Shown here in pieces: positions 1 to 64,000 of a DNA stretch of 64,000 bases; position 1 is the stretch's first letter, and every line of letters starts with the position of its first letter. Position numbers and translations under genes: made by a program. A model generated the notes under the pieces. The model did no database searches, was not told where the DNA came from, and saw nothing but the letters and a program-made list of their open reading frames with translations. Source of the stretch: Vicingus serpentipes (GTDB taxonomy: Bacteria > Bacteroidota > Bacteroidia > Flavobacteriales_E > Vicingaceae); the NCBI RefSeq assembly GCF_007993035.1, contig NZ_VOOS01000001.1, positions 682,001 through 746,000 on the forward strand, read 5' to 3'.

Positions 1-477
1 GGCGGTTTTCCTGTTGGAGCTTACGGAGCCAGAGAAGAAATTATGCAAATGGTTTCTCCATTGGGTGCAATGTATCAAGCAGGAACATTATCTGGAAACC
101 CAGTTGCTATGGCTGCAGGAATCTCTACCTTAGAAGAATTGAAAGCACAAAACCCATACGATAAGTTTAACGCTCAAGCAGAAATTATAGAAAAAGCCTT
201 ATTAGCAGCAGCAACTGAAAATGGAATTGAATTAACCGTGAATCGTTTTGGGTCGATGATAAATCCATTTTTCTCAGCTAAAAAAATTACCAACTTTACA
301 GAAGCTCAAGAATGTGATACAGCAAGATTTACGAAATTCTTTTGGGGATTAATTGAAAATGGTGTTTACATTCCACCAAGTCAGTTTGAAGCTTGGTTTT
401 TATGTTCGGTTTTGAGTGATGAGGATATGAATAAAATAATTAATGCAATTAATGCAGCCATGAAATTGGCTAAATAA
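1..477 (+). CDS. hemL: Glutamate-1-semialdehyde 2,1-aminomutase, C-terminal part (5' cut by window)
   Basis: The reading frame is open from base 1, so the gene begins before the window; 158 codons remain. HemL is a PLP enzyme that converts glutamate-1-semialdehyde to 5-aminolevulinate in tetrapyrrole synthesis. The visible part begins with GGFPVGAYGAREEIM and continues with YQAGTLSGNPVAMAAG, the conserved segments that follow the PLP lysine in HemL; the lysine itself lies upstream and cannot be checked. The C-terminus (FEAWFLCSVLSDEDMNKII) is the usual family ending. It is followed after 12 nt by hemE on the same strand, so two haem-pathway steps are probably co-transcribed. Recognition is by motif and context. 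Confidence 0.93.
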   Translation, partial: GGFPVGAYGAREEIMQMVSPLGAMYQAGTLSGNPVAMAAGISTLEELKAQNPYDKFNAQAEIIEKALLAAATENGIELTVNRFGSMINPFFSAKKITNFTEAQECDTARFTKFFWGLIENGVYIPPSQFEAWFLCSVLSDEDMNKIINAINAAMKLAK

Positions 478-489
478 TATAATATTAAG

Positions 490-1527
490 ATGGCAGAATT
501 CAACGACAATTTTTTAAAAGCTTGTAGAAGAGAAGAAACTCCTTACACTCCACTTTGGTTAGCAAGACAAGCAGGGCGTTACCAAAAAGAGTACATGAAG
601 ATTAAGGAAAAATACAGTATTATTGAAATTAGTACTATTCCCGAAGTAAGTGCAGAAGTTACTTTACTACCTATCAATCAATTTGAATTAGATTCTGCAA
701 TTATATTTTCTGATATTTTAATTCCGTTAGGGCCAATGGGAATTAGTTTTGAATATAAAAAAGGATATGGGCCATTAATTCATAATCCAGTTAGAACAGT
801 TGCTGATGTAGAGAAACTAAAAGTAGTTGATCCAGCAACTGAAATGTGGTACACAGGTAAAGCATTAACCATCTTAAAAGGAGAGTTAAATGTTCCTTGT
901 ATTGGTTTTGTTGGCGCACCTTTTACCCTGGCTAGTTATATGATTGAAGGTGGTCCATCAAAGAACTACGAAACCATGAAAGCTTTTATGTACAACGAAA
1001 CAAAAGCTTGGCATTTGTTAATGGATAAATTAGGAACTGTAATGGCTAATTACTTAAACTTTCAGATTGAGAGTGGAGCAATGGCTGTACAAATTTTTGA
1101 TAGTTGGGTAGGTGCGTTAGACATTGACGATTATAACGAATATGTTTACCCACACGTAGAAAAAATGATTCAAATTGTGAAAAGTAAATATCCAAATGTT
1201 CCTTTAATTTCTATGGGAGTAAACTCTGCACATTTAATACCAAGCTTACGAAAAGCTAACCCCGATGTAATTGCTATTGATTGGAAAACTGATTTAGCAA
1301 AAACTTGGAAAGACCTAAATTACGAAGTTGCAGTACAAGGCAATTTAGACCCCACTGCCCTATTTGCCGATTGGAGTATTATTGAACGTAAAACCAAAAA
1401 AATATTAGATTCTGTAAAAGGAAAACCAGGACACATTTTTAATTTAGGACACGGTATTTTACCGGGAACACCAGTTGAAAACGTGAAACAGCTTTGCAAA
1501 TTTGTACATGAGTATACAAGGAAATAA
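490..1527 (+). CDS. hemE: Uroporphyrinogen decarboxylase
   Basis: This 345-residue protein has the usual length for HemE, the cytoplasmic enzyme that decarboxylates uroporphyrinogen III to coproporphyrinogen III. The N-terminal signature reads PLWLARQAGRYQKEY. The arginines and RQAGRY core are intact, but the residue before RQAGR, usually Met, is Ala here. The catalytic-region aspartate lies in IIFSDILIPLGPMG, and the C-terminal FNLGHGILPGTPVENV loop is typical. The ATG lies 12 nt after the hemL stop, and tex starts 6 nt after the hemE stop, which suggests one transcript hemL-hemE-tex. The substituted signature residue is the only oddity; the assignment is secure. Confidence 0.96.
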   Translation: MAEFNDNFLKACRREETPYTPLWLARQAGRYQKEYMKIKEKYSIIEISTIPEVSAEVTLLPINQFELDSAIIFSDILIPLGPMGISFEYKKGYGPLIHNPVRTVADVEKLKVVDPATEMWYTGKALTILKGELNVPCIGFVGAPFTLASYMIEGGPSKNYETMKAFMYNETKAWHLLMDKLGTVMANYLNFQIESGAMAVQIFDSWVGALDIDDYNEYVYPHVEKMIQIVKSKYPNVPLISMGVNSAHLIPSLRKANPDVIAIDWKTDLAKTWKDLNYEVAVQGNLDPTALFADWSIIERKTKKILDSVKGKPGHIFNLGHGILPGTPVENVKQLCKFVHEYTRK

Positions 1528-1533
1528 GTTTAT

Positions 1534-3651
1534 ATGTTATCATCACTCATTTCTAAAAACATCAATATTACTGAAAAAGATGTAAAAGCAGTAATTACTT
1601 TATTAGAAGGTGGGGCTACTGTTCCTTTTATTGCACGTTACCGTAAAGACATGACGGGCGGAATGGAAGACATTAATGTGTTTGAAGTTCAGAAGCAACT
1701 CGCTAAGTTTAAAGAGCTCGAAAAAAGGAAAACACACATTTGTTCGGTGATTGATGAGCAAGGAAAATTAACATCAGAACTCAAAGCAAAAATTGACGAT
1801 TGTTGGGACGAAAAAGTATTGGAAGACATTTACCTACCCTACAAGCCTAAACGCCAAACCAAAGCAGAAGTTGCTCGTCAAAATGGACTAGAAGGTTTGG
1901 CTGGCATCATCATCAAACAAGAACAGCAACATTTAGGTAATGTTATAAATCGTTTTATAAAAGGCAACATTAAAACCGAAGAAGAAGCTTTGGAAGGTGC
2001 AAAAGACATTATTGCTGAATGGATCAGCGAACGCCAAAATACCAGAGATAGAATTAGAAGAACATTTTTCTACGACGGAGAATTGTTCTCCAAACTCAAA
2101 AAAGGAAAAGAACGAGAAGCTGAAAAATATGAATTGTATTTTGACTTCTCTCAAAAAGCAACTCAAGCACCTTCTCACCGTGTTTTAGCCATATTAAGAG
2201 GAACTGAAGAAGGTTTTTTAACTTCAGGAATTAAAGTAGAGAAAGACAAAATTTTGGAGATGATGAACCAATATTTTGTAAAAGGAAATGGTGAAGCTTC
2301 TGATATTGTAGCACAAGCTGTTAAAGAGGCTTATCAGCGTTTACTAAAACCCACCATAGAAAACGAATTACTTAAAGAAATTAAGTTAAAAGCCGATCAA
2401 GAAGCGATTAAAGTTTTTGCAAAAAACATTCGCCAATTGTTGATGGTTCCTCCTTTAGGTGATAAAAATATTTTAGCGATAGATCCAGGTTTTAAAACAG
2501 GCTGCAAAGTAGTTTGTATTGATAAACAAGGCAACTTAAAACACAATGAGACAATCTTTCCGCATCCACCACAAAATAAATTTACTGCCGCAGTCAGTAA
2601 AATTGGAAGTTTAGTAAATGCTTATAAAATTGAGGCCATCGCAATTGGAAATGGAACTGCTGGAAGAGAAACTGAAAACTTGATTAAAAAAGTACACTTT
2701 GACAAACCAGTTGAAGTGTTTATGGTAAACGAAAATGGTGCTTCTATTTATTCAGCTTCACCAATTGGCAGGGAAGAGTTTCCTGATTATGATGTAACCG
2801 TTAGAGGCTCAGTAAGTATTGGAAGACGTTTGATGGATCCTTTAGCAGAATTGGTAAAAATAGACCCAAAATCAGTTGGAGTTGGTCAGTACCAGCACGA
2901 TGTTGACCAAAATTTATTAAAAACTGAACTCGACTACGTAGTTGAATCATGCGTAAACCAAGTGGGAGTTAATGTAAATACTGCTAGCAAATATTTATTG
3001 CAATATGTTGCAGGTGTTGGTCCTGTTTTGGCTCAAAATATTATTAATTATAGAACGGAAAATGGACCTTTCACTTCTCGAGAAGAAATTAAAAAAGTTC
3101 CAAGAATGGGAGCAAAAGTATTTGAACAATGTGCAGGATTTTTAAGAGTAAAAGGTGATAATGTTTTGGACAATACTTCTGTTCATCCTGAACAATATAA
3201 AACAGTTGCTGCTATTGCAAAATCGTTCAACAAAAAAATAGAAGATTTAATTGAAGATGAAACTCTTGTAAATACTCAACTAGATGAAAAACTAGTTGCT
3301 CAAGTTGGGAAATTATCCTTACAAGATATCTTAAAAGAGTTAGCTAAACCTGGTTTTGATCCTAGAAAAAAAATAAAAAAATTCAATTTTGATGAAAGCT
3401 TAAAAAGTATTTCTGATGTAAAAGAAGGAATGATTTTACCTGGACTAGTTACAAATCTTACCAACTTTGGTGCTTTTGTAGACATTGGTATAAAAGAAAA
3501 TGGGTTAGTACATATCTCGCACATTACTGATCGTTTTATTTCTAGCCCAATGGAAGAATTAGACTTAAATGATTTTGTTCGAGTAAAAGTAATTGCTGTT
3601 GATATTGCTAAGAAAAGGATTGGGTTATCGATAAAAGATGCTAAGAGTTAA
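1534..3651 (+). CDS. tex: Tex family RNA-binding S1 protein
   Basis: This 705-residue protein has the Tex architecture: a helical N-terminal region, a YqgF-like RNase-H fold beginning near residue 310 ([14 protein letters not shown]), helix-hairpin-helix elements near 475-540 ([18 protein letters not shown]), and a C-terminal S1 domain near 630-700 ([16 protein letters not shown]). Tex proteins are cytoplasmic nucleic-acid-binding factors linked to transcription; the exact role is not settled. It is somewhat shorter than E. coli Tex but carries all domains. It follows hemE by 6 nt. Its TAA stop overlaps the TAA stop of the convergent obg gene in the self-complementary sequence TTAA (3648-3651). 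Confidence 0.94.
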
Positions 3652-4637
3652 TCATTAATCTTTTTCCAAAGCACATCTTTCAATTCCATCAACCCTTGTT
3701 GGGCAACAGAGGAGATAAACATCCAAGGCACATCAGGCATATCTTGAGCTATTTCAGTTTTAAGTTCATCATCAAGCATGTCAGATTTTGAAATTGCTAA
3801 TATTCTTTCTTTATCTAAAAGCTCTGGATTAAATTGCTTAATCTCATTCAATAAAGTTTGGTACTCTTTATTGATATCATCACTATCGGCAGCAATTAAA
3901 AATAATAAAACAGAATTACGCTCTATGTGCCTTAAAAACCTCAATCCTAAACCTTTACCTTCGTGAGCTCCTTCAATAATACCAGGTATATCTGCCATTA
4001 CAAACGAACGAAAATCTCTATATTCAACGATACCTAAGTTAGGTACTAAAGTGGTAAAAGGATAGTTTGCTATTTCTGGTTTTGCAGCAGACAAAACCGA
4101 AAGCAAAGTAGATTTACCTGCATTTGGGAAACCAACTAAACCAACATCAGCTAATACTTTTAGTTCTAAAATTCGCCATGCTTCTTGATAAGGTTCTCCA
4201 GGTTGAGCATATCGAGGTGCTTGATTTGTGGCAGATTTAAAATGATCATTTCCTAATCCACCTCTTCCTCCTTTTACTAAGATTTGTTCCTCTCCGTCTT
4301 CGGTTATTTCAAATAATGTCTCTCCGGTTTCTGGGTCTTTTGCAACAGTTCCTAAAGGCACTTCAACATAAGCATCTTCACCTTCTGCACCGGTACTTCT
4401 TGAACCACTACCCGCTTCTCCATGCCCTGCTTTTACGTGTCTTTTATATTTTAAATGTAAAAGTGTCCATAAGTTTTTATTCCCTCTCACTATAATATGA
4501 CCACCTCTACCTCCATCTCCGCCATCAGGACCTCCTTTGGCTTCATATTTTTCTCTTCGGAAATGTCGTGAACCTGCTCCTCCATTACCAGAACGGCAAT
4601 GAATCTTTACATAATCTATAAAATTTGTACCCGACAT
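3648..4637 (-). CDS. obg: GTPase Obg/CgtA
   Basis: This 329-residue Obg-type GTPase acts in large ribosomal subunit maturation and stress control. The N-terminal Obg fold is glycine-rich ([17 protein letters not shown], about residues 35-55). The G domain has the P-loop GFPNAGKST, switch region [15 protein letters not shown] as G3 and SKSD as G4. There is no extra C-terminal OCT domain, as is common in this phylum. It lies 21 nt downstream of adk in the order hpt-adk-obg on the minus strand, so co-transcription is likely. Its stop overlaps that of tex by 4 nt. Confidence 0.96.
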
Positions 4638-4658
4638 TTCTAACTACTCTCCTAATTA

Positions 4659-5231
4659 TTAGCGATTATCAATAGCGCTACACAAACGAGAAAATATTTC
4701 TTCAATATCTCCAACGCCATTAATTTTTTGAAATTTATTCTTTGCATTATAAAAATCAGCAACAACTGAAGTTTGTTTATTGTAAACGCTTATTCTATTT
4801 GCAATTATACTTTCATCTTGATCATCAGCTCTTCCACTATCTTTACCTCTTTCTAATAATCTTTTAATTAATTCTTCTTCAGCTACATCTAATGCAACCA
4901 TCAATGATATTGAAGTATTTTTTGATGATAAAAATTTATCTAGAGCTTCTGCTTGAGGTGTAGTTCTAGGAAACCCATCAAAAATATAACCTTTTGCTTC
5001 TGGTGTTTTATCCACCTCAGACTCAAGCATACCAATAGTCACCTCATCAGGTACTAATTCTCCTTTATCAATATATGTTTTTGCTAATTTACCTAAGTCA
5101 GTTTCTCCTTTAATATTAGCTCTAAAAATATCTCCGGTAGATAAATGAACAAGATTATATTTATCAATTAATTTTGCAGCTTGAGTGCCTTTTCCAGCCC
5201 CAGGAGGGCCAAACAATACTATATTTAACAT
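4659..5231 (-). CDS. adk: Adenylate kinase
   Basis: This 190-residue protein interconverts ATP + AMP and 2 ADP in the cytoplasm. Its P-loop is GPPGAGKGTQ, the AMP-binding segment is HLSTGDIFRANI, the conserved FDGFPRTTPQAEAL follows, and the LID arginines lie in RGKDSGRADD. The length fits the short-LID form without a zinc-binding insertion. It lies 17 nt after hpt and 21 nt before obg, a nucleotide-metabolism/GTPase run on one strand. Family and function are secure. Confidence 0.97.
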   Translation of the reverse strand: MLNIVLFGPPGAGKGTQAAKLIDKYNLVHLSTGDIFRANIKGETDLGKLAKTYIDKGELVPDEVTIGMLESEVDKTPEAKGYIFDGFPRTTPQAEALDKFLSSKNTSISLMVALDVAEEELIKRLLERGKDSGRADDQDESIIANRISVYNKQTSVVADFYNAKNKFQKINGVGDIEEIFSRLCSAIDNR

Positions 5232-5248
5232 ATTATTCCTTTTAAATG

Positions 5249-5785
5249 CTAATCTTTTAGCACGTATATTGAACTTAAATTTCTTCCTAATCCATCATAA
5301 TCCAAACCATATCCCAATACAAATGCATTTGGTATTTCCTTCCCTACATAGTCAATTTTATGATCCTTGTTGTAAGCTTCTGGCTTGTACAATAAAGTTG
5401 CTATTTTAATACTCTTTGGATTCTTTTCCTTTAAAATATCAAAAAGCTTTACCAATGTATTTCCTGTATCTACAATATCTTCAACTAAAATAATATCTTT
5501 CCCTTCTATATCCTCATTTAAACCTATTAATTCATTTATCTTACCAGTACTTTCAGTACCTTCATAAGATGCCATTTTAACAAACGAAGTATAGCAATCT
5601 AAATTTATTGATTTCATTAAGTCTCCCATAAACATAAAAGATCCATTTAAAACACCTAAAAAAATTGGTGTTTTCCCTTTGTAATCTTCATTAATTTTTT
5701 GAGCAACTTTTTTTATAGCCACATCTAGTTCTTCTTCTGAAATAAATGGCTTAAACGATAGGTCTTTTACTGTAATAGTTTCCAT
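5249..5785 (-). CDS. hpt: Hypoxanthine phosphoribosyltransferase
   Basis: This 178-residue type I phosphoribosyltransferase makes IMP and probably GMP from hypoxanthine or guanine plus PRPP. The PRPP-binding motif is IILVEDIVDTGNTL near residues 97-110, and the flexible-loop segment KMASYEGTESTGKI precedes it. The C-terminal GYGLDYDGLGRNLSSIYVL is typical of bacterial HPRT. A TAnnTTTG promoter element lies 17 nt upstream of the ATG. A 159-nt gap separates it from the upstream acyltransferase gene, so it may head its own hpt-adk-obg unit. Confidence 0.95.
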   Translation of the reverse strand: METITVKDLSFKPFISEEELDVAIKKVAQKINEDYKGKTPIFLGVLNGSFMFMGDLMKSINLDCYTSFVKMASYEGTESTGKINELIGLNEDIEGKDIILVEDIVDTGNTLVKLFDILKEKNPKSIKIATLLYKPEAYNKDHKIDYVGKEIPNAFVLGYGLDYDGLGRNLSSIYVLKD

Positions 5786-5801
5786 AAAATAAATTGGACT
5801 G

Positions 5802-5809
5802 CAAATGTA
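5802..5809 (-). promoter_or_regulatory. Putative -7 promoter element of hpt-adk-obg
   Basis: On the minus strand this reads TACATTTG, a perfect match to the Bacteroidota -7 consensus TAnnTTTG, 16 nt before the hpt ATG. No clear -33 TTTG is visible at the expected distance, so confidence is moderate. The remainder of the gap 5810-5944 holds no ORF that I would defend. Confidence 0.45.
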
Positions 5810-5944
5810 ACTATTTTAATGATTGATACAGGCTAACCTTTGAGAATAAGTGTTTTTAACCAAAATTATTTGATGAAGTACAATCCTAAAGATACTTTTC
5901 TGAGGGATGTAATTCACAAAAGTATTGTCTTTATTAAGGCCTTT

Positions 5945-6487
5945 TTATAAAACACCTTTCTCTGGAAAACGTCCTTTTTTTGTACGGTAAAAACTTTTAA
6001 TTTCTTCTATGTCTTTGTCTATATCACCTGTTGGATAAAAAACAGGCCCAAACCCTGCTTCTTTATTGGGATAATCTAAGAAACCAAGAATAATTGGCAC
6101 ATTAGCTTTTTGAGCTATAAAATAAAACCCTTTTTTCCAATCCGGACTATAGCTTCTTGTTCCTTCTGGGGTAACCATCATTGCCATTTTATCATTCTGT
6201 TCAAATGATTTAGCAATTTCATCGGTTAAGTTTGTGTTTTTACTTCTATCAACAGGAACCCCTCCCATTAAATCGAATAAAAACCCCATTGGGAAAAAAA
6301 ACCACTCTTTTTTGATAAAAAACTTAACTGGTATTTTAAAAATGTAAAAATATAGGCGACCATAAAGAAAATCCCAATTACTTGTATGGGGAGCTGCTAA
6401 AATCACATATTTTTTAAGTTCAGGAGGAATTGATCCAACTGTTTTCCAACCCAATAATTTATATATAAAAGCGGCTATTTTTGACAC
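5945..6487 (-). CDS. PlsC-like acyltransferase
   Basis: This 180-residue protein has the HX4D acyltransferase motif (HTSNWD, near residue 33), a VPVDRS segment and the TPEGTRS motif, in the order seen in 1-acyl-glycerol-phosphate acyltransferases. Such enzymes transfer an acyl chain to a lysophospholipid or related acceptor at the cytoplasmic membrane. The protein is shorter than typical PlsC and belongs to the short glycerol-acyltransferase-like group, so the substrate is not known. It begins 13 nt downstream of the PorP/SprF gene on the same strand, which suggests co-transcription with the secretion pair rather than with hpt, 159 nt further on. Confidence 0.85.
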   Translation of the reverse strand: MSKIAAFIYKLLGWKTVGSIPPELKKYVILAAPHTSNWDFLYGRLYFYIFKIPVKFFIKKEWFFFPMGFLFDLMGGVPVDRSKNTNLTDEIAKSFEQNDKMAMMVTPEGTRSYSPDWKKGFYFIAQKANVPIILGFLDYPNKEAGFGPVFYPTGDIDKDIEEIKSFYRTKKGRFPEKGVL

Positions 6488-6500
6488 TCCGTAAAAATAC

Positions 6501-7535
6501 TTAAAAAGATTTTCTTTGCAGTGCTTTTGGTTTATTTACATACTTGAGAGAAATCTCAAGCCCTCCATTACCATTTGTTACATCAGACAAGCTTGAGTTA
6601 TTATAATCGTATGAAACACCAAACATGAAATCAGAAAATTGCAAATAAAATTGAGGAATAATTGCATCTCTTACTCTATAATGAGCCCCAAATAGAATAG
6701 CAGATTGCTTAAAAAGACCCGAATATCTTGTTTCTGAACCGAACCCTATTTTAATTAATAAACCTGCCGTAATTTCTTTGTATTTTAATTGTTGAGCATA
6801 AAACATAGATGGAACAAGAGCAACTGAAGAACCACCCATATCAAAGGTACCTGAGAATTGACCAACGATTTTCATATTTAATTGTTCTTCAGCAACACCT
6901 AAAAAATCTTGTTTTGGCTTATTAATATGATAAGCTGCTAATCCAACATTAAAACTTTTTATTTCACTTCCTAAAAAATATTGAGAGGAGTTTTGAAATT
7001 TATAATAGATTCCAGCTCCTATATCCGTATAAAGTTTAGAACTTAAACTTCCTACTTCATTAGAGTTTATTTCTGTATCAAAGCCTTCACCATCAAACTG
7101 ATTACCCCAGGTTAATTTAGAAAGTTTTGCTGAATATTGCCCAAAACCAATTTGAATACCTGCAGAGAAACTATGATAATCACTAACAGGCAATATACCT
7201 GCAACAGAAACTCCACCTAAAAAATTACCATAATTAGCATCTCCGGCGGCGTCTTGATAAAAATTACCCCCCACACCTAAATGAGCTCTTTTACCATTGC
7301 CTTTGGCAACAGGCATATCAAAAGATGCTGCATAAGTTTTATATGCTGCACCTAATCCTCCCCACTGTGTTTTATAATTGAGAATACCTCTAAATGAACC
7401 CATAAATGAACCTGTAGCTCCTGGATTAATTAACTGAGGTGTTTGAGAAAATTGGGAAAAATGTACATCTTGTCCTAAAACTGTTATACTCAACAGAAAT
7501 AAACATAGTACAGCTATTTTGTTTAACTCTCTCAT
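6501..7535 (-). CDS. PorP/SprF family type IX secretion outer-membrane protein
   Basis: This 344-residue protein has a signal peptide (about residues 1-21, ending VLGQ) followed by the characteristic PorP/SprF start DVHFSQFSQTPQLINPGATG and many alternating beta strands predicted to form an outer-membrane barrel. Members of this family partner with T9SS substrates that carry type B C-terminal domains and help their secretion or surface attachment. The gene starts 2 nt after the stop of a large secreted protein that ends in exactly such a domain, so the two are very probably a dedicated pair. The family is clear; which cargo it serves is inferred from adjacency. Confidence 0.9.
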   Translation of the reverse strand: MRELNKIAVLCLFLLSITVLGQDVHFSQFSQTPQLINPGATGSFMGSFRGILNYKTQWGGLGAAYKTYAASFDMPVAKGNGKRAHLGVGGNFYQDAAGDANYGNFLGGVSVAGILPVSDYHSFSAGIQIGFGQYSAKLSKLTWGNQFDGEGFDTEINSNEVGSLSSKLYTDIGAGIYYKFQNSSQYFLGSEIKSFNVGLAAYHINKPKQDFLGVAEEQLNMKIVGQFSGTFDMGGSSVALVPSMFYAQQLKYKEITAGLLIKIGFGSETRYSGLFKQSAILFGAHYRVRDAIIPQFYLQFSDFMFGVSYDYNNSSLSDVTNGNGGLEISLKYVNKPKALQRKSF

Positions 7536-7537
7536 TA

Positions 7538-10500
7538 CTATCTAATCAAAGTTATATTACCTGATTTAGTTTCAAAATCACCTTCCCAATATGAAACTTT
7601 CATTTTATAAACGTAAACACCAGCGCTAGCTTCCTTCCCTTCATAAGTACCATCCCAACCTTCAGTTTCATCATCAGTTTCCCAAACTAATTCTCCCCAT
7701 CGATTATAAATACTAACTGAAATTGTTTCAATTTGACCTCCATAAACATATAAAATGTCATTATTTCCATCTCCGTTTGGAGAAAAAGCTCCTGGGAATT
7801 GTGCTCCTTGCTTTGGAGGAATTGGAATTTCAATATAAACAGCAATAATTGTATCATCTGATAATACATTAAAATTAGCTAAAGCCGATGATGAGCTTGG
7901 TAATATATTATGATTTCTAGATTCCCAGTGATCAAAAGAATATGTTTCAGGCAGCAACTCATATTCAAATAAATTAATTGCTGTATTTGTTATGTAACGC
8001 TCAGTATATGGATAAAGAGGTGGTATAAATGCATTTGCCTCAACATTTCCTGCTCCTATAGGACTTACATTGAAAGTAATATCAAAAGTATCAATGTATA
8101 AAAAATGTGCTACAATACTATCATCAGAAGTAACAGTAATAGTTGCATTTGCAGTAAATTCATCTGGGTTAAAACCTAAAACAGACGATTCCCAATGATC
8201 AAAAATATATCCCATTTGTGGTATTGCCACCAATGTAACAAGATCATTAGTTGTATAATTCTGATAATCTGGGTATGTTGGAGGAATAACTGTGTTAACA
8301 GATATATCTCCACCTAATATTGGATTAACATTATAAACTATATCAAATGTTTCTAATATTATAAAATGAGCAACAATACTATCAGCTAAATCAGCTGTAA
8401 TCTGAACAGTAGGATTTAAACTATCAGGAGTGAAAGATGTACTTAAAGATTCCCAATAATCAAAAACATAACCAGGTTGTGGTATTGCTGTTAAATCTAT
8501 TGTACTTAAAGTTGGATAATAATCTGAATAAACATAACCAGCTGGCATAAAACCGTCAATATCAATATCTCCACTTCCTACAGGAAAAACATCAAAAGCA
8601 ATATAAGTAGAATCTTCAACAATAAAATGAGCAATTATACTATCTGATTGTGTAATCTGTAATGAATTTTTGTCATTTGTCAATGCCGAATCTAATGTGT
8701 GATTAAATATTTCCCAATGAGAAAAAGTATATCCAGTGTTTGAGTTTGCATTAAGCAAAATATCGATACCTCCAAAATAATCCCCTTCAAAAACATAATT
8801 TGTTGGAGTTGTAGAGTTTATTTCAATTTCTCCAGCTCCTGCTGGATTAACATTAAATTTAACTGGATAAGGACCAGACAAATTATAACAATCTACTAAC
8901 CCATCATCAACAGTTACACACCTTGTGATTATAAAATCTCGCATATCCTGAACATTTTGTTGCCACTCAGCCATAGAACCTCCCCATCTAGCTATCTGGC
9001 CTGGCATTTCTGGTGCAATCATCCCAACTAAACTATCTAAAAGCGGTATCATATTATCACAACTAAATACTGTATTTCCTAAATCTATATATCGGGAAAT
9101 ATAATACTGCTCAAAAATTGGGTTATTCAATAACTCTTGCATTATAACCGTATGACCTTCTCCTCCTGGGTCTGGAAGATTTTCTGCATCACATGGACCT
9201 GCATTTGGTGAAGTATCTGGAATACCAGTATAATTTACATAATGCCCGAAAACAGCATCCATATCCCACAAAGTGTATCTCCATTTCTTTTTATCACCAG
9301 TTGGATCAATTCCTCTCCACCAAGCTGTATTCCAATTTAACCAATCTTTATTCACGATATAGGAATTTAGGCAGAAATAATCAACTAAGCTTTTCCAATT
9401 ATACAGACTATCTACGTAATCAAAATTAGCTGGTATAGCCATATTGTTAGTGGTAATAAAATTTAATAAGTCATTCCAATCATTTTGTGCATTTGGTGCT
9501 CCAAATTTCTCCCATGTCCCACCCCAAGTCTTTAAAAACTGAATATACTCTGGACTACTTTTATATTTTTCATCTTGCTTATAATAATAATCCGTAAAGT
9601 CGTTATCATCTACTTTTTCACGAGTTTCATAAACTCCCCAATATTGTCCATTTACATATAAGATACACGCATCATAAGATCTTTCATCTAATTTCAACTT
9701 CCCTAATTGAGATAAAGTTTGTACATAAGGATCTCTGATGTGTGCTCCTCCATTCTCAAATGGATAATTATCACTTGCTCCAGGTTTCAAAATTATTCGT
9801 TGAAACTCATCTCTAGATTTGTGATGAAACAATTGATGATGAAGCGCATTATTATAGCCATGCTGATCCCTTGATATAAAATCCAGGCCTCTTTGATCAT
9901 AAGCCCAAGAATCATTTCCATGCTTATTAAATTCACCTGTAACTTCAGTCTGCATCACTCCTGTCCTATCAAAAAATTCAAGTGCTCCAAATGGCTCAAT
10001 TTGAGTACCATTTAACAAGGTTAATAAATCATCTCCTGATATAGAAATAACAGGTACAGTATGGGGAGAATTAATGAAATATGTATTTGTTTCAATAAAA
10101 CTTGGAAGAATTGAAGGATCAGTACTAAACGCTTTTGCTCTCAATACAGTTGTAGTAGCAATATTGATTGCCCCAGAATACAAAGCAGAACTTGTAGTTG
10201 GCTCTGAGCCATCTGTAGTATAATAGATATCTACATTAGAGTCAGGTGTTGTTATAGATACTGATTGTGCTGAAGGATAAAAACCAGGAAACACACTTAA
10301 TATTGGAGTAGAAGCATACTCTTGAAATACTCCTGTATTTGCAGTACCTGGAGTTGAATTTGTAAATACTCCCCACTCAGTTGATCCATCGCTTGTTCTT
10401 CCTCTTGAATGTAACAGTTGATGATTTTTAATTGTTAAGCTATCTATTATCGTACCACTAGGATCTGCTAAAATTATTTTTTCATGTTTAGTTTGTGTAA

Positions 10501-10834
10501 GTTTAAAACTTGTATGAACTTCTACTCCTCCTGCAATTACGCCCCTCCCAGAGGCATAAACCATTAAATACCCACCAGCAGGAATACCTATGGATCCTGG
10601 GATTTGAAATTTTGTAGGATTGCTGGCTTTATCACTTAAATAAAATCCATTTAAATCTAATGCCGTTCCCGTAGGATTATATATTTCAACCCAATCTTCA
10701 AATTCGCCAAAAAAATCAGGATCTCCTCCGCTTGTAGAATTAGCACAAGAGTATTCATTAATAACAACTTGAGAGAATGCAATATGGTTAAAATGCAAAA
10801 CAATCAAAAGCAATAAAATCGATATTATTCTCAT
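7538..10834 (-). CDS. Large secreted CotH/lamin-tail protein with InlB-type repeats and CHU_C C-terminal domain
   Basis: This is a 1098-residue multidomain surface or secreted protein. Order: signal peptide 1-21; lamin-tail domain about 22-145 (VVINEYSCANS, WVEIYNPTGTALDLNGFYL); a chitobiase-type C-terminal/FN3-like domain about 175-255 (DIYYTTDGSEPTTSS); a CotH kinase-like domain about 290-640 with NGQYWGVYETREKV and WDMDAVFG near residue 523; four divergent InlB B-type repeats spaced about 85 residues starting near 657, 745, 828 and 915 (each ending like DSIIAHF); and a CHU_C domain from about 1012 (FSPNGDGNNDILYVYGG). CHU_C domains direct type IX secretion. It is directly followed by PorP/SprF. 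Whether the CotH domain phosphorylates anything here is unknown. Confidence 0.9.
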   Translation of the reverse strand: MRIISILLLLIVLHFNHIAFSQVVINEYSCANSTSGGDPDFFGEFEDWVEIYNPTGTALDLNGFYLSDKASNPTKFQIPGSIGIPAGGYLMVYASGRGVIAGGVEVHTSFKLTQTKHEKIILADPSGTIIDSLTIKNHQLLHSRGRTSDGSTEWGVFTNSTPGTANTGVFQEYASTPILSVFPGFYPSAQSVSITTPDSNVDIYYTTDGSEPTTSSALYSGAINIATTTVLRAKAFSTDPSILPSFIETNTYFINSPHTVPVISISGDDLLTLLNGTQIEPFGALEFFDRTGVMQTEVTGEFNKHGNDSWAYDQRGLDFISRDQHGYNNALHHQLFHHKSRDEFQRIILKPGASDNYPFENGGAHIRDPYVQTLSQLGKLKLDERSYDACILYVNGQYWGVYETREKVDDNDFTDYYYKQDEKYKSSPEYIQFLKTWGGTWEKFGAPNAQNDWNDLLNFITTNNMAIPANFDYVDSLYNWKSLVDYFCLNSYIVNKDWLNWNTAWWRGIDPTGDKKKWRYTLWDMDAVFGHYVNYTGIPDTSPNAGPCDAENLPDPGGEGHTVIMQELLNNPIFEQYYISRYIDLGNTVFSCDNMIPLLDSLVGMIAPEMPGQIARWGGSMAEWQQNVQDMRDFIITRCVTVDDGLVDCYNLSGPYPVKFNVNPAGAGEIEINSTTPTNYVFEGDYFGGIDILLNANSNTGYTFSHWEIFNHTLDSALTNDKNSLQITQSDSIIAHFIVEDSTYIAFDVFPVGSGDIDIDGFMPAGYVYSDYYPTLSTIDLTAIPQPGYVFDYWESLSTSFTPDSLNPTVQITADLADSIVAHFIILETFDIVYNVNPILGGDISVNTVIPPTYPDYQNYTTNDLVTLVAIPQMGYIFDHWESSVLGFNPDEFTANATITVTSDDSIVAHFLYIDTFDITFNVSPIGAGNVEANAFIPPLYPYTERYITNTAINLFEYELLPETYSFDHWESRNHNILPSSSSALANFNVLSDDTIIAVYIEIPIPPKQGAQFPGAFSPNGDGNNDILYVYGGQIETISVSIYNRWGELVWETDDETEGWDGTYEGKEASAGVYVYKMKVSYWEGDFETKSGNITLIR

Positions 10835-10918
10835 AATAAAAACAAGTTAATTTCTAAAGTTAACATTTTTTTAAAGATATAATAATATATAAAATTGATC
10901 TTACTTGTACTCCTATTA

Positions 10919-11311
10919 TTACTTCTTTCGCTCTATAACATAATGAGTTATAATTAAAGACTCTCCTTTAAGTGAATAAACATCCACTAACCTCCAGCCA
11001 TTAGATTTTAAGGTATTGAGAACAGATACTATAGAATTCATTCCATTAAAGCCTTTAGATATAACTTCGGCACCATTATTATTTCCAGTAAACACTGCTA
11101 AACGAGCTAAACTAGAAGTACTTCCATCAGTTGTTCTAAATTCATCTTCGTTATTTAGTCTCACTTCCAAAATAGCATAATCACCTTTCTTCGTTAAACT
11201 TTTTAACTTACTTACAATATTTACTTCATTATCTTGAGCAAATGAAGCTATTGAAGTGAAAGCACAAAAAATAAGGATAATTATGCTTTTAATTTTAAAA
11301 AATTGCATCAT
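10919..11311 (-). CDS. Small secreted protein of unknown function
   Basis: This 130-residue protein has a signal peptide (hydrophobic stretch from about residue 6, cleavage after SFAQ near 26). The mature part is about 105 residues with a mixed alpha/beta pattern and ends with LKSNGWRLVDVYSLKGES and a strand-like THYVIERKK. I do not recognise a named family; the phrase about a lengthening or growing-tail helix followed by GWxLV recalls small periplasmic or surface proteins but this is not enough for a call. It lies 19 nt downstream of the SRPBCC/GyrI-like gene, so the two are probably co-transcribed. Confidence 0.75.
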   Translation of the reverse strand: MMQFFKIKSIIILIFCAFTSIASFAQDNEVNIVSKLKSLTKKGDYAILEVRLNNEDEFRTTDGSTSSLARLAVFTGNNNGAEVISKGFNGMNSIVSVLNTLKSNGWRLVDVYSLKGESLIITHYVIERKK

Positions 11312-11330
11312 AAATCAAAGGTAATTTAAA

Positions 11331-12242
11331 TTATTGAATTGGAAAATTGATTTGTGTTTCCCATTTTTCTGGATTTGCTTCTACTGCTGGATCTGTAACA
11401 TAAACTTCCCAAGGAGGACCAATTACCTGAACTTCATTTTTCCTCATCCATTCATTAATACTAAAATATGTTTCAGGTATCCTTTCATAAACACCATAGT
11501 GAGTAGCTGTTACATAATTACCAACAGGAATATAGTTTAAATTAACCCTATCTGTAAAAACACCAACTGAATCTTTTAACTGAATTCCAGCTTCAATATC
11601 CACTATAGTATCTGACCAATAATGATAAATAACTAATGGTGCTAAATCAGACACAACATTATACTGATCCATAAATTCATTAATTTCAGCATAAAGTTTT
11701 CCATGAATATTACTCATTTCCATTTGATTCACTGTATCGCGAATAGAAAAATACCATTGTTTTTCTGCTAAAAATTGTTTTGAAACTTTTCCGCTATTAA
11801 TTTGAGGAAGATTTTCCGTATAATTTTTTAAGCTAATTAATTCTTCCTCTAAATTTTTCATTAACAATTCCTCAACAAACAAACCTCTAAATTTTGCAAA
11901 TGGATTAAATCCAAATGAGGATTCAATCTTCCATTTCAATTCAACTTCACTCTCTAATTCGTTTAATGAAAGAATCTCTTTAGTCTCATTATCACCAATA
12001 TCAGTGTTATACTCAACAGCTTGTTTAGTCTCATTATTTCCTAAAGTATAGTTTTTATCAATCCAAACAGACCATTTAACTATGTTTTCTAAATTAATAA
12101 GTTGCTTAAGTAATAATTCGGGCTTAGTCTTTATTAAAATTGATTGTTCTACTTTAACTGACGAAGGCAAAAAAAGAGATACTAAAAAGACTAATAAAAA
12201 GAGAATAGCAACTACAAATGTTAATCGTTTTATATAATTCAT
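11331..12242 (-). CDS. Membrane-anchored SRPBCC / GyrI-like ligand-binding protein
   Basis: This 303-residue protein has one N-terminal membrane segment (about residues 8-27), then a region starting VKVEQSILIKTKPELLLKQL that fits the START/SRPBCC (polyketide cyclase-like) fold, and a C-terminal half (about 150-303) resembling GyrI-like small-molecule-binding domains, with YGVYERIPETYFSINEWM and GPPWEVYVTDP. Such fusions are seen in Bacteroidota; no catalytic role can be assigned. The orientation would put the ligand-binding parts in the periplasm. It heads a two-gene unit with the small secreted protein downstream. Confidence 0.78.
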   Translation of the reverse strand: MNYIKRLTFVVAILFLLVFLVSLFLPSSVKVEQSILIKTKPELLLKQLINLENIVKWSVWIDKNYTLGNNETKQAVEYNTDIGDNETKEILSLNELESEVELKWKIESSFGFNPFAKFRGLFVEELLMKNLEEELISLKNYTENLPQINSGKVSKQFLAEKQWYFSIRDTVNQMEMSNIHGKLYAEINEFMDQYNVVSDLAPLVIYHYWSDTIVDIEAGIQLKDSVGVFTDRVNLNYIPVGNYVTATHYGVYERIPETYFSINEWMRKNEVQVIGPPWEVYVTDPAVEANPEKWETQINFPIQ

Positions 12243-12365
12243 TTACCACAATAATTTATGAGTATAAAAGTAAAACTTATAAAATTAACCAGCCCTAATA
12301 AAAAGAAACTATTTGTTAAATTTTAACCAAGAAAATATTTTTTTATTACCTTGCTCATCCTTTGG

Positions 12366-13397
12366 ATGAAAAAAATGAAACTTTTATTTAAAATATCATT
12401 GTTTTTTTTATTGAGCTTTTTTAGCTTTCAGACAAGTTTATGTCATAATAATTCTGATGAAACTAAACACAAAAAAGACACTGTTTCGGCATTAGTTATA
12501 AACCCAAAAAACCCTTTATACGCCAACCTATCTAACCTTTCAGGAAATGAAATCATAAATTTAATAGACTCATTACTTGATGAAAAGAACTTACCACAAA
12601 ATCTTATTAAAGAAATAAACGATTACGCTGAAAGCAGATTACTTGAGCACGATTTTTACGTTTCACTAACTAATTATTATGAAGATTCTCCTATCCCATC
12701 AAATTCAATGTATGGAAAGTGGGACACAAAAAACATTTTACCTTACGATGAATCGATTACGAAAAATGACTCTTCATTAACTTTAACTTTAGTTGACACT
12801 TCTAATTTCTGCAATTTTGTTGCTCCAATTCAAGATCCTGTAGTGACATCAAATTTTGGATGGAGAGATGGTAGAAATCACAATGGAATAGACTTAGACT
12901 TGCAAGTTTGGGATCCTGTTGCTGCTTCTTTTGATGGTATGGTTAGAATAGCTTTACATCACCCAAATTATGGTAGAGTTGTGGTAATAAGACATTATAA
13001 TGGGCTAGAGACTCTATATGCTCATTTACACCGACTAAAAGTTAAAACGGGCGACATTGTTGAGGCAGGTCAAATCATTGGTCTCGGAGGTAGTTCTGGA
13101 CGCTCAACAGGAAGTCACTTACATTTTGAGGTCAGATTTAAAGGAAAACCATTAAATCCAAAACATTTAATTTCATTTAAAAAGAACACGTTAATTAGCG
13201 ACTCTCTTGAATTAACAAAGCGTAAATACAGTTACACAGCTCTTCCTTTAGGTATAGAATATCATACTATTGCTCGTGGAGATTTTATGTATAAAATAGC
13301 CAGTAGATATGGAATTAGTGTTGATGAACTATGCTCTTTAAATGGAATTAACAGAAATAAAGTTTTAATCGTTGGCAGAAAATTACGTATCAAGTAA
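12366..13397 (+). CDS. M23 family metallopeptidase with C-terminal LysM domain
   Basis: This is a 343-residue secreted peptidoglycan-directed endopeptidase candidate. A signal peptide covers about the first 25-30 residues. The M23 domain (about 155-270) has the zinc ligands HNGIDLD and HLHFEV, with the typical YGRVVVIRHYNG and ETLYAHLHRL segments, so the active site looks complete. A single LysM peptidoglycan-binding motif follows at the C-terminus (ASRYGISVDELCSLNGIN). The frame is open from a TTG at 12351, but ATG 12366 (or 12375) gives a normal signal peptide and is preferred. The next gene begins at the base after the stop codon. Confidence 0.9.
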   Translation: MKKMKLLFKISLFFLLSFFSFQTSLCHNNSDETKHKKDTVSALVINPKNPLYANLSNLSGNEIINLIDSLLDEKNLPQNLIKEINDYAESRLLEHDFYVSLTNYYEDSPIPSNSMYGKWDTKNILPYDESITKNDSSLTLTLVDTSNFCNFVAPIQDPVVTSNFGWRDGRNHNGIDLDLQVWDPVAASFDGMVRIALHHPNYGRVVVIRHYNGLETLYAHLHRLKVKTGDIVEAGQIIGLGGSSGRSTGSHLHFEVRFKGKPLNPKHLISFKKNTLISDSLELTKRKYSYTALPLGIEYHTIARGDFMYKIASRYGISVDELCSLNGINRNKVLIVGRKLRIK

Positions 13398-13733
13398 ATG
13401 ATAAACATCACAAATTACAACGAACACCCTACCAGAAAAGCTTACACTATTTTTCATTTTTTTAAAACCGAAAGAGCAAATTATTTCAAGGAATTATTAA
13501 TCGAACAAAATATTTGGTTTGAATCTGAAATTGAAGAACAACCAGAAAAAACAATCTATTTTTTTGGCATTAAAAACAGAGACCTCAAAAAAGTAGAACG
13601 AATTAATTACCTAGTCAGTGCAAGATACAGGAAGCCAACAATATCTAATAGATACTTAAGTTGGAGTCTTTATGTTTTTGCAATTTTAGTTTTTATACTT
13701 GCTATAATGGGTTATATCAATACTAAAACCTAA
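13398..13733 (+). CDS. Small membrane protein of unknown function
   Basis: This 111-residue protein has a soluble, charged N-terminal part (about 1-85) and one C-terminal membrane segment (about 88-107, LYVFAILVFILAIMGYI). The N-terminal half includes FKTERANYFKELLIEQNIWFESEIE, resembling short modules in which a helix packs on strands, but I cannot name the family. The ATG directly abuts the stop of the M23 peptidase, which points to translational coupling and perhaps a role in the cell envelope. Its last 11 nt overlap the convergent FadL-type gene. Confidence 0.75.
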   Translation: MINITNYNEHPTRKAYTIFHFFKTERANYFKELLIEQNIWFESEIEEQPEKTIYFFGIKNRDLKKVERINYLVSARYRKPTISNRYLSWSLYVFAILVFILAIMGYINTKT

Positions 13734-15192
13734 ACCCTAAAGTAAAAGTAATATAGTGATTTCTTAAATCTGTAGACGCAAAATCAGATTGACTCTCTAC
13801 AATTGTTGTTTGGTTTTTTTGCATTTTTAAAGCATAAGCAATATCAAAATAATAATCATCTTCCTTTATTCCTGCTCCAATTGAATACGTACTTGAGCTA
13901 TTATCAACATTAAACGAATTTTTTAATGGATCTCCTTGATAACGATATCCAGCTCTCAACCTAAAGGGGTCTAACCTCCACTCTGAACCAACTCTAACAT
14001 TTTGTGTTAATTGAAAATTATTTCTAACACTTTCATTTTCATCAGAAAAATTATACCCATCTGTTTCATAACTATTATCTGCCTTTAAACGACCAGTTGT
14101 ATAATCTACTAATTCATAATCAACATTAATTACTCCATAAGAGCCTACAATAAAAGCGGCGCTACTAATAAATCGATATGGAGTAGTCATTATATAATTA
14201 TAAGTTCCATAAGGTGTTGAATACTCATAAATAGTTCCATCTTTCATTTCTGATTGAATTGTAGAATTATAATCATCCGATAAAGCATATACAGTTGGTG
14301 TATGAAATGCCAAACCTAACCTTACCCAATCTGTTGCTTTATAAATCATTCCCAACTTAAAGTTAAAACCTGCTCCAGATGTTTTCACATAATCACGCAT
14401 AGTAAATGATTTAAATTCGCTCAGCGTATCACTTTCGCTTACCGTCTCTGTATAATTTTTATCATAAACATATCGAATTGTTGGTATACCAAATGAGGCA
14501 CCTAAAAACAATTTATCAGCATAATTCCCTCCAAAAGCAAAAAACATCTCACCAGTTCCTCCTCTTGTCTCATACGTTGTAAATTGTTCGATATCAGTAG
14601 AATTAACAAATACATTGTCATACTGTAAAGAATCTCCTGCAATTGGATTTACTAAATAGGTTTGATAAGGCAAGTTTGCTGTAAATGGATAGCTATATTC
14701 TATATCTCCATCAAAAGTTCCTCCATTAGCATTTAACTCATCAGTAAATTGAGTTAATAAACTTTGATTGGTTTCTCCTTTAGCAGAAATACTTGTATTA
14801 AAATTATTTGTTCGATTATATCCCATTCCAAAACTAGCACTTTGCCAATTACCAACACCATCAAAATTTACAACCAAACCAATATTCGAAAAATGAAAAT
14901 TCAATTTTCCATCATCTATTATATTACCATCCAATTTGCTTTCAGAAAAATTATAATGAAAAGCAGGAGTAAAAGAAATATCCGAGCTTTTATAAACTCC
15001 TATAGCTCCTGGATTAACACTTATTGAAGACATATTTGCTCCTAAAGCTCCAAAAGAACCCCCCATTGCATTAAACCTAGCATCTCCATGGTATTCAACA
15101 TTAGAATATCTTAATACATCAAATTCATTTTGAGCTTGAGCAAGATTTAATCCACCAAGCATCAAAAAAACTCCTATTGCTAATTTTTTCAT
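13723..15192 (-). CDS. OmpP1/FadL family outer-membrane transport protein
   Basis: This 489-residue protein has a signal peptide (MKKLAIGVFLMLGGLNLAQAQ), then the FadL/TodX-like N-terminal hatch region with GDARFNAMGGSFGALGANMS and SVNPGAIGVY, followed by a long beta-strand pattern ending in an aromatic C-terminal strand (YITFTLGFRF), as expected for an outer-membrane barrel. FadL proteins import hydrophobic compounds; the ligand here is unknown. The frame is open from TTG 15216, but the ATG at 15192 starts a normal signal peptide. It follows the low-complexity secreted gene by 24 nt. Confidence 0.88.
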   Translation of the reverse strand: MKKLAIGVFLMLGGLNLAQAQNEFDVLRYSNVEYHGDARFNAMGGSFGALGANMSSISVNPGAIGVYKSSDISFTPAFHYNFSESKLDGNIIDDGKLNFHFSNIGLVVNFDGVGNWQSASFGMGYNRTNNFNTSISAKGETNQSLLTQFTDELNANGGTFDGDIEYSYPFTANLPYQTYLVNPIAGDSLQYDNVFVNSTDIEQFTTYETRGGTGEMFFAFGGNYADKLFLGASFGIPTIRYVYDKNYTETVSESDTLSEFKSFTMRDYVKTSGAGFNFKLGMIYKATDWVRLGLAFHTPTVYALSDDYNSTIQSEMKDGTIYEYSTPYGTYNYIMTTPYRFISSAAFIVGSYGVINVDYELVDYTTGRLKADNSYETDGYNFSDENESVRNNFQLTQNVRVGSEWRLDPFRLRAGYRYQGDPLKNSFNVDNSSSTYSIGAGIKEDDYYFDIAYALKMQKNQTTIVESQSDFASTDLRNHYITFTLGFRF

Positions 15193-15216
15193 CTTCTTCT
15201 TTTTTAATACTTGCAA

Positions 15217-16542
15217 TTATCTTGGTCTTCTTCCTGAACTACTTCCTCCTCCAGAGCTACCTCTATTATAATTACCTCCCGACGGCCTACTATATGAGTT
15301 ACTTGGTCTCGAATAGTTTGTGTTCGTTTTTGGTTTATTATACGTCGGTTTTGTTGCAGGCTTTGTATATGTTCTTGGTTTAGAAGCACCATTATTACGA
15401 GGCTGACTATTTCCTCCATTATTAATTGTTCTTGGCTTATTATAACCAGATGGACTTCCTGTATTTCCTGTATTAATCCTAGGCTTGTTATAATTTAAAT
15501 TATCATTAGTTCTTGGCCTTGGAGTCGTATTAGGAATAGTTCTAGGCTTATTATATCCGTTATTACCACTATTCGTATTTGTGGAAGTTCGTGGAATTAC
15601 TTTTGGAGAGCCAGCTGTTCTTGGCTGTGAATAAGTATTCGAATTTGTAGTTCTAGGTTTAACTTGAGTTCCGTTATTTACAACTCCTGTTCTAGGTCGA
15701 ACTGAATTTGTATTTAAGTTATTCGACTTAACAGCTGCTTCATATTTTTCTCCAAACGTTCTTCCTTTTCCTATTGAAGGTTTATTAGATGTTGAAGGAG
15801 AAACTATACTTGAACCACTTGGACGTGAACCTTTTCCATAACCTGAATAACCTGAGCTCCCCCCTCTATGACCATAATAATGACTATTTCGGTCATAACT
15901 ATTGTAGTAATTATTTGCATAATAACCATTATTAAACCCATGATTATATCCATTCCAGTAAGAATTTCCATAATAACCAAAGTTATTAAAACCCCACCCC
16001 CAAGAATAACCTCCATACCAACCTGAATTCCATGACCAACCAAAATTCCAATTCCAAGGTCTTGGATTCCACCATCCATAACTAGTGTATAAGCTAACTC
16101 CGTAGTTAAATGGATTATTATCATACCAATAATAATTTGTGTAACAATCATCATAGTAACTATATCTAGCGTAAGGTCTGTGAAACCTTCTTATTCTTGA
16201 AGAATATTCATAATCATAATACTCATTAGAATAATCATAATTATCACCACTATAATAATTATTTGTTACTCTTAAATTACCATCCTCATCTTCATAATAA
16301 GTAGTACTATCAGTAATACCCATTCGTTCATTATATCTATCTTGAGCTTCTTGTTCGATGGAATTTGTATAATAATCAGTTGCTGTAGAATACTCATCAT
16401 CTGAAACTTTTTCATCTACAGGAGCTATTACTACTTCCTTATTCTTTTTTTTGCTCGATGGATAAAAATCGTCTTGAGCAAAAACATTACCTATTAATAG
16501 CAAGAATGCTAATGGTAATCCTATAATTTTAATTGTTTTCAT
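15217..16542 (-). CDS. Secreted Tyr/Gly/Asn/Trp-rich protein with PRT-type repeats
   Basis: This 441-residue protein of unknown function starts with a signal peptide ending near VFAQ. It has an acidic linker with DYYTNSIEQEAQDRY, then a central segment (about 110-245) extremely rich in Tyr, Asn, Gly and Trp, and a C-terminal half rich in Pro, Arg, Thr, Asn and Ser with many copies of the short motif (K/R)PRT, ending in SSGRRPR. It looks intrinsically disordered. The start is ATG 16542; an AGGAGG at 16550-16555 on this strand gives a near-ideal Shine-Dalgarno site with 7-nt spacing, unusual for this phylum. The upstream gene 16618-16965 shares its N-terminal pattern. Confidence 0.8.
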   Translation of the reverse strand: MKTIKIIGLPLAFLLLIGNVFAQDDFYPSSKKKNKEVVIAPVDEKVSDDEYSTATDYYTNSIEQEAQDRYNERMGITDSTTYYEDEDGNLRVTNNYYSGDNYDYSNEYYDYEYSSRIRRFHRPYARYSYYDDCYTNYYWYDNNPFNYGVSLYTSYGWWNPRPWNWNFGWSWNSGWYGGYSWGWGFNNFGYYGNSYWNGYNHGFNNGYYANNYYNSYDRNSHYYGHRGGSSGYSGYGKGSRPSGSSIVSPSTSNKPSIGKGRTFGEKYEAAVKSNNLNTNSVRPRTGVVNNGTQVKPRTTNSNTYSQPRTAGSPKVIPRTSTNTNSGNNGYNKPRTIPNTTPRPRTNDNLNYNKPRINTGNTGSPSGYNKPRTINNGGNSQPRNNGASKPRTYTKPATKPTYNKPKTNTNYSRPSNSYSRPSGGNYNRGSSGGGSSSGRRPR

Positions 16543-16549
16543 AATCAAT

Positions 16550-16555
16550 CCTCCT
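16550..16555 (-). promoter_or_regulatory. Strong Shine-Dalgarno sequence (AGGAGG)
   Basis: On the minus strand AGGAGG lies 7 nt before the ATG of the low-complexity secreted protein. Genes nearby generally lack purine-rich ribosome sites, as is normal in Bacteroidota, so this one stands out and supports ATG 16542 over the upstream in-frame TTG at 16548. Confidence 0.6.
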
Positions 16556-16617
16556 ACTTTGTTAAACTTGGATATTTGTTAATTTTCTGTTAAATAACCA
16601 AATACTATGCCAAAACT

Positions 16618-16965
16618 TTATTGCCAAAAGGCGACAACGATAAAGGCTGCATTAACAATTACATCAAAAAAAAATTCTGCAGCAAATTCAGCCCTATTTC
16701 TTCTTTGTTGTTTTCTTCTTTGCTCTTCAAACACTTCTTCTTCATCAGTAATAACTTCGTCATTATTTTCAATACTATTATCAAAATAGTCTCGCTCTGT
16801 TGTATATCCATCAATATTATTACTATCAGAACTAGCATAAGTATTAAAAATTACTGATGTATTGTTTTCTTTTGATGATTCATTGTAAAATTCATCCTGA
16901 GCAAAAACATTTTTACTCATTAAAAATAAAATGAGAACGAAAAAGAGCAGTTTAATTATATTCAT
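16618..16965 (-). CDS. Small secreted or membrane protein, related N-terminally to its downstream neighbour
   Basis: This 115-residue protein starts with a signal-like segment (MNIIKLLFFVLILFLMSKNVFAQ). Its mature N-terminus DEFYNESSKENN and later DYFDNSIENNDE correspond to DDFYPSSKKKNK and DYYTNSIEQEAQ in the next gene, so the two look like paralogues with different C-termini. Here the C-terminus is a basic stretch (EEQRRKQQRRNRAEFAAE) followed by a hydrophobic segment (about 98-115), a possible membrane anchor. ATG 16965 is preferred over an upstream GTG-type extension to 17001. It lies 75 nt before the neighbour on the same strand. Function unknown. Confidence 0.7.
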   Translation of the reverse strand: MNIIKLLFFVLILFLMSKNVFAQDEFYNESSKENNTSVIFNTYASSDSNNIDGYTTERDYFDNSIENNDEVITDEEEVFEEQRRKQQRRNRAEFAAEFFFDVIVNAAFIVVAFWQ

Positions 16966-17007
16966 TACAGTTAGTTTATAAAAATCGATTAATTTTACCA
17001 ATCTTAA

Positions 17008-17029
17008 AATTAAGGGTTAACACTTAATT
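17008..17029. repeat. Inverted repeat between divergent genes
   Basis: AATTAAG and CTTAATT form 7-bp arms around an 8-nt centre that contains GTTAAC. The site lies in the 86-nt gap between the minus-strand secreted gene and proS, where an operator could sit. In AT-rich DNA a 7-bp match can arise by chance. Confidence 0.3.
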
Positions 17030-17051
17030 GCAATAATTATACCTAAAATAA

Positions 17052-18524
17052 ATGGCAAAAGATTTCACATCAAGAAGCGAAGATTATTCGCAGTGGTACA
17101 ACGAATTAGTAAACAAAGCTGACTTAGCTGAACATTCAGCAGTTAGAGGATGTATGGTAATTAAACCCTATGGCTACGCTATATGGGAAAAAATGCAAGC
17201 TGAATTAGACCGAAAGTTTAAAGCAACTGGGCATCAAAACGCTTACTTTCCTTTATTCATTCCTAAATCATACTTAAGTAAAGAGGCTGACCATGTTGAA
17301 GGATTTGCTAAAGAATGTGCTGTAGTAACTCATTATAGATTAAAAAATGCTGAAGATGGTAGCGGTGTTATTGTTGATCCAGATGCTAAATTGGAGGAAG
17401 AGTTAATTATTAGACCTACTTCTGAAACCATTATCTGGAACACATACAAAGGGTGGATTCAGTCTTATAGAGATTTACCTTTATTAATTAATCAATGGGC
17501 AAATGTTGTAAGATGGGAAATGAGAACTCGCTTATTTTTAAGAACTGCTGAGTTTTTATGGCAAGAAGGGCACACAGCTCATTCTACTAAAGAAGAAGCT
17601 ATTGCTGAAACAGAACAAATGTTAGATGTTTATGCTGAATTTGCCGAAAAGTTTATGGCTATGCCTGTAATTAAAGGTGTAAAAACAGCGAATGAACGAT
17701 TTGCTGGAGCATTAGAAACATATTGTATTGAAGCTTTAATGCAAGATGGAAAAGCTTTACAAGCTGGAACTTCTCACTTTTTAGGTCAAAATTTCGCAAA
17801 AGCATTTGATGTGAAATTTGCTAACAAGGAAGGTAAACAAGAATATGTATGGGCTACTTCTTGGGGTGTTTCCACTCGATTAATGGGTGCCTTAATTATG
17901 ACTCATTCAGATGATGAAGGTTTAGTACTACCTCCAAAACTAGCTCCTATCCAAGTCGTTATTGTTCCAATATATAAAGGAGAAGAGCAACTAGCTTTAA
18001 TTTCTGAGCACGCTAACAAAATTAAAAGTGAACTTGAAACCAAAGGAATTTCTGTTAAATATGATGATAGGGATACGCACAAACCAGGTTTTAAATTTGC
18101 TGAATACGAATTTAAAGGTGTTCCTGTAAGAATTGCAATGGGACCTAGAGATATTGAAAACGGAACAGTAGAAGTTGCTCGTAGAGACACTAAAGAAAAA
18201 GAGACTTTACAACAAAAAGACATAGCTAATAAAATAGATCATTTACTTACAAATATTCAAGAAAACCTTTACCAAAAAGCAATTGATTTTAGAGAAGAAA
18301 ATACCTTTAAAGCTGATTCATGGGTAGAATTTGAAGAACACCTTAGCAAAGGTGGCTTTATAAGCGCGCATTGGGATGGAACGCCAGAAACAGAAGATAA
18401 AATAAAGGAATTAACAAAAGCTACCATTCGTTGCATTCCCTTAAACAATAAGCTAGAAGAAGGTAAATGCGTTTTAACTGGGTCTCCATCTAAACAACGT
18501 GTAATTTTTGCTAAGGCATATTAA
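17052..18524 (+). CDS. proS: Prolyl-tRNA synthetase
   Basis: This 490-residue class II synthetase charges tRNA-Pro. It is of the short archaeal/eukaryotic-like type without the editing insertion found in E. coli ProRS. Visible landmarks are the catalytic segment [18 protein letters not shown], motif 2 with [20 protein letters not shown], the [10 protein letters not shown] and [16 protein letters not shown] segments, an anticodon-binding domain from about residue 285 ([12 protein letters not shown]), and the conserved C-terminal tyrosine (IFAKAY). The downstream unknown gene starts 11 nt after the stop, so they are likely co-transcribed. Confidence 0.96.
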
Positions 18525-18535
18525 ATTTTAACCAA

Positions 18536-19231
18536 ATGGCAGATAAAAAATCACCAAAAGAGTTAATTATTGATGTATTAAAAGAAAAAGCTTGTTTAAA
18601 ACAGAGCGTTTTTAGACAAACCACTGATGTATTTAACGAATTTAAAGTTGAAGCTCAAAAACTTGCAGAAGAGTTAAAAGATGAAATGTGCAAGGTTGAC
18701 AATAATGTCGTTTTAGACTTTACTGAAAAAGGTGATTTTGAATTTCATATAAAATTTGGGGGTGATATTTTAGTTTTTTATATGCATACCAATGTATTTG
18801 AGTTTCCAAAAAGTCATCAAATATGGACCAATTCATACTTAAAGGACAATCCTTTACGATCTTACTGTGGAATGATAAATGTTTACAATTTTTTATCTGA
18901 CTCCTTTAAATACAATAGAATAAATGACACAGGCTACTTAGTTGCAAGATGTTTTATAAATAACGAAAAACATTATTTAGTAGAAGGAAAACGTCAACTA
19001 GGTTTTTTATACAACGACTTTGCAAATGAAACAATTAACAATGATAAAATTAGATCAATACTAGAATCTACTATTTTATATTCAATGGATTTTGATTTAC
19101 TAACCCCTCCTTATGAAGCCATGAAAGAAGTTAGTGTAATGGATATTATTGAAGTTACAAATGCGATAAAAATTAAAACTGGTAAAAGATTAGGCTTTAA
19201 GTTTCAAGTAGATAGTAATAATATTGAATAA
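18536..19231 (+). CDS. Conserved protein of unknown function downstream of proS
   Basis: This 231-residue soluble protein has no signal peptide or membrane segment. The N-terminal 60 residues are helical and charged (Lys/Glu-rich); the middle is beta-rich (GDFEFHIKFGGDILVFYMHTN), and the C-terminus contains KEVSVMDIIEVTNAIKIK. I recognise the look of a Bacteroidota conserved hypothetical but cannot name a family or function. It starts 11 nt after proS and ends 63 nt before tRNA-Glu, so it sits in a translation-related neighbourhood. Confidence 0.75.
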   Translation: MADKKSPKELIIDVLKEKACLKQSVFRQTTDVFNEFKVEAQKLAEELKDEMCKVDNNVVLDFTEKGDFEFHIKFGGDILVFYMHTNVFEFPKSHQIWTNSYLKDNPLRSYCGMINVYNFLSDSFKYNRINDTGYLVARCFINNEKHYLVEGKRQLGFLYNDFANETINNDKIRSILESTILYSMDFDLLTPPYEAMKEVSVMDIIEVTNAIKIKTGKRLGFKFQVDSNNIE

Positions 19232-19245
19232 TTTTTAATAAAATA

Positions 19246-19276
19246 TTTGTAGGTAAATTAAAAAATTATAAATTTG
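19246..19276 (+). promoter_or_regulatory. Promoter of tRNA-Glu
   Basis: TTTG at 19246-19249, a 19-nt spacer and TAAATTTG at 19269-19276 match the Bacteroidota -33/-7 promoter pattern perfectly. The element ends 18 nt before the tRNA 5' end. Confidence 0.75.
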
Positions 19277-19294
19277 CACTCCTTTAAGGAAAAA

Positions 19295-19366
19295 GGCCCG
19301 TTCGTCTAGGGGTTAGGACGCCAGGTTTTCATCCTGGAAACAGGGGTTCGATTCCCCTACGGGCTG
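19295..19366 (+). tRNA. tRNA-Glu (anticodon UUC)
   Basis: A 72-nt cloverleaf is visible. The 7-bp acceptor stem pairs GGCCCGT with ACGGGCT, with a G-U closing pair; the D arm contains GTCTAGGGGTTAGGAC; the anticodon stem is CCAGG/CCTGG around loop TTTTCAT, giving anticodon TTC; the T arm is AGGGG-TTCGATT-CCCCT; the discriminator base is G. CCA is not encoded. A strong promoter lies upstream and a hairpin terminator begins 2 nt after the tRNA. Confidence 0.97.
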
Positions 19367-19367
19367 C

Positions 19368-19400
19368 AAAACCACTTCTTTAACGAAGTGGTTTTTATTT
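19368..19400 (+). terminator. Rho-independent terminator after tRNA-Glu
   Basis: An 11-bp stem (19368-19378 with 19385-19395, core ACCACTTC/GAAGTGGT) around a 6-nt loop is followed by a T-rich tail. Confidence 0.85.
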
Positions 19401-19420
19401 TAAAAAAAGACAACAAATTG

Positions 19421-19450
19421 TTGGAGAGTAATATTTTTTCAATACATTTG
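19421..19450 (+). promoter_or_regulatory. Promoter of rpsT
   Basis: TTG at 19421-19423, a 19-nt spacer and TACATTTG at 19443-19450 fit the Bacteroidota consensus. It is located 38 nt before the rpsT ATG and just after the tRNA terminator, so rpsT is transcribed separately. Confidence 0.7.
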
Positions 19451-19488
19451 CAGTCCTTAAAAAATTAAGTATATAAAAATTATAAGTT

Positions 19489-19740
19489 ATGGCTAATCAT
19501 AAGTCGGCATTAAAAAGAATAAGACAAACAGCTACGAGAACGTTACGTAACAAGTATCAACACAAAACAACTCGTAATGCAATTAGAGATTTAAGAAACT
19601 CTACTGACAAGAAAGAAGCTGAAGCTATGCTTCCTAAAATTTCTTCTATGTTAGATAAGTTAGCTAAAAGAAACATTATCCACAAAAACAAAGCGGCTAA
19701 TGTGAAATCAAAATTAACTAAGCACGTAGCTGGATTATAA
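19489..19740 (+). CDS. rpsT: 30S ribosomal protein S20
   Basis: This 83-residue, very basic, helical protein starts [20 protein letters not shown], the standard S20 N-terminus, and contains [16 protein letters not shown] near the end. It binds 16S rRNA in the small subunit. It has its own promoter and its own hairpin terminator, so it is a monocistronic unit between tRNA-Glu and gap. Confidence 0.97.
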
Positions 19741-19763
19741 TATTAACTTTATTTAAAGTTATT

Positions 19764-19796
19764 AAAGACCTACAATTAATTGTAGGTCTTTTTTTG
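19764..19796 (+). terminator. Rho-independent terminator of rpsT
   Basis: A perfect 28-bp palindrome (19764-19791, core GACCTACAA/TTGTAGGTC) followed by a T-run forms a strong hairpin 23 nt after the rpsT stop. Confidence 0.9.
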
Positions 19797-19808
19797 TTTA
19801 AAATATTT

Positions 19809-19835
19809 TTTGGCATTAGCAATTGATTAACTTTG
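19809..19835 (+). promoter_or_regulatory. Putative promoter of gap
   Basis: TAACTTTG at 19828-19835 is a perfect -7 element, with TTTG at 19809-19812 upstream. The 15-nt spacer is a little short. It would start transcription only about a dozen bases before ATG 19853, which supports that start over the upstream in-frame TTG 19823. Confidence 0.5.
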
Positions 19836-19852
19836 GTAAAAAAGGTAATATT

Positions 19853-20842
19853 ATGATTAGAGTTGCAATAAATGGTTTTGGTAGAATTGGGAGAACAGTA
19901 ACTAGAGTTATTCAAAGTCATTCAAATATAGAATTAGTTGCCATTAATGATTTAACTGATGCTAAAACTTTAGCACATCTTTTAAAATATGATTCTGTTC
20001 ATGGTCGCTTTAACGGAACTATTGATTCAAAAGCTAACGAAATCATCATTAATGGAAAATCTGTAAAAATTATAAACGAAAAAGATCCTGTTAATTTACC
20101 TTGGAAAGATTTAAATATCGACATCGTAATTGAATCAACCGGAAGATTTTTAACTAAAGATTTAGCTCAGGCACACATTTCTGCTGGAGCAAAAAAAGTT
20201 ATTCTATCTGCTCCTCCAAAAAGCGATGATGTTTCTACAGTTGTTTTAGGCATTAATGACGATATAATTACAGGAAAAGAAGAAATCATTTCTAATGCTT
20301 CATGCACAACAAATGCAGCAGCTCCTCTAATAAAAGTATTACACGACTTTTACCATATCGAAAGTGCCTACATTACAACTGTTCACTCATATACTGGCGA
20401 CCAATCATTACACGATTCTCCACATAAAGATTTAAGAAGAGCAAGAGCTGGAGCTTTATCAATTATACCAACAACAACTGGTGCAGCTAAAGCAATCACT
20501 AAAATATTTCCTGATTTAGATAATAAAATTGGCGGATGTGGTGTGCGAGTTCCAGTTCCAAATGGCTCCTTAATTGATATTAGTTTAAATTTAAAAGAAG
20601 ACACCACAGTTGAAGCTATTAATCAGAAATTTAAAGAAGCTTCTGAAACTTACTTAAAAAGTGTTCTAGAGTATACTGATGACCCTATTGTTTCGGTTGA
20701 CATAATTGGCAATACTCATTCATGTATATTTGATTCTCAATTAACATCTATTACTGGACATATGGTTAAAATTATGGGGTGGTACGATAACGAAGCGGGT
20801 TATTCTAATCGATTGGTAGATTTGATTATGAAAATAGCTTAA
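19853..20842 (+). CDS. gap: Glyceraldehyde-3-phosphate dehydrogenase, type I
   Basis: This 329-residue protein starts MIRVAINGFGRIGRTVTRVI (Rossmann fold). The aspartate in VAINDLTD favours NAD, and the catalytic cysteine lies in SNASCTTNAAAPLIKVL. WYDNEAGYSNRLVDLI near the C-terminus is conserved. It oxidises glyceraldehyde-3-phosphate in glycolysis, or the reverse in gluconeogenesis; only this copy is in the window. The TTG-initiated longer frame would overlap the promoter, so ATG 19853 is used. Its stop overlaps the convergent aroA stop in a TTAA sequence (20839-20842). Confidence 0.95.
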   Translation: MIRVAINGFGRIGRTVTRVIQSHSNIELVAINDLTDAKTLAHLLKYDSVHGRFNGTIDSKANEIIINGKSVKIINEKDPVNLPWKDLNIDIVIESTGRFLTKDLAQAHISAGAKKVILSAPPKSDDVSTVVLGINDDIITGKEEIISNASCTTNAAAPLIKVLHDFYHIESAYITTVHSYTGDQSLHDSPHKDLRRARAGALSIIPTTTGAAKAITKIFPDLDNKIGGCGVRVPVPNGSLIDISLNLKEDTTVEAINQKFKEASETYLKSVLEYTDDPIVSVDIIGNTHSCIFDSQLTSITGHMVKIMGWYDNEAGYSNRLVDLIMKIA

Positions 20843-22074
20843 TTTGAAAAGCTAACTTTCTCTAAATCTTTCCAAAAATCAGGATAGGATTTTACAACCA
20901 CATTTTCATCATTAATAGTAATTGGTGCTAATAAAGCTAATGGTGCAAAAGCCATTGCCATTCGGTGGTCGTCATAGGTGTCAACTGAAACATTACTCCA
21001 TTTGTTTAAATTTTTGGTTTTCTCAGAATAACGATTAATAATTAAATCATCTCCATCTACATCTAAATTATAACCTAATTTAGTTAACTCTTGTTGTAAT
21101 GCAAAAATCCGATCTGTTTCTTTTATACGTAAAGTTTTTAAACCTCTAAACTTTGCTTCTAGATTTAAAGCAGCACAAGTTACTGCAACTGTTTGAGCAA
21201 TATCAGGACAGTTTTCAAAATCAAAATCAAAAGACGAAGCAATTGGGTGACAAAGTGATTTTGACAAACGAATTCCATTTTCAACAAATGAAGTTTCTAC
21301 ACCAAATTTTTCATAAATATCTTGCGCAACTGCGTCTCCTTGTAAGCTATTTTTTGAAAGTCCATATAAATTAACCTCAGCTTCATTTGCTAAAGCAGCT
21401 ATTCCGTACCAATAAGAAGCAGAACTCCAATCAGCTTCTACAACAAAATCTTTAGCTCTATATTCCCCTTCTTTTATTTCAATAGACTCTTCCTCCCAAC
21501 TAATATCTACACCAAAATCTTTCATAATTTCAAGCGTCATATTAATATAAGGCTTTGAAATTAGCTCGTTTTTAAATTGAATTTTTAACCCGTCTTTTAT
21601 TTTTGGAGCAATTAACATTAATGCAGAAATATATTGACTACTAACTCCGCCATCTATTTCAATTTCATTTCCAGTAATAAATCCACCGGTAATTTTAAGT
21701 GGTGGATAACCTTCATTTTTTAAGTAAGATATTTTAGCCCCCAAATCTCTCAGTGCATCAACCAACACTTTTATAGGACGCTGCTGCATGCGTTCAGAAC
21801 CTGTAATTATAAACTCTCCTTTTTTTAATGCTAAATAAGCCGTTAAAAAACGCATAACCGTTCCAGCATGACCTACATCAAAAAATTGCTCTTCATTATT
21901 AAACAGCAAATTATTTAATGTAACCGTATCTTTAGCTGATGCTAAATTTTCAATTTTAAAATCATCAGCACACAACGCTTTTATAATCAACACCCTATTA
22001 CTAACACTCTTTGAAGCGGTTAAATCAATTGTGCCTTTTATACTTTTAGTAGAATGTGATAAAGTAATAGCCAT
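20839..22074 (-). CDS. aroA: 3-phosphoshikimate 1-carboxyvinyltransferase (EPSP synthase)
   Basis: This 411-residue enzyme joins shikimate-3-phosphate and PEP in the aromatic amino-acid pathway. Seen motifs are DLTASKSVSNRVLIIKAL (substrate-binding lysine and serine), DVGHAGTVMRFLTAYLAL (equivalent to the family GNAGTAMR loop with His in place of Asn), RMQQRPIKVLVDALRDLGA, RIKETDRI and DHRMAMAFAPLAL. It begins at the base following the aroB stop, so the pair is coupled. Slightly shorter than the E. coli enzyme, with no missing motif. Confidence 0.95.
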   Translation of the reverse strand: MAITLSHSTKSIKGTIDLTASKSVSNRVLIIKALCADDFKIENLASAKDTVTLNNLLFNNEEQFFDVGHAGTVMRFLTAYLALKKGEFIITGSERMQQRPIKVLVDALRDLGAKISYLKNEGYPPLKITGGFITGNEIEIDGGVSSQYISALMLIAPKIKDGLKIQFKNELISKPYINMTLEIMKDFGVDISWEEESIEIKEGEYRAKDFVVEADWSSASYWYGIAALANEAEVNLYGLSKNSLQGDAVAQDIYEKFGVETSFVENGIRLSKSLCHPIASSFDFDFENCPDIAQTVAVTCAALNLEAKFRGLKTLRIKETDRIFALQQELTKLGYNLDVDGDDLIINRYSEKTKNLNKWSNVSVDTYDDHRMAMAFAPLALLAPITINDENVVVKSYPDFWKDLEKVSFSN

Positions 22075-23154
22075 TTATAAAACTGAGTTGTAATAATTAA
22101 TAGCATCAATTATTTGAGTAAAATCAGCCGAATGGTTGATACTACCTTCACCAATCTTATTTAGCAAAGTAAAATTAATCTCATTGTTGCTATTTTTTTT
22201 GTCGTTTTTCATCAACTCTAATAGGTTATGAACCTTTGTGGTATCAATTTTATTTAGTTTGTAAAAACTCAAAATTGTAGCTGATATATCTTTTAACTCT
22301 TCTTCTTTCAATCCAATTATTTGGTTAGACAAATAGGCTTCTGCAATCATTCCTATTGCAATAGCTTCGCCATGCAATAATGGATTATCTGTAGTAAAAG
22401 AATATGTTTCTATTGCATGACCAATAGTATGTCCAAAGTTCAAAAGCTTTCTTTCATTCTTTTCTTTAGGGTCTTTTAAAACAATTTCGTTTTTAATTTG
22501 AATTGATTTACAAATCATTTCACTCCACTCCTCTCCATCAGATAACATTCCAAATTGCAAATCTTCCCAATATGCTGCATCACTTATTAAAGCATGTTTT
22601 AAAGCCTCTGCATAACCAGAAAGCATTTGTCTTTTCTCTAAGGTTTTTAAAAAATCTGGATACACAAACACTCCTTGTGGTTCATTAAAAACGCCAATCA
22701 TATTTTTCATCCCATCTAAATCCACTCCTGTTTTACCTCCAACCGAAGCATCTATTTGCGATAATAATGTTGTAGGAATATTAATGAAATCTATACCTCT
22801 TTTATAAGTTGAAGCAATAAAACCACCCATATCTGTAATTACCCCTCCCCCTAAATTTATCAATAATGAATTTCGATCAGCTTCATATTCTGCTAATGTT
22901 TTCCATATTTGAAAACAGATGTCGATTGTTTTATTATCTTCTCCACTTTCAATTTCTATTATTTCGGCACCTTGAAGCAACTCAACATTTGAAATCAACA
23001 AAGAAGCACAATTTTGAAGTGTATTTTCATCAACTAACAAAAATATTTTATGATTAGCATAAGGCTGAAGCGAAATTGATAATACATCAAAGACTGCACT
23101 ACCAACATAAACCTCTGTATTTGTTGTTGTAAATTTTTGTAGGTTTTCAATCAT
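22075..23154 (-). CDS. aroB: 3-dehydroquinate synthase
   Basis: This 359-residue NAD- and metal-dependent enzyme converts DAHP to 3-dehydroquinate, the second shikimate step. The NAD-binding segment is NLGGGVITDMGGFIASTYKRGI, substrate contacts are in PTTLLSQIDASVGGKTGVD, and the metal-binding histidines are in NFGHTIGHAIE and LLHGEAIAIGM. It is the promoter-proximal gene of an aroB-aroA pair with no intergenic space. The 103 nt upstream separate it from the divergent proline dehydrogenase gene and hold the promoters of both. Confidence 0.95.
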   Translation of the reverse strand: MIENLQKFTTTNTEVYVGSAVFDVLSISLQPYANHKIFLLVDENTLQNCASLLISNVELLQGAEIIEIESGEDNKTIDICFQIWKTLAEYEADRNSLLINLGGGVITDMGGFIASTYKRGIDFINIPTTLLSQIDASVGGKTGVDLDGMKNMIGVFNEPQGVFVYPDFLKTLEKRQMLSGYAEALKHALISDAAYWEDLQFGMLSDGEEWSEMICKSIQIKNEIVLKDPKEKNERKLLNFGHTIGHAIETYSFTTDNPLLHGEAIAIGMIAEAYLSNQIIGLKEEELKDISATILSFYKLNKIDTTKVHNLLELMKNDKKNSNNEINFTLLNKIGEGSINHSADFTQIIDAINYYNSVL

Positions 23155-23235
23155 AAAACAAAATTGTGAAAATTATTAGTAAAAATACCACTTTTAAGGT
23201 TGAAGAAAATCATATTTTCTTATACTTTCGCATAT

Positions 23236-23243
23236 TAAATTTG
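23236..23243 (+). promoter_or_regulatory. Putative -7 element for proline dehydrogenase
   Basis: TAAATTTG is a perfect -7 element 14 nt before the ATG at 23258. The -33 region is only T-rich (TTTTC near 23215), so support is moderate. Confidence 0.4.
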
Positions 23244-23257
23244 GTAAAAAATCCTAT

Positions 23258-24418
23258 ATGGTAAATTTTAATAATACAGAAATTGCTTTTAAACAAAAAA
23301 GCAATGCCGATTTAAATAACAGCTATTGGTTGTTTAAGATTATTGGTTGGAATTGGTTAATAAATATTGGCCCCGTTTTGCTAGATGTTTTTTTACCATT
23401 ATGGTTTCCAATACCAATTATAAAAGCTACTATTTTTAAACAATTTTGTGGAGGAGAGAGCATTGAAGATTGTGATAAAACAATTACTAGCTTGGGTGCT
23501 CAAAACGTTAAAACAATTTTAGATTATTCGGTAGAAGGCAAAGAAGATGAGCCTGTTTTTGATGCAAATGTAGAAGAAGCATTAAAAGCTTTACAAGTTG
23601 CAAAATCTAACCAACTTATCCCTTTTTCTGTATTTAAAGTAACAGGGTTTGGTCGTTTTGCTTTACTTGAAAAAATAAACGCAAAAAAAGAACTTTCAGC
23701 AATAGAAAAAGAAGAATTTGACCGAGTTAAAAATAGAACTCATAAAATTTGTGAAACAGCTTTTACTTTTCAAGTACCTATTTTTATTGATGCCGAAGAA
23801 ACTTGGATTCAAGATGTGGTAGATAATTTAGCATTAGAAATGATGCGTAAATTCAATAAAGAAAAAGCTATTATTTATAATACAGCCCAGATGTATCGCT
23901 GGGATAGACTTTCTTATCTTAAAGAATTAAAAAGTATTGCTGATGAAGAAGATTTCTTTATTGGCATGAAGCTAGTTAGAGGTGCGTACATTGAAAAAGA
24001 AAGAGATAGAGCAGAAAAAATGGGATATAAAGACCCTATGCAAAAAGATAAAAAAAGCACAGACACCGATTTTAATTTAGCTTTAAAATTTGCTATTGAA
24101 AATATCACTAAAATTGCTATTTGTTGTGGCTCACATAATGAAGAAAGTTCAACTTACTTAACCGAATTAATGAATCAAAACAATATATCTGCAAATGATG
24201 AGAGAATATATTTTGCGCAATTATTAGGAATGAGTGATCATATTAGCATGAATTTATCTTCTGCAAACTTTAATGTGGCAAAATATGTTCCTTACGGCCC
24301 AGTAAAAGATGTAACTCCTTACCTAATTAGAAGAGCTCAAGAAAACACTTCAGTCGCTGGGCAAACAAGTAGAGAGTTATCTTTAATTCTTAAAGAAAAA
24401 GCCAGAAGAAAGGGCTAA
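23258..24418 (+). CDS. Proline dehydrogenase
   Basis: This 386-residue protein is a monofunctional FAD-dependent proline dehydrogenase that oxidises proline to pyrroline-5-carboxylate and feeds electrons to the quinone pool. The barrel shows FTFQVPIFIDAEETWIQDV, YNTAQMYRWDRLSYLKEL, GMKLVRGAYIEKERDRAE and ICCGSHNEESS, and ends with the PYLIRRAQENTSVAGQTSRE substrate-binding arginines. There is no aldehyde dehydrogenase domain, so it is not the PutA fusion. lnt follows 22 nt downstream on the same strand. Assignment is secure. Confidence 0.93.
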   Translation: MVNFNNTEIAFKQKSNADLNNSYWLFKIIGWNWLINIGPVLLDVFLPLWFPIPIIKATIFKQFCGGESIEDCDKTITSLGAQNVKTILDYSVEGKEDEPVFDANVEEALKALQVAKSNQLIPFSVFKVTGFGRFALLEKINAKKELSAIEKEEFDRVKNRTHKICETAFTFQVPIFIDAEETWIQDVVDNLALEMMRKFNKEKAIIYNTAQMYRWDRLSYLKELKSIADEEDFFIGMKLVRGAYIEKERDRAEKMGYKDPMQKDKKSTDTDFNLALKFAIENITKIAICCGSHNEESSTYLTELMNQNNISANDERIYFAQLLGMSDHISMNLSSANFNVAKYVPYGPVKDVTPYLIRRAQENTSVAGQTSRELSLILKEKARRKG

Positions 24419-24428
24419 AATTTATCCC

Positions 24429-24436
24429 TATATTTG
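24429..24436 (+). promoter_or_regulatory. Possible -7 element placed for a leaderless lnt transcript
   Basis: TATATTTG ends 4 nt before the lnt ATG. If active, transcription would start at or next to the ATG. No -33 element is evident, and read-through from the upstream gene is equally possible. Confidence 0.3.
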
Positions 24437-24440
24437 CTTT

Positions 24441-26054
24441 ATGCAAAAATTAAAATTAGCAGGTTTAGCTATTCTAAGTGGTTTATTAATGGGCGTTTCA
24501 TGGCCCGAAACAGGAAATTTAGCTCCACTATTTTTTATTGCTCTAACACCTTTATTATATATCGAATATACAGTAACACAAAATAAAATAAAATCTAGAT
24601 TTTTATTTTATTACGCTTATTTAGCTTTTATCACTTTTAACACCTTTACTACTTGGTGGATTTGGTTTGCTTCTGATGCTGGAATGATAATGGCTGAGGC
24701 ACTCAACTCTTTATTTATGGCTACTGTATTTTTATGGTTTCATAGCATAAAGAAAAAACTGGGGGCAAAAAAAGGCTACTTTTCACTAATTGTTCTTTGG
24801 ATTGGTTTTGAATGGCTTCACTACAATTGGGATTTATCACATCCTTGGTCGAGCTTCGGAAATGTGTTTGCTAATCATATCAAATTAATTCAATGGTATG
24901 AATATACCGGAGTTTTAGGTGGAACATTTTGGCTATTATTGGTAAACATTTTAGTATTTAATTTAATTCGAAAAATTGTAATTCTTAGTGAACCAATTAA
25001 AAGTCAACTTAAATTAATATCAATTACTGCTCTATTAATAATCATACCTATTTCCACTTCATATATAATTTTCAATAACTATACAGAAATACAAACCCCT
25101 ATTGAAGTAGTAATTGTACAACCTAACATTGATCCTTACACAGAAAAATTTGGCGGAATGAGCGAAGCTCAACAAGTAGGCAGGATTTTATCTTTGGCAA
25201 AGGAAAAAACGACACTATCTACCGACTTTGTTATTGCTCCTGAAACTGCCATACCAAGAGGAAGTGAAGAATCTGTTTTAGAGCAAAATTATGCTATCCA
25301 AGAAATTAGAAGATTTTTAAGAAATTATCCTAACACAAAATTTGTGATAGGCGCTAGCACATACAATGATTACCCTAAAAGTGAAGAAAAACCCACACCT
25401 TCTGCAAGACCTGATGAAAGAACTGGTGGTTGGTATGATGCCTTTAATTCTGCATTACAGATAAGCAATAATGAAGAAATAAAAATATACCATAAATCTA
25501 AATTGGTGTTGGGTGTTGAAAAATTACCATTTGCCAAATTACTTAGTCCATTAGAAGATTTTGCGATTAACCTTGGTGGAACAATGGGTAGTTTAGGCGT
25601 TCAAAAAGAAGCTGAAATTTTTAAAAATGAAAAAGGAAATATCGCTCCAGTAATTTGTTATGAATCTATTTATGGCGATTATGTTACCGATTATATTAAA
25701 AAAGGAGCTGACGCTATTTTTATTATTACAAATGATGGCTGGTGGGAAGATACACCTGGATACAAACAACATTTAACTTACGCGCAATTAAGAAGTATAG
25801 AAACAAGAAGAAGCATTGCTCGAAGTGCAAATACAGGAATATCATGTGTAATAAACCAAAAAGGAGAAATTGAACATAAAACTAAATGGTGGGAAAAAGC
25901 TGTGGTAAATGCTACCATTAATCTAAATACTAAAACAACAATATACACTCAATTTGGAGATTATCTTGGTAGAATATCTGCCGCACTAGCTGCCTTGCTA
26001 TTATTATGGAATATCAGTTTATATTACAAAAGTAAAGGCCAGTCAATTGACTAA
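24441..26054 (+). CDS. lnt: Apolipoprotein N-acyltransferase
   Basis: This 537-residue integral inner-membrane enzyme adds the third acyl chain to lipoproteins. Six or so membrane segments fill residues 1-205 (including FEWLHYNWDLSHPWSSFGN), then a nitrilase-like periplasmic domain carries the catalytic triad: Glu in FVIAPETAIPRG, Lys in KSKLVLGVEKLP and Cys in PVICYESIYGDY. A last membrane segment lies near the C-terminus. Several lipoproteins nearby (26069-27016) would be substrates. It is separated by 14 nt from the convergent lipoprotein gene. Confidence 0.95.
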   Translation: MQKLKLAGLAILSGLLMGVSWPETGNLAPLFFIALTPLLYIEYTVTQNKIKSRFLFYYAYLAFITFNTFTTWWIWFASDAGMIMAEALNSLFMATVFLWFHSIKKKLGAKKGYFSLIVLWIGFEWLHYNWDLSHPWSSFGNVFANHIKLIQWYEYTGVLGGTFWLLLVNILVFNLIRKIVILSEPIKSQLKLISITALLIIIPISTSYIIFNNYTEIQTPIEVVIVQPNIDPYTEKFGGMSEAQQVGRILSLAKEKTTLSTDFVIAPETAIPRGSEESVLEQNYAIQEIRRFLRNYPNTKFVIGASTYNDYPKSEEKPTPSARPDERTGGWYDAFNSALQISNNEEIKIYHKSKLVLGVEKLPFAKLLSPLEDFAINLGGTMGSLGVQKEAEIFKNEKGNIAPVICYESIYGDYVTDYIKKGADAIFIITNDGWWEDTPGYKQHLTYAQLRSIETRRSIARSANTGISCVINQKGEIEHKTKWWEKAVVNATINLNTKTTIYTQFGDYLGRISAALAALLLLWNISLYYKSKGQSID

Positions 26055-26068
26055 GAACTAATTGTAAA

Positions 26069-26398
26069 TTAGCTGCCCTCTACTTGCTTCTGAGAAAATA
26101 TAGAAATTACCTCATTATAAATCTCCTCCATTTGAGATGGCCGTGAAGTATAATATTTTAAGCTTTCGTCAAAATTTTGACTAGTAGTTTTATGTTTTTC
26201 AAAAATAGAATTAGATACTTTATCTAAATCAAACTTTTTATCTTGGCTTTTAATTTTAAAAGCTGCTTGAGAAAGTTCTATCTCAACTATTAACTGAATC
26301 ATTTCCTGTTTTGGCAAAACATTAGAAGGCTTTAACTCCTCATGCTTACATCCTAAAAAAAACATTACTAATACAACTATTACAACTTTACAACTCAT
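26069..26398 (-). CDS. DUF4296 family lipoprotein
   Basis: This 109-residue protein has a lipoprotein signal (hydrophobic segment then FFLGC at about residue 16-17). The body has PKQEMIQLIVEIELSQAAF, the opening of the DUF4296 domain, and a helical C-terminus (FDESLKYYTSRPSQMEEIYNEV). These are common small Bacteroidota lipoproteins of unknown function. It is the last gene of a minus-strand pair, although a terminator at 26412-26449 separates it from the lipoprotein gene upstream. Confidence 0.85.
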   Translation of the reverse strand: MSCKVVIVVLVMFFLGCKHEELKPSNVLPKQEMIQLIVEIELSQAAFKIKSQDKKFDLDKVSNSIFEKHKTTSQNFDESLKYYTSRPSQMEEIYNEVISIFSQKQVEGS

Positions 26399-26411
26399 TG
26401 TTTCATTTTAT

Positions 26412-26449
26412 AAAAAAACCCTATTCTGTATTTTAACAAAATAGGGTTT
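26412..26449 (-). terminator. Terminator of the 182-residue lipoprotein gene
   Basis: On the minus strand a 10-bp stem (AAACCCTATT with AATAGGGTTT; 26416-26425 and 26440-26449) is followed by a run of seven T. It lies 19 nt after the stop of the gene at 26468. Confidence 0.85.
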
Positions 26450-26467
26450 AAGTATATTTATTTAAAA

Positions 26468-27016
26468 TTAAGCCTCAACTTTAGCTTGCTTTTTCTCTTT
26501 TAATGTATTAACACTTTCCAACATTTTCTCAATCATACCAGCCCCATAATTCCCATCAATTAAATCTCTTACTTCATAAACATCAGATCCTATTTGAGCT
26601 CTGTAGAAAAAATGATTTTGAGTTTTCACTCCAGAATCTGGTATATCTTGTTTATAAATAATAAATTTTTCATCTTCTTTCACAATTTCAGACGAAAACA
26701 CTAAATCCTCTTTTAAATCCATTTTCAACAAATCAATATCACCTTCGCCATACATTATTTCAATTCCATAAGCAGAACCAACAGTAATCTCTAATGCACC
26801 TCTTTCTGTTAACACAACCTCAGCTTCTCCATTTTGCTCTGCTGCTGGAACCATAATTGACATCTGAAAACCCCATTGATTTAAATCTAATTCTTCATAT
26901 CCCTTTAACTCTTTTGGCGCTTCAACTGTATCGTTAGAAGATTCTGTATTATCTCCACCACAAGATGTAAGTGAAACTGCAGTGATTATCATTATAAAAT
27001 ATAAAGCTCTTTTCAT
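26468..27016 (-). CDS. Lipoprotein of unknown function
   Basis: This 182-residue protein has a lipoprotein signal peptide ending AVSLTSC near residue 19, then an acidic linker (GGDNTESSNDTVEAP) and a globular region with YEELDLNQWGFQMSIMVP and AYGIEIMYGEGDIDLLKMDL. No family I can name. It has its own TAnnTTTG promoter and its own terminator, so it is monocistronic. Probably an outer-membrane-anchored protein facing the periplasm or surface. Confidence 0.8.
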   Translation of the reverse strand: MKRALYFIMIITAVSLTSCGGDNTESSNDTVEAPKELKGYEELDLNQWGFQMSIMVPAAEQNGEAEVVLTERGALEITVGSAYGIEIMYGEGDIDLLKMDLKEDLVFSSEIVKEDEKFIIYKQDIPDSGVKTQNHFFYRAQIGSDVYEVRDLIDGNYGAGMIEKMLESVNTLKEKKQAKVEA

Positions 27017-27036
27017 TTTAAATTCTTTTAAAAAAA

Positions 27037-27067
27037 CAAATATATATTAAAAATAAGCATCATACAA
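27037..27067 (-). promoter_or_regulatory. Promoter of the lipoprotein gene 26468-27016
   Basis: On the minus strand TTG (complement of 27065-27067), a 20-nt spacer and TATATTTG (complement of 27037-27044) fit the Bacteroidota promoter pattern, 20 nt before the ATG. Confidence 0.6.
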
Positions 27068-27135
27068 CATTGTTATAAAAGTGTTTTTTCACTTAAGAAT
27101 GTTGATTGGTTAAGTTTTCAATTTTTAACTAATAA

Positions 27136-27171
27136 AATTAAAAAAAAAGCATCCATTTAATGGATGCTTTT
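27136..27171 (-). terminator. Terminator of the tonB gene
   Basis: A 12-bp perfect stem (AAAAGCATCCAT with ATGGATGCTTTT; 27145-27156 and 27160-27171) with a 3-nt loop, followed on the minus strand by a T-run. It closes the maeB-to-tonB run. Confidence 0.88.
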
Positions 27172-27194
27172 AAAGTAAACTATCTTAATATCTA

Positions 27195-27866
27195 TTATCT
27201 CAATGTAAACTTAATTGGTAAGTTATATGAAACTGAAACAGCTTTACCTCTTTGCTTACCAGGTTTCCAAGATGGCATTGCTTTAACAACTCTTATTGCT
27301 TCTTCATCCAGCATCTTGTTAACACCTCTTAATATCTTAGCGTCTCTAATTTTACCGTCTTTACCTACAACAAAGTTAACAAACACAGTTCCTTGAATAC
27401 CATTTTCTTTGGCTATTTGAGGGTATTTCATGGTTTTCTGTAAGTACTTAAATAATGCTTCTTGACCTCCTCCAGGGAACTCAGGCATACTCTCAACAAT
27501 AGTAAAAATTTCTTCTTCTACAACTTCTTCTACAACTTCAAATTCTTCAACTATTGTTTCAGCATCAGCTTCTGTATCAATCATTTCAATTTCTTCTACC
27601 TCAACATCATCTTCAACTATCTCAATAACTTCTGGAGCAGCTGGTGGTGGTGGTGGTGGTGGTGGCGGTGTATTTTGCTGTGTAATAGGAATAATCTCTT
27701 CTTCCATTTCATCAACAACTAACTGTCCAAGTTCACTTGCTTTAACATCGTAAAACTTTAAGTTCACCAATAAATAAATAATTACCATTGACATTAAAAG
27801 TCCACCTGCTAAAAAGGTTCCTCTTATTTGTTCTAAATCAGCTTTTGGATTTTTTTTCGGTTCCAT
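27195..27866 (-). CDS. tonB: TonB family energy transducer
   Basis: This 223-residue protein has an N-terminal cytoplasmic stretch, one membrane segment (about 17-36), an acidic Pro/Glu/Val-rich periplasmic linker with nine consecutive prolines near residue 70, and a C-terminal TonB domain (about 130-223) starting MPEFPGGGQEALFKYL and ending AVSVSYNLPIKFTLR, the usual Bacteroidota form. It couples the proton-motive force to outer-membrane receptors. It is last in the maeB-ruvA-sprA-gcvH-vanZ-tonB run, 61 nt after vanZ, with a hairpin terminator downstream. Confidence 0.92.
   Translation of the reverse strand: MEPKKNPKADLEQIRGTFLAGGLLMSMVIIYLLVNLKFYDVKASELGQLVVDEMEEEIIPITQQNTPPPPPPPPPAAPEVIEIVEDDVEVEEIEMIDTEADAETIVEEFEVVEEVVEEEIFTIVESMPEFPGGGQEALFKYLQKTMKYPQIAKENGIQGTVFVNFVVGKDGKIRDAKILRGVNKMLDEEAIRVVKAMPSWKPGKQRGKAVSVSYNLPIKFTLR
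27642..27668. repeat. (TGG)n triplet run encoding polyproline in TonB
   Basis: Eight TGG triplets plus one CGG encode nine consecutive prolines on the minus strand. The tract could change length by slippage without breaking the frame. Confidence 0.9.
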
Positions 27867-27927
27867 ATTTTTAATTTTCTAACTCTAAAATTAATAATTT
27901 TTTAAATGCATTAACATTTTTATACCA

Positions 27928-28311
27928 TCATCTTTTAAACGGTAGCAATTTAAATAATTTTGGACAAACAGCAACTCCTATTATAGCTCCAATAGTGTTT
28001 GCTAGAAAGTCGTAACAATTACCACTTCTATTAACAAAGATGTAATGTTGACAAATTTCCATAAGTCCACCAAACAAAATTCCAAAAACAGCACAAATTA
28101 TCATCAATTTCAATGTTAAGTTTTCTTTATTTCTTATAAAATAAAACCCAAACATAACGAATAAAGAAAGTAGAAAATATATTGTTATATGTACTACTTT
28201 ATCAAATCCAAAAAATGGCGCTGATGGTATTTTGTTCCCAGGATAACTACTTAAAATTAATATCGCAAAAAGCCATATTAAAGCTGGAAAAAAGTATTTA
28301 AACTTTTTAAT
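27928..28311 (-). CDS. VanZ-like membrane protein, apparent ATT start
   Basis: The full VanZ-like protein is 127 residues: the frame reads KKFKYFFPALIWLFAILILS, then SSYPGNKIPSAPFFGFDKVV, the hallmark VanZ N-terminal region, and continues with GFYFIRNKENLTLK and GLMEICQHYIF. No ATG, GTG or TTG exists before the methionine at 28155, which would delete the first membrane segment and the conserved motif. The only sensible start is ATT at 28311-28309, whose A is shared with the gcvH TAA stop (TAATT). Either a rare ATT start is used, or a mutation from TAATG has crippled the gene. About four membrane segments; function unknown in this context. Confidence 0.75.
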   Translation of the reverse strand: MKKFKYFFPALIWLFAILILSSYPGNKIPSAPFFGFDKVVHITIYFLLSLFVMFGFYFIRNKENLTLKLMIICAVFGILFGGLMEICQHYIFVNRSGNCYDFLANTIGAIIGVAVCPKLFKLLPFKR

Positions 28312-28688
28312 TATCCTATTAAATTTTGATAATCATCAGCAGAAAGAAGCCCATCAACTTCTGATATATCAGACATTTTTACTTTTATCATCCATCCACC
28401 TTCATAAGGGTCATTATTTACAACCTCTGGTTGAGACTCTAAATCACTATTAAATTCAATAACCTCTCCTGAAACTGGCATAAATAAATCAGAAACTGTT
28501 TTTACAGCTTCAACTGTTCCAAATGTTTCTTCTTGAGCTAAAGTTTCACCTTCAGTTTCAACTTCTACATAAACGATATCTCCTAATTCTCCTTGTGCAA
28601 AATCAGTAATCCCAATTGTTGCTACATCACCATCAATCTTAATCCATTCGTGATCTTTTGTGTACTTTAAATTTGCTGGAATATTCAT
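28311..28688 (-). CDS. gcvH: Glycine cleavage system H protein
   Basis: This 125-residue protein carries the lipoyl group that shuttles the aminomethyl intermediate in glycine cleavage. The lipoylation lysine is in [19 protein letters not shown] near residue 64, and the N-terminus [20 protein letters not shown] is typical. The P, T and L proteins are not in this window. It sits between sprA (84 nt upstream) and vanZ (overlapping stop/start), an arrangement I have seen as a recurring one in flavobacteria. Assignment is secure. Confidence 0.96.
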
Positions 28689-28772
28689 TTTTATTCTATT
28701 TTTTAATTATCGTGCTAAAGGTATTTATTATTTACAATTATTTATCTCCTAACAATTATATTTTATTAACCA

Positions 28773-31700
28773 TTATTGAGTCAAGCTAAATCTTAAGCTA
28801 AACCCAGCATTTGTATTTGTTGTTGGGAAAGAAGTAGAAATAAATGGTTTTGTTGAAATAAAATCATAAAACAATCGAATGTTAAGCTTTTGACTTATTT
28901 TATAATCGGCTGTAAACTTAACCGAAAATATTCGCTGACCTGCGGTTAGCTGATTCACTTCTTCAACAATTTTTCTAATAATTGTATTATTGTTTCTTAT
29001 TGAAAAATCAATTCTTGTATCAACATCACTTTGTATTCTTCGCTTAATAAAAGGAACTCTAATATTTCTAAATTTATAGCCTGTTCCTATCACCCATTCG
29101 CGTCCTTTTATTTCTGTTATTTGGCTATTTGATAAACTTAATGAGGCATTTCTATCTTTTTTATACTCTACTCGAATAATCATATTGTTGTTTAATGTCA
29201 TATCAAACCCCATTAATGGACTAAATTGTTCAGATATAGAAACAGCTGAAATTTGATTCTCAGGAATGAAGTTATTGTTAATATCTCTTGCAGAGCCGTC
29301 ATCTAGAAAAAGCAAATTAGACGTGAATGAACTAACATTAAATTTAGAAGAATAAGAATGATTCACGCTAAACTTTTTAAACACTCTGTTTATTAACGGA
29401 ATTTTTTCTAACCCATCATATGTAATTCTCCAATTGGGAATTGGAATATATTTATCAAATGATTTTAAACTTATGTCATCAGCACTTCTTCCTGAATAAG
29501 CAGCTAAAAATGTAGGTATCAATACATCTTGTGAAGTACCATTATACCCATCAGTATAATCACCTACAAATCCATTTGAATTAGGATCCTGATCACCTAA
29601 TCGCTGTGAGACTGTTTTCCTTTTCTCTAAAAAGTCGTCAAATACAACAGAATTCCATGTCCCTTCTTCGTCACTAGAAAAAGCAGTTAAAGCTGTTATG
29701 TAAGACATACTAAAACTACCTGTTTCTATTGGTGTTGGAAATTGATAACTATTTAATGTATCTGACCAAAAGAATTGTTGATTTAAATTAGTTGAGTAAT
29801 TTCTTGTTGCATTTAATTGAATTCTTAAAGATTTTAAAGGTCTTAAAGTTGCTCTAATATTATAGTCTTCACTAAATGTTGTGTTATAAGTATACATTAA
29901 TGTTGAATTAGGGATTAACCAATCTCTATCTGCTGCATTTTCAGCAAAATTATCTTCTTGTATACCAGATATAAAATTAAATCCTGGAGCAGAAAAACTT
30001 GGATTCATTCCTAAAATATCTGATTCTTGATTGTAACCAGGTAAAATTGTACCTCGAGATCTTGTATAAGTTCCTGAGATATTTTTAGTACTCATTAAAA
30101 GTAGCGCGACATGATCTAGCGGTTTAAATGGAAGTTTTTTTCTCCACAATTCAGTTTTTGTTGTATCAGTATCTTTAAACTTTTTCAAGTCAAATTCAAT
30201 AGAAACAGGAGCCGTTCCAGGCTTCCATCCTTTAGCCATTGCATTTTGTGCTTGGGTTTTATTCTTATCAGGTTTCATTCTATTCTGAGCTCTTCGCTGC
30301 TGTCTTTCTACAGACCTTTTTTCAATCTTTTTAACAAAATTAAATTGATTGTAAAATTTACCCATATTTAATTGAGTATTGAAAGATGTTGAATTAGTGT
30401 TTTGTATTGTATTTCCTAAGCTATCTGCACCTATAGGAGCTCTTTGCCAATCATATCCTCCAGAATATTGAGCTGTTAAGGTTATAAAATCAAGAAGCGG
30501 AAGCTTGTTAATTGGCACTTCATAATTCAGATTAAAACTATGATTGTAATTGGTATTTATTCCAAATTCTCTAAAGCTTTGCAATACAGTATCTTTCCAT
30601 TGCTGATATTCGTCTTCAAATTCTTTGTTAACTCTTCCGTTGGCAGTTAAAGGTTCATTAATTGTAGCTCTATTTGATGCGTTGAAATTGAATTTTAACG
30701 CTTTAGTAATATCATATTTCAATGCATAAATTCTGTTCCAATAAAAATGCTTTTGATAATACGTTGGCAATTCAAAATCAAATCCAGTATTATTTCTTTG
30801 CTGACGTTCAGAATACATTCTATCCACATCTGTTTGAAATGAAAATTGTTTTGGCGCGAGATAGAAGTTAAAGTCTTTTATAAATTGAAAGGCTTTCTTT
30901 TTTGCAATTTTAGTTTCACTAAAAGGAGTATAATTTTTTGGATTATTACTAAACGAATATGCAATTCCAGCTTTATAATTTTTTCTAGTATCAAACTGAG
31001 TATTTATATCATGAAAATGAGAAACGGAATAGCCATAATTAAATGACCAGTTAGAAATATCATAAAAACGTGATTTAACCTGTCCTTTAGGCTTTAACTT
31101 TCTAACATTCGTAAAATTGATACTTCTCCTTTTCGAGAATTCAACAGTTCTTGCCCTAACAGAATCTCTATAATTTTGAGAAAATTGCTCATCATCTAAT
31201 AAATTATTTAATTCAATATCTGGATCTAAAGGATTATACTTAGGGGTAACTCTACCTTCTGATACGTTGTAATACATTGGCACACTTATACCAACTTTTT
31301 CAGGAATAAATTTCCCTAATTCAACATTTGCAGATAGGTCATATCCTTTTCTGGTTTCTATTTGTCTTTCATTCAACTTTTGCTGAACACTTCCAAATCC
31401 TGGTGTACTATAGTTACCTGCAAGAGTAATGTTTCCTAAGTCCGCAATTTGAGTAGTTAATCGAGCTTGGGTAGCCCAACCTCCCTCATTATCAAACTCA
31501 TTCATTCTTAACTCATTCACCCATATTTCAGCAGATTTTTCTAATGCATCATCAAGAGGATTTATAGGTGATTGCTTTTTGTTTCTCACCCCAATCATAA
31601 ATACTTTTACTTCAGCTAAATTTGGATTTCCTTTTACTTTTAATGTATTTTTCCCGTCTGCTTCTTCAAACTCTTTATTAATAATAACTCCACTTTGAGG

Positions 31701-34700
31701 ATCCGATAAAAGAGCATTCCTTCTTAACTTTAAATCCGTTAGCTTACTAAATACTAAATCAATATTATTTTCTTCTGGCCAAACAGCGAATTGATCATTT
31801 TCATTCCCGCTATCATAAAATCCAGGAGCTGTAACTTTTAATGGTACTTCATATTCATAAAAATGATTATTAAAATCAGTTCCCATTCTAATGAAAACGG
31901 TTAAATCATTATCATTTAATGGCACTGTTGGATTACTTTCTTCTGCATGGATATACATTTTCAATCTTTTATAACGTCTTATATCAACATCCATAACTTT
32001 ATATCCAGCTCTTGCATCTCCATCTTTTAAGTTAGAAACATTTAAAGCTAGAGATTGTTCATTTAGTTGATTTAATCCATTATTACTAGTAGATGGGTTT
32101 GGATTTATTTCTCTTAAAATACCTGGAGGGATAACATAATTAACTGGGGTTTTACTACTGTTCTCTTCAACATTAACAGCTGATATGATAAACGAAGTTT
32201 CATTATCGTCAGTACCAATATAATCACCTAAACTCAATAGACTTCCATCATATTTTCTCCATTCACCTCTTACTAAATCAAGTTGCGCAAATCTCAACAC
32301 AACTTCTTCATTAAACCCTTTCATGAACATTCTCATAAATCGAATTGATTTAAAATCGCTAATATTTCCAACAATTTTTTCTGGCTCACGAATTGGAATT
32401 TTAAACTGATACCATTTTATATTTCGTGTTTCCCCATTAGCAGTTTTCACAGTAGTTTCCAATACGTTAGTAATATAATTATTCCCAACGTTAGAAGGGT
32501 TTACTTGTGTTGGGTTCAAGTTTATTACATATTGGAAATAGCTTTCTTTAAAATCTAAATTGTTATTTAAATTTATATCTTCCACATTAGGTCTTGTTGT
32601 TGCCGAAGTTGAATAAGGTTCAGTATATTGCTCTGAAGTAGGTGAGTTACCATCAGGGTTAATAAATTTCTTATACCTATCTAAAATGTTCGTTTCATTC
32701 GCATCAAAATCAGAACCTCTATAATGGTGATAATCATCTGCAGCAGGGTCTGATCCAAAGTTGTTCCCAAAAAAAGCTGCTTCTTCACTGTTATTTAAAC
32801 CATCATACCCAACATCTTGAAAAACTCTAGTAGATGGCGTATTATCAAAAGCATTAACTAATACCTGAACATTTGGAACCCTACCCCATATAGTTGTATC
32901 TACTAAGTTCGTATTCTCTCCAGTTGCATAATCAATTGGTCCAATTGGTAATCCATTTTCAAAACTCTTACGTGAATCTTTTAGTATATCCTCAGAAATA
33001 TTTCCTAAGTTAAAATATAATTGACCCCCAGCATGATTTGGATTTCCATCTTCATCATTGAAAGGGTCCATAACCCAAAATTGAATAAATTCAACATTAG
33101 AAGATTCAAAATCTGTAGTTTCAATTTTACGCATCATACCACCCCATCGAGTAGTTGGGTTATTAAGAGTTCCGTCAGCTGCGATACCAGAACCTGGACC
33201 AGAACCATCATCAAAATTATAAGGACCTCTTTCTCTTGGATAGAATGCTAAATCTAAAATTGGCATATTGGTAATAATACCATTTGTTTGACTCCTGTTA
33301 GGAAAAACCTCTGTTTGCAATACCTCTCTCATATAGTGATTGGATTGCATATCTGGATCATTTTTTATGTGATTAGGTGTCCTAGAATCATTTCTCCAAA
33401 ATAAAGGATCTATAATATACCAAGACAAGTTTGCTCTATTATATCCATAAGCAAGTGTGTTAGATAAAGCTCCATCTCCTTCAGGAAATAAATCTGGTTG
33501 ACCTTGAGGTGTACTTGCTAAATTCCATTGAGAAATAGTAGTTAAATCTATAGTAGATTGACTTCCTTCAAAATCATCTAAATAGGCTGTTCCACTTTTA
33601 GATATTGCCGAAGGGTTTCCAGGTCTTAATTGGGCAAATTCACCTTCAATAGTAATTGTGGATTTTTCTTTAGTACTATAAATTGGCAATTTATCAGCTA
33701 ATCTAGTTAATAAAGGCACTTCGCTTGTATAAGTTAAATCTAACCCCCAAATCATATTATTAATTGGCTCATCACCAATATTAATTTTTGGTGTTAAAGG
33801 TCTTTCTGATAATTTTATAACTGTACCTCCAATATTGAACTTATCACTTATCTTATAATCCAATCTTGTACCCATCATAGTCTTTGTTTGAATATTAAAT
33901 AAAGACTGGCTTTCTAGTGATATTTTAATAGGAGTACCTGATTGTAAAATCCCATCATTTATAATTTTTACTCGACCTAAATTATAGTCGACAGTATAAT
34001 CAACATTTTCAGTTAAGGTTGCCCCTCCTGCAGTAACAACAACTGATCCTTGTGGAATATTTAATGAATTAAGGGATATATCAGAACTAGAAGAGGAAGA
34101 ATATTGTCCCTTTATTACAAATCTATTTTTCGCTACATCTTGCTGAGCTAAAACTTGTGTTGTAGCATAAAGTGAGTCGAATGCATATTTCTCGCCAAGA
34201 ACAGGGTCATCAAACTTACCTCTTAAATGAGAACCAAAAGGCTCGAGAACTGGGAAATAAACTCGTCCATTAGAAGCGCTAATAGTAACCCCATCAATAA
34301 AATCAAAAACACCATCTGAATTTGGTTGATTATTAGAATTCATTCTATCTAAATTCATAACACTAATAATCGGAAGACCATTTAGATTCCCATCAGGAAT
34401 AAATGGTATTTCAACACCTGTTGCTGGATTTAAATAATCAATAGTTAAAAAGAAATCATTCTGAGAAATATTAAATGCCCCCAAGGAATAAACATTTTTC
34501 ATCATTAAATCCCAAGTTGGTAAATCTGTGCTTAATATTGTTCCTTTTAACAACTTAACATACAAAGCTTCTTGTCCTGGGATACCATCAGTTGAAAATT
34601 CACCAACTTGATATACTTGACCATCATAAGTATATTGAAATGAAACTGCTAAAATTTGATCAGCCTGAACAGATGAATTTAAAGAAATATAACCCAATTG

Positions 34701-36074
34701 AGGGTGAACTCTATACTCTGAAGGATTTAACAATCTAGCATCTTGGTACTTTTCAAAATCAACACCATTTTCAAAACCAATATTTTCTAATTCCCCACTA
34801 GCATCAACAAAACTTCGGATTAAGTTAGCTCCTGGATATCCTTCTGTTATATTCCCATATAAATTATTTGAAGTGTTGATAGGAAGATTAGTATTGGGTG
34901 ATGGATTAGCATCAAATACTAATGCATCATTATAAATATTATTTTGAGTTCCTTCCCCTAAATCCATAAACCCAATAATGTTTTTGGTGTTGTTAACTGA
35001 ATTGTTAACGTTTGAAGTCCAAACTTCAACTTTGGTAATATTTACTCTAGAATTAACTATTGGTGGTGATGCTAATGAACTTTCATATGTATCTCTAAAA
35101 TATTGTGATAAAAAGTAGTGCTTATACTCTTCATACTCAGAACCTTGCTTTTCAAATTCTTGAATTTGTGCTCCACCTTGCACGTTAATTTCTTTTTTCT
35201 CTCCTTTTTCTTGTGACAAGACACTTGTTACGTACAATCTTCCGAATTTCAATTCGGTTTTTATTCCAAAAAGTGTTTGACTTCCCGTAATTAAAGAACT
35301 TTTAAGTGGTAATGAAACATTTCCTGCTTCAATTTTTTGAATTATCTCATCTTCATAACCAGTATATTCTATTTTCATTTGATTTTCAAAATCAAATGTG
35401 GCTTCAGTATTATAGCTTGTAGATAATTTTAGCTTCTCACCAATGTTACCAACTACATTTAACTGAATTTTTTGGTCAAAATTAAAAGTTGTTGTGGTTC
35501 TTTGATTTGCAGGTAAGGCAGGATTGTCTCGAGAAGAACGATTAATCCCAAATGACAACTCTGCTGAACCTTGCGGCCTTATATCTATTGTATTCCCTCC
35601 AAATATTCTATCAAAAGCTTTCCCTTTAACAGTTAAACTGGGTCTAAATCCTTTTGTTTGATTAATGTCATCCGCTGCAGCTTTTTCTTTCCAATATTTC
35701 TGCATGGATTTTTTAGCGTCATAATTAATATATTCTTCAAAATCCATATAAGTAGGATACTTATAATATCTACCTCCTATTTTCTCAGAATAATTATAAC
35801 TCTCGGTCTCTGGATCATATTCAAATCCAGATTCCACATTAGATGGATTACTTAAATATAAACCTCCGTTATTATCATTTTCAGGACCTCCCATGCCATC
35901 TTCAAATGGAAATGGCAAATCAATTTCTGGACTATCTAACTGAAGAGCTAGGATATTGTTATGAGGAATGGCTTTGGTAAAAGTAGGATTGACAATATTG
36001 TTTACAACCAAAATAATGGATGATAATAGCAATATTGTAAATGCACTTTTATATGTTTTTTTTGTAATCTTCAA
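28773..36074 (-). CDS. sprA: SprA/Sov, type IX secretion outer-membrane translocon
   Basis: This 2433-residue protein is the largest gene in the window. SprA forms the giant 36-strand outer-membrane pore through which T9SS cargo leaves the cell. Seen: an N-terminal hydrophobic segment (about 12-28), the family start region DLPFPFEDG and YPTYMDFEEYINYDAKKSM, repeated plug-like segments such as GSAYLDDFEGSQ-type sequences (here SKSGTAYLDDFEGSQSTIDL), and long beta-strand stretches to the C-terminus NTNAGFSLRFSLTQ. Length and motifs agree with flavobacterial SprA. It follows ruvA by 14 nt. It implies a functional T9SS, which fits the CHU_C cargo and PorP/SprF at 6501-10834. Confidence 0.96.
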   Translation of the reverse strand: MKITKKTYKSAFTILLLSSIILVVNNIVNPTFTKAIPHNNILALQLDSPEIDLPFPFEDGMGGPENDNNGGLYLSNPSNVESGFEYDPETESYNYSEKIGGRYYKYPTYMDFEEYINYDAKKSMQKYWKEKAAADDINQTKGFRPSLTVKGKAFDRIFGGNTIDIRPQGSAELSFGINRSSRDNPALPANQRTTTTFNFDQKIQLNVVGNIGEKLKLSTSYNTEATFDFENQMKIEYTGYEDEIIQKIEAGNVSLPLKSSLITGSQTLFGIKTELKFGRLYVTSVLSQEKGEKKEINVQGGAQIQEFEKQGSEYEEYKHYFLSQYFRDTYESSLASPPIVNSRVNITKVEVWTSNVNNSVNNTKNIIGFMDLGEGTQNNIYNDALVFDANPSPNTNLPINTSNNLYGNITEGYPGANLIRSFVDASGELENIGFENGVDFEKYQDARLLNPSEYRVHPQLGYISLNSSVQADQILAVSFQYTYDGQVYQVGEFSTDGIPGQEALYVKLLKGTILSTDLPTWDLMMKNVYSLGAFNISQNDFFLTIDYLNPATGVEIPFIPDGNLNGLPIISVMNLDRMNSNNQPNSDGVFDFIDGVTISASNGRVYFPVLEPFGSHLRGKFDDPVLGEKYAFDSLYATTQVLAQQDVAKNRFVIKGQYSSSSSSDISLNSLNIPQGSVVVTAGGATLTENVDYTVDYNLGRVKIINDGILQSGTPIKISLESQSLFNIQTKTMMGTRLDYKISDKFNIGGTVIKLSERPLTPKINIGDEPINNMIWGLDLTYTSEVPLLTRLADKLPIYSTKEKSTITIEGEFAQLRPGNPSAISKSGTAYLDDFEGSQSTIDLTTISQWNLASTPQGQPDLFPEGDGALSNTLAYGYNRANLSWYIIDPLFWRNDSRTPNHIKNDPDMQSNHYMREVLQTEVFPNRSQTNGIITNMPILDLAFYPRERGPYNFDDGSGPGSGIAADGTLNNPTTRWGGMMRKIETTDFESSNVEFIQFWVMDPFNDEDGNPNHAGGQLYFNLGNISEDILKDSRKSFENGLPIGPIDYATGENTNLVDTTIWGRVPNVQVLVNAFDNTPSTRVFQDVGYDGLNNSEEAAFFGNNFGSDPAADDYHHYRGSDFDANETNILDRYKKFINPDGNSPTSEQYTEPYSTSATTRPNVEDINLNNNLDFKESYFQYVINLNPTQVNPSNVGNNYITNVLETTVKTANGETRNIKWYQFKIPIREPEKIVGNISDFKSIRFMRMFMKGFNEEVVLRFAQLDLVRGEWRKYDGSLLSLGDYIGTDDNETSFIISAVNVEENSSKTPVNYVIPPGILREINPNPSTSNNGLNQLNEQSLALNVSNLKDGDARAGYKVMDVDIRRYKRLKMYIHAEESNPTVPLNDNDLTVFIRMGTDFNNHFYEYEVPLKVTAPGFYDSGNENDQFAVWPEENNIDLVFSKLTDLKLRRNALLSDPQSGVIINKEFEEADGKNTLKVKGNPNLAEVKVFMIGVRNKKQSPINPLDDALEKSAEIWVNELRMNEFDNEGGWATQARLTTQIADLGNITLAGNYSTPGFGSVQQKLNERQIETRKGYDLSANVELGKFIPEKVGISVPMYYNVSEGRVTPKYNPLDPDIELNNLLDDEQFSQNYRDSVRARTVEFSKRRSINFTNVRKLKPKGQVKSRFYDISNWSFNYGYSVSHFHDINTQFDTRKNYKAGIAYSFSNNPKNYTPFSETKIAKKKAFQFIKDFNFYLAPKQFSFQTDVDRMYSERQQRNNTGFDFELPTYYQKHFYWNRIYALKYDITKALKFNFNASNRATINEPLTANGRVNKEFEDEYQQWKDTVLQSFREFGINTNYNHSFNLNYEVPINKLPLLDFITLTAQYSGGYDWQRAPIGADSLGNTIQNTNSTSFNTQLNMGKFYNQFNFVKKIEKRSVERQQRRAQNRMKPDKNKTQAQNAMAKGWKPGTAPVSIEFDLKKFKDTDTTKTELWRKKLPFKPLDHVALLLMSTKNISGTYTRSRGTILPGYNQESDILGMNPSFSAPGFNFISGIQEDNFAENAADRDWLIPNSTLMYTYNTTFSEDYNIRATLRPLKSLRIQLNATRNYSTNLNQQFFWSDTLNSYQFPTPIETGSFSMSYITALTAFSSDEEGTWNSVVFDDFLEKRKTVSQRLGDQDPNSNGFVGDYTDGYNGTSQDVLIPTFLAAYSGRSADDISLKSFDKYIPIPNWRITYDGLEKIPLINRVFKKFSVNHSYSSKFNVSSFTSNLLFLDDGSARDINNNFIPENQISAVSISEQFSPLMGFDMTLNNNMIIRVEYKKDRNASLSLSNSQITEIKGREWVIGTGYKFRNIRVPFIKRRIQSDVDTRIDFSIRNNNTIIRKIVEEVNQLTAGQRIFSVKFTADYKISQKLNIRLFYDFISTKPFISTSFPTTNTNAGFSLRFSLTQ

Positions 36075-36088
36075 ACCAAATCCACTTA

Positions 36089-36670
36089 CTAAAGATTTTT
36101 TAATGTTCTTTTAATAAGCTCTTCAACTGTAATGTCTGATGTTTGTGAAACTATTTTCGTAAGTGCTTTTTCTGCTGGTCCTTTTGAAAATCCTAACATT
36201 ACAAGTGCACTTAACGCTTCATCTTTAATAGTATTGTTTGAGAAGATAGATAAATTATCGGAATTTTCAACCTTACCTATTTTATCTTTTAAATCAACAA
36301 TAATTCTTTCGGCTGATTTTGCACCTATGCCCTTTACTCCTTTTAGTGTATTTACATCAGAAGTCATTATTGCATTCTTAGTTTCATCTGGAGATAATGA
36401 GGATAAAATCATCATAGCAGTACTAGATCCTACTCCAGAAACCGAGATCAATAACCGAAATAACTCTCTTTCACTTTTTTCTTTAAATCCATAAAGAAGT
36501 TGAGCATCCTCTCTAACCACAAAGTGGGTAAAAAGTAAGCAAGACTCATTATCACCAATTTTAGAAAATGTATTTAAAGATATATTTAACTGATAACCAA
36601 CACCATTACAATCTATAACAACATAAGTTGGTGTCTTTTCTACCAATCTACCTTTTATTTGTGCAATCAT
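36089..36670 (-). CDS. ruvA: Holliday junction branch migration protein RuvA
   Basis: This 193-residue protein starts MIAQIKGRLVEKTPTYVVID (OB fold), has two helix-hairpin-helix motifs (LLISVSGVGSSTAMMILSSL and LKGVKGIGAKSAERIIVDLK) and the C-terminal RuvB-contact domain (DEALSALVMLGFSKGPAEKAL). RuvA tetramers hold the junction while RuvB drives migration; ruvB is at 41884, in a different transcript. Its start directly follows the maeB stop without a gap, and sprA follows by 14 nt. Confidence 0.96.
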   Translation of the reverse strand: MIAQIKGRLVEKTPTYVVIDCNGVGYQLNISLNTFSKIGDNESCLLFTHFVVREDAQLLYGFKEKSERELFRLLISVSGVGSSTAMMILSSLSPDETKNAIMTSDVNTLKGVKGIGAKSAERIIVDLKDKIGKVENSDNLSIFSNNTIKDEALSALVMLGFSKGPAEKALTKIVSQTSDITVEELIKRTLKNL

Positions 36671-38941
36671 TTATTTTCTTGTTTGTACGTCTGCGACAGC
36701 TATTGTCACCATATTTACTATTTCCCTTACCGAACTTCCTAGCTGAAGAATATGAACTGGCTTTTTCATACCCAATAAAATTGGTCCAATAGACTCAAAT
36801 CCAGCCATTTCTTGCATTAATTTATAGGCTATATTTCCAGATGATAAATTAGGGAATATTAATGTGTTTGTATTTTTTCGAGCTAATTCAGAAAATGGAA
36901 AAATTTCATCTCTTAAATCTTTATTTAAAGCAAAATTTGCTTGTATTTCGCCATCAACTACTAAATCAGGATGCTCTGAATGTAATATTTTGGCAGCTTC
37001 ACGCATTTTAATCGCATCTTCTTCTTCAGAAGATCCAAAATTAGAATATGAAAGTAAAGCAATTCTTGGAGTTACTTTAAATCGCTGTATAATTTTAGAT
37101 GCTAATAAAGTAATATCAACAATATCTCTTGCAGTAGGATTCACGTTTACAGTAGTATCGGCAAAAAAGAAAGGCCCATGCTTTGTAAATAAAATATACA
37201 TACCTGCGATTTTACTTACATCGTCATCAGTACCAATAACTTGTAACGCTGGTCTAATTGTATTTCTATAATTACGTGTTAACCCTGAAATTAAAGCATC
37301 AGCATCTCCCATCTCAACCATAGCTGAACCAAAGTAGTTTCTGCTTCTAACCATATCTCTGGCTTCCATTAAGGTTACACCTCTTCTTTTTCTCTTCTCA
37401 AATAAAAGCTTAGCATACTTATCTTTTCTTGCTTGTTCTTTAGAGCTTCTAGGGTCAATTATAGTTAATCCTTCTATGTCTAAATGAAATTCTTCTGCAA
37501 TCTCATTTATTTTTTTGATTTTACCTAAAAGAATTGGTTTGGCAATTCCTTCATCATTAACAATTTGAGCAGCTTTTAATGTTTTATAATTATCCGCTTC
37601 TGCAAACACAACCTTCTTAGGGTTTCTTTTTGCTCTTTCAGTTATGTTTTTAAGCAATTTATTATCTAATCCTAATCGTTTAGATAATTCTTCTTTATAA
37701 TCTTCCCAGTCAGAAATAGGACTTTGAGCAACACCTGAATCAATTGCTGCTTTTGCCACTGCTGGTGCTATTGTGGTTAAAAGTCTTGGGTCTAGTGGTT
37801 TCGGTATTATAAAATCTCTTCCGAAAATTATATTTTTTTCATCGTAAGCTTCATTTACCACTTCAGGAACAGTTTCTTTCGCTAGTTGAGCAATAGCTTT
37901 AACTGCTGCCAACTTCATTTCTTCATTTATACAAGTAGCTCTTACATCTAATGCACCTCTAAAAATATAGGGAAATCCTAAAACATTATTTACTTGATTA
38001 GGATGATCTGAACGACCTGTTGCTATAATTATATCTTTTCTTGAAGCTATTGCATCCTTATAAGCAATTTCTGGGTCTGGATTTGCTAAAGCAAAAACAA
38101 TAGGATTACTTGCCATTGTTTTAACCATTTTTTTAGTTAACAATCCTCCTCTTGATAATCCAAGAAACATATCTGCTCCATTCAAAGCTTCCTCAAGTGT
38201 ATTTAAATCTCTTTTAGTTGCAAATTCTTTTTTTGAAGATGAAAGGTCTTTTCTATCTGCTCTAATAACCCCACTGCTATCAACCATTACGATGTTTTCT
38301 TTTTTTACACCTAATGAAACATATAATTTTGAACATGACATAGCAGACGCTCCTGCTCCACTAACTACAAGTTTTATTTCATCGATCTTTTTCTCGGCAA
38401 GTTCTACGGCGTTAATCATAGCTGCAGATGATATAATTGCTGTACCATGCTGATCATCATGCATTACAGGAATTTTTAATTCCTTTTTTAAGCGTTCTTC
38501 TATTTCAAAACATTCAGGTGCTTTAATATCCTCTAGGTTGATTCCCCCAAAAGTTGGAGAAATTGCTTTAACCGTATTTACAAATGAATTGATATCATTA
38601 GCATCAACTTCAATATCAAAAACATCAATATCGGCAAATATCTTAAATAACAACCCTTTACCTTCCATAACTGGTTTTGATGCTAATGCACCAATATTAC
38701 CTAACCCAAGAACAGCAGTACCATTAGATATTACTGCGACTAGATTTCCTTTTGCAGTATATTTATAAGCATCTTCAGGGTTCTTTTCAATTTCAAGACA
38801 AGGTGTTGCTACACCAGGAGAATAAGCCAAAGACAAATCTCTTTGAGTACTATATGGCTTTGTTGGAACCACCTCAATCTTACCTGGTTTACCTTGCGCA
38901 TGATACTCTAAAGCATCTATTTCTTTCCTTGTTTTTCCCAT
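36671..38941 (-). CDS. maeB: NADP-dependent malic enzyme with C-terminal phosphotransacetylase-like domain
   Basis: This 756-residue protein has the MaeB architecture: an N-terminal malic enzyme half (about 1-430) with [23 protein letters not shown]-type nucleotide-binding [40 protein letters not shown] and [15 protein letters not shown], and a C-terminal phosphate acetyltransferase-like half (about 430-756), which in MaeB is regulatory rather than catalytic. It decarboxylates malate to pyruvate with NADP reduction. It is the first gene of the minus-strand run that contains ruvA and sprA; the divergent sirtuin gene starts 109 nt away. Confidence 0.95.
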
Positions 38942-39049
38942 TTTATAGCCAATTCACGAACGCGTAAAAATAACAATAATATTATGAATGACCATAAGTG
39001 TTTTTGCCAATATTTTTATATATTTATGGATAATTATTTGAATTTTTTA

Positions 39050-39736
39050 ATGAAAAATATAGTTGTTTTTTCTGGTGCAGGAATTAGTGCTGAAAGTGGC
39101 TTAAAAACTTTCAGAGATACTGATGGATTATGGGAGAATCACAATATTGAAGATGTTGCTACTCCTGAAGCATGGGCTAAAAATCCGAAGTTAGTTTTGG
39201 AGTTTTATAACGCAAGGAGAAAACAAGTTTTGGAAGCAGAACCGAATGAAGCTCATATAGCAATACCTAAATTAGAAAAGAAATTCAACGTAACTGTTAT
39301 CACACAAAATATTGACAATTTACATGAGCGAGCTGGCTCAAAAAATGTCATCCATCTTCATGGTGAAATTTTAAAGTCACGAAGTGTATTAACTGGGAAA
39401 ACTTACCATATAAAATCAACTGAATTAAATATTGGAGATTACTGTGAGAAAAAATCACAATTACGCCCTCATATTGTATGGTTTGGAGAAGAAGTTCCTA
39501 AAATGACAGAAGCTCAAGCTATCTGTAAAAAAGCAGAGATATTAATCATTGTCGGAACATCTTTATCCGTTTATCCGGCAGCAAATCTTATTGATTTTAC
39601 ATCTAAAAATTGTACTATTTACTTAATTGACCCAAAAGAAGTTTACACTTCAAAAAAAGATAACATAATCATTATCAAAGATCTTGCAAGCAAAGGATTA
39701 CCGCCTTTAGTAGAAAAATTGCTTTTACAAAAGTAA
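39050..39736 (+). CDS. cobB: NAD-dependent protein deacylase, class III sirtuin, lacking the zinc cysteines
   Basis: This 228-residue sirtuin has NAD-binding GAGISAESGLKTFRD, the YNARR desuccinylase-type Tyr/Arg pair near residue 52, TQNIDNLHERAG and the catalytic His in HLHGEI. The region that normally holds four zinc-binding cysteines has only one (DYCEKKSQLRPHIVWFGE), so the zinc site is lost, as appears common in Bacteroidota relatives. It removes acyl groups from lysine, probably succinyl or acetyl. A longer frame from 38984 exists, but ATG 39050 gives the usual start MKNIVVFSGAG. First of a three-gene + strand run. Confidence 0.9.
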   Translation: MKNIVVFSGAGISAESGLKTFRDTDGLWENHNIEDVATPEAWAKNPKLVLEFYNARRKQVLEAEPNEAHIAIPKLEKKFNVTVITQNIDNLHERAGSKNVIHLHGEILKSRSVLTGKTYHIKSTELNIGDYCEKKSQLRPHIVWFGEEVPKMTEAQAICKKAEILIIVGTSLSVYPAANLIDFTSKNCTIYLIDPKEVYTSKKDNIIIIKDLASKGLPPLVEKLLLQK

Positions 39737-39749
39737 ATAGAGTTTTCAT

Positions 39750-39757
39750 TAACTTTG
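39750..39757 (+). promoter_or_regulatory. Possible -7 element placed for a leaderless transcript
   Basis: TAACTTTG ends 4 nt before the ATG at 39762, the same spacing and nearly the same downstream sequence as at lnt. No -33 element is at the right distance. Confidence 0.3.
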
Positions 39758-39761
39758 CTCT

Positions 39762-40391
39762 ATGAAATTCTTACTCTCTTTTCTATTTATTTTAATATTT
39801 CCCATTTTTATTAATGCGCAAGTATTTAATGCTGGTGTTATGCTTGGAATAAGTGGATCGCAAGTTGAGGGAGATGGATATGGAGGTTATAATAAACTTG
39901 GTTTTATTGCAGGAGGCTTTGCAAATACAGAGTTTTCTGATAAAGTTTCAACTCAACTAGAGATATACTACATTAATAAGGGCAGTCAAAAAAATCCAAG
40001 ACCAGACAAAGGAGATGTTGAAGCTTTTAACTTAAATATTAATTATATCGAAATCCCTATAAGTTTTCGTTATCATTATAAAAAATTCATTTTTGAAGGA
40101 GGTTTATATGCTAGTAAATTTTTAAGCTATTCAATGAGTGACCAGTTTGGAGAAAGAGACACTGGCAACTACCCTTTTAAATCGTTTGATTTTGGTGGAT
40201 TCTTTGGTATAAACTATAAAATAAACGATAATTTTATTTTTAATTTACGTTCTAAAAATTCACTTATTCCTATTCGTGACTTTAATAATTTCGACCAACA
40301 GATTGGAATTTTAAACAAGCTTTTTAATAGAGGCTGGTATAGTTTAGATTTAAATTTTTCAGTAAGGTATCAATTCAATAAAAGCAAGTAA
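39762..40391 (+). CDS. PorT-like outer-membrane beta-barrel protein
   Basis: This 209-residue protein has a signal peptide (about 1-19, ending INAQ) and a small-barrel pattern: FNAGVMLGISGSQVEGDGYG, NLNINYIEIPISFRYHY and YSLDLNFSVRYQFNKSK at the C-terminus. This fits the PorT/OMP_b-brl_2 type. PorT is a T9SS accessory barrel in Porphyromonas, but small barrels of this type are numerous, so a direct T9SS role is unproven. It lies 25 nt after the sirtuin gene and 3 nt before ubiX. Confidence 0.75.
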   Translation: MKFLLSFLFILIFPIFINAQVFNAGVMLGISGSQVEGDGYGGYNKLGFIAGGFANTEFSDKVSTQLEIYYINKGSQKNPRPDKGDVEAFNLNINYIEIPISFRYHYKKFIFEGGLYASKFLSYSMSDQFGERDTGNYPFKSFDFGGFFGINYKINDNFIFNLRSKNSLIPIRDFNNFDQQIGILNKLFNRGWYSLDLNFSVRYQFNKSK

Positions 40392-40394
40392 TAT

Positions 40395-40961
40395 ATGAGT
40401 AAAAGAAAAATAATCATTGCAGTAACTGGTGCTTCTGGAAGTATTTATGCAAAACTTTTACTCGACTTTTTCACACTCCAACAAGATAAAAATAACATTG
40501 AAGTCGGAGTTGTGATGAGTGATAATGCAAAAACAGTTTGGGAACATGAATTAGGAAACCAGGATTACAAAAACTACTCTTTTACATTTTACGATAAAAA
40601 TAATTTTTACGCCCCTTTTGCTTCTGGCTCTGCAAAATATGACACTATGGTTGTTGTTCCATGCTCTATGGGTACTTTAGGACGAATTGCTAATGGTATT
40701 TCTAATGACTTATTATCTAGAGCCGCTGATGTGATTTTAAAAGAAAGAAGAAAATTAATTTTAGTTGCTAGAGAAACTCCTTATAATTTAATTCATATTA
40801 AAAACATGAAAACTGTTACTGAAGCTGGCGGAATAATTTGCCCCGCAACGCCTTCTTTTTATAGTCAACCAAAAACTATAGAAGAAGTTGCTCAAACAGT
40901 TGTTAGCAGAATTATTGATTTAATTGGATTAGAAAACGAGACTTATCGCTGGGGAAATTAA
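40395..40961 (+). CDS. ubiX: Flavin prenyltransferase UbiX
   Basis: This 188-residue flavoprotein makes prenylated FMN, the cofactor of UbiD-type decarboxylases. It begins [20 protein letters not shown] and has [20 protein letters not shown] and [20 protein letters not shown], all standard. No ubiD gene is in the window. Its stop codon overlaps that of the convergent queG gene in TTAA (40958-40961). It is third in the run sirtuin, barrel, ubiX. Confidence 0.95.
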
Positions 40962-41887
40962 TTTTTATTTAAAAAGTCAATATTCCTTTTTATTCCTTTA
41001 AACTTAGTTCGTTTAACTGCTGACTTCTTGAAAATTTCTTGATAAATCTCTTCTGTTAAATCCATCCATTCATTTTTTGAATACTCCAATAGTTTAGGAT
41101 GTGGATTAAATAATTTCTCATTATGTGGTTTAGAAAATCTATTCCAAGGGCATACATCTTGACAGATATCACATCCAAACATCCAGTCGTTAAATTTCCC
41201 TTTTACTTCGTTTGGTATAATTTCGTCTTTAAGCTCAATGGTGAAATAAGATATACATTTACTTCCATCAACTACTTTTCCAGGTAAAATTGCTTCTGTT
41301 GGGCAAGCATCTATACATGCTGTGCAGGTTCCACAATAATCTTTAATTGGATTATCATATTCTAATTCTAAATCCAAAATTACTTCTGCTAAAAAAAAGA
41401 AAGATCCATTTTTAGGATGAATTAGCATTGCATTTTTACCTATCCAACCCAATCCACTTTTTTTAGCCCATGCCCTTTCTAGAACAGGAGCTGAATCGAC
41501 ATATATTTGAGCATTAACTTCACCAACTTCTTCATGAATAAAACTCACAAACTCTTTTAATTTCTTTTTTATTATGGCATGATAATCTTGCCCATAAGCA
41601 TATTTAGAAATATTAAAACTATCATCTCGTTGCTCCTTTTCTGGGAAATAATTATACATCAATGTGACAACTGACTTTGAACCTTCAACCAATTTTGTAG
41701 GATCTAAACGTTTTTCAAAATAGTTTTCCATGTATTGCATTTTACCATGCATATTTTGGCTTAACCATTTTTCTAATCGAGGAGATTCTTCCTCTAAATA
41801 TTCAGCTTTAGCAATTCCACAAAAAGAAAAACCCAAGCGAGTTGCTTCGGTTTTAATTTGTTGGGTGTATTCAGTACTTTTTATCAA
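40958..41887 (-). CDS. queG: Epoxyqueuosine reductase QueG
   Basis: This 309-residue cobalamin- and iron-sulfur-dependent enzyme performs the last step of queuosine synthesis on tRNA. Two [4Fe-4S] ferredoxin motifs are visible: [12 protein letters not shown] and [13 protein letters not shown]. The N-terminal catalytic region has [13 protein letters not shown] and [11 protein letters not shown]. It lacks the C-terminal HEAT-repeat extension of longer homologues. Its ATG overlaps the ruvB stop by 4 nt, so the pair is translationally coupled. Confidence 0.94.
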
Positions 41888-42906
41888 AACAAATTTCCTT
41901 GGCTTGGATTTTTGATTCTTCCTAAATGTTTATACGCTTTTTCTGTCACTTCTCTCCCCCTTGGAGTTCTCATAATAAAACCTTCTTTGATTAAAAATGG
42001 TTCATAAACTTCTTCAATGGTCCCAGCTTGTTCACTTACAGCTGTAGCAATAGTTGTTAAACCAACAGGACCTCCTTTAAATTTATCTATAATGGTTGTT
42101 AATATTCGATTATCCATATCGTCTAATCCATGCTTATCTACATTTAAAGCAGTTAAACCAAATAACGAGATTTCTTTTGTAACTGTTCCGTCACCTTTTA
42201 CTTGAGCAAAATCTCTTATTCTTCGCAATAATGAATTTGAAATACGGGGAGTACCTCTACTTCTTCCTGCAATTTCGTATGCTGCATCTTCATCAATAGC
42301 AACTTTTAAGATGTCTGATGAGCGCTGAATTATTTTAGCCAATAAATCAGTATCATAATATTCTAATCGGGAAGTAATTCCAAAACGAGCTCTTAAAGGA
42401 GAAGTTAATAATCCTGTTCTAGTAGTTGCTCCTACTAAAGTAAAAGGATTTAATTCAATTTGAACACTTCTAGCGTTTGGTCCAGAATCAATCATAATAT
42501 CAATTCTATAGTCTTCCATTGCTGAATACAAATACTCTTCTACAACAGCAGATAAACGATGTATTTCATCAATAAACAACACATCTCCTTCTTCGAGGTT
42601 AGTAAGTAACCCTGCTAAATCTCCTGGCTTTTCTAAAACAGGGCCTGAAGTAATTTTAAACCCAACATTTAACTCGTTAGCAATTATATTAGCTAAAGTA
42701 GTTTTACCTAATCCAGGAGGTCCATGCAATAAAACATGATCTAAAGCTTCATCCCTTTGTTTCGCAGCTTCAACAAATATTTTTAAATTATCAATTACTG
42801 GTTTTTGACCTGTAAAATCGTTAAAAGATAATGGCCTTAATGCTTTTTCGTACTCCTTTTCGTTAGGAGTATAATTGTAATCATTTGCATCAAGATTTTC
42901 ATTCAT
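41884..42906 (-). CDS. ruvB: Holliday junction branch migration helicase RuvB
   Basis: This 340-residue AAA+ ATPase drives branch migration with RuvA. Walker A is [11 protein letters not shown], Walker B is [11 protein letters not shown], sensor 1 is [18 protein letters not shown], and the C-terminal winged-helix ends [17 protein letters not shown]. It is separated from ruvA by about 5 kb and lies in the SCO1-to-queG minus-strand run downstream of the oxidase genes. It overlaps queG by 4 nt. Confidence 0.97.
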
Positions 42907-42965
42907 AACCCAAATTTAATAAATATTCAATTGAAGCAACTAAAGAGTTTAAAACTATTAAACAT

Positions 42966-43634
42966 TTATTCTGCTTGAATTTCTTTTCCCGTTATTGTTC
43001 TAACTATTTCGCCTAAATAAATTTTAGCTTTAAATATAAAAACTGGTGAAGTTAAATGCTCTGAAATATTTTTGTTTTTATACAAAATTAATCGATATCC
43101 TATTCCTGAACCTATACCTACCCATCTCACTATTTTATAATCTATTAACATGGATGGTTCATAAGATAAGATAAAAGAATGATTGGTTTTTTCTTTGGAA
43201 TCAGTTAAACTATTGTAAAATTGATAATATCCTCTTCCTATACCGAATTGAATAGCAATATTAAATTCCCATTTTTTACTATTATGATAAATATATTCTA
43301 AATATGGAGAAAGATATTCGTAATATAAATCTGCTTTGTAATTTACATCATCTTTTTGTATAAATGATTTTGAAGGAGAGATTAAACGATTATAACCTAA
43401 TCCCATTTTAAACTCCCTATTAAAACTTAACCCTAGCTTAACTCCAGTTGTTCTAATATCACTTGCAGCAATAAATGAGAATCGAGTATCAAGTTTAACA
43501 TCAAGTTTAGGTTTTATTTTAAATGATGTTCGAAAATCTTCTTCAAAAACCCCTACTTGTTCGTTGGATTGACTGTAATATTGTAATGAAAAAAAAGATA
43601 GAAGTATAAAAAAATAAAGTCTTATAAATTTCAT
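42966..43634 (-). CDS. Predicted outer-membrane beta-barrel protein
   Basis: This 222-residue protein starts with a signal peptide (about 1-21, ending YYSQ) and continues with alternating aromatic and polar strands such as VKLDTRFSFIAASDIRTTGV and EFNIAIQFGIGRGYYQFY, and a short Cys-free C-terminus. It fits a small beta-barrel or lipid-facing outer-membrane protein. No named family. It lies 11 nt after the 78-residue protein gene and 59 nt before ruvB. Confidence 0.75.
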   Translation of the reverse strand: MKFIRLYFFILLSFFSLQYYSQSNEQVGVFEEDFRTSFKIKPKLDVKLDTRFSFIAASDIRTTGVKLGLSFNREFKMGLGYNRLISPSKSFIQKDDVNYKADLYYEYLSPYLEYIYHNSKKWEFNIAIQFGIGRGYYQFYNSLTDSKEKTNHSFILSYEPSMLIDYKIVRWVGIGSGIGYRLILYKNKNISEHLTSPVFIFKAKIYLGEIVRTITGKEIQAE

Positions 43635-43645
43635 TCGGCACCTAC

Positions 43646-43882
43646 TTAAACTCCAGATTTATTTTTCATATAATGTTTATAAATAAAATAGCCAACTCCT
43701 CCAATTAATATATATGGGATAAACATAAGATATAAAATACCTTCATTGATTCCTTGGGCTGCAGTACCACCTCCTGCTAAATCAGATTCAGCCACAGCTT
43801 TACACATTGCACATTGTGCATTTGAAACGTAACTAATACCATAAAATAAACTTACAAGAAATATTTGTTTAGCAATTTTCAT
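43646..43882 (-). CDS. Small membrane protein with CxxC motif beside SCO1
   Basis: This 78-residue protein has a signal-like N-terminus (about 1-22), then QCAMCKAVAESDLAGGGTAA with a CxxC pair, and one membrane segment (about 49-69, YLMFIPYILIGGVGYFIY) with a basic tail. The paired cysteines and the position 24 nt after the SCO1 gene suggest a link to copper delivery or oxidase assembly, but this is inference. The family is not one I can name. It is short enough to be missed by some gene callers. Confidence 0.75.
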   Translation of the reverse strand: MKIAKQIFLVSLFYGISYVSNAQCAMCKAVAESDLAGGGTAAQGINEGILYLMFIPYILIGGVGYFIYKHYMKNKSGV

Positions 43883-43906
43883 ATTGTAAAGTTAAGAATT
43901 TAACTA

Positions 43907-44620
43907 TTATCGTTTTTGCTCAATCTTATTTTTGGTACTCCCCTTTAAAGGCACAAATTCTTCTTTATATAAAATATCAATTGCATCAGTTAGTTTTTCT
44001 TTAGTTTCTTTATGAACTGTACCATCAAAATAACCTCTTATATGTCCTTCTTTGTCTACTAAAATTAGCATACTAGAATGTAAAAAACCTCCAGGAGCTA
44101 TTGAGTCCCTCATTGTGCTAACAAAAAATCCATTAAATGCTACATCATAAATTTCATCTTTGTTACCTGTAACAAAATCCCAATTTTTAGTATCTGCGTG
44201 TACTTTTTTAGCATATTCAGCTAATACGGGTACAGAATCATGCTCTGGATTAACGGTAATCGATAAAAACCTTAGTTCTTTTCTGTCTTTAAATTTCTCT
44301 TGAATATAACTCATATTCGTGGTCATTTTAGGACAAATTGTTGGACAGGTTACAAAAAAGAAATCTGCAATATAAACATGACCAAACATATCGTCACGAG
44401 TAATCTTATTCCCATCTTGATTAATAAATTCAAAATATGGTATTTGATGATAATTAGTATCATATTTACCGTCCTCATTTAAGACTGCTTCCCTTGGGCC
44501 TACAAAAGGTAAACGAGTAAACTTATGCTCACCACTATAAAGCATCAAATACATAATTGAAGGCAATAATAAAATTGCAAATAGATAATTTACTTTTTTA
44601 AATTTCTTAAAGAATGTCAT
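43907..44620 (-). CDS. SCO1/SenC family copper chaperone
   Basis: This 237-residue protein has one N-terminal membrane anchor (about 10-30) and a thioredoxin-like periplasmic domain with the copper ligands CPTICPK (CxxxC) and a distal histidine in GGFLHSSMLIL. SCO proteins load the CuA site of cytochrome oxidase subunit II, which is encoded upstream at 48390. A longer GTG-initiated frame to 44644 exists, but ATG 44620 is preferred because the extra bases fall in the terminator of the oxidase genes. It begins the run that continues to queG. Confidence 0.93.
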   Translation of the reverse strand: MTFFKKFKKVNYLFAILLLPSIMYLMLYSGEHKFTRLPFVGPREAVLNEDGKYDTNYHQIPYFEFINQDGNKITRDDMFGHVYIADFFFVTCPTICPKMTTNMSYIQEKFKDRKELRFLSITVNPEHDSVPVLAEYAKKVHADTKNWDFVTGNKDEIYDVAFNGFFVSTMRDSIAPGGFLHSSMLILVDKEGHIRGYFDGTVHKETKEKLTDAIDILYKEEFVPLKGSTKNKIEQKR

Positions 44621-44629
44621 TGTTATAAA

Positions 44630-44665
44630 ATTAAAAGAGACCACAAATTTACTTGTGATCTCTTT
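44630..44665 (-). terminator. Terminator of the cytochrome oxidase genes
   Basis: A 13-bp stem (44634-44646 with 44653-44665), containing one G-U pair on the minus-strand RNA, around a 6-nt loop and followed by TTTTAATTTT. It lies 26 nt after the last oxidase gene and directly before SCO1. Confidence 0.8.
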
Positions 44666-44690
44666 AATAAAAATTATTTATTGTAATATT

Positions 44691-45056
44691 TTAATATAAC
44701 CAATTTTCCATCATTTCTGAATAAACACCTTCAGTGAAGATATGGTATAATAAATATAATGCTAATAATACATATGGTACTATAAGTGTATTTTTCAACC
44801 AAGTATTTTCATGCTTTAAGTGCATATATTCAGATACTATATAAAAAGCTTTTACAATAGTAAGAATTATAAAAGTCATTTTAACAAAAGCCCATCCTAC
44901 ACCAAGGTCTTTCCAAAAAATTCCTAACATAACTTCAACAGTTGTAATAGCTAGTAATACCCAAAATATTAACCAAATTCTCTTTCTTGCTTTTTTACCT
45001 TCTTCTGCTGAATGATGAACAGCGTATTCGTAAGGTTTATCTTCTGAATGTGACAT
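44691..45056 (-). CDS. Cytochrome c oxidase subunit IV family protein
   Basis: This 121-residue protein has three membrane segments (about 27-46, 56-76, 91-110) and fits the subunit IV (caa3-type small subunit) family. It contains VKMTFIILTIVKAFYIVSEY and KHENTWLKNTLIVP, typical Bacteroidota segments. It is the last oxidase gene, 18 nt after subunit III, with a hairpin terminator following. Its role is structural support of the oxidase. Confidence 0.88.
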   Translation of the reverse strand: MSHSEDKPYEYAVHHSAEEGKKARKRIWLIFWVLLAITTVEVMLGIFWKDLGVGWAFVKMTFIILTIVKAFYIVSEYMHLKHENTWLKNTLIVPYVLLALYLLYHIFTEGVYSEMMENWLY

Positions 45057-45074
45057 AATGTTCTTTTTTAAAAA

Positions 45075-45950
45075 TTAAACTAAATAGAAGAATGTAAATA
45101 CAAACACCCAAACTAAATCTACAAAGTGCCAATATAATCCAACTTTTTCAACCATTTCATAATGACCTCTTTTCTCATAAGTTCCCATTAATACATTAAC
45201 GAAAATTATAAAATTTAAAACAACACCACTCAATACGTGTGTTCCGTGAAATCCAGTTATAAAGAAAAAGAAATCACCAAATAAAGGATGACCATACTCA
45301 TTGTGAGTTAGGTTTGCACCATGAATAGCTTTACCGTTTTCAACTGCTTCAGTTAAAGCCTGACCAGTTAATTGTAAATAAGGAGAAGTCACATCTCCTG
45401 CCACTTCTCTCCATGGCAACAAAAGAACTTCTTTTGATTCATCAGCCCATCTAGCAATTACTCCTTTTGTTAATTCTACAGATCCATCAGGTAATAAAAA
45501 TGATCCTTTTCCTAATTCAATAGCTCCTAATTCGGTGCCATGAATAAAGTGACCCCATTCCCATGCTTGCGAACCTAAAAATATAGCTCCACCAACTAAA
45601 GTTAATAACATCCATAAAGTTACACCCTTTTTATCCATACGATGACCTGCTTCTACTGCTAATACCATAGTTACAGAACTCATAATAAGAATAAAAGTCA
45701 TTAAAGCAACATACAATAATGGATGATCGCCATGCATAAAAGGAAAGTGTGTAAACACATTTTCTGCAGTTGGCCATAATGAACCATAATAATGACGGTA
45801 AAAACCGTAAGCTGATAAGAAGCCAGTAAATGACAATGCATCTGACATTAAGAAAAACCACATCATTAGTTTTCCATAACTTGCACCAAATGGAGATTTA
45901 TTATCTCCTGCCCATGCTGTTTTATTGTCTACCGATACTGTATTTGACAT
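45075..45950 (-). CDS. ctaE: Cytochrome c oxidase subunit III
   Basis: This 291-residue protein is the long copy of two tandem subunit-III-fold genes. Seven membrane segments are expected, with a large polar insertion at about 140-205 between helices. The C-terminal FFFITGFHGTHVLSGVVLNF and YWHFVDLVWVFVFTFFYL match subunit III. It stabilises subunit I. The shorter paralogue precedes it by 24 nt. Confidence 0.92.
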   Translation of the reverse strand: MSNTVSVDNKTAWAGDNKSPFGASYGKLMMWFFLMSDALSFTGFLSAYGFYRHYYGSLWPTAENVFTHFPFMHGDHPLLYVALMTFILIMSSVTMVLAVEAGHRMDKKGVTLWMLLTLVGGAIFLGSQAWEWGHFIHGTELGAIELGKGSFLLPDGSVELTKGVIARWADESKEVLLLPWREVAGDVTSPYLQLTGQALTEAVENGKAIHGANLTHNEYGHPLFGDFFFFITGFHGTHVLSGVVLNFIIFVNVLMGTYEKRGHYEMVEKVGLYWHFVDLVWVFVFTFFYLV

Positions 45951-45974
45951 ATTATTTTTTATTAATAATTAAAC

Positions 45975-46568
45975 TTAAGCTATATATTTTAAAAAGAAAA
46001 ATAAGTAAATCCATAAGGCACCTAAAAAATGCCAATAAATTATACTCAACTCAACTCCTAAATAATTATTTGCACTATATTTTCCAAGAAAAGATTTAAC
46101 ACTAACAACAATTAAACTAATAATACCTGCTAATAAGTGTAGCACATGAAATGAAGTAATTAAATATAAATAAGAACTTGCATTAGTACTTTCACTACCA
46201 GTAGCAACAATACCATTATTGTATAAGCTTTTCCAACCTAAAAACTGACTAACAACAAATGATACACCTAAAATAAGAGTTAAGAGTACTAAACCCTTTA
46301 ATTGATTTTTTTTGTCTTTTTTTATTGCAATTAATCCTAAGTGAAAAAATAAACTGCTAAGTATAATAATAAATGTACTATAAGTAAAAGCTGAAGGCAT
46401 TTCGATATTTAACCAATCGGGAGCCCCACCTTTGCTAACTATTACAGCACTAGTCCATCCACTAAAAAACATGACAATACTAACAATACCTATCCATAGA
46501 AGAGGTTTTGCTGTTTTACGTTTGATCTCAGCTTTTGAATTTATATTATCTAGAGTAATGCTTGACAT
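45975..46568 (-). CDS. Cytochrome c oxidase subunit III-like protein (short form)
   Basis: This 197-residue protein has about five membrane segments and a C-terminus SIIYWHFLGALWIYLFF that parallels YWHFVDLVWVFVFTFF in the next gene. It is a second subunit-III-fold protein, the shorter of the pair, as often found in Bacteroidota oxidase loci. It lies 8 nt after ctaD. Its exact place in the complex is not clear. Confidence 0.88.
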   Translation of the reverse strand: MSSITLDNINSKAEIKRKTAKPLLWIGIVSIVMFFSGWTSAVIVSKGGAPDWLNIEMPSAFTYSTFIIILSSLFFHLGLIAIKKDKKNQLKGLVLLTLILGVSFVVSQFLGWKSLYNNGIVATGSESTNASSYLYLITSFHVLHLLAGIISLIVVSVKSFLGKYSANNYLGVELSIIYWHFLGALWIYLFFFLKYIA

Positions 46569-46576
46569 GCTTTAAT

Positions 46577-48355
46577 TTAGTGTCCTCCATCATTTTCGTT
46601 TTCACCAAGAGGAGTTGTTTGCGGTATAAAATCTTCACCTCCAACATAATCCCCATTCTCATCAACTTTACTATAATCATAAGCCCATCTATGAACCTCA
46701 GGAATTTCACCATGCCAGTTACCGTGGATATGTTCCACAGGTGTAGTCCACTCTAAAGAGTTTGCTTTCCATGGATTCATTGGCGCTCTTGGACCTCTTA
46801 ATGCACTATATACAAAATTGAATAAAAATAATAACTGACCAATAGCTGCCACTATAGCAAACATTGAAATCAACTCATTAATATCTACTAAATTATCAAA
46901 AAGAGGAAATTCAGAATTTGTATAATATCTTCTAGGTACACCAGCAAGACCTAAGAAATGCATAGGGAAGAAAACGCCATAAGCACTAACAATTGTAACC
47001 CAAAAATGTAAATTTCCTAGATTGTTATTCATCATTCTTCCAAATAGTTTTGGGAACCAGTGGTAAACACCTGCAAACATTCCAAAAATAGCAGATAACC
47101 CCATTACAATATGAAAGTGACCTATTACAAAATAAGTATCATGAACATTTATATCAAGAGCCGAATCACCAAGTACAAGACCAGTAACACCACCAGAAAT
47201 AAAAGTAGAAACTAAACCAATACTAAATAGAGCCGCAGGTGAATAAATAATATTCCCTTTCCATAGAGTTGTTAAATAATTAAAAACTTTAACAGCAGAT
47301 GGAATAGCAATCAATAGTGTTGTGAAAGTAAATACAGCTCCTAAAAATGGATTCATTCCAGTTACAAACATATGGTGCCCCCATACAATAAATGATAAGA
47401 AAGCAATAGCCATCATTGAACCAATCATTGCTCTATAACCAAATATTGGTTTTCTAGACATTGTTGAAATAATTTCAGAAGTAATACCTAAAGCTGGTAA
47501 TAAAACTATATATACCTCAGGGTGTCCTAAAAACCAAAATAAATGTTCAAATAATATTGGACTTCCACCAGTATGTTCTAATACTTGACCTCCAATATAA
47601 ATATCTGACAAATAAAAACTAGTGCCGAAACTTCTATCAAAAACCAATAACAAAGCCGCAGCTAATAAAACAGGGAATGATAATACACCAATAATAGCAG
47701 TTAAAAAGAATGCCCAAATTGTTAATGGTAAACGAGTCATACTCATACCTTTTGTTCTTAGGTTAAGTATAGTTACAATATAATTCAAACTACCTAATAA
47801 AGATGATACAATGAAGACAGACATTGCAACCAACCACAGTGTCATTCCTGCTCCAGAACCTGGTATAGCCTGAGGCAGCGCACTTAAAGGAGGGTATATA
47901 GTCCAACCAGCAGATGCCGCTCCACCTTCTACAACTAATGAAATAATCATTATTATAGAAGACAAAAAGAAAAACCAATATGATAACATATTTAAGAATC
48001 CTGACGCCATATCTCTAGCTCCAATCTGAAGAGGTATTAATAAATTACTAAATGTACCACTCAAACCTGCAGTTAGAAGGAAAAATACCATTATAGTACC
48101 ATGCATTGTAACCAATGATAGGTATTTATCTGGTGCCATTACTCCATTTTCAGCCCATGAGCCCATTAACGTTTCAACAAGCCAAAAACTTTCTCCAGGC
48201 CAACCTAATTGTAACCTAAATAAAGTTGACATAATCATACCGATGAATCCCATGATAAAACCAGTTATTAAAAACTGTTTTGCAATCATTTTGTGATCAG
48301 TACTAAAGATATATTTAAATAAAAAATCTTCTTGATGATGATGATGTGTACTCAT
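46577..48355 (-). CDS. ctaD: Cytochrome c oxidase subunit I (aa3-type, family A)
   Basis: This 592-residue catalytic subunit has twelve or more membrane segments and carries the haem and CuB ligands. The helix VI motif HPEVY contains the CuB histidine, the proton-channel glutamate and the cross-linked tyrosine, which places it in the A1 group. Other landmarks are VTMHGTIMVFF, WGHHMFVTGMNP (two CuB histidines) and HDTYFVIGHFHIVMGLSAIF (haem ligands). It reduces oxygen to water using electrons from alternative complex III. The N-terminal STHHHHQ is a natural His cluster. It follows subunit II by 34 nt. Confidence 0.97.
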   Translation of the reverse strand: MSTHHHHQEDFLFKYIFSTDHKMIAKQFLITGFIMGFIGMIMSTLFRLQLGWPGESFWLVETLMGSWAENGVMAPDKYLSLVTMHGTIMVFFLLTAGLSGTFSNLLIPLQIGARDMASGFLNMLSYWFFFLSSIIMIISLVVEGGAASAGWTIYPPLSALPQAIPGSGAGMTLWLVAMSVFIVSSLLGSLNYIVTILNLRTKGMSMTRLPLTIWAFFLTAIIGVLSFPVLLAAALLLVFDRSFGTSFYLSDIYIGGQVLEHTGGSPILFEHLFWFLGHPEVYIVLLPALGITSEIISTMSRKPIFGYRAMIGSMMAIAFLSFIVWGHHMFVTGMNPFLGAVFTFTTLLIAIPSAVKVFNYLTTLWKGNIIYSPAALFSIGLVSTFISGGVTGLVLGDSALDINVHDTYFVIGHFHIVMGLSAIFGMFAGVYHWFPKLFGRMMNNNLGNLHFWVTIVSAYGVFFPMHFLGLAGVPRRYYTNSEFPLFDNLVDINELISMFAIVAAIGQLLFLFNFVYSALRGPRAPMNPWKANSLEWTTPVEHIHGNWHGEIPEVHRWAYDYSKVDENGDYVGGEDFIPQTTPLGENENDGGH

Positions 48356-48389
48356 TATTTTATCTCTATTAAATAAGTGTTATAATAAA

Positions 48390-49364
48390 TTAATTTGCAG
48401 CAAAAGTTTTTTGTTCTGCTAACCATTTTTCGTAATCTTCTTTGCTTTCAACTATAATATTCATTTGCATATTGTAATGAGCTGCTCCACAAATCTTGTT
48501 ACATAGCAAGATATATTCAAACTCATCATTTCCAGTTATCTCTTTCATCTCTTTTGAAGTGATTGTTGGAACAAAGTTAAACTGAGTTTTTAAACCTGGA
48601 ACACAATTCATTTGAGCTCTAAAGTGTGGCATATAAGCACTATGCATAACATCTGTTGATCTCATTACAAATTGAACTGGAACATTAACAGGTATATGGA
48701 ATTCTCCTTTCACAATTTTATCATCCTTAGCATTTTCATCACTACCATCAACACCAATAAAGTTAGTGCCTTCAATATAATTAACATTTGCTCTACCTAA
48801 CTTACCATCTTCACCTGCATATCTAGCTCCCCAAGAAAACTGCTGTCCAACCAATTCTATTAATACATGCTCTTGATCTTCTGCAATAGGCGTCATTATT
48901 TTATTCCAGTTACTTAACCCATATAAGATTAATACAGTAAGAGCTAGAGAAGGAACTATAGTCCAAATCATCTCTAATTTATTACTATGAGAGAAAAAAG
49001 TAGCTTTTCTTTTAGAACTATAGGCATACTTATATGCAAACCAAAACAAGAAAATGTGGGTTAAAACAAAAACAGGTATTATAAACCACATAGTTACAGT
49101 CATCAAACTATCAATACCTACACCATGTTCAGATGCAGAAACTGGAAGTAATCTGTCTCCCCAATTAACTACCTGCCAAATGAAAAATCCGAAATAAAAT
49201 ACAAGAAAAGCAAGCATTAAATATGCTTGTGACTTACTTTCTTTTTCAGAAATTTCATAAATTTTTTCACCTTGACTTATAGCTCTTAATTCAGCTATTT
49301 TCAATATTTGAACTCCAGTAACAATTATCAGTAATATTACTATGGTTATAATTATAGTCATCAT
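48390..49364 (-). CDS. ctaC: Cytochrome c oxidase subunit II
   Basis: This 324-residue protein has a C-terminal cupredoxin domain with the CuA motif CNKICGAAHYNM (Cys, Cys, His, Met) and the distal histidine in DVMHSAYMPHFRAQM. Four membrane segments are seen (about 1-24, 48-68, 87-113, 129-150), two more than classical subunit II. There is no fused cytochrome c domain. It is first of the oxidase genes, 102 nt after actF; the gap contains an AT-rich imperfect hairpin but no clear promoter. Confidence 0.95.
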   Translation of the reverse strand: MMTIIITIVILLIIVTGVQILKIAELRAISQGEKIYEISEKESKSQAYLMLAFLVFYFGFFIWQVVNWGDRLLPVSASEHGVGIDSLMTVTMWFIIPVFVLTHIFLFWFAYKYAYSSKRKATFFSHSNKLEMIWTIVPSLALTVLILYGLSNWNKIMTPIAEDQEHVLIELVGQQFSWGARYAGEDGKLGRANVNYIEGTNFIGVDGSDENAKDDKIVKGEFHIPVNVPVQFVMRSTDVMHSAYMPHFRAQMNCVPGLKTQFNFVPTITSKEMKEITGNDEFEYILLCNKICGAAHYNMQMNIIVESKEDYEKWLAEQKTFAAN

Positions 49365-49466
49365 AATTTTAGACTTTCTTTTGTTATTTTAAAACACTAT
49401 TTTCTATCACTTTTTCAATTCCTCGAATATATATATTTCGAAGATTTAATACAAACTTTCTATATA

Positions 49467-50675
49467 TTAGGTATGAAGATGAACACTTTCATCATACATA
49501 GGATGATTTTTTGTCATTAAAGGAGCTTTAGCTAAAGACCTTAATGTAAACATCAAAAATAAACCTAAAAACATTAAAAACATACCTATTTCGATTGCGC
49601 CTAAAGCCCCATGATCATGCATTGTTCCTGGAAGTACCATTGTTAAAACATCTAACCAATGCGTAAAAAATATAATTAATGCTACAGGAACTAAGAATAC
49701 AACATTTCTCTTAGCATCTCTGGACATAAGCACAAAGAATGGTAAAATGAAATTAACAAAGAATGTTCCTAGGTATAACAATTTGTAATCATTAAATCTT
49801 TCTAAATAATATGTTACTTCTTCAGGAATATTAGAATACCAAATCAACATAAACTGAGAGAACCATAAATAAGACCACAAACAGCTAATTCCAAACATCC
49901 ATTTTCCTAAATCATGAATATGACTGTCATTAACTTCTTTTAAATATCCTTGTGATTTAAGATATAAAACTAACATTAAACCTACAATAATTGAAGATAC
50001 CCACATCCCAGAGAATGCATACCATCCAAACATTGTACTAAACCAGTGAACATCAATTGACATTAACCAATCCCAAGCAGATGATGACGATGTGTATGCA
50101 AAAAATGCGACAAATAAAACTCCCATAAAAATACTCTTCTTATATATTGGAGATGTTTCACCATCAGCAAGTGATAATTTATCCTCAGCTAAAGAATTTT
50201 TTCTAAACCAGTTAGCAAAAAACATCCAAACAGCAAAATAAGCTATTGTTCTACCCCAGAAGAATGCTTGATTTAAATAACCTGACTTACCAGCTATAAT
50301 AGCATCATAATGATGACTAGTTGGGTCTGTTATACCTTCAGCCATCCAATGGTAAATATGATTCCAGTGTAAACTACCTCCAATAAAGACTAAAAGTAAT
50401 GCTATAGCGGATACAGGCATAAAACTCATAGTTGCTTGAAATATTCGATGCGTAGTAACACCCCAAGCCATTTCAGATACATACTGTAAAGCTAAAAAGA
50501 ACAATGATGCTAAAGATATTGTGAAGAAAAAATAACCATTCACTAACAAGTTAGCCCATAATCTTTGCCCTGTATGACCATGACTAGTCAATAAACCAAT
50601 TAAAAAAGCAGCTAAACCTACTACTATTAATAGGATTGTTGTGATGTTAGCTTTTTTTGATATTTTATATTCCAT
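49467..50675 (-). CDS. actF: Alternative complex III subunit ActF
   Basis: This 402-residue integral membrane protein of the NrfD/PsrC-like fold has about ten membrane segments. Seen: FFWGRTIAYFAVWMFFANWF, WDWLMSIDVHWFSTMFGWY and CLWSYLWFSQFMLIWYSN, all characteristic of Bacteroidota ActF. It is a quinol-side membrane subunit of quinol:cytochrome c oxidoreductase. The frame is open to 50729 and overlaps actE there; ATG 50675 removes that overlap and is preferred. Last of the six act genes. Confidence 0.92.
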   Translation of the reverse strand: MEYKISKKANITTILLIVVGLAAFLIGLLTSHGHTGQRLWANLLVNGYFFFTISLASLFFLALQYVSEMAWGVTTHRIFQATMSFMPVSAIALLLVFIGGSLHWNHIYHWMAEGITDPTSHHYDAIIAGKSGYLNQAFFWGRTIAYFAVWMFFANWFRKNSLAEDKLSLADGETSPIYKKSIFMGVLFVAFFAYTSSSSAWDWLMSIDVHWFSTMFGWYAFSGMWVSSIIVGLMLVLYLKSQGYLKEVNDSHIHDLGKWMFGISCLWSYLWFSQFMLIWYSNIPEEVTYYLERFNDYKLLYLGTFFVNFILPFFVLMSRDAKRNVVFLVPVALIIFFTHWLDVLTMVLPGTMHDHGALGAIEIGMFLMFLGLFLMFTLRSLAKAPLMTKNHPMYDESVHLHT

Positions 50676-50700
50676 TTTATTAATGTTTTGTTTAATCAAA

Positions 50701-51342
50701 TTATTCTTGAATAGTTTCATCTGAAGCAACTACTTCTTCAATTACTTTATTTGGATTTTCCTTCATAAATTCAGTTCTGATATAATGAACCAATTTCCAT
50801 CTTTCTTCTTTATTCAATTGAGAAGCATGAGACCCCATTAAACCTTTTCCATAAGTAATTGTGTGAAACATCTTACCTTCAGATATAGCTAAACCTTCTT
50901 TAAATTTTACCGGAAGTGGAGGAAATTTTTCACGTTCTACTATAGTTCCATCACCTTGTCCAGTTTTTCCATGACAGTGTACACAAAACATTCCGTATAA
51001 CTCTTTTCCTTCTTTACCTATATTATCATCATACTGAATAGGATTTTTCAAATTAGCCCCAGCTAATTCATAACCTTCAGCATCATTTTTATATTCATAT
51101 GGACTAAATCCTCGAGGTATAGTACCTTCAACTGGTGTACGAGCTGACATTTTATTAGTTAACTCAACATTTGTTCTGTCTTTTAAATCACCATAATCAA
51201 CATATGGCTCAATAGAAGGAGAACGATACATGTCAGGCATATACTCTGGTGCTAAACCATCTTTCTCTTTACAAGAAAAAACTGATAATATAACAACTGC
51301 AAGAGTTAGTTTAGCTAAAATATTTTGATACTTTGTTTTCAT
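50701..51342 (-). CDS. actE: Alternative complex III monohaem cytochrome c ActE
   Basis: This 213-residue lipoprotein has a signal ending VFSC, followed by one cytochrome c domain with CVHCHGKTGQGDG and a candidate methionine ligand in GKGLMGSHASQL. It carries electrons out of the ActB/ActA chain. Three in-frame ATGs lie at 51351, 51348 and 51342; the last gives the cleanest lipoprotein signal. It is between actD and actF. Confidence 0.92.
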   Translation of the reverse strand: MKTKYQNILAKLTLAVVILSVFSCKEKDGLAPEYMPDMYRSPSIEPYVDYGDLKDRTNVELTNKMSARTPVEGTIPRGFSPYEYKNDAEGYELAGANLKNPIQYDDNIGKEGKELYGMFCVHCHGKTGQGDGTIVEREKFPPLPVKFKEGLAISEGKMFHTITYGKGLMGSHASQLNKEERWKLVHYIRTEFMKENPNKVIEEVVASDETIQE

Positions 51343-51358
51343 AAACATCATTCTATAA

Positions 51359-51889
51359 TTATGAATTTTTTACATCAACTTTTAAAACACAAGTTTCATT
51401 AATTAATGCTTTGATTTCTTCTTCACTAACATCGTTATCATGAGTGTGTATTTCCATTACAAACCAATCGTCAGTTGTTCTTAAATAAGGGTTTCTAGCT
51501 TTAAATCCAGGTAAAGTCCAGTTACGTAATAAATATGTAATTGACATACCATGAGCAGCACAAAGAACACCAAATTCAAAAGTAACAGGTATAAATGATG
51601 GCAAGTTTGTTAGAATACTAAAATTAGGTTTACCTCCAATATTCAAAGGCCAATCTTGAATCATAAAGAAATATAACCCTGATAAAGCCAAAGAAACACC
51701 AATCATACCATAGATAAAAGCAGCCATAGCTATTCTTGTTCTCTTTAATCCAATTACAGGATCAAGACCATGAATTGGAAAAGGTGAAAATACATCTCTA
51801 ATGTAAATACCTTTTGCAACAAGATGTTTTGCACTTTCTAAAAGTACGTAGTCATCATCGTAGATTGCGTATATTTTTTTACTTGACAT
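51359..51889 (-). CDS. actD: Alternative complex III subunit ActD (DUF3341)
   Basis: This 176-residue protein has two central membrane segments (about 60-80 and 100-125) with soluble ends. It contains YDDDYVLLESAKHLVAKGIY, FPIHGLDPVIGLKRTRI and GTRNPYLRT-like KARNPYLRTTDDWFVMEI, typical of DUF3341/ActD. It supports the quinol-oxidising membrane core. 35 nt after actC, 7 nt before actE. Confidence 0.93.
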   Translation of the reverse strand: MSSKKIYAIYDDDYVLLESAKHLVAKGIYIRDVFSPFPIHGLDPVIGLKRTRIAMAAFIYGMIGVSLALSGLYFFMIQDWPLNIGGKPNFSILTNLPSFIPVTFEFGVLCAAHGMSITYLLRNWTLPGFKARNPYLRTTDDWFVMEIHTHDNDVSEEEIKALINETCVLKVDVKNS

Positions 51890-51924
51890 AATTTATATAT
51901 TCAAACATTTATAATATTAAATTC

Positions 51925-53334
51925 TTACTTTTTTACAGGATGTAATTTATGAAATTCTTCATCCGACATGTTTTTGTATCTCTCACTTGAAGATTTCATT
52001 ATACTTTTTACCTCATTAAAAGCTAATACAGGGAAATACTTTAAAAACAATAAGTAAAATACTGAGAAGATTCCAATTGTACCAACATAAACACCTATAT
52101 CAACCCAAGTAGGATAAAACATAGACCAACTAGATGGTAAATAATCTCTGTGAACAGAAGTAACAATAATTACAAATCTTTCAAACCACATTCCAATATT
52201 TACAATTATTGACATAAAAAAAGTAAACCCTAAACTAGTTCTTAATTTTTTAGACCAAAATAAATGAGGTGAAACAACATTACAAGTCATCATTGCCCAG
52301 TAAGCCCATGCATATGGACCAGAGAAACGATTTATAAATGCGTACGACTCATATTCTACTCCAGAATAGTAAGACATAAATAACTCAGTTAAATAAGCAA
52401 CCCCTACAATAGAACCTGTAACAATAATTACAATATTCATGTATTCAATATGCTTAATAGTAACATAAGCTTCTAATCTCATTGCCTTTCTAACAATTAA
52501 CATTAACGTTTGTACCATTGCAAATCCTGAGAAAACAGCTCCAGCGACGAAGTAAGGAGGAAAAATTGTTGTATGCCATCCAGGAATTACAGAAGTAGCA
52601 AAATCCATTGATACTATTGAGTGAACTGAGAATACAAGAGGTGTTGCTAATCCTGCTAATACTAAAGATACTTCTTCAAAACGTTGCCATGCCTTTGCAT
52701 TACCTGTCCATCCGAAACTTAATAATGCATACATTAATTTAGGAACTGGTTTTTTAGCTCTATCTCTAATAGATGCAAAATCAGGTATTAATCCAATATA
52801 CCAGAAAACTAAAGAAACTGACATATAAGTACTAATAGCAAATACATCCCATAAAAGAGGTGAATTAAAGTTTACCCATAAAGAACCAAATTGATTTGGT
52901 AATGGTAACACCCAATAAGCCATCCAAATTCTTCCCATGTGAATCATAGGGAACATTCCTGCCATAAATACAGCAAAGATAGTCATCGCTTCAGCGGGAC
53001 GGTTAATAGCCATTCTCCACTTCTGACGGAAAAGTAATAACACTGCTGAAATTAAGGTTCCTGCGTGACCAATACCAACCCACCAAACAAAGTTAGTAAT
53101 ATCCCAAGCCCAACCAACAGTATTGTTTAGACCCCATGTTCCAATTCCAACACCTAATAAATATAATATTGATCCTATTCCCCATAAAGCAATAATTACT
53201 GCTATGGTCATCAATATTTTCCACATTTTAGTTGGAGAGTGTTCTATAGTATGTAAGACATCATTTGTTATCTTACTATACGTAACATCATTTCCTAAAA
53301 TTAATGGTTCTCTTATTGCTGCTTCTTTATGCAT
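51925..53334 (-). CDS. actC: Alternative complex III subunit ActC (NrfD family)
   Basis: This 469-residue NrfD/PsrC-type integral membrane protein has about ten membrane segments and is the likely quinol-binding subunit. Seen: WWVGIGHAGTLISAVLLLFR, EAMTIFAVFMAGMFPMIHMG and SFGWTGNAKAWQRFEEVSLV. Domain and gene order match ActC. It lies 26 nt after actB. Confidence 0.95.
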   Translation of the reverse strand: MHKEAAIREPLILGNDVTYSKITNDVLHTIEHSPTKMWKILMTIAVIIALWGIGSILYLLGVGIGTWGLNNTVGWAWDITNFVWWVGIGHAGTLISAVLLLFRQKWRMAINRPAEAMTIFAVFMAGMFPMIHMGRIWMAYWVLPLPNQFGSLWVNFNSPLLWDVFAISTYMSVSLVFWYIGLIPDFASIRDRAKKPVPKLMYALLSFGWTGNAKAWQRFEEVSLVLAGLATPLVFSVHSIVSMDFATSVIPGWHTTIFPPYFVAGAVFSGFAMVQTLMLIVRKAMRLEAYVTIKHIEYMNIVIIVTGSIVGVAYLTELFMSYYSGVEYESYAFINRFSGPYAWAYWAMMTCNVVSPHLFWSKKLRTSLGFTFFMSIIVNIGMWFERFVIIVTSVHRDYLPSSWSMFYPTWVDIGVYVGTIGIFSVFYLLFLKYFPVLAFNEVKSIMKSSSERYKNMSDEEFHKLHPVKK

Positions 53335-53360
53335 TCTTTTAAATTTTATTAAAACAACTA

Positions 53361-56300
53361 TTAAGCTTCGTTATTTTGTAAGTTTCTTACTTTAGTTTGA
53401 TAGTATATGTTTGGTTGTTGTCCAACCTCTTCAATTACTCTGTATGCTCTATCATGATTCATACCTTCAGCAACTTTACTTGAATTATCATTTAAATCTC
53501 CAAATGTTATTGCATTTGTAGGACAAGCTGAAGAACATGCAGTTTGAATAGATCCATCCACAACCTTAGCACCAGCTTTTTTCGCTTCTAACTTACCAGC
53601 TTGAATTTGTTGTACACATAAACTACATTTTTCCATTACTCCTCTAGATCTAACAACAACATCTGGATTAAGTACCATACGTCCTAAATCATCTTGAGAA
53701 GGATTAAAATCTGAAAATTTATTATACGCTTTATAATTGTACCAGTTAAATCTTCTTACTTTATAAGCACAGTTATTAGCACAGTATCTAGTACCTATAC
53801 AACGGTTATAAGCCATCATATTTAGACCTTCATTACTATGTGTGGTTGCTGCAACAGGACAAACTGTTTCACAACCTGCATGATTACAATGCTGACACAT
53901 CATTGGCTGATGAACAACGCTAGGGTTATCAGCTGCAAATTCCATAGCAGAATAAGCTCCAATACCACCTAAATCTTCAGCTGCTTTCGTTTTTTCATGA
54001 GTTTCACCTATCTTACCAACCTCTTGATGCTCACTAGAATAGTATCTATCTATTCTTAACCAGTGCATTATTCTACCTCTTCTTACTTCATCTTTTCCTA
54101 TAACTGCAACATTGTTTTCAGAAACACATGACGTAACACATGCACTACATCCAGTACAAGTGTTTAAGTCGATTGACATACCCCATCTGTGACCAATATT
54201 TTCAACTGGTTGTGCTCCCCATAAATCAATCTCTTTTATGTTCTTTTGAACGGCTTCACCTTTTTCATGAAACAATAAAGTATGAGCTGGATTATAATCT
54301 GATTTATTTCCTTTTTTGTATGTATCAAATGTAGTCTCTCTAATAATAGAGTCTCTACCCATTATTGTTTGTTGTGTTTGTGTAGCTGCAATATGATATT
54401 CCATATCAACATCAACAGTTGTTGCAACACCATAATAATTGAAACCTTGTTTAGTTAAAGCAACTAAAGGATAAGCATTTTTACCTGTAGGTTCTGCCAT
54501 ATTCCCAACAACCTTACCATAACCTAAAGCAACACCTATTGTTCCTTTAGCTTGACCTGGCTGAGCTACTACAGGGAGATTTTCAACAGTTTTACCATTT
54601 ACACTAATATTAACGACATTAATTAATTCTTCTTGGCCTAATTTAATGTTATATCCCTTTTCTTGCATTTCTGCAGGATTCATAGTTACATAATTATCCC
54701 AGGTAACTTTAGTTAATGGATCTGGCATTTCTTGTAACCAAGGGTTATCAGCCCCTGAGCCATCTCCAACACCAATATTTTGAGTTAATTCAATTTCTAA
54801 ATCTCCTCCTTTAATTGACTTAACTGCATTATATGCAGCAGCAACATCACCACTAAATGGAGCTAATTCTTTAGCTTCAACTGGAAATTCAACAACCCCA
54901 TCATGTAATACTTTATTCCAAAAGTCATTAAAGAATAATTGAGAAGATTGTTTATTAAAAACATTAGTCTCCCATCCTTTTCTTAAATAGTCATAATAAG
55001 AATCATTATTTCCATTCCATTTCAACAAACACTCTTCTGGTTGTCTTGTATCAAATAATGGAGAAATAGTAGGCTGACCTAATGAATAATACCCTTCAAC
55101 AGGATTCGCTTCAGACCATGATTCTAACTGATGATTACTTGCAGCAACATATTTACATGCAGCAGCAGTGTCATTCATTTTTGTAGTAAAACAAACAGTA
55201 GTTTTTACTTTTGCTAACGCAGCCTTAAATTCTTGACCAAGAGTAAATACTGGATCAATACCATTTATAAATAAAGCATCAACCTCTCCAGCATTCATTT
55301 CTTTCATTAAAGCTAGCAAAGCTTTATCATCACCCTGCTTAGTATTAGAATGTCTGTTTAAATCAATTGTTTTACCATAATTCTCTAATAAAGAATTAAT
55401 AGCATTTACAATAACTTGAACATTTTTATCATTTGAACCACAAACGACAATTGATTCTCCTTTTGTAGATTTTAAATCTTTTACTATAGCATTAACAAAT
55501 GCATCGTATTTTGCATTAGAAGCATTTAAGCTCCCTCCTAATTTACTATAAATTTGAGCTAAAATAGCTCCATATTCAGAAGGTTTAACAGGAATCCTAA
55601 CATCTGCATTAGTTCCTGACAATGACATGTTTGCCTCTATCTGATAATGCTTAGACATCCAATCATTATCTGGCTTTCGAGTTTGAGCATAATCATTAAC
55701 ATACATTAACGCATCTAACCAGTTACCCATAAAATCAGCACCAACAGAAACTATTGTTTTAGCTTTTGCAAAATTATATGTTGGTATTGCCATCTTACCA
55801 AATGACTCTTGGTTTGCATTTAAAATACCTGAGTAAGAAATAGGGTTATACTGAACCAATACTTCATTTTTAGTAGCTTGATCAATTTCTTCTCCCTCAA
55901 CTTTTACTAAACCATTTATAATTTGTTTAGCTGTTCCACTAATTATCGTATTTGATAAAAACTTAATGTTTTTAGCTCCTGCTAAATCTTTAGTAATAGC
56001 TTTATCTAGAGAAGCCCAATCTGATTCACTTCCATTCATCATAGGTTTTTTTAACCTATTATTATCATATAACGATAATACCGAAGAATTTATTCTAGCA
56101 TTAACAGCACCTTTAGTTAAAGATGATGATTTATTTCCACTAATAAATATTGGACGACCTTCTCTCGTTTTAACCAAGATAGGAGCATAATCATTACCAT
56201 CAAAATAAGTAGATGCATAATAATTAGCAACACCTGGTGTAATTTCTTCAGGTTTATTTAAGTAAGGTATAGCTTTAGTTACCGGCGTTTCACAAGCAGC

Positions 56301-56501
56301 CAATGAAGCAGCAGCAACACCAAATCCTAAAAACTTTAAAAAATCTCTTCTAGTAGTAGAAGTGTTTTCTAAAGATTCTTTATCACCTAAAAACTCATCT
56401 ACAGGCAAGTGCTCAGGAAATTCATTTTTAGTAGACGCTAAAAAGTTAGGGTCTTCATTTAATTGTTCTAATCCTTTCCAGTATTTCTTTGTATTAGCCA
56501 T
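53361..56501 (-). CDS. actB: Alternative complex III iron-sulfur subunit ActB
   Basis: This 1046-residue fusion joins a molybdopterin-oxidoreductase-like domain (N-terminal, without known Mo cofactor in ActB) to a C-terminal ferredoxin-type domain. The N-terminus has a twin-arginine-like signal RRDFLKFLGFGVAAAS followed by the lipobox-like cysteine LAAC, suggesting Tat export and lipid anchoring. Cluster motifs are CTGCSACVTSC, CQHCNHAGCETVCP, CIGTRYCANNC, CSLCVQQI and CSSACP, enough for four Fe-S clusters. It passes electrons from quinol to the haems of ActA and ActE. It lies 31 nt after actA. Confidence 0.95.
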   Translation of the reverse strand: MANTKKYWKGLEQLNEDPNFLASTKNEFPEHLPVDEFLGDKESLENTSTTRRDFLKFLGFGVAAASLAACETPVTKAIPYLNKPEEITPGVANYYASTYFDGNDYAPILVKTREGRPIFISGNKSSSLTKGAVNARINSSVLSLYDNNRLKKPMMNGSESDWASLDKAITKDLAGAKNIKFLSNTIISGTAKQIINGLVKVEGEEIDQATKNEVLVQYNPISYSGILNANQESFGKMAIPTYNFAKAKTIVSVGADFMGNWLDALMYVNDYAQTRKPDNDWMSKHYQIEANMSLSGTNADVRIPVKPSEYGAILAQIYSKLGGSLNASNAKYDAFVNAIVKDLKSTKGESIVVCGSNDKNVQVIVNAINSLLENYGKTIDLNRHSNTKQGDDKALLALMKEMNAGEVDALFINGIDPVFTLGQEFKAALAKVKTTVCFTTKMNDTAAACKYVAASNHQLESWSEANPVEGYYSLGQPTISPLFDTRQPEECLLKWNGNNDSYYDYLRKGWETNVFNKQSSQLFFNDFWNKVLHDGVVEFPVEAKELAPFSGDVAAAYNAVKSIKGGDLEIELTQNIGVGDGSGADNPWLQEMPDPLTKVTWDNYVTMNPAEMQEKGYNIKLGQEELINVVNISVNGKTVENLPVVAQPGQAKGTIGVALGYGKVVGNMAEPTGKNAYPLVALTKQGFNYYGVATTVDVDMEYHIAATQTQQTIMGRDSIIRETTFDTYKKGNKSDYNPAHTLLFHEKGEAVQKNIKEIDLWGAQPVENIGHRWGMSIDLNTCTGCSACVTSCVSENNVAVIGKDEVRRGRIMHWLRIDRYYSSEHQEVGKIGETHEKTKAAEDLGGIGAYSAMEFAADNPSVVHQPMMCQHCNHAGCETVCPVAATTHSNEGLNMMAYNRCIGTRYCANNCAYKVRRFNWYNYKAYNKFSDFNPSQDDLGRMVLNPDVVVRSRGVMEKCSLCVQQIQAGKLEAKKAGAKVVDGSIQTACSSACPTNAITFGDLNDNSSKVAEGMNHDRAYRVIEEVGQQPNIYYQTKVRNLQNNEA

Positions 56502-56532
56502 ATTCTATTAAAGCTTAAAAATTCTAATTATA

Positions 56533-57906
56533 TTAATAATGACATTTAGCACATTCCCAACCACCTATCTCTTCAACTGTAAGTTTATCATCTCCTAGCC
56601 ATTTATCTTTATATTCTTCTGTCATTCTAGAATGCATTTCATCGTAATAACCATTTCCTTTAGTTGCAACTCCAGTTTCACCATGACATTCAATACACCA
56701 TTTCATAGTCAATGGAGAAGATTGTTCAACAACATCCATTTCTTCAACTGGTCCGTGACATGTTTGACATTTTTGATTACCAACAGTAACGTGTTGTTGA
56801 TGACTAAAGAAAACGTGGTCTGGTAAATTATGAACTTTAATCCATTTCACAGGAGTAGGATTATCTCCATAAGTTTGAGTTTCTGTATCATAGTCAAGTG
56901 CTTTATAAATTTTCTTAATCTCTTCTTCCATAGAATACTCTTCACCATTATAAGAAAAGGTTTTCCCATGAGAGCCATCAATATACTTATGACAGTTCAT
57001 ACATACATTTAATGAAGGAATACCTGAAGTTTTACTATGGCGTGCACTTGAGTGGCAGTAGTTACAATCTATTTTATCATCACCTGCATGAATTTTGTGA
57101 GAAAATTTAATTGGCTGCTCTGGCTTATACCCAGTATGAACTCCTATTGTAAATGCACCATCCATTAATTTAACTAAACTAGTAAAAAACAAGACAATAA
57201 CAATTGCAGCAACTAAACCTTTATTATTTCTTAAAGTAAATCTAAACGCTTCCATTAACGATACTGGACCATCAAAAGAAACACCTTCTTTCTCTGCAGC
57301 TAATCTTGCAATAGACACTCTTGATTTATTTAAGATTACTAATAAAACCAATAAAATTAATGCGACAGACCCAAAAACTATTAACGAAACACTTGAATCC
57401 TCTTCTACAACAACCTCTTCAGTAGAAACATCAGCAACTACATCTTGTTTGACTGGAGGAGTTTTAATGTATGCTAATATTGCATCAATATCATCTTCAC
57501 TCACTGGCTGAGGAGGCATCGGAACCTTGTTGTATTCTTCAAAAATTGCATTTGCATCAGCATCACCCGAAGCAATTAAATCTGCAGAATTAATAATCCA
57601 TTTACCTAACCACTCTCTTTCTCTCCTATCACTTATACCTTTTAAACCAGGACCAACAACTTTGTTATCACCTATACTGTGACAAGCAGCACAATTCGCC
57701 TTAAAAAGCTTTTCCCCCTTCATTACAAGATCTTCACCATCAACAGTAGCTACATCTTCAGCTGAAGCTGAAGCCTCTAAACTTACATTATTAGAATCTG
57801 ATTCTTCTTGAGCGAAAGAAAATGAATTAGTAAAAAGAACTAATAGGCAAAGAAATGCAACTCTATGAAATACGTTTCTTTTTACTTTTTTTGTTATCTT
57901 ATTCAT
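56533..57906 (-). CDS. actA: Alternative complex III multihaem cytochrome ActA with N-terminal cytochrome c domain
   Basis: This 457-residue protein has a signal peptide (to about residue 33), a monohaem cytochrome c domain with CAACH near residue 72, one membrane segment about 175-195 and another about 230-247, then a multihaem domain with five CxxCH motifs: CNYCH, CMNCH, CQTCH, CIECH and CAKCH. Total six haem motifs. ActA is the electron-transfer cytochrome of alternative complex III. First gene of the act-oxidase run; a TAAATTTG promoter element lies 48 nt upstream. Confidence 0.94.
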   Translation of the reverse strand: MNKITKKVKRNVFHRVAFLCLLVLFTNSFSFAQEESDSNNVSLEASASAEDVATVDGEDLVMKGEKLFKANCAACHSIGDNKVVGPGLKGISDRREREWLGKWIINSADLIASGDADANAIFEEYNKVPMPPQPVSEDDIDAILAYIKTPPVKQDVVADVSTEEVVVEEDSSVSLIVFGSVALILLVLLVILNKSRVSIARLAAEKEGVSFDGPVSLMEAFRFTLRNNKGLVAAIVIVLFFTSLVKLMDGAFTIGVHTGYKPEQPIKFSHKIHAGDDKIDCNYCHSSARHSKTSGIPSLNVCMNCHKYIDGSHGKTFSYNGEEYSMEEEIKKIYKALDYDTETQTYGDNPTPVKWIKVHNLPDHVFFSHQQHVTVGNQKCQTCHGPVEEMDVVEQSSPLTMKWCIECHGETGVATKGNGYYDEMHSRMTEEYKDKWLGDDKLTVEEIGGWECAKCHY

Positions 57907-57954
57907 ACTAAAATAGTTACAATAATTTTGTGAAATCTGTTAGTTATGCATTGA

Positions 57955-57962
57955 CAAATTTA
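57955..57962 (-). promoter_or_regulatory. Putative -7 element of the act operon
   Basis: On the minus strand TAAATTTG is a perfect -7 match 48 nt before the actA ATG. A good -33 element is not seen, so activator dependence is possible. Confidence 0.5.
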
Positions 57963-58017
57963 TAAGAATGCTGCTTTTTTTCATTCGATTTTTAAAAAAT
58001 AAATCAAATATTTATTA

Positions 58018-58036
58018 ATTTAGAATTATTCTAAAT
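58018..58036. promoter_or_regulatory. Perfect 9-1-9 inverted repeat, Fur/PerR-like operator candidate
   Basis: ATTTAGAAT-T-ATTCTAAAT is a perfect 19-bp inverted repeat with a one-base centre. Its core TTAGAATTATTCTAA matches the PerR box consensus TTATAATnATTATAA at all but the two symmetric positions. It sits between the divergent act and SPOR promoters, 56 nt from the first and 48 nt from the second. Confidence 0.5.
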
Positions 58037-58083
58037 AAGGTATTTGTAAGTTTTGGAATAAAATTTGTTTTTAGCATTTCTCC

Positions 58084-58110
58084 TTGTGATAAAAACAAAA
58101 TGTACTTTTG
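58084..58110 (+). promoter_or_regulatory. Promoter of the SPOR protein gene
   Basis: TTG at 58084-58086, a 16-nt spacer and TACTTTTG at 58103-58110 fit the Bacteroidota consensus, 22 nt before the ATG. Confidence 0.6.
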
Positions 58111-58132
58111 AATTCTATTTTAAAGAGACTTT

Positions 58133-58558
58133 ATGCTTAAAAAATACACAATAGCATCCTTATTAATTCTTATTTGCTTTTGCTTAAAAAGCCAAACCAT
58201 AGATGCAATTTCAGATTCAACAAATCATTCTACAAATAAGATTCATGTGAAAAAAGACATTAGAATAGATGCTATTATTGAAACACACAAGAAATCATAT
58301 AGAGAAGATGGCTATCGAATTCAAATTTTTTCGGGAAATAAAAAACAACCTGCTAGAGAAGCAAAAGCTAAATACATAAGTTTAAGACACAAAAATAAAG
58401 CACACGAAATATACCAACAACCTTATTTCAAAGTTAGAGTTGGTGATTTTAGAACAAAAATAGAGGCTCTGAAGTTTCAAAAAGAAATTGCTACACATTT
58501 CCCTAACTGCTTTATTGTAAAAGATGAAATTGATATTGAAGAATTATTAGAAAATTAA
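58133..58558 (+). CDS. SPOR domain protein
   Basis: This 141-residue protein has a signal peptide (about 1-20, LLILICFCLKSQ) and a C-terminal SPOR-type domain (about 58-135) with GYRIQIFSGNKKQPAREAKA, YFKVRVGDFRTKIEALKFQK and FIVKDEI. SPOR domains bind denuded glycan strands at division sites; a single-domain secreted form like this is common in Bacteroidota. It is a lone + strand gene between the divergent act operon and a convergent run, with its own promoter and a shared bidirectional terminator. Confidence 0.88.
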   Translation: MLKKYTIASLLILICFCLKSQTIDAISDSTNHSTNKIHVKKDIRIDAIIETHKKSYREDGYRIQIFSGNKKQPAREAKAKYISLRHKNKAHEIYQQPYFKVRVGDFRTKIEALKFQKEIATHFPNCFIVKDEIDIEELLEN

Positions 58559-58576
58559 AATCAAAAGTTAGGAGCA

Positions 58577-58610
58577 AAAAAAAGAGTCTCAATATTGAGA
58601 CTCTTTTTTT
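58577..58610. terminator. Bidirectional terminator, 34-bp perfect palindrome
   Basis: A perfect palindrome with core GAGTCTCAATATTGAGACTC, flanked by A-run on one side and T-run on the other, so it can end transcription from both strands. It lies 18 nt after the SPOR gene and 20 nt after the stop of the convergent zinc-ribbon gene. Confidence 0.9.
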
Positions 58611-58630
58611 ATATACTTATAGCTAGTTAA

Positions 58631-59437
58631 TTAAGCTTCAACTTTCTTTTTTCTTGTAACTCTTCTTTTTGGTTTTTCCTCTTCAACATCTTCAACGTAA
58701 TTAGGGTCAAACGCTGAATCAACTAAGATTCTACCACAGTGCTCACAAACTAATATTTTCTTATGCATTTTAATATCTAATTGACGTTGTGGTGGAATTT
58801 TATTAAAACAACCTCCACATGAATCTCTTTGAATAGTAACAACTGCCAATCCGTTTCTTGCATTTGATCTAATCCTAGTATAAGCAGTTAATAATCTTTC
58901 TTCAATCACTTTTGAAGCTTTTTCAGATTTTTTCAACAAACCTTCCTCATCAGATTGAGTTTCAGATGTAATTTCATCTAACTCATTCTTTTTATTTTCT
59001 AAATCAAGCTTTCTACCATCTAAATATTCTTTAGATTCTCCAATTTTTTCTTGTTTAGAAGCTAATTGAAAACCACCTTCTCTAATTTTTTTCTCTGCTA
59101 ATTCTATTTCAAGCTTTTGAAATTCAATCTCTTTAGTGATAGCATCAAACTCACGGTTATTTCTAACCTTATTTTGTTGCTCCTCATACTTCTTAATCAA
59201 GTTATTAGCATCAGTAATACCATTTTTTTGATTAGAAATTTCAGTCTCTAAATCTTCAATTTCTTGATTTAAATTTTCAAGTCTAATTTCAAGCCCTGCA
59301 ATTTCATCTTCTAAATCTTGTACTTCAAGAGGAAGTTCTCCTCTAATTGTACGTATTTTATCAATCGTAGAATCAATCACTTGTAATTCGTACAATGCTT
59401 TCAATCTCTCTTCTACTGTAGCTTCTTTTTTAGCCAT
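58631..59437 (-). CDS. Coiled-coil protein with C4-type zinc ribbon
   Basis: This 268-residue protein has a long coiled coil (about 25-185, repeating Glu/Leu/Lys heptads such as LEDEIAGLEIRLENLNQEIE) and a C-terminal zinc ribbon with two Cys pairs (CGGC and CEHC near residues 208 and 232). The tail is basic (KPKRRVTRKKKVEA). It belongs to the widespread zinc-ribbon/coiled-coil family usually next to Nif3 genes; related proteins have been linked to RNA or nucleic-acid binding. It starts 1 nt after the Nif3-like gene. Confidence 0.88.
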   Translation of the reverse strand: MAKKEATVEERLKALYELQVIDSTIDKIRTIRGELPLEVQDLEDEIAGLEIRLENLNQEIEDLETEISNQKNGITDANNLIKKYEEQQNKVRNNREFDAITKEIEFQKLEIELAEKKIREGGFQLASKQEKIGESKEYLDGRKLDLENKKNELDEITSETQSDEEGLLKKSEKASKVIEERLLTAYTRIRSNARNGLAVVTIQRDSCGGCFNKIPPQRQLDIKMHKKILVCEHCGRILVDSAFDPNYVEDVEEEKPKRRVTRKKKVEA

Positions 59438-59438
59438 A

Positions 59439-60536
59439 TTAAAGGTAATTAATTGGGTTTGTATTTATTTCAGATAAACGAACGGCAAAATTAGTAATTT
59501 TTTTTATAAGTATATCATAAATTAATTCTTTCGTAAATTGCTCGCTTTCATAATGTCCGATATCAGCTATTATTATTTTATTTTCAGCATCAAAAAACTG
59601 ATGATATTTAAAATCTCCAGTAATAAAAATATCAGCGTCTACTCTTATTGCCTCTGGCAACAAAAAACTACCAGAACCACCACATAATGCTACTTTTTTA
59701 ATTTTTTTATTTAAAAGATTTGTATGCCTAATACAATCTGTTTTTAAGTCAACTTTTACGTTTTTTAAAAAAGTTATTTCATCAATTTCTTCATCAAGTT
59801 CACCAATCAAACCACTTCCTACTGTTTCTAATCGGTTCTCTAATTTTAATAAATCATAAGCAACTTCTTCATAGGGATGAGAAGTAAACATCGCCGACAA
59901 AACTCCAGACAGGAGATGTGACTCAACTATCACTTCAATCTTTATTTCACTTTCTGTATGCGATTCATTTTTATTTCCTACAAAAGGTTTTGCTCCTGAT
60001 AAAGATTTAAATGTTCCCTCTCCTTTTGTATTAAAACTACATTCTTTATAATCTCCAATTGCTCCAGCCCCATTTTCAAACATTGCGTTTCTCACTTCAT
60101 TAGCATAATTTACTGGACAAAAAACAACTAACTTATTTAATAATCCTTTTTTGGAAACTAATGGTTTACAATTAGTAAGACCAATTTTTTCAGCAATCTT
60201 ATAGTTAACTCCTCCGTTTGCATTATCTAAATTAGTATGCGCAGCATAAATAGCAATATCATTCTTTATTGCTTTTAAAATTGTTCTCTCAATATAATTA
60301 TTCCCATTCAACTTTTTTAACCCTGAAAATAAAATGGGATGATGAGCTATAATCAAATTGCAATTATTAGCAATTGCTTCATCAACAACTTCTTCAGTAG
60401 AATCTAAACAGATTAAAACTCCAGTAACATCATCTTTATAATTACCTACAATTAACCCTGAATTATCATAACTTTCTTGATATGAAAGCGGTGCTAAATC
60501 CTCTATTAATTGAATAACTTCTTGTATTTTCATCAC
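59439..60536 (-). CDS. Nif3-like dinuclear metal-centre protein
   Basis: This 365-residue member of the Nif3/YbgI (GTP cyclohydrolase I type 2 homologue) family has the metal-binding histidines in IAHHPILFSGLKKL and near the C-terminus (DIGHYESEQF), with NGGVNYKIAEKIGL between. A mid-protein insertion (about 130-235) is the PII-like domain found in the long form. Biochemical role is unsettled. It lies 11 nt after the histidine kinase gene and 1 nt before the zinc-ribbon gene, the usual partner. Confidence 0.92.
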   Translation of the reverse strand: MMKIQEVIQLIEDLAPLSYQESYDNSGLIVGNYKDDVTGVLICLDSTEEVVDEAIANNCNLIIAHHPILFSGLKKLNGNNYIERTILKAIKNDIAIYAAHTNLDNANGGVNYKIAEKIGLTNCKPLVSKKGLLNKLVVFCPVNYANEVRNAMFENGAGAIGDYKECSFNTKGEGTFKSLSGAKPFVGNKNESHTESEIKIEVIVESHLLSGVLSAMFTSHPYEEVAYDLLKLENRLETVGSGLIGELDEEIDEITFLKNVKVDLKTDCIRHTNLLNKKIKKVALCGGSGSFLLPEAIRVDADIFITGDFKYHQFFDAENKIIIADIGHYESEQFTKELIYDILIKKITNFAVRLSEINTNPINYL

Positions 60537-60547
60537 TTAAATCGAAA

Positions 60548-63538
60548 TTAAATTTCTTGCAAATTAATGATTATTGAAACTTCTGTACCCGCAATAGATC
60601 CATCTTTTTCATAAATTTGATAAGGTCCTTGGACATAACATGATTTTTTTGACATCTTACTCAATAAATTAATCCTTCCTTTTGTTAATGCCATCCCCTT
60701 AGAGACATGTAATTGCTCCTTATTTTCTTTGGTTTTAAGACTTGTTTCAATCCCAATTCCGTTATCCCTAATTATAATCGTAATTGCACTATCATGCTTT
60801 TTAACTTCTACTACAACTTTACCCTGTTTTTCTCTTGGCAAGATTCCATGCCAAATAGAATTTTCGACAAAGGGTTGTAAGAGCATTGAAGGTATTTTAA
60901 TATTATTATTTAAAACTGAAGATTCACAATTAATTTCATAGTCAAACTTATCTTGAAAACGCATTTGTTCTAACTTTAAATAAAGTTCTATACGTTCTAT
61001 TTCGTCATCAATTGCTGTTTCATTTTCCATTGAACTATCTAAGTTTTTTCTAACCAATTTGGCAAAACTTGAAAGATATTTATTTGCCGACAATCTATCT
61101 TGCCGATTTATATAATATTGAATAGAATTTAATGCATTAAAAATAAAGTGTCTATTTAAACTGGCGTTTAGAGCTTGTTGCTCAAGTTCTTGCATTTTAG
61201 CCTGATTTTTAATTAACTCTGTTGAACGTTCTCTTTCTAAAAATTTAATTCTTCTATTCACAATTAATCTAATTATAGCAGCAACAGCAACTATTGTTAG
61301 CAAATAAAACCACCAAGTAAACCAAAAAGGAGGTCTTATTTCAAAACTAAAAGCCTTAGGTTCTGTCCAATTTAGCATATCAATAGATGCCGACAAATTA
61401 AAAACATAAGATCCTGGAGGAATATTAGAATATGTTACAAAATTTGCTTTTGTAACGGGTTGCCAATTTTCATCAAAGCCATCAAGTTTAAAACGAAATC
61501 TTACTTTATCTGGACTACGATGATAAATTCCATCAAAGTCGAATGTAAGGTGATTTTTATTATATCTTAAGACTAAATTATCTGGTAAGTTATCTTGATT
61601 TAATGTTTTTCTTGTGACTTTAATCCAATCTTGTTTTTCAAAAAATAATCTTACATCTTTTAAATTTATTTTTGGATATGCAACTATTTTTTCCTCTTGC
61701 TTTAGGGGATGCTTCATTAACCCTAAACTTGTACCAAACCACAAGTTATTTTCACTATCAATAAATGAAGCATTTTGATTACATTCTAAACTTTTTAACC
61801 CATCTAAATTTGAATAACGAGTAAAAGATGATGAATTATAGTGATTAGAATCATTTAAAGCCAACCGGTATAAGCCATTATTTGTTCCTAACCACAAATT
61901 ATCATATTTATCTTGATTTAAAAAGTTGATGTTATTTGATGAATAATCACCTTCAATAGGAACTTTTACAACATTTTTGTTCTGAATATAAACCAATCCA
62001 TTTTTTGTTCCAACCCAAAACTTACCATTCTTATCTTTAAGAATATTCATAACACTATTATCTGGCAACCCATTATCTGTTGTGTATTCATAGATAATTT
62101 CAGTTTTCGGATTATAATTAATCAGCCCTTCCGAAGAACAAATCCATATTGAAGAAGATGATTCATTTAATATAAATCGAATATTTTTAGCTACGGCCTT
62201 TTCTTCTGAGAAATTATAAATACTATCCTTTTCAATAAACAATATTGAAAGTCCCTCCTTAGAACCTATCCATATATTCTTATTTACATCTTCACTTAAT
62301 GCATAAACTTTATTTGCATTTAACCCTTTATTTAAATCATAGGTTTTAAATCTTTTACCATCAAAAACTGAAAATCCAGTTGAAGTGCCAAACCAAATTC
62401 TATTCTGATAATCAAGTATGCTACACCACACTGTATTATTTCCTAAACCTAGCTCTTCACCATAAAATGCATACAACTCTTTTTCCATTTTACAAATGCC
62501 ATTTCCATAAGTGGAAAACCACAAGGATCCTTGAGGATTTTCAGCTACAGACATAATTATACTACTATTTAATCCATCTTTTTCTGTATAACTAATAAAA
62601 GCCTCATCAGTAAATTTGATCAATCCTCCCCCGTCTGTTCCTAAAAATAAATTCCCCTCTATATCTTCAATTATTGTTTTTACATTTTCATTTACTAAAC
62701 CATCCTTTTGTGTGAAGTTTTTAATCCCTTTTCTACTAAGTTTTGAAATACCTGCTTTAGAAACTAACCACACTGATCGATCTGATTTTTTGATAAACGA
62801 CCGAATGTGATTACTTATTAATCCATCATTTGTGGTTAAAAAATAAGAAGTATCTGAAGTAGCATGAATAACACCATTACCAAATGTGCTACACCAAAAA
62901 TTCCCATTATCTTCAATTAGTACTTGGGTAGCATTAATATTTTGAATAGTGTCTTTTACTTCACCTAAAACATCTAAAATAAATACTCCATTACGAGTGG
63001 AAAGCCATTTATTATTAAATGTATCACAAAATATATGTCTTACATAATTGTTGTTCTCATTATCAGAAGAATTTATATCGTAATAGGTTAAAATTCCGTC
63101 ACTATATTTCACAACACCTCCTCCATCTGTAGCGAACCAAAGATTACCCTCTTTATCTTCTGATATGTTTAAAACAAAAAAATTACTTAAATCATACTTA
63201 AAAGAAATACTCTCAAACTTATCTCCTTTTTTTACAGAAACGCCACCTAAAGAACCAAACCAAAGATTATTTTTTGAATCTTTAAATATTGAATTAACTT
63301 GATTATTAATTAATCCATTATTATTCGAATAATTTTGAAAATTAACCCCATCAAATTTCGAAACTCCTCCATAAGTTCCTACCCATATATATCCTCTTTC
63401 ATCCTGGCAAAGGGCACCAATTTGAGATTGCACCAATCCTTGTTCAACGGAATAATTTATAAAATTATACTGTTGAGAAACAACTTGCTGTGATAAAAGC
63501 AATAGAATAAATATGAAAAAAAATGTTTTCTTAAACAA
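60548..63538 (-). CDS. Sensor histidine kinase with two-component regulator propeller (LytS-type kinase)
   Basis: This 996-residue sensor has a signal-like N-terminus (about 1-21), a periplasmic beta-propeller of repeats of the form IWVGTYGG, LWFGSLGG, LWFATDGG and WLGTNNGLY (about 25-640), a Y_Y_Y domain (about 675-730, FRFKLDGFDENWQPV), one membrane segment (about 735-757), then a LytS-type His kinase domain with LNRHFIFNALNSIQYYI (His near 797) and an ATPase domain (LLQPFVENSIWHG, IIIRDNGIGIETS). It senses an extracellular signal, here unknown, and phosphorylates the LytTR regulator encoded 5 nt upstream. Confidence 0.93.
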   Translation of the reverse strand: MFKKTFFFIFILLLLSQQVVSQQYNFINYSVEQGLVQSQIGALCQDERGYIWVGTYGGVSKFDGVNFQNYSNNNGLINNQVNSIFKDSKNNLWFGSLGGVSVKKGDKFESISFKYDLSNFFVLNISEDKEGNLWFATDGGGVVKYSDGILTYYDINSSDNENNNYVRHIFCDTFNNKWLSTRNGVFILDVLGEVKDTIQNINATQVLIEDNGNFWCSTFGNGVIHATSDTSYFLTTNDGLISNHIRSFIKKSDRSVWLVSKAGISKLSRKGIKNFTQKDGLVNENVKTIIEDIEGNLFLGTDGGGLIKFTDEAFISYTEKDGLNSSIIMSVAENPQGSLWFSTYGNGICKMEKELYAFYGEELGLGNNTVWCSILDYQNRIWFGTSTGFSVFDGKRFKTYDLNKGLNANKVYALSEDVNKNIWIGSKEGLSILFIEKDSIYNFSEEKAVAKNIRFILNESSSSIWICSSEGLINYNPKTEIIYEYTTDNGLPDNSVMNILKDKNGKFWVGTKNGLVYIQNKNVVKVPIEGDYSSNNINFLNQDKYDNLWLGTNNGLYRLALNDSNHYNSSSFTRYSNLDGLKSLECNQNASFIDSENNLWFGTSLGLMKHPLKQEEKIVAYPKINLKDVRLFFEKQDWIKVTRKTLNQDNLPDNLVLRYNKNHLTFDFDGIYHRSPDKVRFRFKLDGFDENWQPVTKANFVTYSNIPPGSYVFNLSASIDMLNWTEPKAFSFEIRPPFWFTWWFYLLTIVAVAAIIRLIVNRRIKFLERERSTELIKNQAKMQELEQQALNASLNRHFIFNALNSIQYYINRQDRLSANKYLSSFAKLVRKNLDSSMENETAIDDEIERIELYLKLEQMRFQDKFDYEINCESSVLNNNIKIPSMLLQPFVENSIWHGILPREKQGKVVVEVKKHDSAITIIIRDNGIGIETSLKTKENKEQLHVSKGMALTKGRINLLSKMSKKSCYVQGPYQIYEKDGSIAGTEVSIIINLQEI

Positions 63539-63543
63539 TGTTT

Positions 63544-64000
63544 TTAAAAAGTTTTTATTGCATTAATAAATTCTGTGAGTTTTCTTCTTGATACAGGAAT
63601 AGCTGTCCCATTATCCATTATTGCAACATTACCTTCGTGGCGATTGAACTCTTTTAAATGGTCTCTTGTATTTATAATGTGTGACTTATGAACTCTAAAA
63701 AAAACATTTTTATTTAATACCTTTTCGTATCGAGCAATAGTCATGCTGCTCGTACATTTTTTTCCATCATTCAAAAAGATTTTTGTATAGCTTTCGTCTG
63801 CTTCTAATCTAACAATATCAGCTGTTTTAATTATTTCATAACCAGTAAGAGTTGGTATTGCTATTGTATCTACTTTAGATTCATTTTGGTATTTATCTAA
63901 AATAGAACGAATAGATTCAACATCAATATTTCCAATTTTTTCTGTTGATCCCGAAATTTTAGCTACTGCTTTTTGCAAATCTTCAACATCTATAGGCTTT
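63544..64000 (-). CDS. LytTR response regulator, C-terminal part (5' cut by window)
   Basis: The frame is open to the window end, so the gene starts beyond base 64000. The end of the receiver domain is seen (KPIDVEDLQKAVAKI, with the conserved lysine-proline), a linker, and a LytTR DNA-binding domain (about 100 residues: YEIIKTADIVRLEADESYTK, FFRVHKSHIINTRDHLKEF, GTAIPVSRRKLTEFINAI). LytTR regulators bind repeated direct elements. It precedes its likely kinase by 5 nt. The receiver phospho-aspartate is outside the window. Confidence 0.92.
   Translation of the reverse strand, partial: KPIDVEDLQKAVAKISGSTEKIGNIDVESIRSILDKYQNESKVDTIAIPTLTGYEIIKTADIVRLEADESYTKIFLNDGKKCTSSMTIARYEKVLNKNVFFRVHKSHIINTRDHLKEFNRHEGNVAIMDNGTAIPVSRRKLTEFINAIKTF

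Follow-up and report, generated by a model that had tools for sequence, protein, structure and literature searches.

The divergent region upstream of actA in Vicingus serpentipes carries a perfect inverted repeat close to an operon for the respiratory enzyme alternative complex III, which raises the question of which regulator reads this site and whether it turns the operon off or on. The window is the whole stretch of DNA that was analysed, 64,000 nucleotides long, and the features needed to follow the argument are these:

58018..58036, no strand: predicted Fur box, perfect 9-1-9 palindrome ATTTAGAATTATTCTAAAT (from the sequence, identity with the Riemerella anatipestifer box and conservation upstream of actA)
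57955..57962, minus strand: TAAATTTG, predicted -7 element for actA; the box starts 74 bp away
56533..57906, minus strand: actA, multihaem and mono-haem cytochrome c subunit of alternative complex III (ORF, Pfam cytochrome families)
53361..56501, minus strand: actB, Fe-S/molybdopterin-like subunit, next gene of the operon (ORF; name assigned from sequence)
51925..53334, minus strand: actC, membrane quinol-oxidising subunit, NrfD-like (ORF; name assigned from sequence)
51359..51889, minus strand: actD, small membrane subunit (ORF; name assigned from sequence)
50701..51351, minus strand: actE, mono-haem cytochrome c lipoprotein subunit (ORF; name assigned from sequence)
49467..50729, minus strand: actF, membrane subunit (ORF from TTG, true start uncertain; name assigned from sequence)
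58133..58558, plus strand: divergent SPOR-domain gene (Pfam SPOR)
58103..58110, plus strand: TACTTTTG, predicted -7 element for the SPOR gene; the box starts 85 bp away

The name ActA for the product of 56533..57906 comes from the original prediction, and we adopt it on that footing; actA is the first gene of the operon and the likely target of the box. All -7 elements were called with TAnnTTTG, which we take to be the -7 consensus of Bacteroidota promoters, and promoters of the -7/-33 kind are named in a study of R. anatipestifer (PMC5609570). In relatives (L017-L019 and L021-L026) the ActA frame runs to about 545-554 codons with seven CxxCH motifs, compared with 457 amino acids and six CxxCH motifs in the window, and the longer form apparently has an extra mono-haem domain at its start.

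ATTTAGAATTATTCTAAAT occupies 58018-58036 and, just as the original prediction had described, forms a perfect inverted repeat of the 9-1-9 kind; actA (56533-57906, minus strand) lies on one side of it and the SPOR gene (58133-58558, plus strand) on the other. The original prediction was also right about the 7-1-7 core, TTAGAAT-T-ATTCTAA: taking the consensus TTATAATNATTATAA as our standard for a PerR box, we found mismatches at two symmetric positions only. Bare palindromicity is nevertheless poor evidence for function, with three perfect 9-1-9 palindromes in the window (at 27149, 35378 and 58018) against 0.6 expected from shuffles, and at least one in 18 of 40 shuffled windows. The palindrome at 27149-27167, GCATCCATTTAATGGATGC, is followed by a T run, lies between two minus-strand genes and looks like an ordinary terminator. 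Loose searches of the home genome gave no enrichment of the 15-mer core (70 places with up to two mismatches, 62 for the reversed pattern), and for ATTTAGA-N5-TCTAAAT, again with up to two mismatches, the count ran contrary to enrichment (89 versus 186 for the control). The signal of the box emerges only under high stringency or with conservation.

We use "family" for the bacterial family of the home genome, Vicingaceae, and the family-wide counts cover 41 genomes. Allowing one mismatch at most, ATTTAGANTNANTCTAAAT occurred 267 times in these genomes, compared with 23 times for the reversed control. A box with at least 16 of the 18 consensus letters was present upstream of actA in all 29 family act loci having an upstream region (L016-L030 and L032-L045; L031, which is cut, was left out). 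Among six further family act loci, L236, L238 and L239 had the box, L241 had a weak one (14/18), and L237 and L240, both of one genus, had none upstream of actA. In other families of the class, represented by 23 genomes, an act box with at least 15 of 18 letters was found in 18 and was absent from five (L214, L220, L229, L234 and L231, whose upstream sequence is just 95 bp long). Conservation in related act loci, the absence of which the original prediction had listed among the outcomes that would refute it, is real. Counted between the first bases of the box and of TAnnTTTG, the spacing in the 29 family act promoters was 74 bp in four, 75 bp in 18 and 76 bp in seven. A chance palindrome in AT-rich DNA, a reading that the three palindromes in the window and the unenriched loose matches would accommodate, is refuted by this conservation at fixed spacing before act and by the excess over the control, and its probability is practically nil.

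The divergent region is shared, and the SPOR gene has its own -7 element in the window at 85 bp, likewise in phase, so the box could be thought to serve that gene rather than act. The distances from the box to TAnnTTTG motifs on the SPOR side, however, scatter from 21 to 144 bp, with no -7 element in five of the 29 loci, whereas the act side stays at 74-76 bp; moreover, L030 has a different neighbour gene yet keeps the box. With a spacing that varies in this way, the SPOR gene is an improbable target, and a box dedicated to it seems hardly credible.

Seven exact ATTTAGA-N5-TCTAAAT sites were found in the home genome, standing at actA, nfu, sdhC, sufA-sufB, feoA, a DUF4856 gene and a gene for a LuxR-type response regulator (families were checked by Pfam, with FeoB and SufB read from the sequence only). 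Most of them adjoin genes for iron, Fe-S or haem proteins, and none stands at katA, ahpC or dps. The original prediction had proposed a search for further copies upstream of both kinds of gene: those at feo, suf, nfu and sdh bear out the iron side, and katA, ahpC and dps have no exact copy. On its other side the DUF4856-gene site faces a fatty acid hydroxylase gene; two Fur boxes flank this small cluster of LuxR-type response regulator, fatty acid hydroxylase and DUF4856 genes (L050/L051, G000:C2:331651 and 333321), and those before the LuxR-type regulator and the DUF4856 gene lie 14-15 bp past the -7 element, in a repressor place. A sequence two mismatches from the box, AATTAGAATGATTATAAAT, lies just 5' of the start codon of the methionine sulfoxide reductase B gene, msrB (L003, G000:C1:571877). 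Autoregulation was considered and dropped: in the home genome fur, dtxR and the PerR-like gene all lack an upstream box, the best match being 12-13 of 18 letters.

The sites at suf, nfu and sdh led us to consider IscR-type (Rrf2) regulators, and together with feo these targets would suit a DtxR-family or an Rrf2 iron or Fe-S regulator equally; the home genome has one DtxR gene. On the other hand, it has no Rrf2 (PF02082) match, and DtxR is missing from five of the 41 family genomes, two of which, G003 (10 boxes) and G025 (9 boxes), have a completeness of at least 96%. An assignment to either regulator is therefore largely refuted, and we regard it as extremely unlikely. In the home genome a ZIP-type metal transporter gene comes after the DtxR gene, which has a divergent TonB-dependent receptor gene on its other side (L063, G000:C1:536659); between DtxR and receptor genes lies TTTAGA-CAAC-TCTAAA, which resembles a Fur box except for its 4-bp spacer.

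A PerR box responding to peroxide would agree with the nearness of the core to the PerR consensus and with the presence, in the home genome, of a PerR-like gene beside ahpC and sodB. Against this, boxes are kept in the 15 of 41 family genomes that encode just one Fur-family protein, the targets are iron genes, with no exact site at katA, ahpC or dps, and the best match upstream of the PerR-like gene reaches only 12 of 18 letters. We consider a peroxide-responsive PerR box very unlikely, and of the two signals that the original prediction had allowed a Fur-family regulator, iron or peroxide, the second finds no support. In L047 (G000:C2:261964) the PerR-like gene is followed by ahpC and then by a superoxide dismutase gene (sodB), with no Fur box upstream; these genes are likely an oxidative-stress operon.

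The iron sensor Fur fits better. The published Fur box of R. anatipestifer, accompanied by EMSA on four promoters of that species, is ATTTAGAATTATTCTAAAT (PMC5609570), identical with the window site in 19 of 19 letters; among open-licence PMC texts, the string was found only in that paper. This identity, the copies at feo, suf, nfu and sdh and the conservation before act uphold the iron half of the original prediction, and 58018-58036 is very probably a binding site for Fur, as predicted from sequence. The homologues it had anticipated are also present: a Fur-type protein is encoded in 41 of 41 family genomes, the only candidate regulator present in all, and the home genome has the PerR-like gene as well. 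The fur gene adjoins purA in 40 of the 41 (the exception is L190; the home locus is G000:C3:67651), and this purA-type Fur is the sole Fur-family protein in the 15 genomes already mentioned. The home Fur aligns with solved Fur structures. At the position of the recognition helix that is Arg (Y-R-T) in the Fur of PDB 4raz, the home Fur has Asn (Y-N-T), and Asn was read there in every one of the 41 family Fur proteins (a single pattern covered 35, and the other six were read separately). Such an Asn is called canonical for PerR in PMC8638851, which also cites a paper whose title states that an Asn-to-Arg change makes PerR recognise the Fur box in place of the PerR box. The PerR-like look of the box may thus plausibly be due to a Fur that has the PerR-type reading residue.

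The place of the box relative to the -7 element differs among its targets. In the home genome the spacings were 74 bp at act, 63 at sdhC, 34 at nfu, -15 at the DUF4856 gene, -14 at the LuxR-type regulator gene, -13 at sufA and -14 at feoA. At sufA, the spacing was -13 or -15 in 22 of 30 family loci and 27-32 in seven, with no -7 element in one. Such places put the box over the transcription start or over the -33 region, as suits repression. At act in other families, where loci were picked regardless of spacing, we found 63-64 bp in seven, 74-76 bp in eight, 61 bp in one and 115 bp in one, and no -7 element in one more locus with a box. Fifteen of the 16 with a -7 element at 50-90 bp fell within 62-66 or 73-77 bp (P = 8e-9, assuming uniform and independent spacings). 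The two act spacings differ by about 11 bp, one helical turn, and families use one or the other. The phased layout also appears at sdhC: a box of at least 15 letters was present in 13 of 30 family loci, with a spacing of 63-64 bp in 11, 60 in one and 75 in one, and the remaining 17 had none or a weaker one. Among 30 family nqrA loci picked regardless of spacing, a clear box was found in two (63 and 74 bp) and a weak one in another (65 bp); the home-genome nqrA has none, and with a clear box in only two of 30 loci nqrA was rejected as a general target in the family.

A scan of named genomes for ATTTAGANTNANTCTAAAT-N43-58-TANNTTTG, which admits spacings of 62-77 bp only, gave at least 118 stretches, and all those listed were analysed. 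Nearly all are titled Bacteroidota; titles from outside the phylum among the matches listed include an Acidobacteria, a Rickettsiales, a Chlorobiota and a Rhodothermaeota bin. The 122 box/-7 pairs among the matches listed comprised 52 at 62-66 bp, one at 67, none at 68, eight at 69-72 and 61 at 73-77, the counts peaking at 64-65 and 74-75. In the same listed loci, each of five scrambled control motifs yielded three to eight pairs over the whole range, which, since the loci were chosen for the true motif, shows only the specificity of the peaks. One representative of each cluster of downstream proteins was domain-scanned, actA excepted, with CcmE and CoxB under curated cut-offs. The clusters among the matches listed were actA (31), nqrA (27), hemA (9), ferredoxin (4), CcmE-like (3), sdhC (2) and NuoE-like (2), along with single NuoB, CoxB-like and Rex proteins; the remaining downstream proteins were mostly singletons and held most of the off-phase pairs. 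The paired loci among the matches listed mostly precede respiratory, haem and Fe-S genes. Some Saprospiraceae NqrA proteins (L280, L312, L324, L344 and others of L273-L390) begin with roughly 100 extra residues ahead of the NqrA domain, which in L324 spans residues 123-568.

The strength of these promoters was judged by a -33 element, scored as TTG with a spacer of 17-21 bp before the -7 element. This TTG was found in only one of the 29 family act promoters and was missing from 28, and the act promoter of the window also lacks it, whereas ten of the 11 sdh promoters with a box at 63-64 bp had it. The act promoter thus looks activator-dependent and the sdh promoter does not. At suf, the TTG was present in 20 of 22 promoters with the box past the -7 element and in none of seven with the box at 27-32 bp; among the matches listed in the scan, it was present in 5 of 57 of the 73-76 bp set and 11 of 45 of the 63-65 bp set. 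Judged as class-I-type promoters, both act and sdh have the upstream, helix-phased site, and act, unlike sdh, has the weak core promoter as well.

The fixed helix position of the box in many Bacteroidota suggests that Fur with iron turns iron-rich respiratory enzymes on and iron uptake off. From the site, its conservation, the gene set, the phasing, the missing -33 and the presence of Fur, all of which are read in the sequences themselves, we infer binding by the purA-linked Fur, activation and contact with RNA polymerase. With plentiful iron, iron-loaded Fur, encoded beside purA, would bind the box, the Bacteroidota form of the Fur operator. At feoAB, sufA and similar genes, where the box lies over the transcription start, Fur would block transcription; at act and sdh the box would stand upstream of RNA polymerase in one of two positions a helical turn apart (near -76 or -65 for the middle of the box, with the middle of the -7 element set at -7), and at act Fur may help RNA polymerase start on a promoter without a -33 element, as an activator of the class I type. 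One protein could in this way lower iron uptake and Fe-S assembly and raise the iron-rich respiratory chain, with a RyhB-like small RNA unneeded. We put the probability of this whole explanation, in which Fur has the box as its operator, represses uptake and Fe-S genes and directly activates iron-using respiration, at about 0.72. The -33 TTG kept by sdh promoters, the sdhC loci with no box or a weaker one, the scarcity of clear boxes at nqrA and the act loci without a box tell against it. The phased layout, the likely activator role and the standing of the SPOR gene as a probable non-target were not anticipated in the original prediction.

Published expression data, as far as the passages concerned go, run in the same direction. 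In iron-rich cells of Elizabethkingia anophelis, expression of a quinol:cytochrome c oxidoreductase cluster was raised 4.1-8.6-fold, and one of the genes most strongly induced by iron was for succinate dehydrogenase (PMC7221216); we read the cluster as alternative complex III by its listed parts, although that paper says bc1. In R. anatipestifer, some cytochrome genes drop in low iron (PMC5429918) and feoAB is under Fur control (PMC10434265), and a review lists activation by upstream binding of Fur (PMC3788343). Conversely, deleting fur in R. anatipestifer does not abolish the drop of sdhCAB and of a cytochrome c oxidoreductase subunit under iron restriction, which is larger than in the wild type (PMC5609570, Table 2). 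Fur can therefore not be the only cause in that species; the fur-independent drop could come from a second iron response or from a missing box. The same result lends some weight to a reading in which the site is a Fur box, but Fur only represses or weakly modulates act, with the low-iron fall of respiratory genes due to another iron-responsive factor, or with another protein activating from the box. A repressor, though, has no evident need to keep to two phases of the helix, 63-64 and 74-76 bp before the -7 element, where the -33 element is missing, the same box takes an ordinary repressor place at suf and feo, and the published direction of expression is up with iron. We therefore consider this reading unlikely.

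Direct activation by Fur may be one side of a wider positional code, to which we give somewhat better than even odds: throughout the phylum, a box past the -7 element would mark iron-repressed genes (uptake and Fe-S assembly), and a box 63-65 or 74-76 bp upstream would mark iron-activated ones (alternative complex III, Na+-NQR, complex I, SDH, haem synthesis and cytochrome maturation), with genes gaining and losing boxes and those boxes that are present standing in phase.

Several known systems resemble parts of this arrangement. The R. anatipestifer Fur box is identical over 19 bp (PMC5609570) and its iron-uptake targets include feoAB (PMC10434265), but there it is described as acting negatively, no more than 100 bp from the start codons of genes under Fur control, and the passages on the box mention no alternative complex III site or phased upstream layout (PMC5609570). 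In Caulobacter crescentus, iron-loaded Fur binds and directly activates nuo, sdh and acnA without a small RNA (PMC6120978); phylum and promoters differ, and here alternative complex III, Na+-NQR, hemA and two helical phases are involved. Iron sparing by small RNAs of the RyhB type, as treated in the review PMC3788343, likewise leaves fewer iron-rich enzymes under low iron, whereas here it is proposed to occur at the promoter, by Fur itself. The Bacillus subtilis PerR box shares the 7-1-7 palindrome, the AATnATT core and the recognition-helix Asn, but differs in two symmetric bases, and here the likely binder is Fur and the targets are iron genes. Class I activation by CRP in Escherichia coli similarly uses sites upstream of RNA polymerase one helical turn apart; here the protein would be Fur, the promoter is of the Bacteroidota -7/-33 type and contact with the alpha subunit is only putative.

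As far as the open-licence PMC texts were searched, they contain no report of Fur control of alternative complex III; within that scope the Fur box itself is already known, and what is new is the site at alternative complex III together with the phased layout that respiratory and haem genes show across the phylum. Iron homeostasis in Bacteroidota is called largely unknown in PMC9478572. The present reading offers a mechanism for the rise of respiratory genes in iron-rich Elizabethkingia and gives a clean test case for Fur as a phased activator. If true, it would link a regulator that is already known with the phylum's main respiratory complexes through a rule readable from sequence, would make Fur regulons predictable from raw genomes, and would place a direct iron-sparing response within the respiratory-chain promoters of a whole phylum.
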